Below the pieces are notes generated by a model that saw only the letters and a program-made list of their open reading frames with translations, was not told the origin of the DNA and did no database searches. The position numbers and the translations under genes were made by a program. From Phycicoccus elongatus Lp2 (GTDB taxonomy: Bacteria > Actinomycetota > Actinomycetes > Actinomycetales > Dermatophilaceae), in the NCBI RefSeq assembly GCF_000367525.1, contig NZ_HF570956.1, positions 1,591,439 through 1,655,438 on the forward strand: a DNA stretch of 64,000 nucleotides, in the 5' to 3' direction. Shown in pieces: positions 1 to 64,000 of the stretch (position 1 is its first letter; the number at the start of each line of letters is the position of its first letter).

Positions 1-386
1 GGCTCGGGCTGGGCAATGCCCACGGCGGTGGATTCGTCGATGGTGAGTTGGGCCGCGGCCACCCGTCGAGGCCCGCGGACCCCCAGGAAGAGGGCGTTCT
101 GGATCGCATAGAGACCGTTGCGCAGACCGAGCAGCGCGGCGGTCGCGATGGCGGCCGGGGCGGCAGCCAACCCACCCGCCGCGATGATCCCGACGAAGGC
201 GAACTGCGAGCCACCGGTGAACATCAGGGTCGACAGCGCTTGGGTCTGCAGAACGTCGAGACCCGCCGCGACGGACAGCGCCCCGAAACTCACCCCATAG
301 GCTCCGGTCGCCACCCCGACCGACCACGACTGGCGCAGCACATCGCGCCGGCGTTCTGGAGCCAGAGCCGTCTGCGGTGTGGTCAT
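1..386 (-). CDS. AzlC-family branched-chain amino acid permease, 3' end outside window
   Basis: The visible 128 N-terminal residues match the start of AzlC, the large subunit of the AzlCD branched-chain amino acid exporter in the cytoplasmic membrane. They include GAYGVSFGALSVAAGL, then FTGGSQFAFVGI and LLGLRNGLYA, and near the cut LTIDESTAVG, all hallmark AzlC segments. The ATG at 386 overlaps the stop of the upstream GNAT gene (ATGA), so the two are probably co-transcribed. The gene runs off the left edge; a small azlD would be expected just beyond. Family call is firm; substrate is inferred. Confidence 0.85.
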   Translation of the reverse strand, partial: MTTPQTALAPERRRDVLRQSWSVGVATGAYGVSFGALSVAAGLDVLQTQALSTLMFTGGSQFAFVGIIAAGGLAAAPAAIATAALLGLRNGLYAIQNALFLGVRGPRRVAAAQLTIDESTAVGIAQPE

Positions 387-973
387 GCGGACAGGGTGCA
401 GGACAGGCGCACCTCGCGAAGCACCTCGCCGTCGGCTGAGACGACCCGGTCGCGATACGCGCCGTCGGGCGCGAAGCCCGCACCCGTGAGGAAGGCGCGG
501 GTCTGCTCGTCGTCGACGAGGATCCAGATCGACAACTGCTCGGCGCCGGCCGTCGTCAGGTGGTCGACGCCGGCGTTGAGCAGCCGGGAGCCGTGACCCT
601 GCCGCCGACCGGCCGGGTGGACGCCCAGGGCGGTGATCTCGCCGGTCGTGGCATCGCTGTCGGGGTCTTGGCTCGGGCCCACGGCGACGAACCCCACGAC
701 CTGGCCACCGGCCAGGGCGACAAACAGGGCGTGGGCCCCTGGGGGAGGCGTGGCCAGGGAGTCGCGCCAGGCGTTCCCGAAAGCCGTCGGGGTGAAGGCC
801 GAGGTCACCTCGGCCGGCACCTTCCCCTCGTATGCCGCGCGCCAGACTTCCGCCTGCACGTAGCCGACCGCGGGGGCATCGTTGACGCCGGCGCGGCGGA
901 CGCTGGCGTCGGCGAGCGGACCTTGCGCGGGGTCGTGGTCGTGGTCGTGGCCCTGGCCGTGGCTGTCCGGCAT
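383..973 (-). CDS. GNAT-family N-acetyltransferase
   Basis: This 196-residue protein carries a single GNAT fold. The acetyl-CoA binding region (VHPAGRRQGHGSRLL) matches the R/Q-x-x-G-x-G/A loop, and it is followed by a C-terminal GAGF segment typical of the family. The first dozen residues are rich in His and Asp (GHDHDHD), which could bind metal or be a spacer. I chose the ATG at 973 because it overlaps the enoyl-CoA hydratase stop codon as ATGA; a longer reading to 1048 lies wholly within that gene. Acceptor substrate unknown. It sits in a three-gene overlapping minus-strand operon with azlC downstream. Confidence 0.8.
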   Translation of the reverse strand: MPDSHGQGHDHDHDPAQGPLADASVRRAGVNDAPAVGYVQAEVWRAAYEGKVPAEVTSAFTPTAFGNAWRDSLATPPPGAHALFVALAGGQVVGFVAVGPSQDPDSDATTGEITALGVHPAGRRQGHGSRLLNAGVDHLTTAGAEQLSIWILVDDEQTRAFLTGAGFAPDGAYRDRVVSADGEVLREVRLSCTLSA

Positions 974-1704
974 CAACGCCCCATGAACTCGGGGGAGCGA
1001 CGCTGCGTGAAGGCCGCCCGCCCTTCCGCGAGATCGGCGCTGGCCCACGCGGCAGCGAAGGCCGCGGCATACCGGCCCTGACCTTCGGTGTCCGCGGACG
1101 AGACGTCGAGCCCGATCTTGGACCCCGCTTGGGAGAGCGGTGCGAGGCCGGTGGCGGCGGTTGCCAGAGCCACGGCGTCATCGAGACCACCACGGACCTG
1201 CGCGAAGCCGAGCCGCCAGGCGTCGTCGGAATCGAGGACGGCGCCGGTGAGGACGAGGTGTCGTGCGGCGCCCTCGCCGAAGAGTCGTCGCACCCGGTCG
1301 ATCGTCCAGTGGTCGACCATGAGCCCGAGTTTGGCCACGGGGACGGCGAAGCGCGCACTCTCCGCGACGACGCGCACGTCGCAGGCGACGGCGAGCTGCA
1401 TGCCCAGGCCCATGCACGATCCCTCGATGGCGGCGATCGTCGTGATCGGCACGCCCGCGAGATGGCGCAGGACCTCGGCGAGGCGCTCGGTGAAGCTGAC
1501 GTCCTCGAGCTCCTTGAGGTCGGCTCCGGCGCAGAAGTGCCCCCCGGTCCCGGTCAACACGATGACGCGCGCGCCCTCGGCCACGGCTGACCGGACCGCC
1601 GCGTCGAGGTCCTCGAGGGCGTCGAGGTTGAGCGCATTGCGGCGCTCTGGCCGATCGATGGAGAGGACCACGATGCGGTCGGTCGTCGTCATGAGGATCG
1701 GCAC
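973..1704 (-). CDS. Enoyl-CoA hydratase/isomerase family protein
   Basis: A crotonase-fold protein of 243 residues, expected to act on acyl-CoA thioesters in the cytoplasm. Visible signatures are the N-terminal RPERRNALN segment, the oxyanion-hole loop HFCAGADLKEL and the second loop AAIEGSCMGLGMQLAVACD. The glutamates used by classical hydratases are not obvious, so hydratase versus isomerase cannot be decided. The GTG at 1704 lies 6 bases after a TAGGCT element (1716-1711), which fits a leaderless transcript; the ATG at 1692 is the alternative. First gene of the overlapping run with GNAT and azlC. Confidence 0.82.
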   Translation of the reverse strand: MPILMTTTDRIVVLSIDRPERRNALNLDALEDLDAAVRSAVAEGARVIVLTGTGGHFCAGADLKELEDVSFTERLAEVLRHLAGVPITTIAAIEGSCMGLGMQLAVACDVRVVAESARFAVPVAKLGLMVDHWTIDRVRRLFGEGAARHLVLTGAVLDSDDAWRLGFAQVRGGLDDAVALATAATGLAPLSQAGSKIGLDVSSADTEGQGRYAAAFAAAWASADLAEGRAAFTQRRSPEFMGR

Positions 1705-1710
1705 CCGGCC

Positions 1711-1720
1711 AGCCTAACTT
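1711..1720. promoter_or_regulatory. Overlapping divergent -10 elements
   Basis: The ten bases AGCCTAACTT read as TAACTT on the plus strand, upstream of the flavin reductase (1746), and as TAGGCT on the minus strand, 6 bases before the enoyl-CoA hydratase GTG. Both fit TANNNT, so the two promoters share bases and probably cannot fire simultaneously. The assignment is by pattern only. Confidence 0.5.
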
Positions 1721-1745
1721 CCGGCCCAGGGGGTTGAATGGGGTG

Positions 1746-2588
1746 ATGCCCCTGCTGTCCAAGCCTGCCCGGCACCCCCGGTTCGCGCCGTTGCGGGTCG
1801 CCGAGGTGAAGGAGGTCGCGGACCGGGCCGTCTCCATCGGCTTCGATGTGAGTGACCCGGGCCACGCGGCATACCTTGACTATGTGGCGGGGCAGTACGT
1901 CACCCTCGACGCCGAGGTGGCGGGCGAGCGCGTGCGACAGTCCTATTCGCTGTGGACTCGGCCGGCACGTGCCCGCGAGGAAGGCCTGCTCAAGGTGGCG
2001 GTCACAGAGATCTCCGGCGGGCGGATGTCGCCGTGGCTGGTGTCCACTGTCGAGCCCGGGGTCACGATCGGCGTGCTGCCGCCCATGGGCGAGTTCACCT
2101 ACCTCCCCACAGCGGGAGCGGCTCGGCACGCGGTGGTCGCGGGGGGATCCGGCATCACTCCGGTGCTGGCGATCATGGCCGAGATCCTCGCGGCGGACGA
2201 GGCGACGAGCGTGGATCTGCTGCTGGCCAACCGCACCCGCGACAGTGCTGTTCTCCGCGACGAGGTCACCGCGCTCGTGGAGTCGAGCGGTCACCGGCTC
2301 CGAGTCATCGACGTCCTCAGCCGCGAGCAGGTGCGCGGTGTCCGCCACGCGCGGATCGATGCCGACCTGCTCGATCAGGTGTGGGGCGGCGAGGAGTCCG
2401 ACATCGAGGGCTGGTGGCTGTGCGGACCCGAGGGACTGCTCCAGACCGCCGAGACGTGGATCGGGGGGCGCGACGTGGACCCCGCTCGGGTGCACCGGGA
2501 GCGCTTCACCCGCACGGGCCCGGTGGATCCGCGACCGGATCCGCGGTCTCGAGGGCTGTCCCGGGAGCGGTCTCAGCCGCGGGCGTAG
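1746..2588 (+). CDS. PaaE-like FAD/NAD(P)H oxidoreductase lacking the ferredoxin domain
   Basis: A 280-residue flavoprotein of the ferredoxin-NADP reductase superfamily. RQSYSLW (about residue 62) is the FAD-binding RxYS motif, GGSGITPVLAI is the NAD(P)-binding glycine loop, and WLCGPEGLL is the CGP motif near the C-terminus. It most resembles the reductase part of PaaE-type proteins, ending in the characteristic VHRERF, but the usual C-terminal [2Fe-2S] domain with its four cysteines is missing; a short Arg/Pro-rich tail follows. The ATG at 1746 has CAGGGGG upstream; GTG 1743 is possible. Its end overlaps folA by 16 bases, convergently. Electron acceptor unknown. Confidence 0.75.
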   Translation: MPLLSKPARHPRFAPLRVAEVKEVADRAVSIGFDVSDPGHAAYLDYVAGQYVTLDAEVAGERVRQSYSLWTRPARAREEGLLKVAVTEISGGRMSPWLVSTVEPGVTIGVLPPMGEFTYLPTAGAARHAVVAGGSGITPVLAIMAEILAADEATSVDLLLANRTRDSAVLRDEVTALVESSGHRLRVIDVLSREQVRGVRHARIDADLLDQVWGGEESDIEGWWLCGPEGLLQTAETWIGGRDVDPARVHRERFTRTGPVDPRPDPRSRGLSRERSQPRA

Positions 2589-3049
2589 CGCTCGTAGGTG
2601 ACGAAGGCGAAGCCGTCTCGCTCGTCGCGGGCCACCTCACGCCAGTGGTTGGGGTTCCACTCGGGGAAGCGCGTGTCGCCCGGCGGGCTCGCGTCGACCT
2701 CGGTGAGGACCATGCGCTGGGCGAAGGGCATTGCTTGCTCATAGACCTCACCACCTCCGACGACGAAGACCTCGTCGGAGGTTCCGGCGAGCGCCAGGGC
2801 GTCGGCGAAGGAGTGGGCAGTCTCGACGTCAGGGTGGTGCCAGTTGCGGTTGCGCGTGATGACGATGGTGCGGCGGCCGGGGAGGGGGCGCCCGATCGAG
2901 TCGAAGGTCTTGCGACCCATGATCATCGGGTGGCCCATCGTGGTGGCCTTGAAGTGCTTGAGGTCGGCGGGCAGGTGCCAGGGCATCGTGCCATCGGCGC
3001 CGATGACGAAGTTGCGCCCCAGTGCAGCGATGAGGGTGATGTTGGTCAA
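2573..3049 (-). CDS. folA: Dihydrofolate reductase
   Basis: FolA reduces dihydrofolate to tetrahydrofolate with NADPH. The 158-residue product has normal length and motifs: N-terminal LIAALGRNFVIG, MPWHLPADLKHF with the catalytic acidic region, MGRKTFDSIGRPLPGR, and VVGGGEVY before the C-terminal strands. The start is a TTG at 3049, 10 bases after the thyA stop; no ATG or GTG fits the expected N-terminus. The thyA-folA order makes sense because ThyA oxidises methylene-tetrahydrofolate to dihydrofolate, which FolA recycles. Confidence 0.95.
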   Translation of the reverse strand: MTNITLIAALGRNFVIGADGTMPWHLPADLKHFKATTMGHPMIMGRKTFDSIGRPLPGRRTIVITRNRNWHHPDVETAHSFADALALAGTSDEVFVVGGGEVYEQAMPFAQRMVLTEVDASPPGDTRFPEWNPNHWREVARDERDGFAFVTYERYARG

Positions 3050-3059
3050 CGTCGTTCTC

Positions 3060-3902
3060 TCAGACCGCGATTGGCGCCTTGATGGACGGCTGCGCGACAT
3101 ACTCGAGGAGCTCGAAATCGGGTAGGTCGTAGGCGTCGATGCTGTCGCGCGGCGTGATGCGCATCGTGGGGAGCGGTCCGGGGGAGCGGCCGAGCTGGAG
3201 CCTGGCCTGGTCGAGGTGATTGCTGTAGAGGTGGGCGTCGCCGAGCGTGTGGACGAAGTGCCCGGCCGTCAGGCCGGTCTGCTGGGCCACGATCATCGTG
3301 AGCAGGGCGTAGGACGCGATGTTGAAGGGGACGCCGAGGAAGATGTCGGCGCTGCGTTGGTAGAGCTGGCAGTCGAGGTATGCCGTGGGCTCGCCCGAGC
3401 CGTGCTCGCCTGAGCCCTTCGTCGCGGGACGGACGTAGAACTGAAACATGGTGTGGCACGGGGGAAGTGCCATGTCGTCGACGTCGGCGACATTCCACGC
3501 CGAGACGATGTGGCGGCGGCTGTCGGGGTTGCGTCGAATGGACTCGATGACCCCGGTGATCTGGTCGATGTGGCGACCGTCGGGGGTCGGCCACGAACGC
3601 CACTGATGGCCGTAGACGGGGCCGAGGTCACCGTTCGCGTCGGCCCACTCGTCCCAGATGGTGATGCCCCGCTCCTGGAGCCAGCGGACGTTGGTGTCGC
3701 CACGGAGGAACCAGAGGAGTTCGCCGATGATCGAGCGAAGGTGCAGCTTCTTGGTCGTGAGGACCGGGAAGCCCTCGGCCAGGTCGAACCTCATCTGGTG
3801 CCCGAAGATGCTGCGGGTGCCTGTGCCGGTGCGGTCGGACTTGTCGACACCGTCGCGCAGCACGAGGTCGAGGAGGTCGAGGTACTGCTTCACGCAGGTC
3901 AC
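3060..3902 (-). CDS. thyA: Thymidylate synthase
   Basis: ThyA methylates dUMP to dTMP using methylene-tetrahydrofolate. The product has the N-terminal [12 protein letters not shown] loop, the catalytic-cysteine segment [13 protein letters not shown], the [18 protein letters not shown] phosphate/folate segment, and the C-terminal ending KAPIAV. A short insertion rich in Gly and Ser follows the cysteine. The GTG at 3902 is preceded by GGGGA at suitable spacing; GTG 3893 is an alternative. It leads the thyA-folA operon. Expected location is the cytoplasm. Confidence 0.96.
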
Positions 3903-4020
3903 GATATCCCCGCTGCGTTGGGGTGCGACGACCTCAGCCCCATGGAACGCCACCTCACCGAACTGCTCACCGCAGCCTGACGGAGACGTGACTCGCACGG
4001 CCGCCGGTAACCTTGGCCGC

Positions 4021-4908
4021 ATGACTGATGCGCCCTTCGGCCGACTCCTGACCGCGATGGTCACCCCGATGACACCGGACGGAGCGGTCGACAGCGCAGG
4101 CATCGGCCGCGTGGTCGAGCACCTGCTCGCCAGTGGCCACGACGGAATCGTCGTCAATGGCACGACGGGGGAGTCCTCGACGCTGACCACGCAGGAGTCC
4201 ATCGACGTCGTGCGCCAGGTCGTCGACCGGGTCGACGGGCGGGCGCACGTGGTGGCGGGGGCCGGGTCCAACGACACCGCGCACGCCGTCCACCTCGCGA
4301 CCGAAATGGCGGCCGTTGGCGCCACGGGCCTGCTCGTCGTCACGCCGTACTACAACAGGCCACCGCAGCGTGGTCTGCTCGCGCACTTCCGGGCTGTCGC
4401 CGACGCGACCGACCTCCCGGTCTGCCTCTACGACATTCCCGGGCGCTGCGGCATACCGATCGAGACCGACACCCTCATTGCGCTTGCCGAGCATCCCCGG
4501 ATCGTGGCCGTGAAGGACGCCAAGGCGGACCTCTTCGCCGCGACCAAGGTGATGGCCGCGACCGACCTGGCGTGGTACTCGGGGGACGACGTGCTCGTGC
4601 TGCCTCACATCGCCCAAGGCGCGGTGGGTCTCATCGGGGTCACCACGCATCTCGCGGGGCAGAAGTATGCCGCGCTCATCGATGCCGCTCTGGCGGGTCG
4701 GCGACAGGAAGCGATCGCGCTCAACCGCGAGCTGATCGCGGTCGCCGATGCCGTGATGAACACTTCGCAGGGCGCGATCATGGCCAAGGCCGGGCTCGTG
4801 GAACTCGGGGTCATCGAGCGTGCGACGGTACGCCTGCCGCTCGTCGAGAGCACACCGGAACACCTCGAGAAGCTGCGTGCCGGGCTCGCGGCTTCGGGCC
4901 TCGCGTGA
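4021..4908 (+). CDS. dapA: 4-hydroxy-tetrahydrodipicolinate synthase
   Basis: DapA condenses pyruvate with aspartate semialdehyde in the lysine/diaminopimelate pathway. The 295-residue protein shows LLTAMVTPM at the N-terminus, [10 protein letters not shown] (phosphate/substrate loop), the tyrosine segment [17 protein letters not shown], and the Schiff-base lysine in [10 protein letters not shown]. The ATG at 4021 lies 7 bases after TAACCT (4008-4013), fitting a leaderless promoter. The stop overlaps the rnj start by four bases (GTGA), so the two form an operon, a common actinobacterial arrangement. Confidence 0.95.
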
Positions 4909-6590
4909 TCACCCCGCATCCCGACCTCGGGCTGCCGGCGCCGCTCACTGACAACGGTGTGCGGGTCGTGCCGCTCGGTGGACTCGGTGAGGTCGGGCGC
5001 AACATGACCATCATCGAGCACGCCGGGCAGTTGCTCGTCGTCGACTGCGGCGTGCTCTTCCCGGACGACGACCATCCGGGGATCGACCTGATCCTGCCCG
5101 ACTGGTCGCACTACGCGGACCGGCTCGACGACATCCAGGCGATCGTGCTCACCCACGGCCATGAGGACCACATCGGGGCCGTGCCCTACCTGCTGCGCGA
5201 GCGACCCGGCATACCCCTCATTGGGTCACAACTGACGCTCGCGCTCGTCGAGGCCAAGCTCAAGGAACACAAGATCACGCCCTACACGCTCGGGGTGCGA
5301 GAAGGGGATCGCGAGCGGCTCGGTGTCTTCGACTGCGAGTTCGTCGCGGTGAACCACTCGATCCCCGATGCGTTGGCCGTCATGATCCGCACGCCCGGCG
5401 GGTCGATTCTGCACACGGGTGACTTCAAGATGGACCAGCTCCCGCTCGACGGGCGGCTGACCGACCTGCGGGCGTTCGCGCGGCTGGGGGAGGAGGGGGT
5501 GGACCTCTTCCTCACCGACTCGACCAACGCCGAGGTGCCAGGCTTCACGACTCCGGAGCGGGAGATCTCGCCGGCGATCGACAAGGTCTTCCGGCACACC
5601 GAGCGGCGCATCATCGTCGCCTGCTTCTCCTCGCACGTGCACCGGGTGCAACAGGTGCTCGATGCGGCGGAGAAGGCGGGCCGCAAGGTCGCGATGGTGG
5701 GGCGGTCGATGATCCGCAACATGGGGATTGCCGCTGACCTGGGCTACCTCACGGTGCCGGACGGCGTGCTGGTCGACGCCAAGCAACTGAGGGACCTGCC
5801 GGATCACCGGATCGTGCTCATCTGCACCGGTTCCCAGGGCGAGCCCATGGCAGCCCTGTCGCGGATGGCCAACGGTGATCACCAGATCGACGTCGGGCCG
5901 GGGGATGCGGTGCTCATGGCCTCCTCACTCATCCCGGGCAATGAGAACGCGGTCTATCGCGTCATCAACGGGCTGATGCGCCTGGGGGCGACCGTCGTGC
6001 ACAAGGGCAATGCGCGGGTGCACGTCTCGGGCCACGCGTCGGCGGGGGAGTTGCTCTACTGCTACAACATCGTCCAGCCACGCAACGTCATGCCCGTGCA
6101 CGGTGAGTGGCGACACCTGGTCGCGAACGCCGAGCTGGCTGTGGCCACCGGGGTGCCGCGAGGTCATGTGGCGCTGGCCGAGGACGGCGTGGTCGTGGAC
6201 CTGGTCGACGGGGGCGTCTCGATCGCCGGCGCCGTGCCCTGCGGCTACGTCTACGTCGACGGCTCGAGTGTCGGCGGTGCCGACGAGACCCTGCTCAAGG
6301 ATCGCCGGATCCTGCGCGACGAGGGCTTCATCTCGGTGATCGTCGTCATCGACTCGATGACCGGCAAGGTCGCGGCCGGGCCGGAGATCACCGCCCGCGG
6401 CTTTGTCGAGGATGACGTGATCTTCGACGAGGTCCGGCCCAAGCTCGAGGCGGCGCTGGACGAGGCGATCTCGCGAGGTGTGCGCGACACCCACGAACTC
6501 CAGCAGGTGATCCGCCGCGCTGTCGGGGGCTGGGTGGGCCGCAAGATCCGGCGTCGGCCGATGATCATCCCCACCGTCATCGAGTCGTGA
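4905..6590 (+). CDS. rnj: Ribonuclease J
   Basis: RNase J is a metallo-beta-lactamase/beta-CASP exo- and endoribonuclease for mRNA decay and rRNA processing. The zinc motif THGHEDHIGAVPYL is near residue 83, further ligands lie in HTGDFKMD, and beta-CASP motifs appear in FSSHVHRVQ and HVSGHAS, followed by the typical C-terminal domain. At 561 residues the length is normal. The GTG at 4905 overlaps the dapA stop and gives the expected N-terminus; no better start is seen. Confidence 0.95.
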   Translation: MITPHPDLGLPAPLTDNGVRVVPLGGLGEVGRNMTIIEHAGQLLVVDCGVLFPDDDHPGIDLILPDWSHYADRLDDIQAIVLTHGHEDHIGAVPYLLRERPGIPLIGSQLTLALVEAKLKEHKITPYTLGVREGDRERLGVFDCEFVAVNHSIPDALAVMIRTPGGSILHTGDFKMDQLPLDGRLTDLRAFARLGEEGVDLFLTDSTNAEVPGFTTPEREISPAIDKVFRHTERRIIVACFSSHVHRVQQVLDAAEKAGRKVAMVGRSMIRNMGIAADLGYLTVPDGVLVDAKQLRDLPDHRIVLICTGSQGEPMAALSRMANGDHQIDVGPGDAVLMASSLIPGNENAVYRVINGLMRLGATVVHKGNARVHVSGHASAGELLYCYNIVQPRNVMPVHGEWRHLVANAELAVATGVPRGHVALAEDGVVVDLVDGGVSIAGAVPCGYVYVDGSSVGGADETLLKDRRILRDEGFISVIVVIDSMTGKVAAGPEITARGFVEDDVIFDEVRPKLEAALDEAISRGVRDTHELQQVIRRAVGGWVGRKIRRRPMIIPTVIES

Positions 6591-6748
6591 CGGGCCGTCC
6601 CAGGTCCTGCCTCTCAACACCACCGTCAGCGTGTCGGCGTCCAAGGTCAAGCCAGAACTCCATCGCCGCGGTCTGCCGAGTCCTGGCGCCAGTCGCTGGT
6701 GCGCGTGTGCTCCGTGGGATTGGTGTGACGATCACGTAGCCTGCCATC

Positions 6749-9421
6749 ATGGCGACTCGTACGTCCTCGAGCACCCGCGCGCGCGGCGGCACCAGTTCGC
6801 GCCCGGCCAATCGACGACCACAGACCCGATCGGCCCCCCGCAAGGGTGCCAAGAAGCCCCAAGGCGGCGGCCTGCCGCTGCCCTTGCGTGCCTTCCGCAC
6901 GACCTGGATGGGCATGGCCAATGTGACCGGCAGCGCCGTGCGCAAGGTCGGTGCGGCCGGTCGCGATCTGGAGCCCGAGCACAAGCGTGACGGCCTCGGC
7001 CTGGCGCTGGTCGCCCTCGCCGTTGTCGTCGCGGCCCGAGAGTGGTGGGGCCTGCCCGGCTTTTTCGGCAACATCGTCCACGCCGTCTTTGCCGGCACCT
7101 TCGGCACCGTGGCGTATGCCGTGCCGCTCGTCCTGCTCGCCTTCGGCCTCCACGTCCTGCGCGGCCCCGACCACCGTGAGGCCACCAACCGGCTCGCCAT
7201 CGGCACCGTCGTCCTGGCCTTTGCCGCCTGCGGCCTGGTCCACATCGCCGAGGGCATCCCCGAACCCCCGGAGGGCGCGAACGCCATGCGCGCCGCCGGC
7301 GGCATCATCGGCTTCCTCGCCTCCAGCCCGCTCGAAGCCGCCGTCGGGTCCTGGCTGGCCGTGCCGCTCCTCGTGATCCTCGGTCTCTTCGGCCTGCTCA
7401 TCCTCACGGCCACACCGGTCCACCAGATCCCGGGGCGCGTGCACCAGCTGCGGGCGTGGATCGCGGGTGTCCCGCTGGAGACCCTCCAGCCGACGACCGA
7501 GGAGCCCGCCCCGGCCAAGCCGCGCCGTCGCCGTCCGACCCGAGACCTCGAGGGCGACCTGGACGGCGACGAGGCCTTCGAGCAGGCCGCCGCCATCGAC
7601 CCGGTCACCGGCAAGAGATTGCGCCCGGGCCAGAAACGCGACACCGCCGCCGGTGTGCTCGCGCCCACGACCAAGCCCGACCGTGCCCCCGCGACAACTG
7701 CGCCGGCAGTCACCCCAGCAGTCGACAAGGCCACCCTTCAGGCCCCCCCAACGACGCCGCTGCCCCAGCGCGTCGAGCAACTCGCCCTCGCCGGCGACGT
7801 CACCTACACCCTTCCGGACTCCAACCTGCTCGAGATGGGCAGCCCGCACAAGGAGCGTTCGGCAGCCAACGACCGGGTCGTCGATTCGCTGACCCAGGTC
7901 TTCGAGCAGTTCGACATCGACGCCCAGGTCACCGGCTTCTCCCGCGGCCCGACGGTCACCCGCTATGAGGTCGAGCTCGGCCCCGGCACCAAGGTCGAGC
8001 GCGTCACGGCGCTCTCCAAGAACATTGCGTATGCCGTGGCCTCGGCCGACGTGCGCATCCTCAGTCCCATCCCGGGCAAGTCCGCGATCGGCATCGAGAT
8101 ACCCAACACGGACCGCGAGAAGGTGTCCCTCGGCGACGTCCTGCGCAGCCAGGTCGCCCGCGGCACCGATCACCCGATGGTCATGGGGGTCGGCAAGGAC
8201 GTCGAGGGGGGCTACGTCATTGCGAACCTCGCCAAGATGCCGCACCTGCTTGTCGCCGGCGCGACCGGCGCGGGCAAGTCGAGCTTCGTCAACTCGATGA
8301 TCACCTCGATCCTCATGCGCTCCACCCCGGACGAGGTGCGTCTGGTCCTGGTCGACCCCAAGCGGGTCGAGCTCACGGCATACGAGGGAATCCCTCACCT
8401 CATCACGCCGATCATCACCAACCCCAAGAAGGCCGCCGAAGCCCTGCAGTGGGTCGTGCGCGAGATGGACACGCGTTACGACGATCTCGCAGCCTTCGGC
8501 TTCAAGCACGTCGACGACTTCAACAAGGCCGTCAAGGCTGGCAAGGTCAAGCCGTTGCCTGGGTCCGAGCGGGTCCTCCAGCCCTACCCCTACCTACTCG
8601 TCGTCGTCGACGAGTTGGCCGACCTGATGATGGTTGCCCCCCGTGACGTCGAGGAGTCGATCGTCCGGATCACCCAGCTCGCCCGGGCCGCCGGCATCCA
8701 CCTCGTGCTCGCGACCCAGCGCCCCAGCGTTGACGTGGTCACCGGTCTGATCAAGGCCAACGTCCCCAGCCGGATGGCCTTCGCGACCTCCAGCCTGGCC
8801 GACAGCCGCGTCGTCCTCGATCAGCCCGGCGCGGAGAAGCTCATCGGTCAGGGTGACGCGCTCTTCCTGCCGATGGGTGCGAGCAAGCCCATGCGCGTGC
8901 AGGGTGCCTGGGTCACCGAGACCGAGATCCACGAGATCGTCAAGTTCGTCACCGACCAACTCAAGCCGAGCTATCGCGAGGACGTCACTGTCGTCGCGGC
9001 CAAGAAGCAGATCGACGACGACATCGGCGACGACCTCGACCTGCTGCTCCAGGCCACCGAACTCGTCGTGACCACACAGTTCGGATCCACCTCGATGCTC
9101 CAGCGCAAGTTGCGGGTCGGCTTCGCCAAGGCGGGTCGGCTCATGGACCTGCTCGAGTCGCGCGGTGTCGTCGGGCCCTCCGAGGGGTCCAAGGCCCGCG
9201 ATGTGCTCGTCAAGCCCGACGACCTGCCGACCACCCTCGCGCTGATGCGCGGCGAGGACGTGCCGGACGTCGACGGCGATGACGGCACCCCGCTCGACGG
9301 TGACGAGCGAGCGATCGCCGAGGGGGTCGGCGCCGACTACTCCCGAGTCGCGGACAACTCCGCCGAGTGGGACGACGAGGAACCGTCCGAGGACGCCTGG
9401 GAGTTGACCGGCAGGTCCTGA
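6749..9421 (+). CDS. ftsK: DNA translocase FtsK
   Basis: FtsK/SpoIIIE pumps DNA at the division septum and helps resolve chromosome dimers. The 890-residue protein has a basic N-terminus, about four membrane segments (residues 80-225), a charged linker, then the motor: Walker A GATGAGKS at 504-511, Walker B in LLVVVDELAD near 620, and LATQRPSVDVVTG. A winged-helix gamma-like domain (about 770-830) would read polar DNA signals. The ATG at 6749 lies 6 bases after TAGCCT (6737-6742), so the mRNA may be leaderless. The 3' end overlaps the convergent MauE-like gene by 85 bases. Confidence 0.96.
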   Translation: MATRTSSSTRARGGTSSRPANRRPQTRSAPRKGAKKPQGGGLPLPLRAFRTTWMGMANVTGSAVRKVGAAGRDLEPEHKRDGLGLALVALAVVVAAREWWGLPGFFGNIVHAVFAGTFGTVAYAVPLVLLAFGLHVLRGPDHREATNRLAIGTVVLAFAACGLVHIAEGIPEPPEGANAMRAAGGIIGFLASSPLEAAVGSWLAVPLLVILGLFGLLILTATPVHQIPGRVHQLRAWIAGVPLETLQPTTEEPAPAKPRRRRPTRDLEGDLDGDEAFEQAAAIDPVTGKRLRPGQKRDTAAGVLAPTTKPDRAPATTAPAVTPAVDKATLQAPPTTPLPQRVEQLALAGDVTYTLPDSNLLEMGSPHKERSAANDRVVDSLTQVFEQFDIDAQVTGFSRGPTVTRYEVELGPGTKVERVTALSKNIAYAVASADVRILSPIPGKSAIGIEIPNTDREKVSLGDVLRSQVARGTDHPMVMGVGKDVEGGYVIANLAKMPHLLVAGATGAGKSSFVNSMITSILMRSTPDEVRLVLVDPKRVELTAYEGIPHLITPIITNPKKAAEALQWVVREMDTRYDDLAAFGFKHVDDFNKAVKAGKVKPLPGSERVLQPYPYLLVVVDELADLMMVAPRDVEESIVRITQLARAAGIHLVLATQRPSVDVVTGLIKANVPSRMAFATSSLADSRVVLDQPGAEKLIGQGDALFLPMGASKPMRVQGAWVTETEIHEIVKFVTDQLKPSYREDVTVVAAKKQIDDDIGDDLDLLLQATELVVTTQFGSTSMLQRKLRVGFAKAGRLMDLLESRGVVGPSEGSKARDVLVKPDDLPTTLALMRGEDVPDVDGDDGTPLDGDERAIAEGVGADYSRVADNSAEWDDEEPSEDAWELTGRS

Positions 9422-10497
9422 CCCTCGGCGACAAGCTCGCCCACGACGATGCCCTCGGCCTCAGCCGGGGGCATCGGCGCATCTGCCAGCGCCTCACCGA
9501 TCTCGGCGAAGAACTGCTCCACGTCCTCCTGACCGGACACTGGGCCACCGGCCAGGAGGCCGTCGGCGCCGATGAGGACCGCCGCCGGGCTCGCACCCAA
9601 GCCGAAGGCCTTCCATCCCAGCGAGGCGTGATCCCGCCAGGCGTCGTCGGTTGGGAGATCCGTGGAGCTCTCCATGACCGGGATGCCCGAGAAGACCATC
9701 CGGACGTCGATCTGTGGCAGACGCTGCCGCCACTCGTGGGCCGAGCGGAGGGCATGCACCGTGGGGCCGCAATAGCAGTTGGCAAAGACGAGCAACTGGG
9801 CCCTGGTGGTCGCCATCTCGGCGACCGTGTGGGGCTCACCCTCGGCATCGACGAGGACCGCGACGGGGATCGGCTCGCGGACGTAGCCCTCGGGGTCGTC
9901 GTCAATCGCGCTCGTCGAGGAGGCTTGCTCGGTGGCGGGTGCAGGACCCTGGTCGTGGGTATGCCGCGGGGTGCCGGTCGGACTCGATCCGATCAGCCCG
10001 ACCACCACGCCGACCGCGGCGGCCATGACCAGCCACAGCCAGCCGGCCCTGCCGAGGTCGGCCAGAGTCCCGGGGACCGTCGCACCGCGACCCGCGAACC
10101 AGACGACGACAAGAGCGAGCGTCACGAAGACTGCGTTTCGCCAGACCGTCTGTGCGCGCACGCGTTGGTCGCCGATGTTGCCGAAGCAGCCGCACGAGGG
10201 CCGCGGGTCGAAGGTCATGGCGCGCGCGATGATGAGCAGGTATGCCGCGAAGAGCGCGAGGGCGGCCCAGCTGGCGAGCCGTGCGAGGGGCACCCACGGC
10301 GACAGCATCGCGAGTGCCAGGACGACCTCGCCGACAGGCAGGGCCCGGGCGATGGTCTGGTTCTGCAGGAAGCGCGGCAAGCGCAGCAGCGTGATGGCGC
10401 TGACCGTGGAGGAGGGTTGTCGGGCCTTGGCGACGGCGCTCGTCACGAGCACGACGGCCAGGATCAGGGGAGCCACGACTCCGGCAGGGATCGGCAT
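9337..10497 (-). CDS. MauE/DoxX-like membrane protein fused to a thioredoxin-fold domain
   Basis: A 386-residue protein with two parts. Residues 1-170 have several membrane helices and the MauE-type motif SCGCFG at 101-106. Residues about 205-350 look like a periplasm- or exterior-facing thioredoxin/AhpC-type fold with NCYCGPT at 239-245, and ASPAAVLIGADG matching the cis-proline/strand region. MauE proteins support disulfide formation in methylamine dehydrogenase maturation; by analogy this may move thiol/disulfide electrons across the membrane, which is inference. The ATG at 10497 lies 7 bases after TAGACT on the minus strand. Its last 28 codons or so overlap the ftsK end. Confidence 0.72.
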   Translation of the reverse strand: MPIPAGVVAPLILAVVLVTSAVAKARQPSSTVSAITLLRLPRFLQNQTIARALPVGEVVLALAMLSPWVPLARLASWAALALFAAYLLIIARAMTFDPRPSCGCFGNIGDQRVRAQTVWRNAVFVTLALVVVWFAGRGATVPGTLADLGRAGWLWLVMAAAVGVVVGLIGSSPTGTPRHTHDQGPAPATEQASSTSAIDDDPEGYVREPIPVAVLVDAEGEPHTVAEMATTRAQLLVFANCYCGPTVHALRSAHEWRQRLPQIDVRMVFSGIPVMESSTDLPTDDAWRDHASLGWKAFGLGASPAAVLIGADGLLAGGPVSGQEDVEQFFAEIGEALADAPMPPAEAEGIVVGELVAEGQDLPVNSQASSDGSSSSHSAELSATRE

Positions 10498-10504
10498 GGC
10501 GCTC

Positions 10505-10531
10505 AGTCTAGGTCGGTGCTCAGCCTAGGCT
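10505..10531. promoter_or_regulatory. Divergent leaderless promoters between the MauE-like and channel-like genes
   Basis: On the minus strand TAGACT (10510-10505) sits 7 bases before the ATG at 10497. On the plus strand TAGGCT (10526-10531) sits 6 bases before the ATG at 10538. A half-match to the PafBC-type element, GGTCGGTG, lies at 10511-10518, but its spacing to TAGGCT is 7 rather than 8. Confidence 0.55.
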
Positions 10532-10537
10532 GCCGCC

Positions 10538-11236
10538 ATGGCCATGCCCTGGGAGGACGACTTCACGCCCGCGAGCCGGACCGATCGCCTGAAGGCGATT
10601 GCGCGTCAGCAGCCGTCGGCGGTGCTCCTGCTCGTCCAGATCCTGGTGATCCTTCTGCTGCCGTGGCTGCAGGCGGTCTCCTATGGCCGGGTCGTCCTCA
10701 GCGTGCTCAGCTTCATCGCGTTGACCATCGCCATCGTGACCGTGCGCAGCACGCCCGCGCTGACCTGGCTGGCGGTGCTCCTCGGCCTGCCGGCCGCGAC
10801 CTTGGAGATCGCGTCGATCTTCACCGATTCCGCGGTGGTCAACGCCTTGGGACACAGTGCCCTCTCCGCGTTCTACTTCTACACGGCATACAGCCTGATC
10901 GCCTACATGTTCGAGGACAGCTTCGTCACCAAGGACGAACTCTTCGCGGTCGGAGCCTGCTTCACCGTGCTCCTCTTCGCCTTCGCCTACCTCTTCCTTG
11001 CCATCCAGGAGATCTACCCTGCGTCGTTCACCGCGTTCGATGGCCCGGGCCGGCGCAGCTTTCTCGAACTGATCTACTTCTCCGGAGCCAATCTGACCAG
11101 CGTGGGCCTCTCGGATGTCACCGCCATCAAGCCTCTCGCGCGGTCGGTGACCACCGTCGAGCAGCTCGGGGGGGTGCTCTATGTCGCGATGGTCATCTCG
11201 CGTCTGGTCGCTCTCACCGTGCTCCGCAATCGCTGA
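10538..11236 (+). CDS. Potassium-channel-like membrane protein with non-canonical filter
   Basis: A 232-residue membrane protein with about six helices (roughly 28-45, 50-68, 74-92, 106-125, 137-157, 207-228). The last two flank a re-entrant pore-like segment at 178-194. Its layout, including PLARSVTTVEQLGGVLYVAM after the loop, matches small bacterial two-pore-helix/Ion_trans_2 proteins. Where a potassium channel has TVGYGD this one reads SVGLSD, so the selectivity-filter Tyr and Gly are Leu and Ser. It may be a non-selective or regulatory relative, or have lost conduction. The ATG at 10538 fits a leaderless start. Family membership fairly sure, function not. Confidence 0.7.
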   Translation: MAMPWEDDFTPASRTDRLKAIARQQPSAVLLLVQILVILLLPWLQAVSYGRVVLSVLSFIALTIAIVTVRSTPALTWLAVLLGLPAATLEIASIFTDSAVVNALGHSALSAFYFYTAYSLIAYMFEDSFVTKDELFAVGACFTVLLFAFAYLFLAIQEIYPASFTAFDGPGRRSFLELIYFSGANLTSVGLSDVTAIKPLARSVTTVEQLGGVLYVAMVISRLVALTVLRNR

Positions 11237-11269
11237 TGCCTGTCCTCACGCAGCGAAGGGCCGCGCTCT

Positions 11270-12415
11270 TCAGTGACGGCGAGGCTCGTCGCGGCCATCG
11301 GCCACGTCTTCGGCGTCGCCGAGCACCCGACGGATGTTGCCGCTGGTCAGGGCGCCCAGGTCCTGGGCCGACCACCCCCGCTCGGCCAGGGCCTCGAGCA
11401 GCCGCGGATACCCGGTTACATCATCGAGCCCCTCGGGCAGCAGGTCGACCCCGTCGTAGTCGCCGCCGAGCCCGATGTGCTCGATCCCCGCGACCTCGCG
11501 CACGTGCTCGCAGTGGGCCACCACGTCGGTCAGGGTAGCCACCGGCTGGGGCTCCCGCTCCCGGCGCCCCCGACAGAACTCTCCGTAGGCCGCGTAGTCG
11601 GCTGGGTCGACGCCCTCAGCCTTTGCTTCCTCGGCGGCCGCGAGATCCCACTCGCGCACCGTGGGCGACACGAACTTCGGCACGAAGGTCACCATGCAGA
11701 CCCCGCCATTGGTCGCCAGGGACGCGAGCACGTCGTCCGGCACATTGCGCGGGTGATCACACACGGCACGGGCCGACGAGTGCGAAAAGATGATGGGCGC
11801 CGACGTGACGGCGAGCGCGTCACGCATGGTGTCCGCTGACACGTGTGAGCAGTCGACGAGCATCCCGAGGCGGTTCATCTCGCGGACCACGTCCCGCCCG
11901 AAGTCCGAGAGTCCGCCGAGCACAGGCTCGTCCGTGGCCGAGTCCGCCCACGGCACGTTGTCGTTGTGCGTCAGCGTCAGGTAGCGCACACCGAGCGCAT
12001 GGAACATGCGCAAGGTTCCCAGCGAGGAATTGATCGAGTGGCCGCCCTCCATGCCCATCAGGGACGCGATCCGCCCCGATGCCCAGGCCGCGTCGACGTC
12101 GGCGACGGACGTCGCGAGGGCGAGCTCCGCGGCATACCGATCGGTCATCCGGCGGACGAAATCGACCTGTTCCAAGGAAGCCGTGACCGCCGCGTCCCCG
12201 GCGAGCTGGGCGGGGACGAAGACCGACCAGAACTGTGCGCCGACACCACCCTCGCGCAGTCGCGGCAGGTCCGTGTGGGTGCGCTCCCCGCGCGCGGCCA
12301 CGTCGATCCGCTCCATGTCGTAACCGACCAGGTCACGCATCGCCCAGGGCAGGTCGTTGTGCCCGTCCCACACGGGATGCTCGGCCAGGACACCGGTCAA
12401 CAGCTCCGCACTCAT
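11270..12415 (-). CDS. Membrane dipeptidase-like (M19) peptidase
   Basis: A 381-residue amidohydrolase-fold protein of the M19 renal-dipeptidase family, a zinc enzyme hydrolysing dipeptides, often with a D-residue. Visible metal-site elements are DGHNDLPW at 17-24, the bridging-glutamate segment GMEGG near 120, and His-bearing [16 protein letters not shown] and GLGGDYDGV further on. No signal peptide is seen, so it is probably cytoplasmic despite the family name. It is divergent from rimO and convergent to the channel-like gene. Substrate unknown. Confidence 0.87.
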
Positions 12416-12468
12416 GGGAGGACTGTGCCATGCGTGGCCGACGCGCCTGACGCAACTAGAGTGACGAC

Positions 12469-13890
12469 ATGGCCACCGTGAGCAGTCCCGAGCGCACGGT
12501 CGCCCTCGTGACCCTGGGCTGCACCCGCAACGAGGTCGATTCCGAGGAACTGGCCGGCCGGCTGCAGGCCGAGGGCTGGACCCTCGTCGACGACGCTGCC
12601 GAGGCCGATGTGGCCGTCGTCAACACCTGTGGCTTCGTCGAGCAGGCGAAGAAGGACTCGATCGACACCCTGCTCGAGGCTGCCGATCTCAAGGAGCACG
12701 GCCGCACCCAGAAGGTCGTCGCCGTTGGATGCCTGGCCGAGCGCTATGGCCAGGAGTTGGCCGACGAGCTCCCGGACGCCGACGCCGTCCTCGGGTTCGA
12801 CTCGTATGCCGACATGTCGGGTCATCTGCGCCGCATTCTCGCCGGGGAAAAGGTCGCCAGCCATGTGCCGAGCGACCGGCGTCGACTGCTGCCGCTCTCG
12901 CCGGTCGCCCGTCAGGACGGCGCCGGCGCCGTCGCCCTGCCCGGTCACGACAGTGGGGCGGAGGTCGTCACCCGGGCCCGGCTCGGCACCGGCCCGTGGG
13001 CGCCGCTGAAGATCGCGAGCGGCTGCGACCGGCGATGCTCCTTCTGTGCGATCCCGACGTTTCGGGGGTCCTTCGTCTCCCGCCGACCGACCGACGTCAT
13101 TGCCGAAGCCCGGTGGCTGGGGGAGCAGGGCGTCAAGGAACTCTTCCTTGTCTCCGAGAACTCCACGTCCTACGGCAAGGACCTCGGCGACCTCGCCCTC
13201 CTCGAGAAGGTCCTGCCCGAGTTGTGCGACGTGCCGGGCATCGAGCGGGTGCGCGTGTCCTACCTCCAGCCGGCCGAGATCCGCCCCGGTCTGCTCGAGG
13301 CGATGGCCGGTCTGCGCAAGGTCATGCCGTGGTACGACCTGTCCTTCCAGCATGCCTCGCCGACCGTCCTGCGGCGGATGCGTCGCTTCGGTGGGACCGA
13401 GCATTTCCTGCGCCTCATCGACGGCATCCGTGAACGCGAGCCGCGCGCCGGCATCCGCACCAATGTCATCGTCGGGTTCCCCGGCGAGACCGAGTCCGAC
13501 GTCGAGGAACTCGAGTCCTTCCTCGTGGACGCCGACCTCGATGTCATCGGTGTCTTCGGCTACTCCGACGAGGACGGCACCGAGGCCGAGCACCTGGGGG
13601 ACAAGCTCGACCCACGCGTCATCGAGGAGCGCACGGCGCGGATCACCGACCTCGTCGAATCGCTGACGTCGGATCGAGCTGCGGCACGGGTCGGGGAGGA
13701 CGTCGTCGTCCTCATCGACGAGATCGACGACGAGACCGGCGAGCCCATCGGGCGGGCCGAGCACCAAGGCCCAGAGGTGGACGGTGTCTGCATCCTGCCG
13801 CCCGGCTCGGGGGTCGTCGGCGAGTTGGTCGCCGGTCGGGCCGTGTCCTCGGAAGGGGTCGACCTGCGGGTCGACAGCGTCACCCCATGA
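12469..13890 (+). CDS. rimO: Ribosomal protein uS12 methylthiotransferase RimO
   Basis: RimO adds a methylthio group to an aspartate of ribosomal protein S12 with two [4Fe-4S] clusters. In the 473-residue protein, the N-terminal cluster cysteines are Cys18 ([13 protein letters not shown]), the NTCGF cysteine and the GCLAER cysteine; the radical-SAM motif CDRRCSFC is at 186-193; a TRAM domain ends the protein. [10 protein letters not shown] separates RimO from MiaB. The ATG at 12469 is 6 bases after TAGAGT (12457-12462). The stop overlaps pgsA (ATGA), starting the rimO-pgsA-cinA-clgR run. Confidence 0.94.
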
Positions 13891-14525
13891 CGACTGCTGG
13901 CGGCCCCATTCGACGCGTGAGCGCGTGGAACATCGCCAACTACCTCACGGTGCTCCGCATCGCCCTCGTGCCGGTCTTCGGCTGGTTCCTTCTGGCTCAC
14001 GACGGACAGAGTGAACCCCATCGGTGGGTCGCCTTCGGAGTCTTCACCGTCGCGATGATCACCGACCGGATCGACGGCGACCTGGCCCGCAGCCGCGGCC
14101 TGGTCACCGACTTCGGCAAGGTGGTCGACCCGATCGCCGACAAGTTGCTCGTCACGATGGCCCTCGTCGCGCTCTCCACCATCGCCCTCGTGCCGTGGTG
14201 GATCACCGTCCTCATCCTCGTGCGCGAGTGGGGCGTCACGGCCGTGCGCTTCTGGGTCATCCGGCACGGCGTCATGGCCGCGGGGCGCGGCGGCAAACTC
14301 AAGACCATGCTCCAAGCCATGGCGCTGGGTCTCTACATCCTGCCTCTGGACCTGCTGCCGTTGGCCTCCGTCACGACGGTGATCGCCTTCGTGCTCCTGC
14401 TGGCCGCCCTCGTGGTCACGGCCGTCACCGGTGTGGACTACGTCATCGACGCCCTGCGCCTGCGGCAGACGAGTGAGCGGGCCGCCATGAAACGGGCCCG
14501 CCGCGCGGGGCAAGGCGGGTCGTGA
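13887..14525 (+). CDS. pgsA: CDP-diacylglycerol-glycerol-3-phosphate 3-phosphatidyltransferase
   Basis: PgsA makes phosphatidylglycerophosphate from CDP-diacylglycerol and glycerol-3-phosphate in the cytoplasmic membrane. The CDP-alcohol phosphotransferase motif D-G-x2-A-R-x8-G-x3-D-x3-D is complete (DGDLAR, then FGKVVDPIADK, about residues 59-82). Several membrane helices surround it and the length (212) is normal. Start ATG overlaps the rimO stop by four bases and its own stop overlaps cinA, so translation is likely coupled. Paralogues with other alcohols exist; the cinA context favours PgsA. Confidence 0.9.
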   Translation: MTTAGGPIRRVSAWNIANYLTVLRIALVPVFGWFLLAHDGQSEPHRWVAFGVFTVAMITDRIDGDLARSRGLVTDFGKVVDPIADKLLVTMALVALSTIALVPWWITVLILVREWGVTAVRFWVIRHGVMAAGRGGKLKTMLQAMALGLYILPLDLLPLASVTTVIAFVLLLAALVVTAVTGVDYVIDALRLRQTSERAAMKRARRAGQGGS

Positions 14526-15016
14526 CCCAGCCGTCGAACGCCCGGCAGGTCGTCCTCGCCCTGCGTGACCAGGGCCTGACCATCGCGACGGCGGAGTCCC
14601 TGACCGGCGGTCTGGTGTGCGCCGCTCTGGTCGACGTGCCCGGCGCTTCGCTGGTGGTGCGCGGCGGGATCGTGGCGTACGCGACCGACCTCAAGGCCGC
14701 GCTGCTCGAGGTGCCCGTGGACCTGCTGGCTGCGCGTGGCGCCGTCGATCCCGACGTGGCCAGCGCCATGGCTGACGGAGTGCGCGCTCGTTGTGGCGCA
14801 GATATCGGGGTCGCCACCACAGGGGTGGCCGGCCCCGACCCCCAGGACGGTATGCCGGTCGGTACCGTCCACCTCGCCGTGGCCGGGCCCGGCGCGGGAA
14901 GGGTCCAGGTGGAATCGGTGTTGTTCACCGGCGACCGCAACAGCATCCGCCGGCAGAGTGTGGACAGCGCCCTGCTGCTGGTGTCGCGGGTGTTGGATGT
15001 CGCTGCAGGCAGGTAA
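14522..15016 (+). CDS. cinA: CinA C-terminal domain protein, nicotinamide-nucleotide amidohydrolase
   Basis: A stand-alone 164-residue CinA C-terminal domain (PncC type), which deamidates nicotinamide mononucleotide in pyridine-nucleotide salvage. Signatures are TIATAESLTGGLVCAALVDV with the catalytic serine, GGIVAYATDLKAALL, and GVAGPDPQDGMPVGTVH. The N-terminal molybdopterin-binding-like domain of full CinA is absent, as in many actinobacteria. GTG at 14522 overlaps the pgsA stop. It precedes a ClgR-like regulator. Confidence 0.9.
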   Translation: MTQPSNARQVVLALRDQGLTIATAESLTGGLVCAALVDVPGASLVVRGGIVAYATDLKAALLEVPVDLLAARGAVDPDVASAMADGVRARCGADIGVATTGVAGPDPQDGMPVGTVHLAVAGPGAGRVQVESVLFTGDRNSIRRQSVDSALLLVSRVLDVAAGR

Positions 15017-15058
15017 CGTGACCCGCACGCAGGTCGTGACAGGTTGAAGGAGGTCGCC

Positions 15059-15358
15059 ATGGTGTTGCTCAGACAAGAACTCGGCGAGCTCCTGCGCGAG
15101 ACCCGACAGGAACAGGGCCGGACCCTGCGTGACGTGGCCGCTGGCGCTTCGGTGTCGTTGGGCTACCTCAGTGAGTTGGAGCGCGGGACCAAGGAGGCAT
15201 CCTCCGAATTGCTGTCCTCGGTCTGCTCCGCGCTCGGGTTGCCGCTCTCGGCAGTCCTGGCCGACCTCACCGAGCGGGTCGCGCGAACGGAAGCGATGAC
15301 CGCACCGGTGCAGTTGCCCGTGCCGGACCGAGACTCGGCACGCGTCAGCGCCGCCTGA
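15059..15358 (+). CDS. clgR: ClgR-like XRE-family transcriptional regulator
   Basis: A 99-residue protein with an N-terminal helix-turn-helix: [16 protein letters not shown], then [20 protein letters not shown] with recognition-helix residues, then [19 protein letters not shown]. This is the ClgR type, which in actinobacteria activates clp protease and stress genes and often follows pgsA or cinA. A strong ribosome-binding site GAAGGAGG (15046-15053) sets the ATG at 15059, unlike the leaderless genes around it. Its last 14 bases overlap the convergent nei2 gene. The ClgR label rests on length, domain and context. Confidence 0.85.
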
Positions 15359-16205
15359 GCGATCCTCTGCTGCTGCCCAACGGTGCCTGAGGGCGTCCGT
15401 CGTCGGTCGGTGCCAGCCCGCCCTGGCACGTCGGGCACGAGAAGAGGGTGCGTTGGCGCGGCTGGTCACCGGTCATCGCGACGCGAATCGTGTCGCCGCA
15501 CCGCCGGCACGGCCGCCCGGATCGGCCGTGGACCCAGGACTCCTGACCGCGGCGCAGGATGCCGGTGCTGGACTGCGCCGCGTTCTCCTTGCCGCGATCC
15601 ATCAGCGTGTGGATGCGGTCGACGAGGTGGGCGAGCCGCTCGCCACCAACGTCGGACGTCCTTCGCCACGGCAGGATGCGTTCGGCGAAGAGGGCCTCGC
15701 TCGCCCAGAACGTCCCGACACCGGCCAGGGTGCGCTGGTCGAGCAGGGCGTCACCCACGAACCCTTCGTATGCCGCGAGGTTGGCCACCGCTCGGGCCGG
15801 GTCCCAGTCGTGGCCCAGGACGTCCGGCCCCAGGTGCCCGACGAGGGTGTGCTCCTGCGCGGTCGGCACGACGTCGAGCATCCCCAGTCGCAGGCCCAGC
15901 GCCGTCCACTGCTCGGTGCCCAGTGCCGCCCGCAGGTCCGGATTGCGCAGGGCTCGCTCCGTCTCGGGACCGGGGTGGGCGATCCGCCATTGACCCTCCA
16001 TCCGCAGGTGCGAGTGGACGGTCAGGCCGGAGTCGAGGCGATGGAGGAGGTGCTTGCCGCGCGCCGCAACCTCCACGGTGGTCATGGCCCGGAGGTCGAC
16101 CGTTGCCACGGAGGCCCAGCGGAGATCGGCCAACACCAGTGCGTCGCCTGCCAGGGCTTGGTTCAGCCGGTGCGCCGTGCGCCACAGGGTGTCTCCCTCG
16201 GGCAT
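15345..16205 (-). CDS. nei2: Endonuclease VIII/Fpg-type DNA glycosylase, Nei2-like
   Basis: A base-excision-repair glycosylase/AP lyase for oxidised bases. It starts with [11 protein letters not shown], where Pro2 and Glu3 are the catalytic pair after Met removal; the D-T-L that follows points to the endonuclease VIII branch. The helix-two-turn-helix lies near [17 protein letters not shown], and a zinc finger CRRC...CPTC is near residues 233-261. The basic tail after the finger is longer than usual. It lies downstream of lhr on the same strand, the same gene pair found in mycobacteria, suggesting a joint repair role. Confidence 0.9.
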
Positions 16206-16209
16206 GAAC

Positions 16210-16302
16210 TCAGCTCGGCGAGAGGACGAGAAGTCCCTCGGACCGTGCGGCCTCGGCGAGGCGCTCGTCGTAGCTCAGCACGGTGGTTGCCTCAAGGGCC
16301 AT
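16210..16302 (-). pseudogene. Remnant of a PIN-domain (VapC-like) toxin C-terminus
   Basis: The last ~30 codons before the nei2 start read TTVLSYDERLAEAARSEGL followed by a short LVLSPS end, which resembles the C-terminus of VapC PIN-domain ribonucleases (hydrophobic strand, then T/SYD.RLA.AA...G, then a final strand). The N-terminal part with the first acidic residues is absent; upstream in the same frame are four PVAELR repeats and unrelated sequence. No antitoxin gene is near. I read it as a decayed toxin gene; the match is short, so this is tentative. The 16206-16532 gap between nei2 and lhr otherwise holds only the repeat. Confidence 0.45.
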
Positions 16303-16306
16303 GTGG

Positions 16307-16378
16307 CGCAACTCGGCAACAGGACGCAACTCGGCCACAGGACGCAGCTCGGCAACAGGACGCAACTCGGCAACAGGG
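16307..16378. repeat. Four-copy 18-bp tandem repeat
   Basis: Four head-to-tail copies of an 18-bp unit (first copy CGCAACTCGGCAACAGGA) occupy 16307-16324, 16325-16342, 16343-16360 and 16361-16378. Each copy has at most one difference from the first. On the minus strand the repeat reads PVAELR four times in frame with the PIN-like remnant. The unit length is a multiple of three, so copy-number change would keep frame. Confidence 0.9.
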
Positions 16379-16532
16379 TGTGAGAACACAAGGGACCGTA
16401 GCACCCGGGTATTACACCCGCTGCTGGGTGCGCACCACCACACCAGATCTCGCAGCCGACCATAGGTATGCCTGTGGTGCCGTGCGAGGTCTGGTCCGAG
16501 GGGGAACAGATCTCGCAACCCGTGCCCTGAAC

Positions 16533-19500
16533 TCAGCGGCGGAATCGCAGGCCGCGTGGCGTGAGGTGGAAGCCGGCCGCGGCCAGCGCCTCACCGATCG
16601 GATGGTCGGTGCCGAGCACGGTCTCGCCGTCGGCCTTCTCGACGGTGATCCGCCCGAGCGCCCCCCGCCGCACCGCGTCGGCGATGGCGGCTGCCGCCCC
16701 GGCGAGCCTGTCCGGGTCGTGAGACCAGGTGAGCAGGGTCCGCCCGCCGCGCTCGACATAGAGGACGAGGTCACCGTCGACGAGGACGACGACAGCACCG
16801 GCCTTGCGACCCGGCTGGTGGCCGCCTTCGGCCTCCCGGGCCGGCCAGGGCAGGGCGGCACCATAGGGATTGGCCGGGTCGGTCGCCGCGAGGACCACGA
16901 CCTCGGCCTCGTCGGCCCGCAGCCCGCGTCGGCGGCCGCCTTGTCGCAGTGCATCGACCGCTCCGGTGGTCGCGAACTGGGCCGCTCCGAGCCCCTCGAC
17001 GAAGTAGCCGCGCCGGACCTTGCCGCTCTCCTCGGCACCGGCCAGCACCCGATACACCCCAGCGAACCCGCCGGGCAGATCCTCGGCCAGCGCCGCCCCC
17101 CGGGTGACCAGGCCGTAGCGGTCGAGCAACACCTCGGCATGAGCATGTGCCCGCACGGTGGCATTGGTCTCCGGCAGCGGCGTCGCCGACCACCGGCCGA
17201 TCGTTGTCGGTGGCCCGAACCTCGTCGCCATCAACCGGCCACCGGTCCCCGTGGGGCTGCCGAGAGAGCCGCGGCGCGCGGCATACCGACTGCGGCGCGG
17301 GCCGGTGACGGCGCGGCGATGCGTGGTGCGTCCGCCACCGAGCAAGGCGCGAACGGGTGCGAAGGTGTCGCCGGTGACGCGGCCCTGCCAGACCAGGTCC
17401 CAGAGGGCCGTGGCGAGCGCGGCGTCATCCAGCCAACCCAGACGGTCGGCGAGGGCCCGGAAGAAGAAGGACCCACCGGAGTCCAGCGCCCCCAGGATGC
17501 GCGCGGTCAGCTCGGCGTCGTCGTCACCGATCTCGGCTGTGGGCGCCGGCTCGCGCAACGGCATCGTGAGGTGGGCGCTGTCGGCCAGGTGGAAGGAGAG
17601 CCAGCCGTCGTCGCCCCCCGTGGCGCCATGCCCGACCCAGAGGACCTCGCCCGCTGCGAGCACCTCGTCGAGCATCGCCGGGGAGAAGTCGGCGACGCGG
17701 GCCGGCAGGACCAGCGTCTCCCAGGCGCTCGCCGGCAGGGGGATGCCGCTCAGTTGCTCGAGCACCCGGAGCAGACCGTCCTCGCCTCGCAGCCGGCCAC
17801 CGACGGACTGCCATCCGGGAAGGAAGCGCGCATAGTCCTGCGCCGGCACTGGCTCGACCTCAGCACGTAGGGCCGCGAGCGAGCTGCGGCGCAGCTGGCG
17901 CAGGACTTCGGCGTCGCAGAACTCGTCCCCGGCTCCCTGCGGCAGGAACTCGCCCTCGACCACCCGCCCACGGGCGACCAGCTGGGTCAGCGCCGACCGG
18001 ACGACGGCCGGGCCGAGTCCGAAGCGGGCCGCAATCTGCGTGATGGTGAAGGGTCCGTGCGTGCGCGCGTGCCGGCCGACGAGCTCGCCCAAAGGGTCGG
18101 CGCTCGACTCCAGGAAGGCCTGTGGCACCCCGACGGGGAGCGAGGCGCCCAGTGCATCGCGCAGTCGGCCGGCATCCTCGATCGCCGCCCACTGGTCGAT
18201 CCCGGCGACCCGCACGGGAATCACCCGTCGGGACTGCGCGAGAGCGGACAGCCAGCCCTCGACCCGGTCTCGCGCGTCCTCGCGGACCCGCAGCCGCACC
18301 GCATCGGTCGGCAGGGGCCCCAACATCCGCAGCAGATCGGCGACCTCGTCGGCGTCCCGGGCCGCGCGCTCGGGCACCAGGTGTTGCAGCCCGGCGACGA
18401 TCCGCTCGATCGCGGCGGCGTCGAGCAGGTCGCGTAGGGCCAGGCCCTCGCTCGTGCCCAGCAACTCGGCAAGCAGCGCCGGATCGAGCGACAACGCCGC
18501 CGCACGACGCTCCGCAAGCGGTGAATCGCCCTCATAGAGGAATTGCGCGACATACCCGAAGAGCAGCGACTGGGCGAAAGGTGAGGGCCGGGCGGACTCG
18601 ACGTCGACCAGTCGCACCCGTCGCGCCTCCAGGTCAGCCATCAACTGGACCAGACCCGGCACGTCGAAAACATCCTGAATGCATTCGCGCACGGCCTCGT
18701 GAACGATGGGGAAGGTGGGGTACTGCGCCGCCACTTCGAGCAACTGTGCCGCCCGCTGACGTTGCTGCCACAACGGCTGCCGTCGATCGGGTCGGCGCCG
18801 AGGGAGCAGTAGAGCCCGCGCTGCGCACTCTCGGAAGCGGGCGGCGAAGAGGGCCGAGCCGCCGATCTCGCGCACCACCGTGTCGTGGACCTCGCCGCTG
18901 TCGAGCCGCACGAGGTCGAGGATGTCGCGACCGATCGCCTCGTGGCCGTCCTCGAACTCCAGATCCGGGAGCCGGCAGATGATCCCGTCGTCCCCGTGTA
19001 GGGCTTGGACATCGACTCCGAAGCGCTCACGCATCCGCGCCGCGACCGCGAGCGCCCACGGGGCGTGCACCTGCGCCCCGAAGGGTGAGTGGATGGCGAT
19101 CCGCCAGTCGCCGAGCTCGTCGCGGAAGCGTTCCACGACGATGGTCTCGTCGTCCGGCACGTGCCCGGTCGCCTGTCGCTGCTCCTCGAGGTAGGCGAGC
19201 AGGTTGTCGGTCGCCCACTCGTCGAGCCCGGCCTCACGCACCCGCTCCATGGCCGTATGCCGCGGGGCCGCCACCACCTCGCGCACGAACCCCCCGACGG
19301 CGCGGCCCAGTTCCGCCGGCCGACCCAGCGTGTCGCCCTTCCAGAAGGGAAGCCGGCCGGGCAGGCCGGGCGCAGGGGTGACGAGGACCCGGTCGTGGGT
19401 GATGTCCTCGATCCGCCACGTGCTCGTGCCGAGCGTGAAGAGGTCGCCGACCCGAGACTCGTAGACCATCTCCTCGTCGAGTTCTCCGACCCGCCGGCCG

Positions 19501-21101
19501 GGACCGTCGCCGGTGGCGAGGAACACGGCATACAACCCGCGATCGGGGATCGTGCCGCCCGAGGTGACGGCGAGTCGCTGGGCTCCGCGACGACCGATGA
19601 CGGTGTCGGACAAGCGATCCCACGTGACGCGCGGGCGCAACTCGGCGAACTCGTCGCTGGGGTACTTTCCAGAAAGCATGTCGAGGACCGACTCGAGCAG
19701 CGGGCGGGTGAGGGTCGCATAGGGCGCTGCGCGGCGAACGAGGTCGTGGATGTCACCAACCGTCCAGTCGTCGAGTGCGCACATCGCCACGACCTGTTGG
19801 GCGAGGACGTCGAGCGGGTTGGTCGGCAGGTGGAGCGCCTCGATGGCGCCGGCGCGCATCCGCTCGGTGACGACGGCGGTCTGGACGAGGTCACCGCGGA
19901 ACTTCGGGAAGAGCACTCCGTGACTCACGGCGCCGACCTGGTGACCGGCTCGCCCCACTCGCTGCAGCCCGCTCGCCACCGAGGGCGGGGACTCGACCTG
20001 CACGACGAGGTCGACGGCCCCCATGTCGATGCCCAGCTCCAGACTGCTCGTCGCCACCACCGCCGGCAGCGCCCCGGACTTGAGCGCCTCCTCGATCTCG
20101 ACGCGCTGCTCCCGACTCACCGACCCGTGGTGGGCCCGCGCCAATGCATCGTCGTGACCCCGCTCGACCCAGATCTCGTTGAGTCGGGTCGTCAGGCGCT
20201 CTGCCAAGCGGCGGCTGTTGGCGAAGACGATCGTCGAGCGGTGCGCGCTGACGAGGTCGACGATGCGCTCCTCGACATGGGGCCAGATGCTCGCGCGACT
20301 CTCGGCGCCGGCCGCGGGGCCGGAGAGGTCCCCGGTCGTCGCGCCGAGATCGCTGAGATCGGGCACGGGCACGACCACGTCGAGATCCCAGGCCTTGGTC
20401 GAAGGGGGTTGGACGGTCGTCACCGGGCGTCCCCCGGCCAGGTAGCGCGCCACCTCGTCGACCGGTCTCACCGTGGCCGAGAGGCCGATCCGCTGGGCGG
20501 GACGCTCCAGGAGCGCGTCGAGGCGCTCCAGCGACAGGACAAGGTGTGCGCCGCGCTTGGAGCCGGCGAGCGCGTGGACCTCGTCGATGATGACCGACTC
20601 GACACCGACAAGGGACTCGCGGGCCGCGCTCGTGAGCAGCAGGAAGAGCGACTCCGGCGTCGTGATGAGGATGTCGCTCGGCGTGCGGGCGAAAGCCCGG
20701 CGCTCATCGGCCGGGGTGTCGCCGGTGCGCACGGCGACCGAGATGTCGGGCCGCTCCAGGTCGAGGCGGGCGGCCGCGTGGCCGATCCCGACGAGCGGTG
20801 AGCGCAGGTTGCGCTCGACGTCCGCGGCCAGCGCCTTCATCGGTGAGATGTAGAGGACACGGCAGCGTTGCTTGCGCTCCGCCGGGCGCGGTGTGGACGC
20901 GAGCCGGTCGATTGCCCAGAGGAAGGCCGACAAGGTCTTGCCCGACCCGGTCGGAGCGACGACGAGGGTGTGATCGCCGCGGCTGATCGCCTCCCAGGCG
21001 CCGCGCTGGGCCGCCGTCGGCGCGTTGAAACTCCCGCGGAACCACTCCCTGGTCGCGGGCGAGAAGGCGTCGAGGACGTCGACGGCGGGCTGCTCTGGCA
21101 T
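16533..21101 (-). CDS. lhr: Large Lhr-type ATP-dependent DNA helicase
   Basis: A 1522-residue superfamily-2 helicase, translocating 3'-5' on single-stranded DNA and unwinding RNA:DNA hybrids in characterised mycobacterial members. Near the N-terminus are VVAPTGSGKTLSAFLWAID (Walker A), then YISPMKALAADVERNLR, VIIDEVHALAGSKRGAHL (DEVH box) and IGLSATV; the second RecA-like domain has SSLELGIDMGAVDLV and QRVGRAGHQ. Winged-helix and Lhr-core domains plus the long C-terminal extension follow. ATG 21101 is chosen because a PafBC-like promoter ends at 21111; TTG 21110 is possible. Likely co-transcribed with nei2. Confidence 0.94.
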   Translation of the reverse strand: MPEQPAVDVLDAFSPATREWFRGSFNAPTAAQRGAWEAISRGDHTLVVAPTGSGKTLSAFLWAIDRLASTPRPAERKQRCRVLYISPMKALAADVERNLRSPLVGIGHAAARLDLERPDISVAVRTGDTPADERRAFARTPSDILITTPESLFLLLTSAARESLVGVESVIIDEVHALAGSKRGAHLVLSLERLDALLERPAQRIGLSATVRPVDEVARYLAGGRPVTTVQPPSTKAWDLDVVVPVPDLSDLGATTGDLSGPAAGAESRASIWPHVEERIVDLVSAHRSTIVFANSRRLAERLTTRLNEIWVERGHDDALARAHHGSVSREQRVEIEEALKSGALPAVVATSSLELGIDMGAVDLVVQVESPPSVASGLQRVGRAGHQVGAVSHGVLFPKFRGDLVQTAVVTERMRAGAIEALHLPTNPLDVLAQQVVAMCALDDWTVGDIHDLVRRAAPYATLTRPLLESVLDMLSGKYPSDEFAELRPRVTWDRLSDTVIGRRGAQRLAVTSGGTIPDRGLYAVFLATGDGPGRRVGELDEEMVYESRVGDLFTLGTSTWRIEDITHDRVLVTPAPGLPGRLPFWKGDTLGRPAELGRAVGGFVREVVAAPRHTAMERVREAGLDEWATDNLLAYLEEQRQATGHVPDDETIVVERFRDELGDWRIAIHSPFGAQVHAPWALAVAARMRERFGVDVQALHGDDGIICRLPDLEFEDGHEAIGRDILDLVRLDSGEVHDTVVREIGGSALFAARFRECAARALLLPRRRPDRRQPLWQQRQRAAQLLEVAAQYPTFPIVHEAVRECIQDVFDVPGLVQLMADLEARRVRLVDVESARPSPFAQSLLFGYVAQFLYEGDSPLAERRAAALSLDPALLAELLGTSEGLALRDLLDAAAIERIVAGLQHLVPERAARDADEVADLLRMLGPLPTDAVRLRVREDARDRVEGWLSALAQSRRVIPVRVAGIDQWAAIEDAGRLRDALGASLPVGVPQAFLESSADPLGELVGRHARTHGPFTITQIAARFGLGPAVVRSALTQLVARGRVVEGEFLPQGAGDEFCDAEVLRQLRRSSLAALRAEVEPVPAQDYARFLPGWQSVGGRLRGEDGLLRVLEQLSGIPLPASAWETLVLPARVADFSPAMLDEVLAAGEVLWVGHGATGGDDGWLSFHLADSAHLTMPLREPAPTAEIGDDDAELTARILGALDSGGSFFFRALADRLGWLDDAALATALWDLVWQGRVTGDTFAPVRALLGGGRTTHRRAVTGPRRSRYAARRGSLGSPTGTGGRLMATRFGPPTTIGRWSATPLPETNATVRAHAHAEVLLDRYGLVTRGAALAEDLPGGFAGVYRVLAGAEESGKVRRGYFVEGLGAAQFATTGAVDALRQGGRRRGLRADEAEVVVLAATDPANPYGAALPWPAREAEGGHQPGRKAGAVVVLVDGDLVLYVERGGRTLLTWSHDPDRLAGAAAAIADAVRRGALGRITVEKADGETVLGTDHPIGEALAAAGFHLTPRGLRFRR

Positions 21102-21110
21102 GTCCTGCAA

Positions 21111-21132
21111 AGCCTCTCACCTCCCACCGACA
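21111..21132 (-). promoter_or_regulatory. PafBC-type DNA-damage promoter of lhr (candidate)
   Basis: Reading the minus strand, TGTCGGTG (21132-21125), eight bases, then GAGGCT (21116-21111) match the mycobacterial RecA-NDp/PafBC pattern TGTCRGTG-N8-TAnnnT, except that the -10 starts GA rather than TA. Start of transcription would fall a few bases before the ATG at 21101. The same element, better matched, precedes recA. Confidence 0.55.
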
Positions 21133-21205
21133 GCCATGTCTTCGACCGAAACTGCACAATGGTGAGTTTTCGGTTGGATCGGTTGTCCCGACATAGGGTG
21201 TGCGA

Positions 21206-21424
21206 GTGCGGGAGAGCAAGTTCTGGGAACTCATGGAGGACGAGTTCGGCGCGTCCTATGCCGGTCACCTCGCGCGCAGTCATCATCTTTTCGCCCTGGG
21301 CGGGCGCACGGTCCTCGAGGCTCTCGTCACCGAGTCACCGCGCACGGTGTGGTTCGCGCTCTGCGACGACATGGACGTCCCCGAGGCGCGCCGCTTCGGC
21401 CGTGACGACCCGGTGCGGTCATGA
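21206..21424 (+). CDS. DUF3046 family protein
   Basis: A 72-residue protein with the DUF3046 pattern: an N-terminal ESKFWELMEDEFG helix, then HHLFALGGRTVLEAL and WFALCDDMDVP. The family is actinobacterial, usually encoded near recA, and has no known function. GTG 21206 is preferred because TAGGGT (21194-21199) lies 6 bases upstream; GTG 21200 is the alternative. The stop overlaps the next gene (ATGA), so the two are co-expressed. Confidence 0.85.
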   Translation: MRESKFWELMEDEFGASYAGHLARSHHLFALGGRTVLEALVTESPRTVWFALCDDMDVPEARRFGRDDPVRS

Positions 21425-22431
21425 CCTGGCCGCACGGGCCGCTGGTCCTCGCCCCGATGGCCGGTGGACCGGGAAGTCCCGAACTCGTGGCAGCCGTCAG
21501 CGAGGCGGGCCTCTTCGGCTTCCTCCCGGCCGGATACCTCTCGGCCACCGACCTCGAGTCGCGGATCACTGCAATCCGCGCCCTCACGGCCGCACCCTTC
21601 GGGGTCAATGTCTTCGTGCCCTCCCCGGACTCGCCGCTCGCCCACACCGAGGCGATGGGGTATGCCGCGCGCCTGGCTCCGTGGGCGGCCGACGCGGGCG
21701 TGGAGTTGGGCCGACCCAGTTGGGACGACGACGGGTATGAGACCAAGATCGACCTGCTGGTCGGCAACCCGGTGCCCGTCGTGTCCTTCACGTTCGGATG
21801 GCCGAGCGGGCACGATGTCGAGCGCCTGCAGGACGTCGGCAGCCAGGTGTGGGTGACCATCAACGACCCCGCGGAGACCGAGTGGGCGCAGGAGCTCGGT
21901 GTCGACGGTGTCGTCGCGCAAGGATGGGAGGCCGGTGGCCACCGCGGTGGTCCGGTCGACAACGGCGAGGAGCACCTGCCGACCGCGGCTCTGCTCGCCG
22001 CCGTGCGGGCGCGCACCGAGTTGCCTGTCCTGGCGGCCGGTGGCGTCATGACCGGTCAGGAGGCGCGCGCGCTGCTCGAGGGTGGCGCAAGTGCGGTCGC
22101 CTTCGGCACCGCCTTCCTCGGGTGCCCCGAGGCCGTGCTCGCCCCCGTGCACCTGCACGCCCTGACCCATCGCGAGGGCACCACGGTCACGCGCGCCTTC
22201 ACCGGGCGCAGCGCCCGCGCCCTGCGGACCACGTGGACCGACGTGATCGGGGAGGGCGCGCCCGCGGCATACCCCCATGTGCACCACCTCACGGCCCCCC
22301 TGCGTGCGCACGGGAAGGCGACCGGGGAGGCCGACCTCGTCCACCTGTGGGCCGGCGAGGGGCATGCCCGGCTGCGGCCGATGCCCGCCGCCGACCTCGC
22401 CCGCACCCTGCGCACGGAGGCCGGGTTCTAA
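21421..22431 (+). CDS. Nitronate monooxygenase (2-nitropropane dioxygenase-like)
   Basis: An FMN-dependent TIM-barrel enzyme of 336 residues. LVLAPMAGGPGSPELVAAVS opens the barrel; GVNVFVPSP is a flavin contact; VAQGWEAGGHRGG is the diagnostic loop with the catalytic His; AAGGVMTGQEARALLEGGASAV binds the FMN phosphate. Characterised relatives oxidise alkyl nitronates, including toxic propionate-3-nitronate. It is translationally coupled to DUF3046. Confidence 0.88.
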   Translation: MTWPHGPLVLAPMAGGPGSPELVAAVSEAGLFGFLPAGYLSATDLESRITAIRALTAAPFGVNVFVPSPDSPLAHTEAMGYAARLAPWAADAGVELGRPSWDDDGYETKIDLLVGNPVPVVSFTFGWPSGHDVERLQDVGSQVWVTINDPAETEWAQELGVDGVVAQGWEAGGHRGGPVDNGEEHLPTAALLAAVRARTELPVLAAGGVMTGQEARALLEGGASAVAFGTAFLGCPEAVLAPVHLHALTHREGTTVTRAFTGRSARALRTTWTDVIGEGAPAAYPHVHHLTAPLRAHGKATGEADLVHLWAGEGHARLRPMPAADLARTLRTEAGF

Positions 22432-22443
22432 CTCGGATGAGGA

Positions 22444-22465
22444 TGTGGGTGGCGTTCGGTAGCGT
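22444..22465 (+). promoter_or_regulatory. PafBC-like promoter of the ABC exporter (candidate)
   Basis: TGTGGGTG (22444-22451), eight bases, then TAGCGT (22460-22465) match the TGTCRGTG-N8-TAnnnT damage-promoter pattern with one mismatch in the first half. The -10 hexamer is identical to the one at the recA promoter. The GTG start codon at 22474 is only 8 bases beyond, so the transcript would be leaderless or nearly so. Confidence 0.5.
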
Positions 22466-22473
22466 CCTTCGTC

Positions 22474-23403
22474 GTGACTGACGACGTACTCCTGAGTGCC
22501 AAGGGGCTGACCAAGACCTTCGGCGACTTCACCGCGGTCGACGGGATCGACGTCGAGGTGCGGCGTGGGGAGTCCTTCGGGTTCCTGGGCCCCAACGGCG
22601 CCGGCAAGTCCTCGACGATGCGGATGGTGGCCGCGGTGTCCCCGGTGACCTCCGGGGAGTTGCGGATCTTCGGTCAGGACCCGGCGACCCACGGCCCCGC
22701 AATCCGCGCGCGCCTGGGCAATTGCCCCCAGCAGGACCGCCTCGACGAGGAACTCTCGGTGGAGGAGAACCTCTGGGTCTATGGCCGCTTCTTCGGGTTG
22801 ACCCGCGCCGAGGTGCGGGCGCGGGCGGATGAGTTGCTCGACTTCGCCCAACTGACCGAGCGCCGCAAGGACAAGGTCGAGCCGCTGTCGGGAGGCATGA
22901 AGCGACGACTGGTCATCGCGCGCTCATTGATCAACAACCCCGAGCTCCTGTTGCTCGACGAGCCGACGACCGGCCTCGACCCGCAGGCCCGGCATGTGTT
23001 GTGGGACAGGCTGTTCCGGCTCAAGCGCCAGGGCGTCACGCTCATTCTCACCACGCACTACATGGATGAGGCGGAGCAACTCTGCGACCGGCTCGTCGTC
23101 ATGGACCACGGCCGGATCGTTGCCGAGGGGAGTCCACGCGCGCTGATCCAGGAGCACTCGACCCGCGAGGTCGTCGAGGTGCGCTACGACGTCGATGACC
23201 ACGGCGTCCATGCGGGCCCGCTCGAGGGGATCGGCGACCGCCTGGAGATCCTGCCCGACCGCGTCCTCATCTACGCCGACGACGGCGACGCGGCAGCCGG
23301 CGCCGTGGCGCGGTCCGGCACCGAGCCCCTCTCGACCCTCGTCCGGCGCTCGACGCTGGAGGACGTCTTCCTCCATCTCACCGGCCGGACTCTGGTCGAC
23401 TGA
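22474..23403 (+). CDS. DrrA-type ABC transporter ATP-binding protein
   Basis: A 309-residue ATPase of the DrrA/NodI exporter class. It has Walker A GPNGAGKS, a Q-loop (NCPQQDRLDEELSVEENL), signature LSGGMKRRL, Walker B LLLLDEPTTGLDPQ and the switch-histidine segment TLILTTHYMDEA. The C-terminal ~90 residues form the usual DrrA-type extension. GTG at 22474 follows a PafBC-like promoter. Its stop overlaps the first permease (TGATG), and with two permeases it makes a complete exporter. Substrate unknown. Confidence 0.93.
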   Translation: MTDDVLLSAKGLTKTFGDFTAVDGIDVEVRRGESFGFLGPNGAGKSSTMRMVAAVSPVTSGELRIFGQDPATHGPAIRARLGNCPQQDRLDEELSVEENLWVYGRFFGLTRAEVRARADELLDFAQLTERRKDKVEPLSGGMKRRLVIARSLINNPELLLLDEPTTGLDPQARHVLWDRLFRLKRQGVTLILTTHYMDEAEQLCDRLVVMDHGRIVAEGSPRALIQEHSTREVVEVRYDVDDHGVHAGPLEGIGDRLEILPDRVLIYADDGDAAAGAVARSGTEPLSTLVRRSTLEDVFLHLTGRTLVD

Positions 23404-24248
23404 TGAGTGCCCTCCCTGAGTCCCCACGCTCCCGGCTGGTCCACGGCGAGCGGAGGCCCCTGTCGGCCGTCGAGCGCACGTGGGGACTGGTCGGCTTCCA
23501 CCTGACCCTGCTGCGGCGGACCTGGAGGGGTCTGGTCGTGAGCCGATTCCTCACGCCGGTGCTCTTCCTCGCGGCCATGGGCATCGGAATCGGTCGTCTC
23601 GTCGATCGGTCCTCCGGTGGTGTCGCCGGAGTGCCCTACCTGCAGTACGTCGTGCCCGGCATTGTCATGGCCTCGGCCATGCAGTGGGCGGTGGGGGAGT
23701 CGACCTGGCCGGTCATGACGCTCATCAAGTGGAACCAGATGTATGCCGCGATGCTCGCCGCTCCCACGCGGGTCGCCGACGTGTTGCGCGCCCACTGGGT
23801 GGTCGTCTCGTTCGGGATCGCCTGGGGTTCAGGGGTCTTCATCGCGATCGCGGCGCTCTTCGGTGGAGTGCGGTCGTGGTGGGCTCTGCTCGGCGTCCCG
23901 ATTGCCGTCCTCACCGCGATGGCCTTCGTCGCGCCCCTCTTCTGGTTCGCGGCCCGCACGGACAACGAAGAGGGCTTCACGACCATCTTCCGCCTCGTCA
24001 TCACCCCACTCATGCTCTTCTCGGGCACCTTTTTCCCGGTCTCGCAGTTGCCGATCTGGTTGCAGCCCGTCGCGTGGGTGACCCCGCTGTGGCACGGCAC
24101 CGAGCTGGCCCGTCCCGCGTTCCTGGGCGACCCGCTCGACCCCGGCCACGGCGCCGGGTGGGCGATCCACCTCGCCGTGCTCACGGCATACGTTGTCGTG
24201 GGTGGGTGGGGCGCCCACCGGGCCTTCCGTGCGCGGTTGGAGGCCTGA
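23403..24248 (+). CDS. ABC-2 type transporter permease
   Basis: A 281-residue integral membrane protein with about six helices and the ABC-2 (NodJ/DrrB) pattern: a basic N-terminus, VSRFLTPVLFLAAMG, VPYLQYVVPGIVMASAMQW, then LMLFSGTFFPVSQLPIWLQP and VTPLWHGTELAR near the C-terminus. It is translationally coupled to the ATPase and followed two bases later by a second permease, so the transporter is probably a heterodimeric channel. Confidence 0.92.
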   Translation: MSALPESPRSRLVHGERRPLSAVERTWGLVGFHLTLLRRTWRGLVVSRFLTPVLFLAAMGIGIGRLVDRSSGGVAGVPYLQYVVPGIVMASAMQWAVGESTWPVMTLIKWNQMYAAMLAAPTRVADVLRAHWVVVSFGIAWGSGVFIAIAALFGGVRSWWALLGVPIAVLTAMAFVAPLFWFAARTDNEEGFTTIFRLVITPLMLFSGTFFPVSQLPIWLQPVAWVTPLWHGTELARPAFLGDPLDPGHGAGWAIHLAVLTAYVVVGGWGAHRAFRARLEA

Positions 24249-24249
24249 C

Positions 24250-25020
24250 GTGCTCGCGCTCGGCCTCGCCCGCTTCGTCATCCTGCGCAATGTCACCTCG
24301 TTCCGGCGGGGATGGCCGGTGTTCCTCTCCGGCTTCTTCGAACCGGTCTTCTACCTGTTCTCCATCGGGGTCGGGCTCGGTGCGCTGGTCAAGACCGTCA
24401 CGACGGATTCCGGTGCGGTGGTGGGCTATGCCGATTTCGTCGCGCCCGCGATGCTCGCCTCCGCTGCGATGAACGGCGCGATCATGGACGTCACCTTCAA
24501 CGTCTTCCACAAACTGCGCTTCGCCAAGCTCTACGACACGATGCTGGCCACTCCTGCCGCGCCGAAGGACATCGCGGTGGGGGAGGTGACCTGGGCGCTG
24601 ATCCGGGGCGGGATCTACTCCGCCGGCTTCCTGGTCGTCGCGCTCTTCATGGGGTTCGTGCACTCGTGGTGGGCGGTGTTGGCGCTGCCTGCGGCGCTCG
24701 TCATCGGCGCGGCTTTCGCAGGGGTGGGCATGTGGGCAACCACCTACATGACGACCTGGCAGCAGTTCGAGATCATCTTCCTCATCGTGCAGCCGATGTT
24801 CCTGTTCTCGGCGACCTTCTTCCCGTTGTCGTCCTATCCCGAGGCGCTGCAGTGGGTGGTCCGTGCGACGCCGCTCTACCACGGGGTCGTGCTCGAGCGT
24901 GGGCTCATGCTCGGGGACGTGGGGTCGGGGCTGGTGGGCTCGTTGGCCTACCTGCTCGTCCTCGGTGGGGTGGGCATGTGGGGTGCCGGGCGCCGGATCG
25001 AGCGACTCCTCCTCACCTGA
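24250..25020 (+). CDS. ABC-2 type transporter permease, second subunit
   Basis: A 256-residue paralogue of the preceding permease with the same six-helix plan: LRNVTSFRRGWPVFLSGFFE at the N-terminus, YADFVAPAMLASAAMNGAI, then QPMFLFSATFFPLSSYPEAL and VRATPLYHGVVLERGL. The GTG at 24250 follows the upstream stop by one base and gives the expected short N-terminus. It ends the exporter operon, 238 bases before recA. Confidence 0.92.
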   Translation: MLALGLARFVILRNVTSFRRGWPVFLSGFFEPVFYLFSIGVGLGALVKTVTTDSGAVVGYADFVAPAMLASAAMNGAIMDVTFNVFHKLRFAKLYDTMLATPAAPKDIAVGEVTWALIRGGIYSAGFLVVALFMGFVHSWWAVLALPAALVIGAAFAGVGMWATTYMTTWQQFEIIFLIVQPMFLFSATFFPLSSYPEALQWVVRATPLYHGVVLERGLMLGDVGSGLVGSLAYLLVLGGVGMWGAGRRIERLLLT

Positions 25021-25070
25021 TCGCGCGGCTGCCCGACCCACTCCGGCGTGTCGCAACGCCAATCCTTGTG

Positions 25071-25086
25071 TCGAACATTCGTTCGG
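25071..25086. promoter_or_regulatory. LexA (SOS) box upstream of recA
   Basis: TCGAACATTCGTTCGG matches the actinobacterial SOS box TCGAAC-N4-GTTCGA at 11 of 12 defined positions. It overlaps a possible promoter, TTGTGT (25066-25071) with TACCTT (25088-25093) at 16-base spacing, so bound LexA would block polymerase directly. Confidence 0.85.
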
Positions 25087-25153
25087 GTACCTTGTCCACA
25101 GGTGCCGACACCGAGGGTGTGTCGTCCACAGACCGACGGCAACTGCGGGCTGA

Positions 25154-25176
25154 CTGTCGGTGGCGGCTCCTAGCGT
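25154..25176 (+). promoter_or_regulatory. PafBC-type (RecA-NDp) damage promoter of recA
   Basis: TGTCGGTG (25155-25162), exactly eight bases, then TAGCGT (25171-25176) match the LexA-independent DNA-damage promoter of mycobacterial recA. It lies downstream of the LexA box, so recA has two separately controlled damage promoters. The leader from this promoter would be about 75 bases. Confidence 0.8.
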
Positions 25177-25258
25177 CTGACCAGACCTCGCGACGAGACC
25201 GACAGCGCGGGATGGTCGCCGGTGGACGCGACCCGATTCGACTCCGAAGGAGCAGGAC

Positions 25259-26326
25259 ATGGCAGCAGGACTCAGCGTCGTCAAGGCCCAGGGCGGCGAC
25301 AAGGACAAGTCGCTCAGCGCGGCTCTGGCCCAGATCGAGAAGCAGCACGGCAAGGGTGCCGTCATGCGCCTGGGCGACGACGTGCGCCCCCCGATCGAGG
25401 TCATCCCGACCGGCGCGATCGCCCTCGACGTCGCCTTGGGCATCGGTGGCCTGCCTCGCGGTCGGGTCGTGGAGATCTATGGCCCGGAGTCGTCGGGCAA
25501 GACGACCGTCGCGTTGCACGCAGTGGCCAATGCGCAGAAGGCCGGCGGCATCGCCGCCTTCATCGACGCCGAGCACGCGCTCGACCCGGAGTATGCCGCG
25601 AAGCTGGGCGTCGACATCGACAACCTGCTGGTCAGCCAGCCCGACACCGGTGAGCAGGCGCTCGAGATCGCGGACATGCTGATCCGCTCGGGTTCGATCG
25701 ACATCATCGTCATCGACTCGGTCGCTGCCCTCGTGCCGCGCGCCGAGATCGAGGGCGAGATGGGTGACAGCCACGTCGGTCTCCAGGCCCGCCTGATGAG
25801 CCAGGCGCTGCGCAAGATCACCGGCGCCCTCAACTCCACGGGCACGACGGCCATCTTCATCAACCAGCTCCGCGAGAAGATCGGGGTGATGTTCGGTTCA
25901 CCCGAGACCACCACGGGTGGCAAGGCGCTGAAGTTCTACGCCTCGGTCCGTCTCGACGTCCGACGTATCGAGACCCTCAAGGACGGCACCGACGCGGTCG
26001 GCAACCGCACCCGCGTCAAGGTGGTCAAGAACAAGGTGTCCCCGCCGTTCAAGCAGGCCGAGTTCGACATTCTCTACGGCCAGGGCATCTCCCGTGAGGG
26101 AGGCCTGATCGACATGGGCGTCGAGCACGGCTTCGTCCGCAAGGCCGGTGCTTGGTACACCTACGAGGGCGACCAGCTCGGGCAGGGCAAGGAGAACGCC
26201 CGCAACTTCCTCAAGGACAACCCGGATCTGGCCGACGAGCTGGAGAAGAAGATCAAGGACAAGCTGGGGGTCGGCGTCCGCAAGGAGGACGCGGAGCCGA
26301 TCGCGGACGTCCCGGTCGACTTCTGA
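25259..26326 (+). CDS. recA: Recombinase RecA
   Basis: RecA forms filaments on single-stranded DNA for recombination and triggers LexA cleavage. The 355-residue protein has [18 protein letters not shown], Walker A GPESSGKT, the [11 protein letters not shown] segment, Walker [16 protein letters not shown], loops L1/L2 around [16 protein letters not shown] and [18 protein letters not shown], and an acidic tail. No intein is present. AAGGAG (25247-25252) sets the ATG. Two damage-responsive promoters lie upstream and recX 16 bases downstream. Confidence 0.98.
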
Positions 26327-26342
26327 TCGTCTCTGATCCCGT

Positions 26343-26984
26343 ATGCCGTTCTCGGACAGCCGCACTCCACCGCCCGCTTGGGCGGTGGAGTCCGGCACGG
26401 CAGCGTCGCAGGGGGCAGCCGTCATCTCGATGCGCACCCGGCGCCGGGTCGCCCCGCTCCCGGCCGATCCCGAGGGTGACCCGCGCACGCGCGGCCAGGA
26501 GCCCGATCCGCATGACTGGGCCCGCGAGATCGTGCTGCGGATGCTCACCGCGTCCCCGAAGACGCGCTCGCAGCTCGCCGAAGGACTGCGCCGCAAGGAC
26601 TGCCCCGACGATGTTGCGGCTGCCGTGCTGGATCGCCTCGAGGGTGTCGGCCTCATCGATGACGCCACCTTTGCCGCCGACTTCGTCCGTCGTGAGCAAT
26701 CAGCCAAAGGCCTGTCCGGTCGCGCCCTGGCCCAGCGACTGCGCGCCAAGGGGGTCGATGCGGACACGGCCCGCGACGCCCTCGAGGCCGTCGACCCGGT
26801 CCTGGAGGAGGACCAGGCGCGTGATCTCGTGGCTCGCCGGCTGCGCTCGATGGCCGGCCTTGACGCTGTCGTCCAGACCCGCCGCTTGGCGGGGATGCTC
26901 GCACGCAAGGGCTACGGCCCGGAGCTGTCGATGCGGGTCATCCGTGAGGCGCTCGCCGAGGCGCCGGAGCATCAACGCGACTGA
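26343..26984 (+). CDS. recX: Regulatory protein RecX
   Basis: RecX is a small helical protein that caps and inhibits RecA filaments. After an unusually long, Pro-rich N-terminal stretch of about 60 residues, the RecX domain is clear: IVLRMLTASPKTRSQLAEGL, DRLEGVGLIDDATFAADFVR, GRALAQRLRAKGVDADTAR and KGYGPELSMRVIREAL. The ATG at 26343 lies 16 bases after recA without a clear ribosome-binding site and overlaps a GTATGCCG octamer; a later start is possible. Co-transcription with recA is likely. Confidence 0.92.
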   Translation: MPFSDSRTPPPAWAVESGTAASQGAAVISMRTRRRVAPLPADPEGDPRTRGQEPDPHDWAREIVLRMLTASPKTRSQLAEGLRRKDCPDDVAAAVLDRLEGVGLIDDATFAADFVRREQSAKGLSGRALAQRLRAKGVDADTARDALEAVDPVLEEDQARDLVARRLRSMAGLDAVVQTRRLAGMLARKGYGPELSMRVIREALAEAPEHQRD

Positions 26985-27048
26985 GGACGAAACGTGGCCG
27001 TGACATTTGCGTGATCTGCGGCTAACGGCGTCGCCCTACGGTCGGACC

Positions 27049-28703
27049 GTGAGCAGCGTCGAGACCTCGGGTGGGATGTTCGTCGGCTATCCCCACGGGG
27101 CCGCTTGGGACGAAATGCTGGATGCCGACGAGCAGCCCAGGACTCCCTACAAGGCGGTCCACCACACCCTCAGGGACATGTCCGCCGCGTCACTCAAGGA
27201 ACGCGCAGACACCTTGGCCAGGGCCTACCTCGACCAAGGGGTGACCTTTGACCATGCGGGCGAGGAGCGACCGTTTCCGCTCGACGCCGTCCCACGAGTC
27301 ATCTCCGCCCACGAGTGGGATGTCATCGAGACCGGCGTCGTGCAGCGGGTCACGGCCCTCGAGATGTTCCTCGACGACATCTACTCGCGAGAGGGTGAGA
27401 TCCCCAGGGCTGTCCACGAAGGGGTTATGCCCTGGCGGCTGATCGCCTCGTCGCAGCACTACCACCGGGCCGTCATGGGGATCCGCCCCGCCAACGGCGT
27501 GCGCGTCCACGTCTCCGGGGTGGACCTCGTCCGCGACGAGTCCGGCACCTTTCGCGTGCTCGAGGACAACGTGCGGGTCCCTCCGGCGTCAGCTATGTCA
27601 TCGCCAACCGACGGGCGATGGCCAACGTTTTTCCCGAGGCCTTCAACACGATGCGCATCCGACCGGTCGGCAACTACCCGCAGATGCTGCTTCACGGCCT
27701 GCGTGCCTCGGCGCCCGACGGGGCCACTGACCCGACCGTCGTCGTCCTGACACCGGGCGTCTTCAACTCCGCCTACTACGAACATTCGCTGCTCGCCCGG
27801 ATGATGGGCGTCGAGCTCGTTGAGGGCCGCGACCTGGTGTGCACCGGTGGACAGGTACGGATGCGCACGACCCATGGCGGCCGCCCGGTCGACGTTATCT
27901 ACCGCCGAGTGGACGACGAGTTCCTCGATCCCGTCCATTTCCGCGGCGACTCCGTGCTGGGTGTCGCCGGACTGGTGTCAGCGATGCGTTCCGGTCGGGT
28001 CAGTGTGGCCAATGCGGTCGGCAACGGGGTCGCTGACGACAAACTCATCTACTCCTACCTCCCCGATCTCATCCGCTTCTATCTCGACGAGGACCCGATC
28101 CTGCCCAATGTCGAGACCTTCCGGTGTGACGAGCCGGCGGCACTGGCGCATGTCCTGGACCACCTCGACGAAATGGTCGTCAAGCCGGTCGATGGGTCAG
28201 GTGGCAAGGGCCTGGTCGTCGGGCCCCGCGCCGACCGGGCGACCCTCGACCGGCTCCGGGCCGGCCTGCGGTCGAATCCCCGTGGCTGGATCGCCCAGCC
28301 GGTCGTCCAACTCTCGACCGTCCCCACCTTCCTCGAGGGCCGACTCGTGCCGCGCCACGTCGACCTGCGACCCTTCGCCGTCAACGACGGTGAGCGCATT
28401 CAGGTGTTGCCCGGGGGACTGACCCGGGTCGCGCTCCCCGAGGGTGAACTGGTCGTGAACTCCAGTCAGGGTGGCGGCAGCAAGGACACCTGGGTTCTCG
28501 CCGGGCGAGGGCGACTGCGCGTGGCTCCGTCGGCGGAGCCGGCCGGCGAGACGCGCCAGATCGTCATCATGAGCGCGCCGACAGTCTCCCACGACGATTC
28601 GATCCGTTCCCAGCAGCAGCAGCAACAGCAACAGCAACGACAGCAATTGCGACCGCATGGACCACGGTGGGCACGGCCCGAAGCGGGGGAGGACCAATGC
28701 TGA
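27049..28703 (+). pseudogene. Circularly permuted ATP-grasp protein (DUF404/DUF407), frameshifted
   Basis: Two adjoining frames together encode one CP-ATP-grasp type 2 protein of about 551 residues. The first frame starts at GTG 27049, 6 bases after TACGGT, and runs through FRVLEDNVRVP; the second continues SGVSYVIANRRAMANVFPEAF onward. After GTC (27577-27579) only two bases, CC, remain before TCC (27582), so one base is missing from the proline codon. Unrepaired, the first frame ends at 27750. The ATP-grasp core has VVKPVDGSGGKGLVVGPR and later GGLTRVALPEGELVVNSSQG. Such proteins are predicted amide/peptide ligases. It may be a true mutation, a sequencing error or programmed slippage. Confidence 0.85.
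28611..28646 (+). repeat. CAG/CAA polyglutamine tract
   Basis: Nine consecutive glutamine codons, CAG with some CAA (28611-28637), then Arg and two more glutamines, lie near the C-terminus of the ATP-grasp protein. Pure polyglutamine runs are unusual in bacteria and the CAG run can slip during replication. Confidence 0.9.
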
Positions 28704-29617
28704 GTCGGATCGCGGAGTCCCTCTTCTGGATCGGTCGCTACATCGAGCGCGCGGACGGCACGGCTCGGATCGTCGACGTCCTCCGCCTGCAATTGCTCGA
28801 GGACCTGGCCCAGGAAGGGGAAGCCGCACACACGGTCCTCTCCGTGATCATGGGCATGCCGAGTGACGGTGCGGTGGGTTTCACCGACGTCGGCGACCGG
28901 CTGGTCTTCGACCGGCAGAACCCCAGTGCGATCGCCGGAGCGCTCCTGGCAGCTCGCGAGAATGCGCGGCGCGCCCGCGAGACCCTCTCGACAGAGCTCT
29001 GGGAGGCGATCAACACCACGTGGCATCGCTGGCAGGGCCTGGGCCGTCAGGACGTGACCTCACGCCACCTCTCATGGGCGCGCGAGCGGGCCGCCCTCAT
29101 CTCCGGAATCGCGGATTCCACGATGAGCCACGACGACGCCTGGCACTTCCTGGTCCTGGGCCGCAACCTGGAGCGCGCCGACATGACGGCGCGCCTCGTG
29201 GCCACGGGCGGGAGGCCGGGAAGCGGCGCACCATGGAGCGTCGTGCTGTCCAGTTGTGGTGCCCAACAGGCCTTCATGCGTTCCCAGCGCGGCCTGCACA
29301 GCGATGACCGGGCCGCGGCCTTCCTCGTCCTCGACCGGGAGTTCCCGCGATCGGTCTTCTACGCGATGACCAAGGCAGAGCAGCATCTGGCCACGCTGGA
29401 CCCGCATGCGGATCGGATCGGCGTGAGCGACGAGGCCCGTCGGCAACTCGGTCGGGTGCGCACCTCCTTGGAGTTCCGCGCGACGAGCGAGGTCCTGGCC
29501 GAGTTGCCCGAGCAGATGCTGCGTGTCCAGCAGAGCGTCAACGGTGCAGCACAGGCGGTGGCCTCCCGCTACTTCCAGGCCGGGCCGCTGCCGACCTGGA
29601 CCGAGGAGCTTGTCTGA
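28697..29617 (+). CDS. Alpha-E domain protein (DUF403)
   Basis: A 306-residue helical protein of the alpha-E family. It begins MLSRIAESLFWIGRYIERAD, the near-invariant family start, and has repeated helices with W-R and E-R-A-D motifs (GRNLERADMTARL near 163-175), LEFRATSEVL and a C-terminal AVASRYF. No enzymatic activity is known; it is nearly always encoded with circularly permuted ATP-grasp and transglutaminase-like proteins. The ATG at 28697 overlaps the ATP-grasp stop by seven bases, so expression is coupled. Confidence 0.92.
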   Translation: MLSRIAESLFWIGRYIERADGTARIVDVLRLQLLEDLAQEGEAAHTVLSVIMGMPSDGAVGFTDVGDRLVFDRQNPSAIAGALLAARENARRARETLSTELWEAINTTWHRWQGLGRQDVTSRHLSWARERAALISGIADSTMSHDDAWHFLVLGRNLERADMTARLVATGGRPGSGAPWSVVLSSCGAQQAFMRSQRGLHSDDRAAAFLVLDREFPRSVFYAMTKAEQHLATLDPHADRIGVSDEARRQLGRVRTSLEFRATSEVLAELPEQMLRVQQSVNGAAQAVASRYFQAGPLPTWTEELV

Positions 29618-30459
29618 TGATGCGCCGCTACCGGATCACGCACAGCACCTCACTGTCCTATGACTCACCCGTGCGGGCCTCCCACAATGAGTTGCGGATG
29701 ACGCCGCTCAACGAGCCGGGCCAGACCACGCTGGAGAACAGGCTGCGCATCAAGCCTCTGACGTGGAGCCTGGTCTACCGCGACCACTGGGGGACCCATG
29801 TGACCGCCATGGAGAGCTTGGCGGCGCACCCTCGACTGGACGTCGAGGCGACGTCGACCGTCGAGCGCACGCACCTGGGCCGGGCGGAGGAATCGCTCGG
29901 CTGGGAGGCCGTCCGGGACCTCGAGGTGCAGGACCGCAGCTACGAATGGCTCATGTCGACGGCTCGCACCCGGGCCGGTGACGGCATCCTCGACCTCGTC
30001 GAGTCGGTCCGTGGCCTCTCTGGGCCGCGTGATGTCGGCTTGGCGATTGCGTCCGTGCTTCGTGACACCATGACCTACCAAACTGGCGTGACGGGTGTGC
30101 ACAGCAGCGGTGAACAGGCCTGGGCCGAGCGTCGAGGCGTGTGTCAGGACTTCGCACACATTGCCATCGGCGCCCTGCGCACGCTCGGCATCCCGGCTCG
30201 CTATGTCTCCGGCTACCTCGTGCCGCAGCGATCCCTCGAGATCGGCGAGTCCAGCGTCGGGGAGAGTCATGCCTGGGTGGAGTTCTGGGACGGTGGGTGG
30301 ACCCCCATCGACCCGACGAACGGCACTCCCGTCGATCTCGACCACATCGTCGTCGCGCGCGGCAGGGACTACGAGGATGTGCCGCCCTTCAAGGGTGTCT
30401 ACTCGGGCACCGGGTCCGCAGCCCTCGCCGTCGAAGTCACCTTCACGAGGCTCGCCTAA
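29617..30459 (+). CDS. Transglutaminase-like cysteine protease family protein
   Basis: A 280-residue protein with the bacterial transglutaminase-like N-terminal beta domain (YRITHSTSLSYDSPVRASHN) and core. The catalytic triad is present: Cys175 in RGVCQDFAHIAIG, His218 in SHAWVEFW and Asp232 in IDPTNG. Relatives are predicted peptidases or amide-bond exchangers that pair with CP-ATP-grasp ligases. ATG 29617 overlaps the alpha-E stop; ATG 29620 is equally possible. No signal peptide is seen. It closes the three-gene cassette and is convergent with the yccF gene. Confidence 0.92.
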   Translation: MMRRYRITHSTSLSYDSPVRASHNELRMTPLNEPGQTTLENRLRIKPLTWSLVYRDHWGTHVTAMESLAAHPRLDVEATSTVERTHLGRAEESLGWEAVRDLEVQDRSYEWLMSTARTRAGDGILDLVESVRGLSGPRDVGLAIASVLRDTMTYQTGVTGVHSSGEQAWAERRGVCQDFAHIAIGALRTLGIPARYVSGYLVPQRSLEIGESSVGESHAWVEFWDGGWTPIDPTNGTPVDLDHIVVARGRDYEDVPPFKGVYSGTGSAALAVEVTFTRLA

Positions 30460-30474
30460 CCCGCAGCGCCGGGC

Positions 30475-30888
30475 TCAGACGATCGCGTGGAGCGGACGCT
30501 GCCCCGCCGGCAGGAGGCGGGCGTCGACGATCTCCTTGCCGAAGGGCGCCAGCGAGACCGGAATGAGCTTGAGGTTGGCGATGGCCAGCGGGATGCCGAC
30601 GATCGTCAGGGCCTGCGCCACGGCTGTCGTGAGGTGACCCAGCGCCAACCACCAGCCCGCGAGCACGATCCACACCAGGTTGAGCAACACGCTGCCGGCA
30701 CCGGCCCCCGATGTCGGCACCACGGCCCGACCGAAGGGCCACAGGGTGTAGGACGCCATCCGGAAGGACGCGACCCCGAGCGGGATCGTGACGATGAGAA
30801 TGCAGAAGATGACACCGGCGAGGGCGTAGCCCAGGGCGAGCCACAATCCGCCGAAGAAGAACCAGAGGATGTTGAGGAGGGTGCGCAT
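30475..30888 (-). CDS. YccF-family (DUF307) membrane protein
   Basis: A 137-residue membrane protein made of two YccF repeats. Each has a GG-W-LALG-type helix followed by PLG/IPLA and LAPFG or LWPFG (first near residues 12-50, second near 75-125). It starts MRTLLNILWFFFGGLWLALG, typical of the family. Function unknown. The ATG at 30888 is chosen over an upstream reading that overlaps the miaB promoter. It is divergent from miaB, with about 130 bases between starts. Confidence 0.88.
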   Translation of the reverse strand: MRTLLNILWFFFGGLWLALGYALAGVIFCILIVTIPLGVASFRMASYTLWPFGRAVVPTSGAGAGSVLLNLVWIVLAGWWLALGHLTTAVAQALTIVGIPLAIANLKLIPVSLAPFGKEIVDARLLPAGQRPLHAIV

Positions 30889-31018
30889 GGCGCGGTCACA
30901 GTCCTTCGTCGAGGGGCCCGAGACCTCCGGGCCGGTCGTGGGGTCCAACGCGGCCCTTGGCTCGCGTGTTCCGCCGGATTCCGTGGGACGGGAGCGCGCG
31001 GCATACCCTTGAGCGGTT

Positions 31019-32542
31019 ATGACGACGCAGCGCACCTATGACGTCCGCACCCACGGATGCCAGATGAATGTCCACGATTCCGAGCGCCTCGCCGGCCTGC
31101 TCGAGACCGCGGGCTATGTCGACCTCGCCAGCATCCCCGCCGCCGAGCGGCCCGCCACCGCTGACGTCGTCGTCTTCAACACCTGTGCCGTGCGTGAGAA
31201 CGCCGACAACAAGCTCTATGGCAACCTGGGTCAATTGCGCCCGGCCAAGACCGCCAACCCCGACCTGCAGATCGCCGTGGGCGGCTGCATGGCGCAGAAG
31301 GACCGCGACACCATCGTCAAGCGGGCCCCTTGGGTCGACGTCGTCTTCGGCACCCACAACATCGGCAGCCTCCCGGCGCTGCTCGACCGAGCGCGCCACA
31401 ACAAGCGCGCCGCGGTCGAGATCCTCGAGTCGCTCGAGACCTTCCCGTCGACTCTCCCGACCCGCCGTGACAGTGCGTATGCCGCGTGGGTCTCGATCAG
31501 CGTCGGGTGCAACAACACCTGCACCTTCTGCATCGTCCCGAGCCTGCGCGGCAGGGAGCAGGACCGTCGACCCGGCGACATCCTCGCCGAGGTGCAGGCG
31601 CTCGTCGACCAGGGCGTCATCGAGATCACCCTGCTGGGGCAGAACGTCAACACCTATGGCGTCGAGTTCGGCGACAAGGGCGCCTTCGCCAAGCTGCTCC
31701 GGGCCTGCGGCGAGATCGACGGCCTGGAACGGGTGCGTTTCACCAGCCCGCACCCGGCGGCCTTCACCGATGACGTCATCGAGGCCATGGCCCAGACACC
31801 CAACGTCATGCCGCAGCTCCACATGCCGCTGCAGTCCGGCTCCGACCGCGTGCTCAAGGCGATGCGGCGCTCCTATCGCAGCGAGAAGTTCCTCGGCATC
31901 CTCGACAAGGTGCGCGCCCAGATCCCCGATGCGGCGATCACGACCGATCTGATCGTCGGTTTCCCGGGGGAGACCGAGGAGGACTTCGCCCAGACGCTGC
32001 GCGTGGTCGAGGCCAGCCGCTTCAGTTCGGCCTTCACCTTCCAGTACTCCATCCGCCCCGGGACTCCCGCAGCGACGATGGAGGGCCAGGTTCCCAAAGC
32101 CGTTGTGCAAGAACGTTTCGAGCGCCTCATCGCCCTGCAGGAGGACGTCTCCTGGGCGGAGAATCGCCGCTTCGAAGGGCGTGAGGTCGAGGTCCTCGTC
32201 GCGCCCTTCGAGGGACGCAAGGACGGCGAGACGGCCCGCATGAGCGGGCGCGCACAGGACAACCGGCTCGTCCACTTCTCGGTACCTGACGGGGGAGAGC
32301 GGCCCAGGCCGGGTGACCTGGTCACCGTCGGTGTGACCTATGGCGCGCCGCACCACCTCGTCGCCGACGGAGCGCTTGAGGGCGGGCGGTATGCCGTGCG
32401 GCGCACCCCCGGAGGTGACGCCTGGGAGCGGCTCCAGACGGCGGCCGTGCCGGGCAAGCCCGCGGTCAGCCTCGGGATGCCGTCGGTGGGTGCGCCGGAC
32501 CGGTCGAGCGTGCCGAGTGGGGCGGCCTGCGCCAGCTCTTGA
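31019..32542 (+). CDS. miaB: tRNA-2-methylthio-N6-dimethylallyladenosine synthase MiaB
   Basis: MiaB methylthiolates the isopentenyl-adenosine at tRNA position 37 that MiaA makes. The 507-residue protein has [14 protein letters not shown] and two further N-terminal cysteines (NTCAV, GCMAQ) for one cluster, radical-SAM CNNTCTFC at 164-171, [18 protein letters not shown], and a TRAM domain near the end, plus a ~50-residue low-complexity tail. The ATG at 31019 lies 9 bases after TACCCT, itself part of a GGCATAC octamer copy. A strong terminator follows. miaA lies 1 kb downstream. Confidence 0.95.
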
Positions 32543-32553
32543 TCACTGACAGA

Positions 32554-32586
32554 GGAGGGGCCCCGGTCGATGACCGGGGCCCCTCC
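32554..32586. terminator. Bidirectional hairpin terminator between miaB and the MT0933-like gene
   Basis: A perfect 15-bp stem (GGAGGGGCCCCGGTC with its complement) closes a three-base loop. It lies 11 bases after the miaB stop and 21 bases past the stop of the opposing small gene, so it can end transcription from both sides. No U-tract follows, as is common in high-GC actinobacteria. Confidence 0.85.
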
Positions 32587-32607
32587 GACGTCGGTGTGAA
32601 GGAGACG

Positions 32608-32796
32608 TCACTCGCCGATGCGCTCGTCCGCCGCGTCCCGACCCTGCTGGATCTGGTCGCCGTACTTGCCGCCGGTCAGGTCATTCGCCCTGTCCGCGGC
32701 CCCGTCGAGGCCCTTGTCCGAGAACTCCTCGACCTTGTCGGGGTGCTCCCCGGCGAGGTTGGTCAGCTTCTCCTTGGCGTCATCGAGAAAACCCAC
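32608..32796 (-). CDS. Small MT0933-like antitoxin family protein
   Basis: A 62-residue hydrophilic protein, FLDDAKEKLTNLAGEHPDK then GLDGAADRANDLTGGKYGDQ, matching the MT0933-like family annotated as antitoxins from Rv0909/MT0933. No toxin gene lies beside it, and many actinobacteria have solitary copies with general-stress or CsbD-like character, so the antitoxin role is doubtful here. A strong GGAAGGAGG lies 7 bases before the GTG start at 32796. Confidence 0.85.
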   Translation of the reverse strand: MGFLDDAKEKLTNLAGEHPDKVEEFSDKGLDGAADRANDLTGGKYGDQIQQGRDAADERIGE

Positions 32797-32932
32797 AAAC
32801 GCCTCCTTCCTTCCAGGTCCGGCCGGGTGGCCCGACTTCTGGTCCCAGCCTGTCCCCGAGAACCGAGGAAATCAACCGGTGCCGGCTGGGAGTTGGCTGA
32901 GACCACCGGGACGCTCTGACAGAATTTCGGCC

Positions 32933-33538
32933 ATGACCATCCGCCCCGTCGTCATCACCGGCGAACCCGTCCTGCACCGCCGCGCCGAACCCGTCACCGT
33001 CATCGACGACGAGATCCGCACGCTGGTCGCGGACATGTTCGAGACGATGGACGCGGCCCGCGGAGTCGGACTGGCTGCCCCCCAGGTCGGGGTGGGCCTG
33101 CGCATCTTCACCTGGCAGATGCGCAATGCCGACGGCATCCCCGAGCGTGGGGTCGTCATCAATCCGCACGTGGTCTCGAGCAAGCCGGCACCAGGGGACC
33201 CGGACAAGGACGAGGAGTCCGAGGGCTGCCTGTCCGTGCCGGGCGAGTCCTTCCCGCTCAAGCGCGGGGAACGGGCGACTCTCACCGGCCAGGATCTCGA
33301 CGGCAACGACCTGCACTACGACGCCACCGGCTGGTTCGCGCGGATGTTCCAGCACGAGTTCGACCACCTCAATGGCTTCCTCTATGTCGACCGCCTCGAT
33401 GGCAAGTGGGCCCGCCGCGCAAAGAAGGCTGTCCGCAGCAACGGCTGGGGCACGCCGGGACAGACGTGGATGCCGGGTGTCGACCGGGACCCCTTCGGCC
33501 ACGACGACGACAGCCCGGACGACGAGCTTGCCGACTGA
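32933..33538 (+). CDS. def: Peptide deformylase
   Basis: Def removes the formyl group from nascent proteins with a metal ion. All three motifs are present: GVGLAAPQVG, EGCLSVPGE with the metal-binding Cys, and QHEFDHLNG with two His ligands. The 201-residue length is typical of the actinobacterial form, with an extended C-terminal tail rich in Asp. ATG 32933 is 7 bases after CAGAAT, a plausible leaderless promoter. miaA begins within its last codons. Confidence 0.95.
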   Translation: MTIRPVVITGEPVLHRRAEPVTVIDDEIRTLVADMFETMDAARGVGLAAPQVGVGLRIFTWQMRNADGIPERGVVINPHVVSSKPAPGDPDKDEESEGCLSVPGESFPLKRGERATLTGQDLDGNDLHYDATGWFARMFQHEFDHLNGFLYVDRLDGKWARRAKKAVRSNGWGTPGQTWMPGVDRDPFGHDDDSPDDELAD

Positions 33539-34469
33539 CGCCCGACCAGTCCTGGCCGTCGTCGGCGCCACCGGGACCGGCAAGTCCGAGCTCGGGGTGC
33601 GGCTCGCCGAAGCGTTGGGCGGTGAGGTCGTCAACGCCGACGCGATGCAGCTCTACCGCGGGATGGACATCGGGACGGCCAAGCTCACGCAAACCGAGCG
33701 CCGCGGCATACCTCATCATCAGTTGGACGTCCTCGACGTGACCGAGGAGGCGAGCGTCGCGGCCTACCAGAGCGCGGCGCGCGCCGACCTCGCCGCGGTC
33801 CGCGGTCGAGGTCGCGTGCCGATCCTCGTCGGCGGCTCCGGGCTCTACGTCAGGGCCGCGCTCGACCACCTCATCATCCCGCCGACCGACGCCGTCGTTC
33901 GGGAGCGCTGGGAGGCCGAGGCCACTGACCGCGGCACGCCGGCCGTGTATGCCGTGTTGCGGGCCCGCGACCCGCAGGCGGCGGCTGCGATCGAGCCCGG
34001 CAACACGCGCCGCATCGTCCGGGCGCTCGAGGTCATCGAACTCACCGGGCAACCCTTCTCGGCGACCATGCCGCGACGCGAATTCGTCACTCCCACACTG
34101 CTGGTCGGCCTGCGTGCAGAGCGAGCGGTCCTCGACGAGCGACTTGGCGAGCGGGTGCACCGGATGTGGGCACACGGACTGGTCGAGGAAGTGGCCGCCC
34201 TTGCCGAACGGGGACTGCGCGAGGGTCGAACGGCGCGCACGGCGATCGGCTATGCCCAGGCGCTCGCGCAGGTCGACGGTGCACTCACTGCCGAGCAGGC
34301 CCGTGAGGAGACCACGACGGCGACCCGACGCTTCGTCCGTCGGCAGGAGTCGTGGTTCCGACCCGACGACCGAATCCTCTGGTTCGACACGACCGATCCT
34401 GACGTCGGCTTGATGGCCGCGACGACCGGGGTGATCTCGCAATGGACGGCCATGACGGACAATGGGTGA
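33528..34469 (+). CDS. miaA: tRNA dimethylallyltransferase MiaA
   Basis: MiaA isopentenylates adenosine 37 of tRNAs. Walker A is GATGTGKSELG at about 12-22, then NADAMQLYRGMDIGTAKL, the tRNA-binding PHHQLDVLDVTEEASVA segment, VGGSGLYVRA and ARTAIGYAQAL. The only in-frame start giving a sensible N-terminus is the TTG at 33528, overlapping the def stop; this is less certain than the gene itself. dapF begins within its last codons. GGC-ATA-CC encodes Gly-Ile-Pro here through a GGCATAC octamer. Confidence 0.93.
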   Translation: MPTDARPVLAVVGATGTGKSELGVRLAEALGGEVVNADAMQLYRGMDIGTAKLTQTERRGIPHHQLDVLDVTEEASVAAYQSAARADLAAVRGRGRVPILVGGSGLYVRAALDHLIIPPTDAVVRERWEAEATDRGTPAVYAVLRARDPQAAAAIEPGNTRRIVRALEVIELTGQPFSATMPRREFVTPTLLVGLRAERAVLDERLGERVHRMWAHGLVEEVAALAERGLREGRTARTAIGYAQALAQVDGALTAEQAREETTTATRRFVRRQESWFRPDDRILWFDTTDPDVGLMAATTGVISQWTAMTDNG

Positions 34470-35337
34470 CATGACGCGCGAGATCGCCTTCACCAAGGGG
34501 CACGGGACCGAGAACGACTTCGTCCTCGTGCCCGACCTCGACGGCGCCCGCGAACTCACGCCGGAAACGGTTGCTGCACTTGCTGATCGACGCGTGGGCA
34601 TTGGTGGCGACGGGGTCATCCGAATTGTCCCGGCTGCGTCGGCGATCGAGGCCGAGGTGCGCGACCAGGCTCGCTCGGCTCGGTGGTTCATGGACTACCG
34701 CAATGCTGACGGCTCCTTCGCCGAGATGTGCGGAAACGGCACCCGCGTCTTCGCCGCCTATCTGCGTCGCGAAGGCCTGGAGACGGCGGACGAGTTCGCC
34801 ATCGCGACCCGCGCCGGGGTCAAGACCGTGCGTGTCGAGGGCGAGGAATTCGCCGTCGATCTCGGACCCTGGCGCCTCACCGACCCGATGGCGGCTGAGC
34901 GGGATGGCTTCGACGCGCTCGTCCACGTCGACGACGGCGACCCCTTCTCTGCCCTCTCCGTGGACCTGGGCAACCCCCACACCGTCCTGGCGCTCCCCGA
35001 GACCGTCGACCTGGCGGCCATCGATCTGACCCGAGCGCCCGTGGTGCGCCCCACCCCGGCACGGGGGACCAACGTGGAGTTGGTCCGCCCGCTCGGCCCG
35101 GACCACATCGCCATGCGGGTCCACGAGCGCGGCGTGGGGGAGACCCGGTCCTGCGGCACCGGTGCGGCCGCGGCCGCCATCGCGACGAGCTTCTGGGCCG
35201 GCCAGCACCTGGCCACCCCCACCTGGACCGTCGACGTCCCCGGTGGGCGGCTGCGGGTGCGGCTCCTGCCCGGCCAGCACGTCGAGCTGGCCGGTCCCGC
35301 TGCGCTGGTCGCGGACGGAACCGTCACCCTCCCCTGA
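34462..35337 (+). CDS. dapF: Diaminopimelate epimerase
   Basis: DapF interconverts LL- and meso-diaminopimelate for lysine and peptidoglycan. The two catalytic cysteines are Cys90 in EMCGNGTRV and Cys231 in RSCGTGAAAAA. TKGHGTENDFVLV and GNPHTVL are further family segments; length (291) is normal. ATG 34462 overlaps the miaA end; ATG 34471, giving MTREIAF, is equally plausible. Same pathway as dapA at 4 kb. Confidence 0.95.
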   Translation: MGDMTREIAFTKGHGTENDFVLVPDLDGARELTPETVAALADRRVGIGGDGVIRIVPAASAIEAEVRDQARSARWFMDYRNADGSFAEMCGNGTRVFAAYLRREGLETADEFAIATRAGVKTVRVEGEEFAVDLGPWRLTDPMAAERDGFDALVHVDDGDPFSALSVDLGNPHTVLALPETVDLAAIDLTRAPVVRPTPARGTNVELVRPLGPDHIAMRVHERGVGETRSCGTGAAAAAIATSFWAGQHLATPTWTVDVPGGRLRVRLLPGQHVELAGPAALVADGTVTLP

Positions 35338-35531
35338 GCGAAACATCGTGCCGGCGAGGAGTTCACCATTGCGTGCAACGGCCGACGCGGACTGGTCGGA
35401 GATGATCCGCGTGATGGAGGAGGGGCCGATCTGCGCTCCTCGACTCGCGTGTCCTGCTCGACGTCCTGGCCGACCATCCCCGACTGGGGCCCTCGAGGAC
35501 CGCGTGATCCTCGCCTCGGACATGCCCTTTG

Positions 35532-36143
35532 TCAGGGACGCCCGGCTTTGATTTCGAGCACCCGGAAGCCCTTGTGGCTGCCCAGGCGAGCACACGGCAT
35601 ACCGAGGTCGGCCTCGATCCACCGGGCGAGGGAGTCCGATCCGAGATTGCGTTGCACCACGAGGTATGCCGTGCCGCCCGGTCCCAGCCTCGGCAACCAG
35701 GTCCGCAGCAGGTCGTGCAAGGCGGCCTTGCCGATCCGGATCGGGGGATTGGACCAGATCAGGTCGAAGCGCAGGTCCGGGTCCACTTCCGCGGGGAGTG
35801 ATGCCCGAATCCGGGTGCAACCCAAGCGTTCTGCATTGCGCCGCGTGAGGTCGAGCGATCGTTCGTTGACGTCGATGGCATGGACACGGGCTGCCGGAGA
35901 GAGCATGGCCATCGAGATGGCGATCGGGCCCCAGCCGCAGCCGATGTCGAGGAAGTCGCCACCAGGTGGCGGGTTGGGAACTTCGCCGAGCAGCACGGCC
36001 GTGCCCTTGTCCAGGCCACCGGGGGAAAAGATGCCGGGCGCGGTCTCGACGACGACCCGTCGCCCCATGAGTTCGACCGCGACCTCCTGGCGCTGGTCCG
36101 CGGTTGCCGGTCGGGCGCTGAAGTAGTGGTCCTGCCCGGTCAC
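35532..36143 (-). CDS. RsmC-like small-domain methyltransferase
   Basis: A 203-residue class I SAM-dependent methyltransferase. The SAM loop is LDIGCGWGPIAI, the acidic ribose contact is HAIDVNERSL, and the amino-methylating motif is SNPPIRIGK (N-P-P type), as in RsmC/RlmG, which methylate guanine N2 of rRNA. Only the catalytic domain is present. GTG 36143 lies 6 bases after TACCGT on the minus strand. The 194 bases between it and dapF, and the 176 before hflX, contain nothing recognisable. Confidence 0.85.
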   Translation of the reverse strand: MTGQDHYFSARPATADQRQEVAVELMGRRVVVETAPGIFSPGGLDKGTAVLLGEVPNPPPGGDFLDIGCGWGPIAISMAMLSPAARVHAIDVNERSLDLTRRNAERLGCTRIRASLPAEVDPDLRFDLIWSNPPIRIGKAALHDLLRTWLPRLGPGGTAYLVVQRNLGSDSLARWIEADLGMPCARLGSHKGFRVLEIKAGRP

Positions 36144-36319
36144 CGGAGAACGGTAGCGCGGTCACGGCGTCTCCACGCAGTTGTGAACCGGCAGAAGGCG
36201 GCGCTGGGACGGCAGGGGTCGGCGACGCGCTATGGCGCCGGTGCGCGGCTGCTCCTGAAAACGCGGTCCAGAAACGGGTTGGAACTGCCCTGTGCCGAAA
36301 TGAGAGGCTGGTGGGCACG

Positions 36320-37807
36320 ATGACTGAACGCAACAGCTCCACGGGCAGCCTCTTCACGCAGCGCGCCGAGGCCCTGACCGACGATCGCTTCGATGAGGCC
36401 CGCTTCCTGACCGACGAGGAAACCGCCGACTCCCGGGACGACGGCGACCAACTCGACCGTGAGGAACGCGCCGCGCTGCGACGCGTCCGCGGCCTGTCGA
36501 CCGAACTCGAGGACATCACCGAGGTCGAGTATCGCCAGTTGCGGCTCGAACGGGTCGTCCTTGCCTCCGTGTGGTCCGAGGGCACCCTCGAGGACGCGGA
36601 GAACTCCATGCGCGAGCTGGCCGCCTTGGCCGAGACAGCCGGCTCCGAGGTCCTCGACGGCCTGATCCAGCGGCGCAGCCACCCGGACAACGCAACCTAC
36701 CTGGGCAAGGGCAAGGCCCAGGAACTGCGCGACATCGTCATCGCCGAGGGTGCCGACACCGTCATCTGTGACACCGAGCTCGCCCCGAGCCAGCGCCGCG
36801 CCCTCGAGGACGTCGTCAAGGTCAAGGTCATCGACCGCACCGCACTGATCCTCGACATCTTTGCCCAGCACGCCAAGTCCAAGGAGGGCAAGGCGCAGGT
36901 CGAGCTGGCCCAGATGCAGTACCTCCTGCCGCGCCTTCGTGGTTGGGGTGAGTCGATGTCCCGGCAGGCCGGTGGCCAGGTCGGTGGCGCCGGCCAGGGC
37001 ATGGGGTCGCGAGGCCCCGGTGAGACCAAGATCGAGCTCGACCGGCGTCGGATCAACACCCGGATGGCCAAGCTGCGTCGGGAGATCAAGGAGATGAAGA
37101 CCGTCCGCGACACCAAGCGCGGATCGCGTCAGGCCCGCGAGATCCCGAGCGTCGCGATCGCTGGCTACACCAACGCTGGCAAGTCCTCGCTGCTCAACCG
37201 ACTCACCGGCGCGGGCGTGCTCGTCCAGAACCAGCTCTTCGCCACCCTCGACCCGACGGTCCGCCGCGCCGAGACCCCCGACGGCCGCGAGTACACCCTC
37301 GCCGACACCGTCGGCTTCGTCCGTCAGTTGCCTACCCAGCTCGTCGAGGCCTTCCGGTCCACCCTGGAGGAGGTGGGCGATGCCGACCTGCTGCTCCACG
37401 TCGTCGACGGCTCGCACCCCGACCCCGAGGGCCAGATCTCGGCGGTCCGCTCCGTCCTCGCCGACGTCGACGCGGCCGACGTCAAGGAGGTCATCGTCGT
37501 CAACAAGGCCGACATCGCCGACCCCGAGGTCATCGACCGGATCCTGCGCCACGAGAAGCACGCCATCGCCGTGTCCGCCCACACCGGCCAGGGCATGGAG
37601 GCGCTGCGGCAACTCATCGCCGACGAGATCCCCCGTCCCGACATCCTCGTCGACGTCCTCGTGCCCTACAGCCGGGGCGACCTCGTCAGCCGGGTCCACG
37701 ACGAGGCCGACCTCCTGACCGAGGAACACGTCGCCGACGGGACCCGCATCACGGCCCGCGCCAAGGCCGACCTCGCAGCCGACCTCGAGCGGTATGCCGT
37801 CCGCTGA
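36320..37807 (+). CDS. hflX: GTPase HflX
   Basis: HflX is a ribosome-associated GTPase that splits stalled or stressed 70S ribosomes. The N-terminal domain has YLGKGKAQELRDIV and ELAPSQRRALED; the linker has GSRGPGETKIELDRRRI; the G-domain has G1 GYTNAGKSSLLNRLTG near 282, G3 ADTVGFVRQLP and G4 VVNKADI. ATG 36320 is preferred; GTG 36311 is possible. It ends the conserved miaB-miaA-dapF-hflX neighbourhood, where dinG and lexA often follow in actinobacteria. Confidence 0.95.
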   Translation: MTERNSSTGSLFTQRAEALTDDRFDEARFLTDEETADSRDDGDQLDREERAALRRVRGLSTELEDITEVEYRQLRLERVVLASVWSEGTLEDAENSMRELAALAETAGSEVLDGLIQRRSHPDNATYLGKGKAQELRDIVIAEGADTVICDTELAPSQRRALEDVVKVKVIDRTALILDIFAQHAKSKEGKAQVELAQMQYLLPRLRGWGESMSRQAGGQVGGAGQGMGSRGPGETKIELDRRRINTRMAKLRREIKEMKTVRDTKRGSRQAREIPSVAIAGYTNAGKSSLLNRLTGAGVLVQNQLFATLDPTVRRAETPDGREYTLADTVGFVRQLPTQLVEAFRSTLEEVGDADLLLHVVDGSHPDPEGQISAVRSVLADVDAADVKEVIVVNKADIADPEVIDRILRHEKHAIAVSAHTGQGMEALRQLIADEIPRPDILVDVLVPYSRGDLVSRVHDEADLLTEEHVADGTRITARAKADLAADLERYAVR

Positions 37808-37929
37808 CCTCCCAGCGGACGTCGCCATCCGCCCGACCGTCCAGGGGCGACGCAGGAGCGTCGACGCGACGTGCTGAGAGGTGGTTCCAGTCGAGCAACC
37901 AGGACACCGGCTACAGGCATGGCGATAGG

Positions 37930-38871
37930 TCAGGAGCGGCGTCGCTCCCTACGCAGGAGGGAGCGCAGAGTCTCGGCGTTCGCGTAGCCGACCCGTAGCG
38001 CGATCTCGGCGGAGGTGAGGTCCGTGGTTGCTGAGAGGTGCCGAGCTCGTTCCATGCGAAGCCGTTGGACGAAGCCGAGCGGAGTGAGGTTGAGCGCCGC
38101 ACGGACTCGTCGTTCGAGGGTGCGCCGGCTGGTGCCGAGCGACTGCGCGACGAAGGCGACGTTGAACGGTTCGTCCAGGCGGGCGCGCACGAAGCGTTCG
38201 AACTCGACGACGATCGGGTCCTCGTGCCGGAGATGTTCGTAGGCGACGAAGGCCGCCTGCGACGGACGCTCGTCGATGATGAGGAGCTTGGCGACATGTT
38301 GGGCCAGATCGGGGCTGATCGATCGTACGAGTGAGAGCGCGAGGTCGATGTGGGCGAACGCGGCGCCGGCGGTGACGAGGTTCCCGTCGACCACGACCAT
38401 GGTGTCGAGATCGAGGTCGACGGTCGGATAGCGCTTCAGGAACTCGGGCCCCAGGAACCAGCTGGTCGTCGCCCGCCGATGATGCATCCGTCCGGTCTCG
38501 GCGACAGCAAACACGCCGGTGCACGCCGCGGCGATCCGGGTGGTCGCGTCGTCGAGGCGCCCGAGCGAGGCGATGACCGAACGAGCATCTCGGCTCTGGA
38601 GGGCGTCGTTGGTAGCGGCGGCCGTGAGGGTTCCAAGCGCAGGGACGACGACCACGTCGAACTCTGCGGACTCCGACAGCGGGTGGTCCACCGACAGGGT
38701 CATCGATGCCGTCGTGGTCACTCTCCGTTTCGGTCCGAGGATGGCCAGTTCGATCGGGTCGATCCGCGGGTCGACATCGCCGCGGGCTCCGTCGGCCACC
38801 CGCACGATGTCGATGACCGACGCGGCAGCCGAACCGAAGCAGCCGTCGATCGCGATCAGTCCGATACGCAT
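37930..38871 (-). CDS. GlxA-like AraC-family regulator with DJ-1/PfpI domain
   Basis: A 313-residue regulator with an N-terminal class I glutamine-amidotransferase-like domain (MRIGLIAIDGCFGSAAASVI; nucleophile-elbow AACTGVFAVAETG with a Cys) and a C-terminal AraC double helix-turn-helix (FVAQSLGTSRRTLERRVR; IALRVGYANAETLRSLLRR). Such proteins sense small metabolites. The ATG at 38871 lies 7 bases after TATTGT (38884-38879). A perfect palindrome (38892-38905) sits just upstream, suggesting autoregulation. Divergent from a small monooxygenase, its likely target. Confidence 0.9.
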   Translation of the reverse strand: MRIGLIAIDGCFGSAAASVIDIVRVADGARGDVDPRIDPIELAILGPKRRVTTTASMTLSVDHPLSESAEFDVVVVPALGTLTAAATNDALQSRDARSVIASLGRLDDATTRIAAACTGVFAVAETGRMHHRRATTSWFLGPEFLKRYPTVDLDLDTMVVVDGNLVTAGAAFAHIDLALSLVRSISPDLAQHVAKLLIIDERPSQAAFVAYEHLRHEDPIVVEFERFVRARLDEPFNVAFVAQSLGTSRRTLERRVRAALNLTPLGFVQRLRMERARHLSATTDLTSAEIALRVGYANAETLRSLLRRERRRS

Positions 38872-38891
38872 GGCGCGAACAATAGCAATAC

Positions 38892-38905
38892 TGGCGTATA
38901 CGCCA
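38892..38905. promoter_or_regulatory. Perfect 14-bp palindrome, candidate operator
   Basis: TGGCGTATACGCCA is a perfect inverted repeat in the 108-base gap between the divergent GlxA-like regulator and the monooxygenase. It begins 8 bases upstream of the regulator's -10, where a bound regulator would control its own promoter and could affect the other. Confidence 0.65.
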
Positions 38906-38979
38906 CTTCTCACATGCCCTTGCTCGTCATACGCTGAACTCGCTTCACCAAGAAGCCTCGACACCCAGGAGAACCCCTC

Positions 38980-39291
38980 ATGTCCACACCCGCATCACTT
39001 CCGTATGCCTTTGTCGCCAAGATCGTCGCGGCCGATGGACAGCACGACGCGCTCGCCGATCTGCTCGCCGGAGCTGTCGCGCTCGCCAACGAAGAAGTAG
39101 GAACGATCGTCTGGTTCGCGGTCAGGACCCACGCCGACACCTTCTGGATCTTCGATGCATTCCCCGACGAGGCCGCTCGCGACGCCCACGCCAACGGCGC
39201 CATCGTCGCAGCCCTGATGGCCAACCAGCACCTCCTCGGCGCAGTACCCGAGATCCTGGCGGCCGACGTCCTCGCGTCCAAGCTCCCGTAG
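38980..39291 (+). CDS. Antibiotic-biosynthesis-monooxygenase-fold protein
   Basis: A 103-residue ferredoxin-like-fold protein of the ABM/YgiN type: FVAKIVAADGQHDALADLL, then VWFAVRTHADTFWIFDAFPDEAARDAH, and a C-terminal AALMANQHLLG helix with the family His. YgiN-like members act on quinols, others on polyketides; the substrate here is unknown. AGGAG lies 8 bases before the ATG, unlike most leaderless neighbours. It pairs divergently with the GlxA-like regulator. Confidence 0.82.
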   Translation: MSTPASLPYAFVAKIVAADGQHDALADLLAGAVALANEEVGTIVWFAVRTHADTFWIFDAFPDEAARDAHANGAIVAALMANQHLLGAVPEILAADVLASKLP

Positions 39292-39468
39292 TCCGCCAAC
39301 GCGCGAGACGATCGCGCCCCGCCGAGCCGTCGCCAGGTCGCGACCCAACGCCACGCTGCGTTTCCGAGCGGTGCGAGGCCTATCGGCACACGGACAGGAT
39401 GCCGACCGCGAGCGCTCAGCGGCGAGGGGTCCGTCGCAGACCGACGACGACCGACCAGTACCGACTGC

Positions 39469-39505
39469 CTCCGGGCGGCACCCCTGCCCAGGGTGCCGCC
39501 CGGAG
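39469..39505. terminator. Hairpin terminator downstream of the DUF3618 operon
   Basis: A perfect 15-bp stem (CTCCGGGCGGCACCC with its complement) with a seven-base loop lies 6 bases beyond the DUF3618 stop on the minus strand. It could also serve the monooxygenase gene from the other side. The rest of the 39292-39511 gap has nothing recognisable. Confidence 0.75.
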
Positions 39506-39511
39506 AGTGGT

Positions 39512-40114
39512 TCACAGGCTGGTGTCGGGGCGCTGCTGGTGCTCCTTGACGCTGTCCGCCGATTCGGCGGCAGACGCCTTGACCGTCTCGGTCGCCTGCT
39601 GGCCCTCGGCCTTGACCGTCTCCACGGCGTCCTGGGCGGTGGCCTTGAGCGACTCGGCAGCCTGCTGCGCGGGCTCCTTGAGGTTCTCGGCCGCCTCCTG
39701 GGCGACGTCCTTGACCTCATCGACCATCGGCTGCGCCTTCTCCTTGGCCGCGGCCGCGAGCTCGCGCTCCTTGTCGCTGGCGGGCAGCAGCGAGCCGAGC
39801 AGCCAGCCCGCGCCGAGGGCGATCAGACCGGCGGCCATCGGGTTGCCGCGCGCCTTGCGGGCGGCCTGGTCCTTGACCTCACCGACCCGGTCGCCCACAC
39901 CGCTCGCGGTGTCAGCGGCCGAGCCGGTGGCATCGTCCACGGTCCCCATGACCTTGTCCTTGAGGCCCACCGCCGCGCCCGCGACCTTGTCGACCTGGCG
40001 CTTGGCGATGTTGCCGGGCGTGACCGCCTCGCCGAGCGCGTTGACGTTCTGGCTCAGGTCGGACCGGGTGCGCTCGATCTCCGCGCGCAGCTGGTCCGGG
40101 TCGTTGCTGCTCAT
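39512..40114 (-). CDS. DUF3618-containing protein with helical repeat tail
   Basis: A 200-residue protein. Its N-terminus (DPDQLRAEIERTRSDLSQNV) is the DUF3618 signature; a membrane segment lies near 97-110 (AAGLIALGAGWLLGSLL). The tail is a long run of 11-residue-like Ala/Lys/Glu helices (EEAAENLKEPAQQAAESLK type) resembling LEA or apolipoprotein repeats. Function unknown; it is typically co-encoded with the holin-like and LEA-like proteins that precede it here. Start overlaps the upstream stop (ATGA). Confidence 0.88.
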   Translation of the reverse strand: MSSNDPDQLRAEIERTRSDLSQNVNALGEAVTPGNIAKRQVDKVAGAAVGLKDKVMGTVDDATGSAADTASGVGDRVGEVKDQAARKARGNPMAAGLIALGAGWLLGSLLPASDKERELAAAAKEKAQPMVDEVKDVAQEAAENLKEPAQQAAESLKATAQDAVETVKAEGQQATETVKASAAESADSVKEHQQRPDTSL

Positions 40115-40629
40115 GACTGGTCCTCGTTTCCCTTGAGCGCATCGGGAACCTTCTTGGCGGTCTCCACGGTGCGCGGCATTCCCTTGACGTGCTTGAGCTG
40201 GTTGCGGCCGGTGGCCGCGAGGATGGCCGCGATGACGGCCCAGAGAACGGCGACGGCGACGGCCGCCCAGCCGCGGTTGTCCCACCACGACCCGAGCGCC
40301 CACCAGAGGGCGATCGAGAGGAAGAGCAGCGCGAACCAGCCGGCCAGACCGGCCCCGCCGAGCATCCCTGCTCCTCGCCCGGCCTGGCCGGCCGACTGCA
40401 TGGCCTCGGCCTTGGCCAGGGCCACCTCCTGGCGCAGCAGCGTCGCGAGGTCGGCGGTGATGTCCGAGATCAGTTCACCGATCGAGGACACCTCGCCCTT
40501 GGCATAGGTCTGGTGGGCGCCGTGGAGCGGTTCGGGGTCGGGGATCGCGTCGGAGACCGAGTCATAGCGCCCGGTCACAGGGTTGACACCCTCGGTGCGG
40601 TCGGTGCCGCGGGGAGGAACGGTGCTCAT
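40111..40629 (-). CDS. Phage-holin-family (Actinobacterial holin-like, DUF1469) membrane protein
   Basis: A 172-residue protein with a cytoplasmic helix (SIGELISDITADLATLLRQE, then VALAKAEA), two membrane segments (about 87-107 and 117-140) and a C-terminal ...GMPRTVETAKKVPDALKG tail. The family name comes from distant similarity; these chromosomal members are thought to be envelope proteins rather than lysis holins. It overlaps both neighbours by four bases, so the three are one operon. Confidence 0.88.
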   Translation of the reverse strand: MSTVPPRGTDRTEGVNPVTGRYDSVSDAIPDPEPLHGAHQTYAKGEVSSIGELISDITADLATLLRQEVALAKAEAMQSAGQAGRGAGMLGGAGLAGWFALLFLSIALWWALGSWWDNRGWAAVAVAVLWAVIAAILAATGRNQLKHVKGMPRTVETAKKVPDALKGNEDQS

Positions 40630-41363
40630 GGCGCCCGCAGGTCGTCGGGGCCGTCGCCGTAGACCCCGTCACCGTGGACCCCGCCACCCTGGGCGGAGGT
40701 CTCGCGCGTCTCTTCCCCGTAGGTCGGGGAGGGCGAGGTGACGCCGGGAGCCATCGGCGTGATGGGCGTGGGCGACGCGGAGGTGTTTACGGGAGTCGTA
40801 CGCGGCGTGCTCACGTCGGTGCTCAGCGGCCGACGGTCCGAGGACTGGCTGTCCTGGGCCTCGGCGGCCAGGCCGCGGGTCAGCCGCCCGCCGACGAGGC
40901 CGAGCACTGCTGCGCCGAGGAGGAAGGCGCCGGGGCGGCGACGCGCGAAGGAGCTCAGCTCGTCGATGACGTCCCCCGGCTCGCGGTTCTCCAGCCAGCC
41001 GGCGACCTGGTTGGCCTTCGTGGCCGCCTGCTGCACGAGGTCGGTCGCGACGCCAGAGCCCTGGTGGGAGGCCATCGAGTCGAGCTCACCGGCGAGGGAC
41101 CGCAGTCCGCTGGCCGCGCGTCCCTGTTGGCTCGACGCCTGGTCGGCGAACTCGGACCGGGCCTGCGCGAAGAGGTCCTTGGCGTGGTCCTTGGCCTCAC
41201 CGGCGACCTGCTTGGCCTGGTCCGTCGCCGTCGAGGCCACCTGCTGCGCATTGTCCTTGGCGTCGCTCGCGACCGAGGCCGCCTCGTTCTTGGCGACGTC
41301 CCGGGTCTGGGTGTCGTCGTCCCGGTCCCGGGTCTCGATCCACGGTGCAGGGGGTTGGGTCAT
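40626..41363 (-). CDS. LEA-like repeat membrane protein, first gene of envelope operon
   Basis: A 245-residue protein. Residues 20-110 are Ala/Lys/Asp/Gln-rich helices with a recurring pattern (SDAKDNAQQVASTATDQAK, then QVAGEAKDHAKDLFAQA), much like LEA stress proteins. A membrane-near segment (RPGAFLLGAAVLGLVGGRL) is near 155-173, and the C-terminal 70 residues are Ser/Thr/Pro-rich and disordered. I do not recognise a named family beyond that seen in actinobacterial holin/DUF3618 operons. ATG at 41363. Confidence 0.8.
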   Translation of the reverse strand: MTQPPAPWIETRDRDDDTQTRDVAKNEAASVASDAKDNAQQVASTATDQAKQVAGEAKDHAKDLFAQARSEFADQASSQQGRAASGLRSLAGELDSMASHQGSGVATDLVQQAATKANQVAGWLENREPGDVIDELSSFARRRPGAFLLGAAVLGLVGGRLTRGLAAEAQDSQSSDRRPLSTDVSTPRTTPVNTSASPTPITPMAPGVTSPSPTYGEETRETSAQGGGVHGDGVYGDGPDDLRAP

Positions 41364-41487
41364 GGCTCGTCCGTTCCTCAGCAGGATGCCGCGTCCTCGC
41401 CGGGGTGAGGGCGCGGCCTGGGGTTGTGCCCCATCGACGCTATGAGCGGCCCGGGGTGGGCGGTACACCCCTGCGGGTGAAGGGCGC

Positions 41488-44061
41488 TCAGAGTCGGCGC
41501 AGGGCGGTGCCGCGCAGGATGAGCTCGCCGACGGCATCACTGGCGTCGAGGTCGGCCTCGGCCTCGATGACCCAGTCATGGTCGCCCTCCGGGTCGGCGA
41601 GGGTCTGGCGCGCCCGCCAGGTGCGGGGAGCCTCCGGGTCCGGGGTGATCGCAAGCATGGCCGGCCCCTGCGCGTCGCCGGTCACCTGGATCTCGTCGTG
41701 CTCGCCCCAGTAAGCGCCCAACGCCTCGTCCCACGCGACCCGGTCCATGACGACCTCGCCGGGCGGGTCGGTGAGGGCGGCGCTCGCCTGCTCCGCGGCA
41801 TACAGGCCGTCGACGTCGTCGCGGGCGGCCAGCTGGACCCGGCGCCACATCGCCTTGCGGACCATGGTCCGCAGTGCGGTCTCGTTGGCGGACAAGGGCC
41901 GGACCGGCGCGGCCGCGACACCGGTGTGGACGGTCGGGTTCTCGGGGTGGGTCATCGACTCCCACTCGTCGAGCAGGCTGGAGTCGGTCTGGCGGATCGT
42001 CTCGCCGAGCCAGTCGATGATCTCGTCCAGCTCGCGGGAGCGGTGCGCGGCGGTCACGGTCTGCCGCAGGGTGCGATAGGCGTCGGAGAGGTAGCGCAGG
42101 ACCACCCCCTCGGAGCGGGCCAGGCCGTAGCGGCCGATGAGATCGGTGAAGGACAGCCCGGTCTCCCACATCTCCCGCAGCACCGACTTGGGTGACAGCG
42201 AGTCCTCCGGGAGCCACGGGTGAACGGTGCGGTATGCCGCGAAGGCTGGTTCCAGCAGGTCGGCCAGCGGCTTGGGCCAGGTGACCTCGTCGAGGAGTTC
42301 CATCCGCTCGTCGTACTCGATCCCGTCGGCCTTCATCTCCTGGACGGCCTCGCCGCGTGCCACCCATTGTTGCTGCAGGAGAACGGGTTTCGGATCGTCG
42401 AGGACCGCTTCGATCACCGAGACGACGTCGAGGGCGTGGGTGGGGGACTCGGGGGCGAGCAGGTCGAGGGCTTCGAGCGCAAAGTGCGCCAACGGCTGGT
42501 TGAGGGCGAAGTCGTCGGGCAGGTCGATGGCCAGCGCAATCGTCCGTCCGTCGGGCGCCGGCCCGGCCAGCCGGGTGATGACGCCGCTGTCGAGCAGCGA
42601 TCGCAGGAGTCGTATGCCGCGGCGCGCGAGTGCGGCCTGGCGCACCGGGGTCTCGTGGTTGTCCCGCACCAGTCGCGAGAGTGCGGCGATCGGGTCGCCG
42701 GGGCGGGCGATGACATTGAGGATCATCGCGTTGTCGATCCGCATCCGGGACTGGAGGGCCTCGGGCTGGGCGGCGACGAGCTTGTCGAAGGTCGCCTCGG
42801 TCCACACGATCTGCCCGGCGGCCGGCTTGACCTTCTGGACCCGCTTGATCTTCACCGGGTCGTCACCGGCTTTGGCCAGGCGGCGGGCGTTCTCGACCAG
42901 GTGCTCGGGGGCCTGCACGACCACTTCACCGCTGGTGTCGTAGCCGGCCCGTCCGGCCCGCCCGGCGATCTGGTGGAACTCCCGGGCCTTGAGGATCCGC
43001 TCGCGGGTCCCGTCGAACTTGGCGAGTTGGGTGAAGAGCACGGTCCGGATCGGCACGTTTATGCCGACGCCGAGGGTGTCGGTGCCGGAGATGACCTTGA
43101 GCAGGCCGGCCTGCGCGAGTTGTTCCACGATGCGGCGATATCGGGGGAGCATCCCGGCGTGGTGAACGCCGATTCCCCTGCGCAGCAACCCTCCCAGCGT
43201 GCGACCGAAACCGGGGGCAAAGCGCACACCGGCCAGACGCTCGGCGACAGCGGCCTTCTCCTCCTTGCTGAGCAACTGCAGGGTGTGGAGGGAGCGGGCG
43301 TGCTCAGCGGCCGCGGCCTGACTGGGGTGGACAACGTAGACCGGTGCCCGGTGGGTCGAGACGATCTCGCCCAGGGTGTCGGCCAGTGGCTCCAGGCTCC
43401 ACGCGTAGGTGAGGGGGATCGGTCGCTCGGCCGTCGTCACCTGTGCGACCTCGCGGCCGGTGCGCCTGGTGAGGTCGTCGGCGATGCGGCTCATGTCGCC
43501 CAGGGTCGCTGACATGAGCACGAACTGGGCTTGTGGCAGCTCGAGCAGCGGCACCTGCCAGGCCCAGCCCCGCTGCGGGTCCGCGTAGTAGTGGAACTCG
43601 TCCATGACGACGAGTCCGACGTCCGCGTCGATGCCTTCCCGCAGGGCGATGTTGGCCAGGACCTCCGCGGTGCAGCAGATGATCGGCGCGTTGCTGTTCA
43701 CACTGGCATCCCCGGTGAGCAGGCCGACCTGGTCGGCGCCGAAGACCTCGCACAGCGCGAAGAACTTCTCGTTGACCAGGGCCTTGATCGGGGCCGTGTA
43801 GAAGGAGACCCGGTCGCCGGCGAGCGCCGCGAAGTGGGAGGCCGTCGCAACGAGTGATTTGCCGCTGCCGGTCGGCGTTGCCAGGACGACGTGCTGTCCC
43901 GAGAGGACCTCGATGATGGCCTCGTCCTGGTGCGGATACGGCGTGATCTCGAGGCCACCCACCCAGTCGGCGAACGCGGCATACAGGGTGTCGGCGTCCG
44001 TGGTGACCGATGCGAGGGCGACGTCCGTCAGCGGATGTCGGGTGTCGGTCACGGCTGTCAT
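41488..44061 (-). CDS. Ski2-like DExH helicase with DUF3516 C-terminal domain
   Basis: An 857-residue superfamily-2 helicase. Motifs are PYPHQDEAI (Q-like), VVLATPTGSGKSLVA (Walker A, about 57-64), FYTAPIKALVNEKF, VVMDEFHYYADPQRGWAW, VLMSATLGD, then SGTDTLGVGINVPIRTVL and HQIAGRAGRAGYD. Motif II reads DEFH where DEVH/DECH is usual. The C-terminal ~300 residues correspond to DUF3516. Relatives are presumed RNA helicases of unclear function, mostly actinobacterial. The ATG at 44061 is the start; the divergent GNAT gene begins 10 bases away. Confidence 0.9.
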   Translation of the reverse strand: MTAVTDTRHPLTDVALASVTTDADTLYAAFADWVGGLEITPYPHQDEAIIEVLSGQHVVLATPTGSGKSLVATASHFAALAGDRVSFYTAPIKALVNEKFFALCEVFGADQVGLLTGDASVNSNAPIICCTAEVLANIALREGIDADVGLVVMDEFHYYADPQRGWAWQVPLLELPQAQFVLMSATLGDMSRIADDLTRRTGREVAQVTTAERPIPLTYAWSLEPLADTLGEIVSTHRAPVYVVHPSQAAAAEHARSLHTLQLLSKEEKAAVAERLAGVRFAPGFGRTLGGLLRRGIGVHHAGMLPRYRRIVEQLAQAGLLKVISGTDTLGVGINVPIRTVLFTQLAKFDGTRERILKAREFHQIAGRAGRAGYDTSGEVVVQAPEHLVENARRLAKAGDDPVKIKRVQKVKPAAGQIVWTEATFDKLVAAQPEALQSRMRIDNAMILNVIARPGDPIAALSRLVRDNHETPVRQAALARRGIRLLRSLLDSGVITRLAGPAPDGRTIALAIDLPDDFALNQPLAHFALEALDLLAPESPTHALDVVSVIEAVLDDPKPVLLQQQWVARGEAVQEMKADGIEYDERMELLDEVTWPKPLADLLEPAFAAYRTVHPWLPEDSLSPKSVLREMWETGLSFTDLIGRYGLARSEGVVLRYLSDAYRTLRQTVTAAHRSRELDEIIDWLGETIRQTDSSLLDEWESMTHPENPTVHTGVAAAPVRPLSANETALRTMVRKAMWRRVQLAARDDVDGLYAAEQASAALTDPPGEVVMDRVAWDEALGAYWGEHDEIQVTGDAQGPAMLAITPDPEAPRTWRARQTLADPEGDHDWVIEAEADLDASDAVGELILRGTALRRL

Positions 44062-44071
44062 GATGCCCGGT

Positions 44072-45103
44072 ATGCCGTCCGCCCCCGACATCGCCACCGC
44101 TCGCCTCGTGCTTCGGGCGCCGTCGGAAGCCGACCGAGACACCTGGATCGCGCTGCACCGGGACCCGCGCACCTATGCGCACGCGCCACACGCGATGGCG
44201 GCCAGCGACGAGGTGGCGAGTGTGCAGTTCGACAAGGTGCTGGCGCACTGGGATCGCGAGGGCTACGGCTATCACCTCGTGGAGGAGCAGGGGCAGGTTG
44301 TCGGATGCGGGGGGTTGAAACGCAACGACGACCAGGCCGAGCTCAATCTCTACTATCGGCTGGTCTTCGGGGCCGTCGGGCAGGGTCTGGCCCGCGAGGC
44401 CGCGCGGGCCTGGGTGGCGTGGGGCCTGGAGTGGCTGCCGACGCTCCCGATCGTCGCGGCGGCTGCCGAGCACAACGCGGCGTCGGTCGCGACGGCCCGC
44501 ACCTGCGGGCTGGTGCCGACGTCTCGCCGTCTCCTGCCCGGCGATCCGCCGGAGTTCGGGGCGGCCGTCATCCTGACCGCGCCGCGGGTCGAGGTCGTGC
44601 GCACCGAGGGATTCGACCCGGTCACGCTCGCCCAGGTGCTCGACCTGTGGGTCGCGACCACGGCCGCCGGGGGAGCGGTGGGCTTCCTGCCGGGCGACTC
44701 TCGCGAGCGGCATGCCGAGGCCCTGGCGCACCACGAGGCAGACATGGTGGCCGGCGACGTCACGGCCGTGCTGTTGCGGGCGCCCGACACCGACCGAGTC
44801 GTGGCGATCGGCTTCTGGCAGCGGCCGTCGAACCCGCTGCTCCACCACCGGCGGATGGCCTATCGCGTCATGACGGACCCGGACCTGCGCGGGCGCAACC
44901 TGGGCCGGTTGCTCATGGCCGCCATGCACCGAGTGGCTCGTGAGGATGGCGTCGAGATCGGCGAACTCGGCGTACGCGGTGGGCTGCAGACCGAGACGTT
45001 CTACGCCGGGCTGGGCTGGGTCGAGTGCGGGCGGCTGGTCGGCGGCATCCGGGTGGGGCCGGGGGATGACCGTGACGACATCTGGATGATGCGCCGGTTC
45101 TGA
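44072..45103 (+). CDS. Tandem-domain GNAT acetyltransferase
   Basis: A 343-residue protein with two GNAT domains. The first (residues 1-160) is RimJ-like: ATARLVLRAPSEADRDTWIAL, VGCGGLKRND, and LAREAARAWVAWGLE. The second (175-343) has the better acetyl-CoA loop, VMTDPDLRGRNLGRLLMAAM, followed by ETFYAGLGWVECGRL. ATG 44072 gives the cleanest first domain; ATGs at 44060 and 44063 are alternatives and would overlap the divergent helicase start. Substrates unknown. Confidence 0.82.
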   Translation: MPSAPDIATARLVLRAPSEADRDTWIALHRDPRTYAHAPHAMAASDEVASVQFDKVLAHWDREGYGYHLVEEQGQVVGCGGLKRNDDQAELNLYYRLVFGAVGQGLAREAARAWVAWGLEWLPTLPIVAAAAEHNAASVATARTCGLVPTSRRLLPGDPPEFGAAVILTAPRVEVVRTEGFDPVTLAQVLDLWVATTAAGGAVGFLPGDSRERHAEALAHHEADMVAGDVTAVLLRAPDTDRVVAIGFWQRPSNPLLHHRRMAYRVMTDPDLRGRNLGRLLMAAMHRVAREDGVEIGELGVRGGLQTETFYAGLGWVECGRLVGGIRVGPGDDRDDIWMMRRF

Positions 45104-45116
45104 CGCCCAGGGCTGG

Positions 45117-45731
45117 TCAGTGCACCTCGCGCACTCCCGGCGGGGTCACCCAGTGGATGATCCGGTCGGTCACCGGCCCGATCGCCAGGATGACGATGAC
45201 GGTCCCGATCCCCAGCGTCGCCCCCAGCGCCCATCCGGCGAGCGTGGTCACGAGTTGGAAGATCGAGTAACTCCACTTGAAGGGAAGCGGCGGATCGAAG
45301 GCCAGGGCTGCACCCTCCGCGGGACCGGCGCCGAGGTCGACCGCGAGATACGACGCCACGCCCAGACAGAGCACGAAGAAGCCGAGGACGAACTGCGCGC
45401 TGCGCCAACCGATCGAGTCCGGCGCGGGGAGGTGGTCGATGATCGCCGACACGGTGACGCCCACGACCACGGGCTGGACGAGGGTGCCGAGGCCGGGCCG
45501 GTGGCGGCGCAGCATCGCGAGGAGGACCAGGACGATGCCGCAGGTCGTGTTGACGATCCAGAAGGCGACCCCGCTGGTCGCGACGATGCCACTGACGAGC
45601 ATCGTGTAGCCGTCCGCGCCCAGTCGGGCCTGCAGGAGCAGGGCGATCCCGAGTCCGAGCACGATGCAGCCCAGGACGAGTTGCGCGGGGCGGCGCACGG
45701 TGACCGGCACCCGGACAGCAAACCAGATCAC
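45117..45731 (-). CDS. YczE/YitT-like integral membrane protein
   Basis: A 204-residue membrane protein with about five helices, including LVLGCIVLGLGIALLLQARL, and a DGYTML segment right after the first helix; the pattern is repeated in the second half (QFVLGFFVLCLGVASYLAVD then LGAGP). This internal duplication is characteristic of YczE/YyaS proteins, whose transport role is not settled. GTG 45731 starts 12 bases from the divergent GH63 gene. It converges on the tandem GNAT gene. Confidence 0.82.
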   Translation of the reverse strand: MIWFAVRVPVTVRRPAQLVLGCIVLGLGIALLLQARLGADGYTMLVSGIVATSGVAFWIVNTTCGIVLVLLAMLRRHRPGLGTLVQPVVVGVTVSAIIDHLPAPDSIGWRSAQFVLGFFVLCLGVASYLAVDLGAGPAEGAALAFDPPLPFKWSYSIFQLVTTLAGWALGATLGIGTVIVILAIGPVTDRIIHWVTPPGVREVH

Positions 45732-45743
45732 TAGATTGAAGTA
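45732..45743. promoter_or_regulatory. Twelve-base divergent promoter/start region
   Basis: Only 12 bases separate the GTG of the YczE gene (45731, minus) from the GTG of the GH63-like gene (45744, plus). On the plus strand TAGATT (45732-45737) is exactly 6 bases before GTG, a model leaderless arrangement. The minus-strand -10 must overlap it or lie inside the plus gene; no clean TANNNT is seen for it. Confidence 0.5.
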
Positions 45744-48443
45744 GTGGACCCCCGACCTCCGACCGATGAGCACGAGCGCCTCGGTGAGGCGCCGAGTGAC
45801 GACGACGCGTGGCGGCTGTGGGGCCCCTATGTGTCGGCTCGACAGTGGGGCACCGTGCGTGAGGACTACTCCGCGGACGGCGATGCATGGGCCTTCTTCC
45901 CCTTCGAGCACAGCCATGCGCGCGCCTATCGCTGGGGCGAGGACGGCATCGCGGGGCTGTGCGACCGCTATGGGTTCCTCAATCTCGCGGTCGCCGCATG
46001 GAACGGGCAGGACGACCGGCTCAAGGAACGCCTCTTCGGCCTGACCAATGGCGAGGGCAACCACGGCGAGGACGCCAAGGAGTACTGGTGGGCCCTTGAT
46101 GCCACACCGACCCACAGTTGGGCGCGGCACCTCTACCGCTACCCCCAGGCGGCCTTTCCCTACGACGAACTGCGCCACCGCAATGCCTGCGCGGGGTTGG
46201 AGGGCGCGGAGGTCCGGCTCGCTGACACCGGAGTGCTCGACGGTGACCGCTTCTTCGACATCGTCACCACCCACGCCAAGGCCGCGACGGACGACATCTG
46301 CCTGCTCATCGAGGCGACCAACCACGGTCCCGATCCGGCGCCCTTGCACCTCGTCCCGCAGATCTGGTTCCGCAACACGTGGTCGTGGGGGCGCGACCCG
46401 CGACGTCCGAGCCTGCGCGCGCTGGCTCCGAAGCAGACGGTGGCCGCGGACACGACGGTCGTCGAGGCCAGGCATGCCTGGCTCGGCACCTATGTGCTGG
46501 TTGCTGAGGGAGCACCGCGAATCCTGGCCTGCGACAACGAAACCCACACCGAAGCAGTCTTCGGGCCGGACGCGGGACCCAGCACCACGGCATACCCCAA
46601 GGATGGGGTGACCCGAGCGCTGGTGAACGGCGACGACTCCGGGATCAATCCGGCAGGCACCGGCACCAAGGTCGCGCTGGCCTACCACTTCCCGCACGTG
46701 GCGCCGGGGGAGACGGTGAGCGTGCGGCTCCGGCTGCGAGGTGACCACCAGATCGACCGGCCTTTCGGCGCCTCGTATGCCGCGGTGCTCGCCAATCGTG
46801 AGCGCGAGGCGGACGAGTTCTATGCGCACGTCATCCCGTCCGAGGTAGGTGAGGAGGACCGGCTCATCGCACGGCGTGCGTTCGCCGGGCTCAACTGGGG
46901 CAAGCAGCTCTACCGCTTCTCGGTGCGGGAGTGGCTCGACGGCGACCCTGCCGGCCCACCCCCTCCCGCCTCTCGACGGAGCCCGGGCGGACGGGACAAC
47001 GGGTGGGGTCATCTGGCGCTCGCTGACGTCATCTCGATGCCGGACGAGTGGGAGTACCCGTGGTTCGCGACGTGGGACCTGGCCTTCCACTGCGTCGCGA
47101 TCGCACACATGGACCCGGGGTTCGCGAAGAACCAACTGTTGCTCCTCGTGCGGGAGTGGGCGCAGCACCCCAACGGCCAACTACCTGCCTACGAATGGGA
47201 TTTCGGGGACGTCAACCCACCAGTGCATGCGTGGGCGGCGTGGCTGGTCTACCGCCTCGACGGGGCACGAGATCACGCCTTTCTCGTGCGGGTATTCACC
47301 AAGCTGCTCATGAACTTCTCGTGGTGGCTCAACCGCAAGGACAGTGACGGGTCGAACCTCTTCGAGGGTGGCTTCCTCGGGATGGACAACATCTCGCTCT
47401 TCGACCGCTCACGAGATGTCCCCAAGGGGTGGCGACTGGAGCAGTCGGATGCGACGAGCTGGATGGCCTTCTTCTGTCTGGCGATGTTGCGGATCGCGCT
47501 CGAGCTCTCCCGCACGGACAAGTCCTTCGACGGGCTGGCGTCGACCTTTCTGGAGAACTTCTTCTCCATCGCCGAGGCGATGGAGACCTTCGGCACCGAC
47601 GACGTGTCGCTCTGGGACGAGGAGGACGGCTTCTACTACGACACCTTGGTCGATCCCGAGGGCAATTCCCAGCCGGTGCGCATCCGGTCCCTGGTGGGGC
47701 TCCTCCCCCTGATCGCGATCACGAACGTCCCGACCTGGGTTTTCGAGGAGTTGCCGGACTTCGTGGGCCGACTGCGTTGGCTGCAGCGACGTCGGCCGGA
47801 CCTGGCCGACTCGCTCGTGTCGGCACGCGCGGGAGGGACGATCACGACGACGCTGTCCCCGTTGCCGTCGCCGCGACTGCAGGCGGTGCTGCGGCGAATG
47901 CTCGATGAGGGTGAGTTCCTCGGGGCACATGGGGTGCGCTCGCTGTCCGCGGCCTACCGCGACGGGGTGACCATGGAGGTCGCCGGCACGCAGATGTCGA
48001 TGCGCTACGACCCGGGCGAGGGAAGCACGCGCGCCTTCGGGGGCAACTCGAACTGGCGCGGACCCATCTGGTTCCCCATCAACTCCCTGCTCGTGGACGC
48101 CCTGCGTAGTCACGCGGCCGGAGCGCACGAGGATCACGTCGTAGAGTTCCCCACCGGCAGCGGGCGCATGGTGGGGCTGGACGTCGTGGCCGACGACCTG
48201 GACGAGCGACTGATCGGCCTCTTCCGGGTCGGGCCGGGCGGACGGGCGCCCGCGACACCGCGCGATCACCCGAGCGGACCGCTCTGGGACGTGCACCCCA
48301 CCTTCAGTGAGTACTTCGACGGTGACACGGGCCGGGGGTGCGGCGCGACCCACCAGACCGGGTGGACCGCGATGGTGGCTCACCTCATCTGCGTGCGAGA
48401 TGCCCGGGACGCTCGAAGAACAGCACGGCCAGCAGGCCGATGA
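45744..48443 (+). CDS. GH63-like glucosidase (MGH1-type alpha/alpha6 barrel)
   Basis: An 899-residue cytoplasmic glycoside-hydrolase-like protein. The C-terminal two-thirds has the (alpha/alpha)6 barrel motifs of GH63/mannosylglycerate-hydrolase-like enzymes: YPWFATWDLAFHCVA, LPAYEWDFGDVNPPVHAWA, GFLGMDNISLFDRS and FGGNSNWRGPIWFPIN, with acidic residues suited to catalysis in EWDFGD and the E of DEEDGFYYD. The N-terminal third is a beta-sandwich domain. Substrate unknown; sugar-osmolyte or glucan turnover is plausible. Its last 59 bases overlap the convergent MFS gene. Confidence 0.85.
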   Translation: MDPRPPTDEHERLGEAPSDDDAWRLWGPYVSARQWGTVREDYSADGDAWAFFPFEHSHARAYRWGEDGIAGLCDRYGFLNLAVAAWNGQDDRLKERLFGLTNGEGNHGEDAKEYWWALDATPTHSWARHLYRYPQAAFPYDELRHRNACAGLEGAEVRLADTGVLDGDRFFDIVTTHAKAATDDICLLIEATNHGPDPAPLHLVPQIWFRNTWSWGRDPRRPSLRALAPKQTVAADTTVVEARHAWLGTYVLVAEGAPRILACDNETHTEAVFGPDAGPSTTAYPKDGVTRALVNGDDSGINPAGTGTKVALAYHFPHVAPGETVSVRLRLRGDHQIDRPFGASYAAVLANREREADEFYAHVIPSEVGEEDRLIARRAFAGLNWGKQLYRFSVREWLDGDPAGPPPPASRRSPGGRDNGWGHLALADVISMPDEWEYPWFATWDLAFHCVAIAHMDPGFAKNQLLLLVREWAQHPNGQLPAYEWDFGDVNPPVHAWAAWLVYRLDGARDHAFLVRVFTKLLMNFSWWLNRKDSDGSNLFEGGFLGMDNISLFDRSRDVPKGWRLEQSDATSWMAFFCLAMLRIALELSRTDKSFDGLASTFLENFFSIAEAMETFGTDDVSLWDEEDGFYYDTLVDPEGNSQPVRIRSLVGLLPLIAITNVPTWVFEELPDFVGRLRWLQRRRPDLADSLVSARAGGTITTTLSPLPSPRLQAVLRRMLDEGEFLGAHGVRSLSAAYRDGVTMEVAGTQMSMRYDPGEGSTRAFGGNSNWRGPIWFPINSLLVDALRSHAAGAHEDHVVEFPTGSGRMVGLDVVADDLDERLIGLFRVGPGGRAPATPRDHPSGPLWDVHPTFSEYFDGDTGRGCGATHQTGWTAMVAHLICVRDARDARRTARPAGR

Positions 48444-49887
48444 CGAGGACTGCAGGCGGCAGGTAGAGCGATTCCGCCATAACGATGCTGAGTTTCTCGG
48501 CCACCGCTGCGGGCAACTGGTGCCCGCTGCCGGACTGCATGGAGCCAGACATGGCGCCCAGGCCTTGGGCGGCCAGTCGTGAGTCCATGAGGACGGCGAT
48601 GGCGGCCGAGCCGAGCACTGCGCCGACCTGGCGGGTGGTGTTGTAGACCCCGGAACCGGCGCCCGCGTGTCGTGGTGGCAGATTGCGGGTCGCGGAGGCG
48701 CTGTTCGGGCCCCAGACGAAGCTGTTGCCGATGCCGAGCAGCAGCATGGGGGCGACCGTCGACCACAGGGCGGTCGTCGGCGAGATTATCCGGGCCGTCC
48801 ACACGAGCGAGATGATCGTGCCGGTGAAGCCGAGGGCCGTCAGCAGCCGCGGGTGGACCCGATCGGTGAGCCGACCCGCGATCGGGGCGAGAAGCAGGCT
48901 CGCGAGCGCCATCGGCGCCATCAGCAGGGCAGCCCGGGTCGGGCTGAGGCCACGCACGACCTGCGCCCAGATCATGAGCGGGATCGCCATGGCCGTGATG
49001 GCGAAACCCATCGTCGAGATCGCCAGGTTGGCGACGGCGAAGTTGCGGTCGCGGAAGAGCCCGAGGGGCACCAGCGGCTCGCGCCGGTTTCGGGCCTGCC
49101 AGGCGATGAAGAGGGCGAGCACGAGAAGCCCGACCACGATCATCGACCAGATCACGGCATTCCAGTCGTGCTGGTGGCCCTCCTGGATGCCGAAGACGAG
49201 GAGGAACATTCCCACTGCGGACAGGGCGACGCCCAGCCAGTCGAAGGCGTGCGCGTGCGTGTCGACGCGGGGCACCAGCCGGGAGGCCAGGACGAAGGCG
49301 ATGATCCCCACGGGGACATTGACGAAGAAGACCCATGGCCAGCCCGCAGCATCGACGAGGAAGCCGCCGAGGATCGGACCGACGAGGGTCGCCACCCCGG
49401 CCGTCGCGCCCCAGACGGCCATGGCCGCTCCGCGGCGCGCAGCGGGGAAGATGCGCGTGATGATGGCCATCGTCTGCGGAGACATCATCGAAGCGCCCAG
49501 ACCCTGCACCACGCGGGCGATCACCAGGCCCTCGATCGTCCCGGTCAGACCGCACCACAGGGACGACAGGGTGAAGACGACGAGGCCGGCGAGATACATC
49601 CGCTTGGGCCCGACTCGATCGCCGAGCCGACCCGTGATGAGCATCGGCACGGCATACGCCAAGAGATAGGCGGAGGTGACCCACACGACGGTGTTCACGT
49701 CCGCTCCGAAGTCCTCGATGATCGCCGGTGTCGCAACCGACACGATCGTCGAGTCGACGAGGATCATGAAGAAGCCGAGGACGAGCGCGCTGAGTGCCAG
49801 CCAGGTCTCCCGCCGGATGTCATCGGGCGGAGCGGGGGCTGAGGCATGCGCGGGTGTGTGCGCCGGTGTCGTTGCGGGTGTGGTCAC
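48385..49887 (-). CDS. DHA2-family (EmrB/QacA-type) MFS drug transporter
   Basis: A 500-residue protein with about 14 membrane helices. DHA2 signatures are FFMILVDSTIVSVATPAI (helix 1 with Asp), WVTSAYLLAYAVPMLITGRLGDRVGPKR (motif A), ARVVQGLGASMMSP, and GPILGGFLVDAAGWPWVFFVNVP (motif C). The 25-residue N-terminus is Thr/Pro/Ala-rich. It probably expels hydrophobic compounds by proton exchange. GTG 49887 is the start. No regulator of the TetR or MarR type adjoins it. Confidence 0.92.
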   Translation of the reverse strand: MTTPATTPAHTPAHASAPAPPDDIRRETWLALSALVLGFFMILVDSTIVSVATPAIIEDFGADVNTVVWVTSAYLLAYAVPMLITGRLGDRVGPKRMYLAGLVVFTLSSLWCGLTGTIEGLVIARVVQGLGASMMSPQTMAIITRIFPAARRGAAMAVWGATAGVATLVGPILGGFLVDAAGWPWVFFVNVPVGIIAFVLASRLVPRVDTHAHAFDWLGVALSAVGMFLLVFGIQEGHQHDWNAVIWSMIVVGLLVLALFIAWQARNRREPLVPLGLFRDRNFAVANLAISTMGFAITAMAIPLMIWAQVVRGLSPTRAALLMAPMALASLLLAPIAGRLTDRVHPRLLTALGFTGTIISLVWTARIISPTTALWSTVAPMLLLGIGNSFVWGPNSASATRNLPPRHAGAGSGVYNTTRQVGAVLGSAAIAVLMDSRLAAQGLGAMSGSMQSGSGHQLPAAVAEKLSIVMAESLYLPPAVLVIGLLAVLFFERPGHLARR

Positions 49888-49951
49888 CGGACCAGTGAAC
49901 TCCTCGACCCTGACAGCCGTCTGTCGCCGCCCGAGGGGCAGTCATCCGGCC

Positions 49952-49993
49952 CGCCTCACGACAACCGCCTCACGACAACCGCCTCACGACAAC
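49952..49993. repeat. Three-copy 14-bp tandem repeat spanning the fhs stop
   Basis: Three exact copies of CGCCTCACGACAAC lie at 49952-49965, 49966-49979 and 49980-49993. The innermost copy covers the last codons and stop (49984-49986) of fhs. Because each copy carries the same sequence, loss or gain outside the gene leaves the protein unchanged. Confidence 0.95.
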
Positions 49994-51693
49994 CCGGTGA
50001 TGCGCCCCTCGTCGTCGATGTCGATGTGCTCGCTCGCCGGCACCTTGGGCAGGCCCGGCATCGTCATGATCTCGCCGGTCAGCATGACGACGAACCCGGC
50101 ACCGGCGGACAGGCGCACCTCACGCACGTTGACGGTGTGCCCGCTGGGAGCGCCCCGCATCGTCGGGTCGGTCGAGAAGGACGACTGGGTCTTGGCGATG
50201 CAGACCGGCAGGTGGCCGTAGCCCTCGGCCTCCAGCTGCTCGATCTTCTTGCGTGCCTTGGCGTCGAAGGTCACCGTGTCGGCGTCATAGATCCGTCGGG
50301 CGACCGCCTTCACCTTCTGCGCCAGGGGCAGCTCGTCGGGGTAGGTGAAGGACACCGGTCCGGCGCAGGCCTCGACCGCCTCGACCACCGCGCGCGCCAG
50401 ATCCGCGCACCCCGCGCCGCCATCGCTGTAGTGGGTTGCCTCGACCGCGACCGAGCCGAGGGCGGCGACGAGTTCCTTGAGGCGCTCGATCTCGGCATCG
50501 GTGTCGCTGGGGAAACGGTTGATCGCGACAACCGCGGGCACACCGAAGACCTCGGTGACATTGCGCAGGTGGCGCCGCAGGTTAGACATGCCCTCCTCCA
50601 TGGCCGGGACGTTCTCGGCCTTGAGGTCGGCGACGGCCACACCTCCGTGGTACTTCAGGGCACGCACTGTCGCGACGAGCACGATCGCTCGAGGAGACAG
50701 GCCGGCCGCGCGGCACTTGATGTCGATGAACTTCTCGGCCCCCAGGTCGGCTCCGAAGCCGGCCTCGGTGATCACGTAGTCGGCCAATTTGAGCGCCGCC
50801 GTCGTCGCGATGACCGAGTTGCACCCGTGCGCGATGTTCGCGAAGGGTCCGCCATGGATCAGGGCCGGTGTGTGCTCGAGGGTCTGCACGAGGTTGGGTG
50901 CCAGGGCATCGCGCAGGATCACGGCCATCGGGCCGTGCGCCTTGAGGTCGGCGGCCCGCACCGGCTTCTTGGCCCGGGTGTAGCCGACGACGATCCGGCC
51001 CAGCCTGTCCCTGAGGTCCTTGATCGACGTCGCCAGGCAGAAGATCGCCATCACCTCGGAGGCCACGACGATGTCGAAACCATCCTCGCGAGGGAACCCG
51101 TTGACCGGGCCACCGAGTCCGACGACGACTTCCCGCAGGGCCCGGTCGTTGAGGTCGACGACCCGCTTCCAGGTGATCGTCCGCGGGTCGATGTCGAGCG
51201 CGTTGCCATGGTGGACGTGGTTGTCGATGAGGGCGGCCAGCAGGTTGTTGGCGGCCGCGATCGCCGCGAAGTCACCGGTGAAGTTGAGGTTGATGTCGAC
51301 CATCGGCACGACCTGCGCGTACCCGCCGCCAGCCGCCCCGCCCTTGATGCCGAAGACCGGACCCATCGACGGCTCGCGCAGGGCGACCATCGCCTTCTGA
51401 CCGATGAGGGAGAGACCGTCGGCCAGGCCGACGGAGGTCGTCGTCTTGCCCTCACCGGCAGGGGTTGGGCTCATCGCGGTGACGAGCACGAGGTTGCCGT
51501 CCGGATGGTCAGTCAGGGTGCGCAGGTGTGCCAGCGACACCTTGGCCTTGGTGTGGCCGTAGGGCACGAGGTCGGCGGCGTCGATGCCGAGCCGGTCGCG
51601 GGCCAACTCGACGATCGGGATGATGGTCGCCGCCTCGGCGATCTCGATGTCAGGGGGGACGGGGGTGGTGGGTGCAACGACGTCGGTGCTCAC
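49984..51693 (-). CDS. fhs: Formate-tetrahydrofolate ligase
   Basis: Fhs makes 10-formyl-tetrahydrofolate from formate, tetrahydrofolate and ATP. Motifs include the P-loop [14 protein letters not shown] near 75, [37 protein letters not shown], and [20 protein letters not shown]. Length (569) is close to the family's usual 555-560. GTG 51693 gives the best N-terminus; GTG 51711 and TTG 51714 are upstream options. It links functionally to thyA/folA one-carbon genes at 3 kb. Confidence 0.95.
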
Positions 51694-51808
51694 GTTTCCC
51701 GAGTCTGTCACCAACTTCTCGCTGCGTCCGACATTGGCATGCCTTCCCTGTCCACAGGCGATCCAGGCGGCGGGGCGCGCAGGTGACCCCGCGGCATACA
51801 GTGCTCTG

Positions 51809-54001
51809 GTGCCTTCCCTCGACGACCTGCTGACCGCCGCCGTGGCCGGCGTCGGGGGGTCGACTCGTGAGGGTCAGGTCGCCATGGCCCACGCGGTCGC
51901 CGCCGCCGTCGAGGAGCGGACGCACCTGCTGGTGCAGGCGGGGACCGGCACGGGCAAGTCGCTGGCCTACCTCGTCCCGGCGATCGAGCACGCGATGCGC
52001 ACGGGGGAGACAGCGATCGTCGCCACCGCGACGCTCGCCCTCCAGGGCCAGATCGTGGCGCGCGACCTCCCTCGCCTGGCCAGCTCGCTGGAGCCCTTGC
52101 TCGGCCGGAAGCCCACCTTTGCCCTGGTCAAGGGACGGGCCAACTATGTCTGTGCCCACAAACTCGAGGGTGGGTTCCCGGACGACCCCGACGAGGGCGC
52201 ACTCCTGGGCGTCGGCAGCGTCGATGCGGCCGCGTCGAGGCTCGGCAGGGAGGTCGTCCGCGTCCGCGAGTGGGCCAAGGACACCGACACGGGGGAGCGC
52301 GAAGACCTCACCCCGGGCGTGAGCGATCGGGCCTGGCGGCAGGTGTCGGTTTCGGCCCACGAGTGCCTCGGATCACGCTGCCCGGTCTTCGACGACTGCT
52401 TCGTCGAGAAGGCGCGGCGTGAGGCCACGCAGGTCGATGTCGTCGTCACCAACCACGCGTTCATGGCGATTGACGCCTTCGAGGGGCGAGTCATGCTGCC
52501 TGAGCACGACCTGCTTGTCATCGACGAGGGCCACGAACTCGTCTCCCGGGTCACCTCGACGATCACCGACGAGATCTCGCCGGGCATGATCCGCACGGCG
52601 GCTCGCAAGGCCGGGCGACAGGCCGATTCCTCCTCCACGATGGAGGAGGCGGCCGACCTGCTCGACGGGGTTCTCGAGGGTGCGCCGGAAGGGCGACTGA
52701 CCGGCCTACCCGAAACACTCGCGATGGCCCTGGGCCGGGTGCGCGACACCGCAAGGGCCGTCCTGTCCGAGCTGAAGCCCGAGGGCAAGGGCAAGGACGG
52801 TGTCGACGGGACGCGTCAGGTGGCGCTCGCCGCGGTTGAGGAGATGTTCGACAACGCGGCGCGCATCCTCGAGGCGCGCGATCTCGACGTGGTGTGGCTG
52901 GCGCACGACCAGCGGCGAGGCCCGGTGCTCCGGGTCGCCCCCATGAGCGTGGCCCTCCTGGTGCGCGACAAGATCTTCGACGAGCGCACCGTCGTCGTCA
53001 CCTCGGCCACCCTCGAGCTCGGCGGGAGCTTCGACGCGGTGGCCGGCACCATCGGGCTGCGCGGTGAGGGAGCCCCGGAGTGGACCGGTCTCGACGTCGG
53101 CTCGCCCTTCGACTACCCGCAGCAGGGCATCGCCTATGTCGCGGCCCACCTGCCCCCGCCCGGGCGCGACGGTGCGAGCCCGCAGAGTTTCGACGAGATG
53201 GAGGCCCTCATCCGGGCCGCCGGGGGCCGGACGCTTGGGCTGTTCTCGTCGATGCGGGCCGCGCAGGCAGCGGCCGAGGAAATGCGGTCGCGCTTCGCTG
53301 ACTCCGAGATCACCTTCCTCTGCCAGGGCGAGGACCTCACCGGTGCCCTCGTGCGACAGTTCTCGGCCGAGCCGACTGTCTGTCTCTTCGGCACCCTCTC
53401 GCTGTGGCAGGGCGTCGACGTGCCCGGGTCGACCTGCCAGTTGGTGCTCATCGACCGCATCCCCTTCCCGCGGCCCGACGACCCGCTGGCGTCGGCACGC
53501 ACCCAGGCCATCCAGGAGCGGGGCGGCAACGGCTTCATGGCCGTGTCCGCGACCCATGCCGCGCTGCTCCTCGCGCAAGGTGCGGGGCGACTGATCCGGC
53601 GCCGCGACGACCGCGGCGTCGTCGCGTTCCTCGACTCCCGGATGATGTCGGCCCGGTATGCCGGGTTCCTCCAACGCTCGCTTCCGCCCTTCTGGCCGAC
53701 GACCGACCGCGACCTCGTGCTGGGCGCGTTGCGCCGGTTGGACCAGAACGCGCCGCCGCCGCACGAAACCACGAGCACCACGAGCGCTCCGAGCGCCACG
53801 ACCCGACCCGTCGCGCCCGACCCCGGTCCCGCGCCGTCGGTGCGCACCGCGGTGACCAAGGGTCATGCGTGGACACCCGAGCAGGACGAGGAGTTGAGGG
53901 ACGGGTTCGAGAGCGAGATCCCCCTCGACGAACTCGCCGATCATCTCGAGCTCGACGTCGAGGTCGTCGCCGCGCGCGCGAGCGCCCTGGGGCTCTCCTG
54001 A
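51809..54001 (+). CDS. dinG: DinG/XPD-like helicase with C-terminal Myb-like domain
   Basis: A 730-residue superfamily-2 5'-3' helicase. Walker A is [14 protein letters not shown] at 44-57, DEGH box [10 protein letters not shown], and helicase domain 2 has [19 protein letters not shown] and [11 protein letters not shown]. Cysteines in YVCAHK, ECLGSRC and DDC fit an XPD-type iron-sulfur cluster. Residues about 685-730 form a helical domain ([18 protein letters not shown], then [18 protein letters not shown]) resembling Myb/SANT. GTG 51809 is 6 bases after TACAGT (51797-51802), which overlaps a GGCATAC octamer. lexA is not adjacent. Confidence 0.9.
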
Positions 54002-54053
54002 TCCACACTCTGACGTTCATGGGCTGTCCGCGCGACGTGGCAGGCTGCACCCC

Positions 54054-55034
54054 ATGAGCGGCGTTCCCCCCCTGGTCCTGATCGCCGGACCGGAGCAGGT
54101 GCTCGCCGACCGAGCGCTGGCCCAGACCGTCGCCGCCCTGCGCGAAGGAACGCCCGACCTCGAGGTCATCCGGCTCCAGGCGGGCGCCTACGCCCCCGGC
54201 CAGTTGGCGATCGAGGCCAGCCCCAGCCTCTTCGGTGGCGAGAAGGTCATCGTCCTGGCCGATCTCGACGAGGCCACCGACGAGGCCCAACTCGACACCC
54301 TCGACTACCTGGCCGCTCCTCAACCCGATGTCACGCTCATCGGCATCCATCGCGGCGGGCAGAAGGCCAAGAAGGTCCTCGACACCTTCAAGAAGAGCGG
54401 TGCCCGCGTCATCGATGCGCCCGCGATCAAGAGCGACCGCGACAAGGTCGACTTCGCGATGAACGAATTCCGAGCCGGTCGCCGCAAGGCGACGCGCGAG
54501 GCCGTGCAGGCCCTCGTCGACGCGGTGGGCAGCGACGTCAGCGAACTCGCCTCCGCGTGCCAGCAGCTCATCGCCGACACCCAGGGCACCATCGACGAGT
54601 CCGTCGTCGCCAGGTATCACGGCGGCAAGGTCGAGGCGACCGGCTTCAAGGTCGCGGACGCCGCGCTCGCGGGTCGCACCAGTGACGCCCTGGCTCTCCT
54701 GCGGCACGCCGTCGCCGTCGGCGTCGACCCGGTGCCGATCGTGGCCAACCTCGCGGCCCAGGTGCGCCAACTGATCCGGGTCGGTGCGGCCGGTCGAGGG
54801 GGGCGAAGCGCGGACCTGGCGCGTGAGTTGGGGATGGCTCCCTGGCAGGTCGACAAGGCGCGCCGCACACTGGGCGGCTGGGACGGCGAGTCGTTGGGGC
54901 GGGTCCACCGCGCCTTGGCCGCCGCCGATTTCGAGATCAAGGGTGGCAACCGCGAGGGTGGCGGTCGAGACCCGCACTTCGTCCTCGAGCGCACCCTGCT
55001 GCGCGTCTGCGGTGAGCACGCCAACAACCGATGA
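54054..55034 (+). CDS. holA: DNA polymerase III subunit delta
   Basis: HolA opens the sliding clamp within the clamp loader. The 326-residue protein has the delta pattern: an N-terminal degenerate AAA+ domain (LVLIAGPEQVLADRALAQTV; SPSLFGGEKVIVLADL), a middle GSDVSELASACQQLIAD helix pair, and a collar domain with DPVPIVANLAAQVRQLIRV and REGGGRDPHFVLERTLLRVC. The weak CAGGCT 7 bases before the ATG may serve as -10. rpsT follows after 189 bases, a common actinobacterial order. Confidence 0.93.
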   Translation: MSGVPPLVLIAGPEQVLADRALAQTVAALREGTPDLEVIRLQAGAYAPGQLAIEASPSLFGGEKVIVLADLDEATDEAQLDTLDYLAAPQPDVTLIGIHRGGQKAKKVLDTFKKSGARVIDAPAIKSDRDKVDFAMNEFRAGRRKATREAVQALVDAVGSDVSELASACQQLIADTQGTIDESVVARYHGGKVEATGFKVADAALAGRTSDALALLRHAVAVGVDPVPIVANLAAQVRQLIRVGAAGRGGRSADLARELGMAPWQVDKARRTLGGWDGESLGRVHRALAAADFEIKGGNREGGGRDPHFVLERTLLRVCGEHANNR

Positions 55035-55048
55035 GGCGCGCCACCGTT

Positions 55049-55078
55049 TTGGGGCGGGCGGGCTCCCGCTGGTAGATT
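55049..55078 (+). promoter_or_regulatory. rpsT promoter with long leader
   Basis: TTGGGG (55049-55054) and TAGATT (55073-55078) with 18-base spacing form the best promoter before rpsT. The start would be near 55085, giving a leader of about 139 bases before the ATG, long enough for S20 autoregulation. I see no recognisable riboswitch fold. Confidence 0.55.
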
Positions 55079-55223
55079 TCCCCCTTGCGTGCGCGCTCAG
55101 GTCGTGCGCGTCACGTCTGCACCACCCAGGGTGACTCAAGCAAGGGTGCCCCACGCCCGGTCCCGAGTCGCACCTGCCGCCCTCTAACGGCATACCGACC
55201 ACTTCAGAAAGACGAATCACCAG

Positions 55224-55484
55224 ATGGCGAACATCAAGTCCCAGCTCAAGCGGATCAAGACCAACCGCAAGGCGACCGAGCGCAACAAGGCCGTCAAGTC
55301 CGAGGTCAAGACCGCGGTCCGTCGCTTCCGCGAGGCGGCTGCCGAGGGCAACGGTGAGAAGGTCACCGAGGCCCTCAAGGTTGCATCCAAGAAGCTCGAC
55401 AAGGCCGTGAGCAAGGGTGTCATCCACCAGAACCAGGCCGCCAACAAGAAGTCGGCCATGGCCAAGAAGGCCGCGTCGCTCTGA
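55224..55484 (+). CDS. rpsT: Small ribosomal subunit protein bS20
   Basis: bS20 binds 16S rRNA in the small subunit body. The 86-residue basic protein has the usual start [20 protein letters not shown], the helical [16 protein letters not shown] region and the C-terminal [19 protein letters not shown]. It uses mostly AAG and CGC codons, as expected for high expression. A strong terminator follows at 55501. Confidence 0.97.
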
Positions 55485-55500
55485 CGCTCCTTCGCACGGC

Positions 55501-55536
55501 AAGGGCCCGGTCACCACTGGTGGTGACCGGGCCCTT
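55501..55536. terminator. Bidirectional terminator after rpsT
   Basis: A perfect 16-bp stem, AAGGGCCCGGTCACCA with its complement, closes a four-base CTGG loop. It begins 16 bases after the rpsT stop and lies 14 bases beyond the stop of the opposing MazF-like gene, so it can serve both. Confidence 0.9.
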
Positions 55537-55550
55537 CCTGTTGGGCCGCC

Positions 55551-56054
55551 TCAGGCCCGATGGGCGCGAACCGCCTGGGTGACGCGCTCGAAGATCCCGC
55601 GATCGAGGATCGCCCCCTCACGACGGATCCTCGCAGCGTCGACCCGGATGATCCGGTTCACCCGCACCTCGCTCGGCCGACCCTGACGGTCCCAGCCGCC
55701 CGTGCCGATGTCGACCCACTCCCGACCGGCGCGCCGCTCCTGACCCCCGTCACGGTCGTGGTCCTTGCTCGTCAGCGGCAGGCCCAGCAGCCATCGGCCG
55801 TCCCGCCCGATGAGCAACACCGGACGATCCTTGCCCCGGCTGTGATCCTCCTCGAAGGGCACCCACGTCCAGACCACCTCGCCGGGGTCCGGCTGGCCGT
55901 CGGCGTCGGCTGCCCACTCCATCCTCGGCACGCCGTGAAAGTCCCCCGGGTATGCCGCAGGGCTGGCCTCGCGGGTCAGGGGGCCTGCCACCCCGGGCGG
56001 GTTGGGTCCGGGTCCGCGCAGCACGGTGAGGAGTCTGGAGAGCAGTCCGGCCAT
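55551..56054 (-). CDS. PemK/MazF-fold protein without antitoxin neighbour
   Basis: A 167-residue protein with the MazF/PemK SH3-like barrel: EVVWTWVPFEEDHSRGKDRP followed by VLLIGRD (the conserved G-K-x-R-P-x-L/V strand), LPLTSKDHD and a late VRVNRIIRVDAARI. In toxins this fold cuts mRNA; here the extra N-terminal 60 residues and lack of any antitoxin gene suggest a solitary actinobacterial variant, perhaps not toxic. The ATG at 56054 is 7 bases after TAGGGT on the minus strand. Confidence 0.8.
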   Translation of the reverse strand: MAGLLSRLLTVLRGPGPNPPGVAGPLTREASPAAYPGDFHGVPRMEWAADADGQPDPGEVVWTWVPFEEDHSRGKDRPVLLIGRDGRWLLGLPLTSKDHDRDGGQERRAGREWVDIGTGGWDRQGRPSEVRVNRIIRVDAARIRREGAILDRGIFERVTQAVRAHRA

Positions 56055-56093
56055 GGCGACCACCCTATGAGGGGCGTGGGTGAGAATGGCCGG

Positions 56094-57308
56094 GTGAGTC
56101 CACGGCTGTCGCAGCGAGGCAGGGTCGAGCCCTTCCACGTCATGGAACTGCTCAAGGCCGCCAACCGTCGCGCAGCGACCCATGGCGACGTCATCTCGCT
56201 GTGCGCCGGCCAGCCCTCGACACCGGCTCCTGTGGTGGCTCTCGAGGCCGTGGCCACCGCGGTCCGGGACGGGGCGGTGCTCGGCTACACCGACGCGATG
56301 GGCACGGCCGTGTGCCGCGAGGCCATCGCGGGCCACCTCCAGCGCACCTCCGGCCTGCGCGTGGACCCGGCCCACGTCGCGGTGACGACCGGCTCCTCGG
56401 CCGGCTTCACGGCGCTCTTCCTCGCCGCCTTCGACCCCGGCGATGTGGTGATGATGACGCGTCCGGGCTACCCGGCCTACCGCAACACGCTGGCCGCGCT
56501 GGGCTGCCGAGCCGTCGAACTCGAGTGCGGACCAGCGGTGCGCTTCCAGCCGACCGTCGCCCTGCTCGAGGAGTGGACCGCCGCGGCCGGCGCGCCACCG
56601 GCCGGGCTGATCATCGCGTCACCGGCCAATCCGACCGGCACGGTCATCGCGCCCGACGAGCTCGCCGCGATCGCGCGCTGGTGCGACGCGAACGACGTGC
56701 TGCTCGTGAGCGACGAGATCTATCACGGGGTCACCTTCGGCGAGCAGGCCGCGAGCGCGTGGGAGACCTCGCGGGAGGCCGTGCTCGTGGGTTCGGTGAG
56801 CAAGTACTTCTCGATGACCGGGTGGCGGGTCGGGTGGCTGGTGCTGCCGGAGCACCTGGTGCGGCCGGTCGAGTTGCTGCTCGGCAACCTCAACATCTGC
56901 GCTCCGGCGATCGCCCAGGTGGCCGCCGCGGCCGCGCTCGGCCCGACGGCGCGACTCGAGCTGGACGGTCACGTGCGGCGCTACCGCGACAATCGTGACC
57001 ACGTGCTCGCCCGCCTCCCCGAGCTGGGCGTCACCCAGTGGGCACCCGCCGACGGCGCCTTCTATGCGTATGCCGATGTCTCTCACCTCACGCTCGACTC
57101 GGTCGCCTACTGCGACCAGTTGCTCGCTGCCACCGGTGTCGCGATCACCCCGGGCGTGGACTTCGCGCCCGGACACGGCCCGACTCCCGGTCTCGACGGG
57201 CAGCGGTGGGTGCGGATGAGCCTGGCCGGCTCGACCGAGGACATCGACGAGGCGATGAGCCGCTGGATCGCCCACGTGAGGTCCGGCCCGGGCACGCGGC
57301 ATACGTGA
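56094..57308 (+). CDS. PLP-dependent class I/II aminotransferase
   Basis: A 404-residue fold-type I aminotransferase. Markers are PFHVMELLKAANRRAATHGD, TTGSSAGFTALFLAAFDPGD, RPGYPAYRNTL, SPANPTGTVI, DEIYHGVTFG with the PLP-pyridine Asp, and the lysine in VSKYFSMTGWRVGW. The amino-donor is not evident; aspartate- or aromatic-type are both possible. GTG 56094 lies 6 bases after GAGAAT, fitting a leaderless start and sharing a 39-base gap with the divergent MazF-like gene. Confidence 0.88.
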   Translation: MSPRLSQRGRVEPFHVMELLKAANRRAATHGDVISLCAGQPSTPAPVVALEAVATAVRDGAVLGYTDAMGTAVCREAIAGHLQRTSGLRVDPAHVAVTTGSSAGFTALFLAAFDPGDVVMMTRPGYPAYRNTLAALGCRAVELECGPAVRFQPTVALLEEWTAAAGAPPAGLIIASPANPTGTVIAPDELAAIARWCDANDVLLVSDEIYHGVTFGEQAASAWETSREAVLVGSVSKYFSMTGWRVGWLVLPEHLVRPVELLLGNLNICAPAIAQVAAAAALGPTARLELDGHVRRYRDNRDHVLARLPELGVTQWAPADGAFYAYADVSHLTLDSVAYCDQLLAATGVAITPGVDFAPGHGPTPGLDGQRWVRMSLAGSTEDIDEAMSRWIAHVRSGPGTRHT

Positions 57309-57381
57309 CCTGATGACGGCGCCGAGCGTGGGAGACTAGGGGGAGTGCCCTGATCCCCCCACCCAAGAGGTTCCATCTCCC

Positions 57382-59244
57382 GTGTCACCCCGCGCCCGCA
57401 CCGTGCTGCAACCGCACGCGACGCCGCCGGCGGCGATCCGCAACTTCTGCATCATCGCCCACATCGACCACGGCAAGTCGACCCTGGCCGACCGGATGCT
57501 CCAGATCACCGGTGTCGTCGACGAGCGCTCGATGCGGGCGCAATATCTCGACCGGATGGACATCGAGCGCGAGCGCGGCATCACGATCAAGAGCCAAGCC
57601 GTGCGTATGCCGTGGGAACTCGCCGACGAGGCGGGCAGCCTGCAGCCCTACATCCTCAACATGATCGACACCCCCGGCCACGTCGACTTCACCTATGAGG
57701 TCAGCCGCAGCCTCGCCGCCTGCGAGGGTGCCGTGCTCCTCGTCGACGCCGCGCAGGGTATCGAGGCCCAGACCCTCGCCAACCTCTACCTGGCGATGGA
57801 GAACGACCTCCACGTCATCCCGGTCCTCAACAAGATCGACCTGCCGGCCGCTCAGCCGGAGAAGTATGCCGAGGAGTTGGCCAAGCTCGTCGGCTGCGAG
57901 CCCGAGGACTGCCTCAAGGTGTCCGGCAAGACCGGTGTGGGGGTGGAGCCGTTGCTCGACGAGATCGTCCGTCAGTTCCCGTCGCCGGTCGGTGACGCCG
58001 ACGCGCCGAGCCGGGCGATGATCTTCGACTCCGTCTATGACACCTACCGCGGGGTCGTGACCTATGTGCGGGTCATCGACGGCAACCTCAACCCGCGTGA
58101 GCGGATCGTCATGATGTCGACCAAGGCGCACCACGAGCTGCTCGAAATCGGCGTCATCTCACCCGAACCCGTCCCCGGCAAGGGCCTGGGGGTCGGGGAG
58201 GTCGGCTACCTCATCACCGGTGTCAAGGACGTCCGTCAGAGCCGCGTCGGCGACACGGTCACCAACGCCTCCAAGCCGGCCACCACCGCCCTGGGTGGCT
58301 ACCGTGACCCCAAACCGATGGTCTTCTCCGGGCTCTACCCGATCGACGGCTCGGACTACCCGGATCTGCGCGACGCCCTCGACAAGCTCAAGCTCAACGA
58401 TGCCGCCCTCGCCTATGAGCCGGAGACCTCGGCCGCGCTCGGTTTCGGCTTCCGGTGCGGCTTCCTCGGCCTGCTCCACCTCGAGATCGTCCGTGAGCGG
58501 CTCGAGCGCGAGTTCAACCTCGACCTCATCTCCACCCAGCCCAACGTCGTCTACGACGTGACGATGGAGGACGGCAAGGAGATCACGGTCACCAACCCGA
58601 GTGAGTTCCCCGGCGGCAAGGTCGCCGAGGTGCGCGAGCCGATCGTGCGCGCCACGATCCTCGCGCCCAGTGAGTTCATCGGCGCGATCATGGAGCTGTG
58701 TCAGTCCAAGCGCGGCTCGCTGCGCGGCATGGACTACCTCTCCGAGGACCGCGTCGAGATGCGCTACACCCTCCCGCTCGCCGAGATCGTCTTCGACTTC
58801 TTCGACCAGTTGAAGTCGCGCACCAGGGGTTACGCGTCGCTCGACTACGAACCCGACGGCGACCAGGTCGCGGATCTCGTCAAGGTCGACATCCTCCTCC
58901 AAGGCGAGCCGGTCGACGCCTTCAGCGCGATCGTCCACAAGGACCGGGCCTACGGCTATGGCGTGATGATGGCCGGAAAGCTCAAGGAACTCATCCCGCG
59001 GCAACAGTTCGAGGTGCCGATCCAGGCCGCCGTCGGCGCGCGAATCATCGCCCGCGAGAACATCCGCGCGATCCGCAAGGACGTCCTGGCCAAGTGCTAC
59101 GGCGGTGACATCAGCCGCAAGCGCAAGTTGCTCGAGAAGCAGAAGGCCGGCAAGAAGCGGATGAAGAACATCGGCTCGGTCGAGGTGCCCCCGGAGGCCT
59201 TCATCGCGGCGTTGTCCTCGGACGAGCCCGCCAAGAAGAAGTAA
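57382..59244 (+). CDS. lepA: Elongation factor 4 (LepA)
   Basis: LepA is a ribosomal GTPase involved in translation initiation and stress. G1 is AHIDHGKST near 27-35, G2 includes [12 protein letters not shown]3 [13 protein letters not shown]4 NKIDLP. The EF-G-like domains follow and the LepA-specific C-terminal domain ends [20 protein letters not shown]. Length 620 is normal. GTG 57382 gives an N-terminus ~20 residues longer than minimal, typical for actinobacteria. hemW, often next, is absent; an MFS gene follows after 5 bases. Confidence 0.96.
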
Positions 59245-59249
59245 CTCGT

Positions 59250-60431
59250 ATGCCGCGGGGCCGGCTCCCCGAGACGCTCCGGCTGAGCCGGTCGCGGCTG
59301 CTCATGTCGGGCAGTGCGCTCCTCTGGGGCCTGCAGTTCGCCTTCCTCACCCCGTCCATCGGCATCATCCTCGTTGCCCTCTACTCGGCGACCCCGGGGG
59401 AGGTCGGCTGGGCGCTCATGCTCTACAACATCTCGGGCTTCATCTCCACCCTCGTCGTTCCGAGCCGCGCGGACCGCCAAGGTGACTACCTGCGCCCCCT
59501 GCTCTGGTGCGGCGGCCTGACCATCGCGCTGGCCACTGCCCTGGCCCTCGTCATGAGCCTGCCGATGGCGTTCCTGGCGCTGGTGGCGCTCGGCGGTCCC
59601 GCGGGCGTCGGGATCGGCCTGCTCTTCGCGCACCAGAAGCACGTCGGCACCTCGGTGTCCGGCATCATGAAGACCCGCGCGATCTTCTCCTTCGCGTGGG
59701 TGGCCGGCCCACCGATCGCGACCTTCATGATCGGCCTGCTCGGCAAGCGGTCGGTCCTCTGGGCTGTCGTGGCCATCGCCGCGCTCGGCCTGGCCTTCAC
59801 CATCCTGATGATGCGCGAGCGGGCCCGCACCGGTGGGCCCATCGTCACCGAGGACTCGCGTGAATCGGTGCTCACCGTGCTTCGCGAGCCGCGCGTCGTC
59901 GTCATGACGCTGGCCTTCCTCGTGCTGGTCGGGACCACCTCGGCGTCCGTGGCGACGGTCGCGCTCTTCGCCACCAACCGCCTCGACCTCGACGTCATCT
60001 GGGGTGGTGTCGCGCTGGGCACGTGCGCCGCCCTGGAGATCCCGATCCTGCTCGGCCTGGGTCGATTGACCACCCGGTTCGGGCCCGCGCGGTTACTCCT
60101 CGTGGGGAGCATCGCCGGGGTCATCTACTACGCTTCGATGGTCGTCATCGACGGACCCGTCCTGCTCGTGGCCCTCCAGGTCCTCAATGCGATCTTCATC
60201 GCGACCGTCCAGGGGCTCGGGCTGACCATCTTCCAGGAGGTCGTGCCGCGACCCGGCCTCGCCTCCGGCCTGTTCATGAACACCCAGCGCCTCGGCGCCA
60301 TCCTCTCCGGCCCCATCATCGCCCTGGGAGCCCTGCCCGGGCTGGGTTACGCCTGGGTCTTCGCCGCCTGCGTGCCGTTGGTGCTCCTCGGCCTGGGCCT
60401 GCTCGCCGTCGCCCGCCGGCTCGGTCGATGA
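59250..60431 (+). CDS. MFS transporter, SET sugar-efflux-like
   Basis: A 393-residue membrane protein with about 12 helices. LPSIG-type features of SetA/SetB sugar exporters are seen: FAFLTPSIGIILVALYSATPGEVGW near the start, VPSRADRQGDYLRPLLW for motif A, and IMKTRAIFSFAWVAGPPIAT, which is characteristic of the SET group. Substrate is inferred only from family. The ATG at 59250 overlaps a GTATGCCG octamer. The stop overlaps the macrodomain gene (ATGA). Confidence 0.82.
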   Translation: MPRGRLPETLRLSRSRLLMSGSALLWGLQFAFLTPSIGIILVALYSATPGEVGWALMLYNISGFISTLVVPSRADRQGDYLRPLLWCGGLTIALATALALVMSLPMAFLALVALGGPAGVGIGLLFAHQKHVGTSVSGIMKTRAIFSFAWVAGPPIATFMIGLLGKRSVLWAVVAIAALGLAFTILMMRERARTGGPIVTEDSRESVLTVLREPRVVVMTLAFLVLVGTTSASVATVALFATNRLDLDVIWGGVALGTCAALEIPILLGLGRLTTRFGPARLLLVGSIAGVIYYASMVVIDGPVLLVALQVLNAIFIATVQGLGLTIFQEVVPRPGLASGLFMNTQRLGAILSGPIIALGALPGLGYAWVFAACVPLVLLGLGLLAVARRLGR

Positions 60432-60949
60432 CTCGGATCACGGCCGTCCGTGGCGACCTCACCGCTGAGGTGGTCGACGCGATCGTCAACGCCGCCAACT
60501 CCTCCCTCCTCGGCGGTGGCGGTGTCGATGGCGCGATTCATCGTGCCGCGGGGCCGCGACTGCTGGAGGCCTGTCGCGAGGTCCGGCGCACGGCATACCC
60601 CGACGGATTGCCCACCGGGTATGCCGTGGCCACGCCCGGCTTCGACCTCCCGGCTCGCTTCGTCATCCACACGGTGGGGCCGAATCGCCATGCGGGACAG
60701 ACCGATTCGGCCCTGCTTGCGTCCTGCTTCCGCGAGTCCCTGCGGATCGCGCGCGAGGCGGGTGCTCGGTCGATCGCCTTCCCGGCCGTGAGCGCGGGCG
60801 TCTATGGGTGGGCCGCTGACGAGGTCGCGCGGATTGCGGTCGACACGGTGCGGGCGGAGACCGGTGACGGGGACTCGATCGAGCTCGTCCGTTTTGTGCT
60901 CTTCTCGCAGCCGCTTCTCTCGGCCTTCGACGCGGCCCTCACCGACTGA
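60428..60949 (+). CDS. Macrodomain protein, O-acetyl-ADP-ribose deacetylase-like
   Basis: A 173-residue macrodomain. ITAVRGDLTAEVVDAIVNAAN carries the catalytic Asn region, GGGGVDGAIHRAAG the ADP-ribose phosphate loop with catalytic Asp, and FPAVSAGVYGW the second phosphate loop. This is the YmdB/MacroD type that hydrolyses O-acetyl-ADP-ribose and mono-ADP-ribosyl groups. Coupled to the MFS gene by a four-base overlap, though no functional link is obvious. Confidence 0.93.
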   Translation: MTRITAVRGDLTAEVVDAIVNAANSSLLGGGGVDGAIHRAAGPRLLEACREVRRTAYPDGLPTGYAVATPGFDLPARFVIHTVGPNRHAGQTDSALLASCFRESLRIAREAGARSIAFPAVSAGVYGWAADEVARIAVDTVRAETGDGDSIELVRFVLFSQPLLSAFDAALTD

Positions 60950-60969
60950 GTCTCCGTAGACTCGCGACC

Positions 60970-61755
60970 ATGGGCCCACTCGTCGCCCGCGTCGAGCCCT
61001 ACGCTCTCGTGGGCCTTTCCCCGGGAACCCATCTCGGTATGCCGTCCGCCCACCTCACGCTCGTCCTCACCCTCGATGCCCCGCTTGAGCTGAGCGGTGG
61101 ACCGATGGGACCGGACCGCCACCGCCTTCGCGTCAGCCTGGCCGGCCTGCACACCACGCCAGTCTCGATCCACCACGAGGGCCGGATGCGCGGGATCCAG
61201 CTCGCCCTCACGCCTGCGGGCTGCCGGGCCCTGCTCGCTTGCCCGGCGGGAGAGCTCGCGGAGCGCGTCGTCGAGGGGGCGGACGTCCTCGGACGACTGG
61301 CGGACGACCTGCGTGACCGGCTGCACGAGGCCGTCGACGCCGATGAGCAGGTCCGCCTGGTCGCGGCGGGGCTCGGTCGGCGAGCCGCGCTCGAACCCAT
61401 GGATCCGCGTCTGGCTCGCGCATGGGAACGATTGGCGCACAGCCATGGACGCGTGACCATCGCCGAGCTCGCCGACGCCGCCGGGTGGTCGCGGCGCCAC
61501 TTCACGCAGCGGTTCACTGCCGAGTTCGGGCAGGGGCCCAAGGTCGTGGCCGGGCTCCTGCGCTTCGGGAGGTCACGCGAGATGGTGCGCCGCGGCATAC
61601 CCGCCGTGGAGGTGGCGCAGCGGTGCGGCTACGCCGACCAGTCGCACCTTGTGCGGGAATGGCGACGACACACCGGCACGACGCCAGGGCGTTGGGCGGG
61701 CGAGGACGACATCGCATTCGTTCAAGACCGGACCAGCGAGGCAGGGGCATCCTGA
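60970..61755 (+). CDS. AraC-family transcriptional regulator
   Basis: A 261-residue regulator with an N-terminal DUF6597-like sensor region (PAHLTLVLTLDAPLEL; GIQLALTPAGCRALL) and a C-terminal AraC domain: VTIAELADAAGWSRRHFTQRF, then IPAVEVAQRCGYADQSHLVRE. ATG 60970 is 7 bases after TAGACT (60957-60962), leaderless. The VOC gene begins 4 bases after it ends and is the likely target or partner; this AraC+VOC pairing recurs in actinobacteria. Confidence 0.9.
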   Translation: MGPLVARVEPYALVGLSPGTHLGMPSAHLTLVLTLDAPLELSGGPMGPDRHRLRVSLAGLHTTPVSIHHEGRMRGIQLALTPAGCRALLACPAGELAERVVEGADVLGRLADDLRDRLHEAVDADEQVRLVAAGLGRRAALEPMDPRLARAWERLAHSHGRVTIAELADAAGWSRRHFTQRFTAEFGQGPKVVAGLLRFGRSREMVRRGIPAVEVAQRCGYADQSHLVREWRRHTGTTPGRWAGEDDIAFVQDRTSEAGAS

Positions 61756-61759
61756 GCGC

Positions 61760-62167
61760 ATGGACACCACACCGCAGCAATCCCGCACCGACCACAACGT
61801 CTGGGCCGCGATCTTCGCCGACGACCCGCTCGCGCTGCGCGCCTGGCTGGTCGGCATCGGTTTCGAGGAGGGCATCGTCGTGCCCGACGAAGACGGGGTG
61901 AGCATCCACCACAGCGAGCTGCTCTGGCCCGAGGGCGGCCGTGTCATGGTCTCCACCCGGGACACCAAGGAGCAGGAGTGGGAGGGTGTCGGCCGGGTCT
62001 CGCTCTACGTCGTGACCGCGGATCCCGCGGCCGTCCACGAGCGCGCGGTGGCTGCGGGCGCCACGATCACCCGTCCCCTCAAGAACGAATCCGATTATGA
62101 GTCAAGGGGATTCAGCTGCACCGACCCCGAGGGCAACCACTGGAGTTTCGGCACCTACGCCGGCTGA
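61760..62167 (+). CDS. VOC-family (glyoxalase/bleomycin-resistance fold) protein
   Basis: A 135-residue protein with one VOC module pair: AAIFADDPLALRAWLVGIGF, SIHHSELLWPEGGRVMV, SLYVVTADPAAVHERAVAAG and CTDPEGNHWSFG, the last being the metal-binding Glu/hydrophobic end typical of the fold. It may bind or modify a small molecule sensed by the AraC regulator. Its final 13 bases overlap the convergent NUDIX gene. Confidence 0.87.
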   Translation: MDTTPQQSRTDHNVWAAIFADDPLALRAWLVGIGFEEGIVVPDEDGVSIHHSELLWPEGGRVMVSTRDTKEQEWEGVGRVSLYVVTADPAAVHERAVAAGATITRPLKNESDYESRGFSCTDPEGNHWSFGTYAG

Positions 62168-62730
62168 GGCCCCTCTGAGGGGACCGTGCTCTCCTCGGTG
62201 TCCGGCAGGGCCAGCCCGGCCAGCCCCGGGTCGCCGGTCATCGCCTCCCAGTGGTCCCAGAGCATGACGAGCTCGGCCGGCCAGACCGGCTCGGAGGCCG
62301 CGGTCACATCGTCGCGAGTGAGCCACTCGGTCGCCACGATGCAGGCGGCTTCCTCCTCCGTGTAGCCGGAGGAATCGGGCGCGAAACCCGTTGTCCGCAC
62401 GCCGAAGAACACCTCGTCCTGGTCGACGATGACATCGGAGTAGCCGTGGACGACCCGGCGGGTAGCCACCGGCCCGAACAGCGCACCGGCGTCCACCGCC
62501 AACCCGGTCTCCTCGTGCAACTCGCGCACGGCCGCCTCGAGGTCGCTCTCGCCCGGGTCGACCCCACCGCCGGGGGTCATCCACCAGTGCGGCACGGGGT
62601 TCAGGCCCAGGTCGCTGTCGCGGAAGAGCAGCACCCGGTCCGCCTCGTCGACGACGAGCAGGCGAGCAGTGCGACGACGGACCCTCGGCCGGTTCGCAGG
62701 GGCGGGCACGCCGGACGTGGAGTGGGGCAC
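62155..62730 (-). CDS. NUDIX hydrolase
   Basis: A 191-residue protein with a complete Nudix box: GGGVDPGESDLEAAVRELHE followed by ETGL, matching G-x5-E-x7-R-E-x-x-E-E-x-G. VPHWWMTPGGG precedes it. The ~55 residues after the core hold a region with WDHWEAMTGDP that is not family-typical. Substrate (nucleoside diphosphate derivative) unknown. GTG 62730 lies 6 bases after TAGGTT on the minus strand, so a leaderless start is likely. Confidence 0.9.
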   Translation of the reverse strand: MPHSTSGVPAPANRPRVRRRTARLLVVDEADRVLLFRDSDLGLNPVPHWWMTPGGGVDPGESDLEAAVRELHEETGLAVDAGALFGPVATRRVVHGYSDVIVDQDEVFFGVRTTGFAPDSSGYTEEEAACIVATEWLTRDDVTAASEPVWPAELVMLWDHWEAMTGDPGLAGLALPDTEESTVPSEGPQPA

Positions 62731-62771
62731 ATCGGCAACCTACCCGGCATACCGATGAGTAACATCACGGG

Positions 62772-63239
62772 GTGACTCAGACCTATGCGCTCTACCGCAA
62801 GCTCGCCACGTTCCCGCAGGGCAAGCGGATGTTCTCGATCATGTTCGCGCGCAAGGCGCCTTACTTCCGCACGGTGCGCCCGCTCGTGCGTGAGGTGCGG
62901 CCCAACCACGTCGAGTTGACGATCGCCAACCGCAAGGCGGTCCACAACCACATCGGCACCGTGCACGCCATCGCCGTGTGCAATGGCCTGGAGGCCGCGA
63001 TGGGGCTGCTCGCCGAGGCGACCATCCCCAGCCACCGGCGCTGGCTGCCCAAGGGCCTGGAGGTCGCCTATCTCGCGAAGTCGACGACCGACCTGCTCTG
63101 CATCGCCGCGACGGACCCGAGCGACTGGGCCGACGATGTGAACGAAGTGCGTGTGCGGGTCCGTGCGATCCGCACCGACGGGGAAGTCGTCGTCGAGGGT
63201 GTCATCCCGCTGCACGTCACGGACAAGCCGCAGCGCTGA
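62772..63239 (+). CDS. DUF4442 hotdog-fold protein
   Basis: A 155-residue protein of the DUF4442 hotdog group, related to PaaI-type acyl-CoA thioesterases: RTVRPLVREVRPNHVELTIAN, then HNHIGTVHAIAVCNGLEAAMG, with a GT-H-A helix start, and RWLPKGLEVAYLAKSTTDL. Catalysis is presumed from fold only. GTG 62772 lies exactly 6 bases after TAACAT (62760-62765). The 3' end overlaps the opposing NUDIX-like gene by 23 bases. Confidence 0.85.
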   Translation: MTQTYALYRKLATFPQGKRMFSIMFARKAPYFRTVRPLVREVRPNHVELTIANRKAVHNHIGTVHAIAVCNGLEAAMGLLAEATIPSHRRWLPKGLEVAYLAKSTTDLLCIAATDPSDWADDVNEVRVRVRAIRTDGEVVVEGVIPLHVTDKPQR

Positions 63240-63681
63240 GCCGGTCGAGGAAGACCCGCTGGCCCTTGACCAGGCGCTCACGCGCTCGTTCCAGACTCAT
63301 CCACTCACCGCGATCGACTTCGGGAATCGACATCGTGCGACCCGATCGCGGGGGCCACTCGATCTCGATCTCGTTGCTGCGCAGCCATTCCAGTGACTCG
63401 GTGGCCCACACGGCATACGCAGTGACGACCTTGCCACTGTGCCGCGTCTCGCCGAGATCGACCCACTGACCCTCGGGCACCGCTCGCCCGACCTCCTCGG
63501 CGAACTCGCGCCGTGCCGTCGCACGGGGCTCCTCGGTCTCCGGGTCGTACTCACCCTTGGTGATGCTCCAGGCGCCCTCATCCTTGCGGGCCCAGAAGGG
63601 TCCGCCCATGTGCACGAGGAAGACCTCGAGATCACCGTCGTGACCGACCCGACAGGGCATCACCCCGGCGCTGTGCCGCAT
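63217..63681 (-). CDS. NUDIX-domain protein, predicted NTP pyrophosphohydrolase
   Basis: A 154-residue NUDIX protein. The segment WSITKGEYDPETEEPRATAR then REFAEEVG fits the Nudix box, with the glutamates of REFAEEVG as metal ligands, although the G-x5-E spacing has an extra charged stretch. SAGVMPCRVG and LEVFLVHMGGPFWARKDEGA are typical of the YtkD/DUF-type 'NTP pyrophosphohydrolase' branch. ATG 63681 lies one base after the stop of the upstream phosphatase gene, so they are co-transcribed. Confidence 0.88.
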   Translation of the reverse strand: MRHSAGVMPCRVGHDGDLEVFLVHMGGPFWARKDEGAWSITKGEYDPETEEPRATARREFAEEVGRAVPEGQWVDLGETRHSGKVVTAYAVWATESLEWLRSNEIEIEWPPRSGRTMSIPEVDRGEWMSLERARERLVKGQRVFLDRLSAAACP

Positions 63682-63682
63682 G

Positions 63683-64000
63683 TCAGTCGACCAGCCGGGT
63701 GCGCAACTGCTCGACGTCGCCCCCGGACCACCCACGGGAGCGCAGCCACGCCCGTGTCCCACCGTGGCGCTCGCCGAGATCGGCGAGGATGGCCAGCATG
63801 GTCTCGGCATGGGGGATCTGGTCGCTCGGCCGTTGCGTGGCCAGCGTGTCGCCGTAGAAGTCGTGGGCCATGAGGCGCTCGATGATCGCGGGCAGCCGCA
63901 GGGCGGTGAGGGCGTAGTCGTCGGCGATGACGTCGTGCGGGACCCCTGCGACGTCCAGCGCCAGGGCGACCACGGTGCCCGTCCGGTCCTTGCCGGCAGC
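63683..64000 (-). CDS. Tyrosine-protein phosphatase family, 5' end outside window
   Basis: The visible 105 C-terminal residues begin with AAGKDRTGTVVALALDVAGV, the latter part of the HCxxGKDRTG active-site loop of bacterial Y_phosphatase3-type dual-specificity phosphatases; the catalytic Cys itself lies just beyond the window. VIADDYALT and the helical C-terminus also fit. Such enzymes act on phosphotyrosine or phosphoinositides. It is the upstream partner of the NUDIX gene. Confidence 0.82.
   Translation of the reverse strand, partial: AAGKDRTGTVVALALDVAGVPHDVIADDYALTALRLPAIIERLMAHDFYGDTLATQRPSDQIPHAETMLAILADLGERHGGTRAWLRSRGWSGGDVEQLRTRLVD

Follow-up and report, generated by a model that had tools for sequence, protein, structure and literature searches.

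The control region of recA in Phycicoccus elongatus Lp2 is best read as the single point in the genome at which LexA, PafBC and a so far undescribed competence regulon come together. In the window, which is the whole 64,000-nucleotide stretch that was analysed, two YYRTCCACAG boxes with cores 30 nt apart lie between the LexA and PafBC switches of recA, and they were absent from an earlier sequence-only reading of this DNA. The same paired element recurs above controls, with a fixed promoter geometry, in this genome, its family and much of the class, and it probably serves as the shared regulatory site of a competence regulon to which recA belongs. We therefore favour, and consider likely, a two-promoter region in which LexA would act on the distal promoter (P2), and PafBC together with the paired competence boxes on the proximal one (P1). 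Its function as an activator site, its role in competence and the positions of the transcription starts are inferred from these patterns.

The recA control region and its damage-response promoters

The following features were mapped in the window, all on the forward strand.

25066-25093, +, predicted distal promoter P2, by eye: -35-like TTGTGT (25066-25071) and -10-like TACCTT (25088-25093), spacing 16
25071-25086, +, LexA (SOS) box TCGAACATTCGTTCGG, inside P2
25092-25102, +, box 1, TTGTCCACAGG, overlapping the end of the P2 -10 and the expected P2 start; TCCACA core at 25095-25100
25116-25124, +, GGTGTGTCG, a genus-specific stretch just 5' of the box 2 core; each position kept in 10-11 of the 12 spacing-30 sites of this genome, counted on sites collected without requiring GGTGTGTCG
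25122-25131, +, box 2, TCGTCCACAG; core at 25125-25130, its start 58 nt before the expected P1 start
25155-25162, +, PafBC -26-type element TGTCGGTG of proximal promoter P1, by sequence pattern
25171-25176, +, P1 -10, TAGCGT, 46 nt after the box 2 core start, as in comEA
25183, +, predicted P1 transcription start (A), placed 58 nt after box 2 and 7 nt after the -10, like the leaderless-looking targets
25259-26326, +, recA, matched in 58 of the 59 family genomes
26343-26984, +, downstream open reading frame, which from its position we take to be recX-like

The near-perfect SOS box that the sequence-only reading had placed over a promoter was recovered as TCGAACATTCGTTCGG, one mismatch from TCGAACNNNNGTTCGA, between TTGTGT and TACCTT. 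Across the whole genome, the LexA pattern TCGAACNNNNGTTCG gave 12 matches, which correspond to seven places because palindromes were counted on both strands, compared with none in the reversed control. GAAC-N4-GTTC is present in 36 of the 57 family recA upstream sequences, and one LexA is encoded in the genome. An SOS box at the promoter and a lexA gene in the same genome suggest that recA is LexA/SOS-regulated.

TGTCGGTG-N8-TAGCGT (25155-25176), proposed earlier as a PafBC-type promoter downstream of the SOS box, stood far above chance. The pattern matched five times in the 64-kb window at up to one mismatch (0.38 expected), the recA match being the only exact one, while the exact pattern occurred 11 times in the whole 3.17-Mb genome versus once for its reversed form. 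Among the family recA upstream sequences (n = 57), the strict pattern was found in 49 and the relaxed TGTCRG-N10-TANNNT in all 57. The 11 sites lie upstream of uvrA, uvrB, sbcD, an RNase_H_2/PDDEXK (RecB-like/RNase H-like) gene, a SprT-like gene, recA, two DUF222 genes, an isochorismatase gene, a small gene of no assigned function and a gene without a Pfam hit. Leaving recA aside, the start codon falls 6-7 nt after the -10 in six of the ten targets (L007, L008, L009, L011, L014 and L015), so these promoters look leaderless, which supports a recA P1 start near 25183, about 7 nt after 25176. The earlier reading had named the lack of pafBC as a refutation of its claim and proposed looking for these genes beside the proteasome genes; pafB and pafC do adjoin dop and pup, as a WYL/WCX pair with HTH_PafC in one member, in a proteasome locus where prcA was recognised by eye. 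TGTCRGTG-N8-TANNNT above control before DNA-repair genes, and pafB-pafC at the Pup-proteasome genes, point to a PafBC regulon in this genome.

The LexA and PafBC half is ordinary and already known from mycobacteria. The dual damage response proposed for this lineage is thus well supported by sequence but incomplete, with a third input in the same 111 bases. TTGTCC was also considered as the -35 of a third, ordinary -35/-10 promoter and was rejected, no suitable -10 being seen by eye. Two observations touch on PafBC control elsewhere. The SprT-like protease gene with a PafBC-type site (L005:1556-2278) suggests damage control of a protein-DNA crosslink-type protease. Streptomyces recA loci carry a PafBC-type motif with A (TGTCAGTG, TGTCAGTGGCAG), a variant that bears on the doubt over S. 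venezuelae, for which the accessible text of PMC9380542 reports that the M. smegmatis motif appeared, on an initial search, not to be conserved.

The paired boxes and their targets in the genome

Within the 81 positions leading to the PafBC motif, the 57 family recA upstream sequences hold 90 copies of TCCACA, versus 11 in the other 140,385 bases, and the offsets of TCCACA from that motif were concentrated at about -59 (38 sequences; box 1) and about -30 (51 sequences; box 2). In the genome itself, pairs of TCCACA 9-39 nt apart numbered 25 versus 8 on reversed controls, and nine of the genomic pairs end in GTGTGTCGTCCACA, all with spacing 30. The stricter TCCACAG-N15-GTGTGTCGTCCACAG (up to three mismatches) gave 13 sites, and none on either reversed control. 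It is very improbable, given the family enrichment, the 13 sites and a geometry common to comEA, that recA has LexA and PafBC promoters only, as in mycobacteria, with the boxes arising by chance or as left-over sequence, even though both promoters were confirmed and the Mycobacterium recA loci are without boxes; chance or left-over origin of the boxes was rejected on the two counts and the fixed geometry. A second PafBC half-site was likewise rejected as their identity. Boxes are present in the 100 nt upstream of only one of the 11 PafBC sites and missing from the other ten, and TGTCRG is found in none of the 16 other box promoters, leaving recA as the only overlap.

The strict sites lie before comEA (followed by comEC), yraN (followed by comM and dprA), ssb, a second SSB gene, recA, a cpaE-like gene (followed by tadA and T2SSF), a DUF4244 pilin gene, M23 peptidase, DUF4192 and AbiEi_4 genes, and three genes of no clear type; looser pairs were found upstream of comF, two SAF/CpaB genes, AbiEi-type genes and dnaB. 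Pfam assigned the targets to ComEA (HHH_3 and SLBB), UPF0102/YraN, SSB (twice), DUF4244, M23, DUF4192, AbiEi_4, SAF and phosphoribosyltransferase/ComF, with a MinD/ParA-like match below the family cut-off for the CpaE target, and their operon partners to ComM, DprA, ComEC, T2SSE/TadA and T2SSF. Genes for uptake, pilus, SSB or recombination stand behind seven of the 13 strict sites, and one cis element is thus common to DNA-uptake, pilus and recombination genes, as in a competence regulon. Several targets without a known competence link (L205, L218, DUF4192, AbiEi-type and Uma2-like) count against the favoured explanation; at the same time, the element suggests AbiEi-type, DUF4192, Uma2-like and M23 genes as unstudied members of the regulon.

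Two side observations concern these targets. AbiEi-type or MTES_1575-like genes, partly recognised by eye, recur behind paired boxes in several genera (L233, L220 and L207; relatives L238, L242, L244, L264 and L309) and may be new competence genes. The dnaB frame (L202:3-1433, near 361 kb), with paired TCCACA upstream, runs into intein-like sequence after the Walker region.

Promoter geometry and recurrence in relatives

The distance from the box 2 core to the start codon is 57-60 nt in 12 of the 15 targets of this genome. Among 69 sites of relatives, any ATG fell at offsets 56-60 in 28 instances, compared with 3.4 expected; because the picking of relatives' proteins had favoured an ATG at 56-61 nt, distances were taken only from this frame-free ATG count and from the own-target measurement. 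At the same 69 sites, TANNNT was found 17 times at offsets 44-46 and seven times over the rest of the 20-149 range. The comEA promoter reads box 2, 40 nt, TAGCGT, 6 nt, ATG, and recA reads box 2, 40 nt, TAGCGT; recA P1 thus shares the build of a competence promoter and holds a PafBC element within it. These constraints also bear on the proposal that the boxes act on replication, by titrating DnaA or timing initiation, instead of on transcription. Although the boxes are of DnaA type and dnaB has a pair upstream, strand, start-codon distance and -10 are fixed and the targets are functionally coherent, and we regard such a role as highly unlikely. Targets and geometry also led us to reject the idea that the pairs are solely oriC-type clusters.

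Box pairs numbered 335 in 58 family genomes versus 40 in reversed controls, with real counts above control in 47 genomes and below it in four. The proteins downstream matched SSB (6), RecA (5), DUF4244 (5), ComEA-type (5), UPF0102 (3), M23 (3), SAF (2), ComF-type (2) and MinD-type (2) families, for 56 of 66 picked proteins scanned (L236 twice, L246, L253, L254, L256 three times, L326 and L331 were left out) and with loci L296-L335 hand-chosen among the family pair matches listed. In one relative (G033:C152:3038-3134), three tandem box pairs share the middle part CTCGAGTGGCC, which is replaced by different sequences in other genera.

For the class as a whole, the recA -10 is preceded at 43-48 nt by a box in 23 of 42 loci from a named collection and in 13 of 27 loci from an unnamed sample. 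The former (L088-L129) are 42 of 80 loci, including metagenome bins, two of which carry labels of other or uncertain phyla, the remaining 38 being mostly outside the class; the latter are 27 of 30, since L030, L169 and L171 (this genome and two family genomes) had been counted with the family. The 19 named loci without a box at that place relative to a recognised P1, including Mycobacterium, Gordonia and Cellulomonas, weigh against the favoured explanation; two of them (L120 and L123) have boxes and no recognised P1. Among comEA-type loci, 13 of 30 combine a box with TANNNT 42-46 nt and a start codon 54-59 nt downstream of it. Here, PF12836 top hits in frames of about 800-960 aa, presumably Tex-like, were set aside and lower-scoring hits in shorter frames were taken as ComEA, the identity being backed by further Pfam domains for the comEA of this genome only.

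Eight genomes of the 30-locus comEA set carry the pair at both recA and comEA, and in seven of them the two spacings agree within 1 nt (comEA/recA 30/30, 28/28, 18/19, 19/19, 17/18, 19/19 and 19/19; this genome, 30/30). Two spacings predominate, about 19 and about 30, which are one helical turn apart. Box 1 lies 20-26 nt from the LexA CGAAC in 11 of 13 measurable class loci, L102 and L111 differing. Other results count against the favoured explanation: Actinomyces has spacing 38 at comEA versus 28 at recA, and Streptomyces comEA shows a single box with the start codon at the right distance in two of four loci and TANNNT in none of the four. No box was found at either recA or comEA in the examined loci of Mycobacterium, Cellulomonas and Planctomonas. 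Class-wide pair enrichment was modest (1990 versus 1199) and absent in some families, the reversed control exceeding the real count in family f23 (12 real versus 66 control); this count is a weak test because of its wide spacing range. Separately, RecA matches were split or cut, mostly near residue 215, in frames of about 700-1200 aa, as with inteins, in G004, G020, G023, G030, G031, G066, G081, G090, G126, G127, G150, G159 and G186.

Candidate binders and comparison with known systems

Within the favoured explanation, the recA control region would be a stack of two promoters with three inputs (LexA, PafBC and competence-type boxes), an arrangement in which we have reasonable confidence. P2 would be repressed by LexA, and P1 would combine the PafBC -26 element and -10 with paired boxes at about -58 and -88. 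Most probably, a sequence-specific activator occupies both boxes in adjacent positions on the same face of the DNA and contacts or recruits RNA polymerase at weak, mostly leaderless promoters that have a -10 and no good -35. In this way, recA would be turned on both together with the DNA-uptake genes and in response to DNA damage. Because box 1 extends over the region where transcription from the LexA promoter would start (window 25088-25102), the same protein may shut P2 while opening P1. To our knowledge, this organism is not known to be transformable, which counts against this explanation, as does a middle part that differs between genera and that DnaA alone does not explain.

Among candidate binders we rank DnaA first, followed by the HTH_17 protein whose gene adjoins SAF/CpaB and lastly by some other protein. 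DnaA heads the list because the agreement of the boxes with the actinobacterial DnaA box extends to the degenerate positions, YYRTCCACA being the DnaA box consensus. One version of the favoured explanation, possible but which we hold only tentatively, takes the boxes as DnaA boxes from which DnaA directly activates recA P1 and the competence genes, so that uptake and recombination would be coupled to the state of replication. DnaA would then, across much of the class Actinomycetes, switch on DNA uptake, the Tad pilus, SSB, DprA and several uncharacterised genes through pairs of helically phased boxes whose nearer member lies 58 nt ahead of the start, and recA P1 would be a node reading replication state (DnaA), single-stranded DNA (PafBC) and RecA filaments (LexA). 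YYR precedes box 2 in 49 of 55 hand-picked sites from four family genomes (about 1 in 8 expected) but in only 8 of 17 sites of genome G102, these and the middle-part counts coming from listed matches of five genomes, mostly with spacing 29-30 or 19-20. The same 9-mers, mostly also followed by G, occur at the organism's own oriC, where they match at degenerate positions too, and at its dnaA promoter, and most Streptomyces recA and comEA boxes are TTATCCACA. Against DnaA stand the genus-specific middle motif, the 57-60 nt geometry, which is unusual for this protein, and a literature search, lying mostly outside subscription journals, that found no DnaA link to actinobacterial competence genes.

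Another version, which we consider improbable, is that the boxes are the operator of a small HTH_17 (excisionase/BldC-like) protein that represses or activates the regulon. Such a gene (L388:3015-3224) is divergent from SAF/CpaB with paired boxes between them (L209), and paired boxes also precede an HTH_17 gene in G035 (L302). According to the accessible text of PMC8467076, nearly all com-overexpressing mutants of Micrococcus luteus are changed in or near the like-placed Mlut_14660/14650, but the M. luteus gene may be essential and binding to com promoters is not reported for it there; orthology with that pair, moreover, rests on domain and neighbourhood.

A fixed-geometry cis element would yield lists of candidate competence genes in many genomes, a probe for the regulator and a simple promoter-mutation test. 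It would thereby give a handle on competence control in actinobacteria, and it adds a third input to a textbook DNA-damage gene. The same literature search found no cis element for actinobacterial competence genes and no DnaA boxes at recA.

Compared with known systems, the region resembles mycobacterial recA, where P1/P2 (accessible text of PMC11804915) and the RecA-NDp motif (accessible text of PMC6789036) have been described, in combining a LexA promoter with a PafBC/RecA-NDp-type promoter at one gene and in having pafBC in the proteasome locus; it differs in that the examined Mycobacterium recA loci lack paired boxes between the promoters. DnaA boxes, and DnaA as a transcription factor, share the 9-mer YYRTCCACA, a type also found at the organism's own oriC, whereas the element described here has fixed promoter geometry, a genus-specific middle part and competence targets. 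M. luteus competence, compared by its description rather than its sequence, involves the same machinery classes (Flp/Tad pilus and comEA/EC) and an HTH_17-SAF divergent pair like Mlut_14660/14650; as far as the accessible text of PMC8467076 goes, no cis element is reported, and recA, comF and dprA are words absent from its main text. A 2026 paper (PMC12849477, accessible text) calls the M. luteus competence regulon currently unknown. Competence regulators described in Bacillota and gammaproteobacteria include ComK, SigX and CRP-Sxy (PMC8467076, accessible text). The regulons of Bacillota and gammaproteobacteria differ from the present one in element, geometry and lineage, and are like it in that a single shared cis element stands before com, ssb, dprA and pilus genes. 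In Bacillota, recA is also under the shared competence element.
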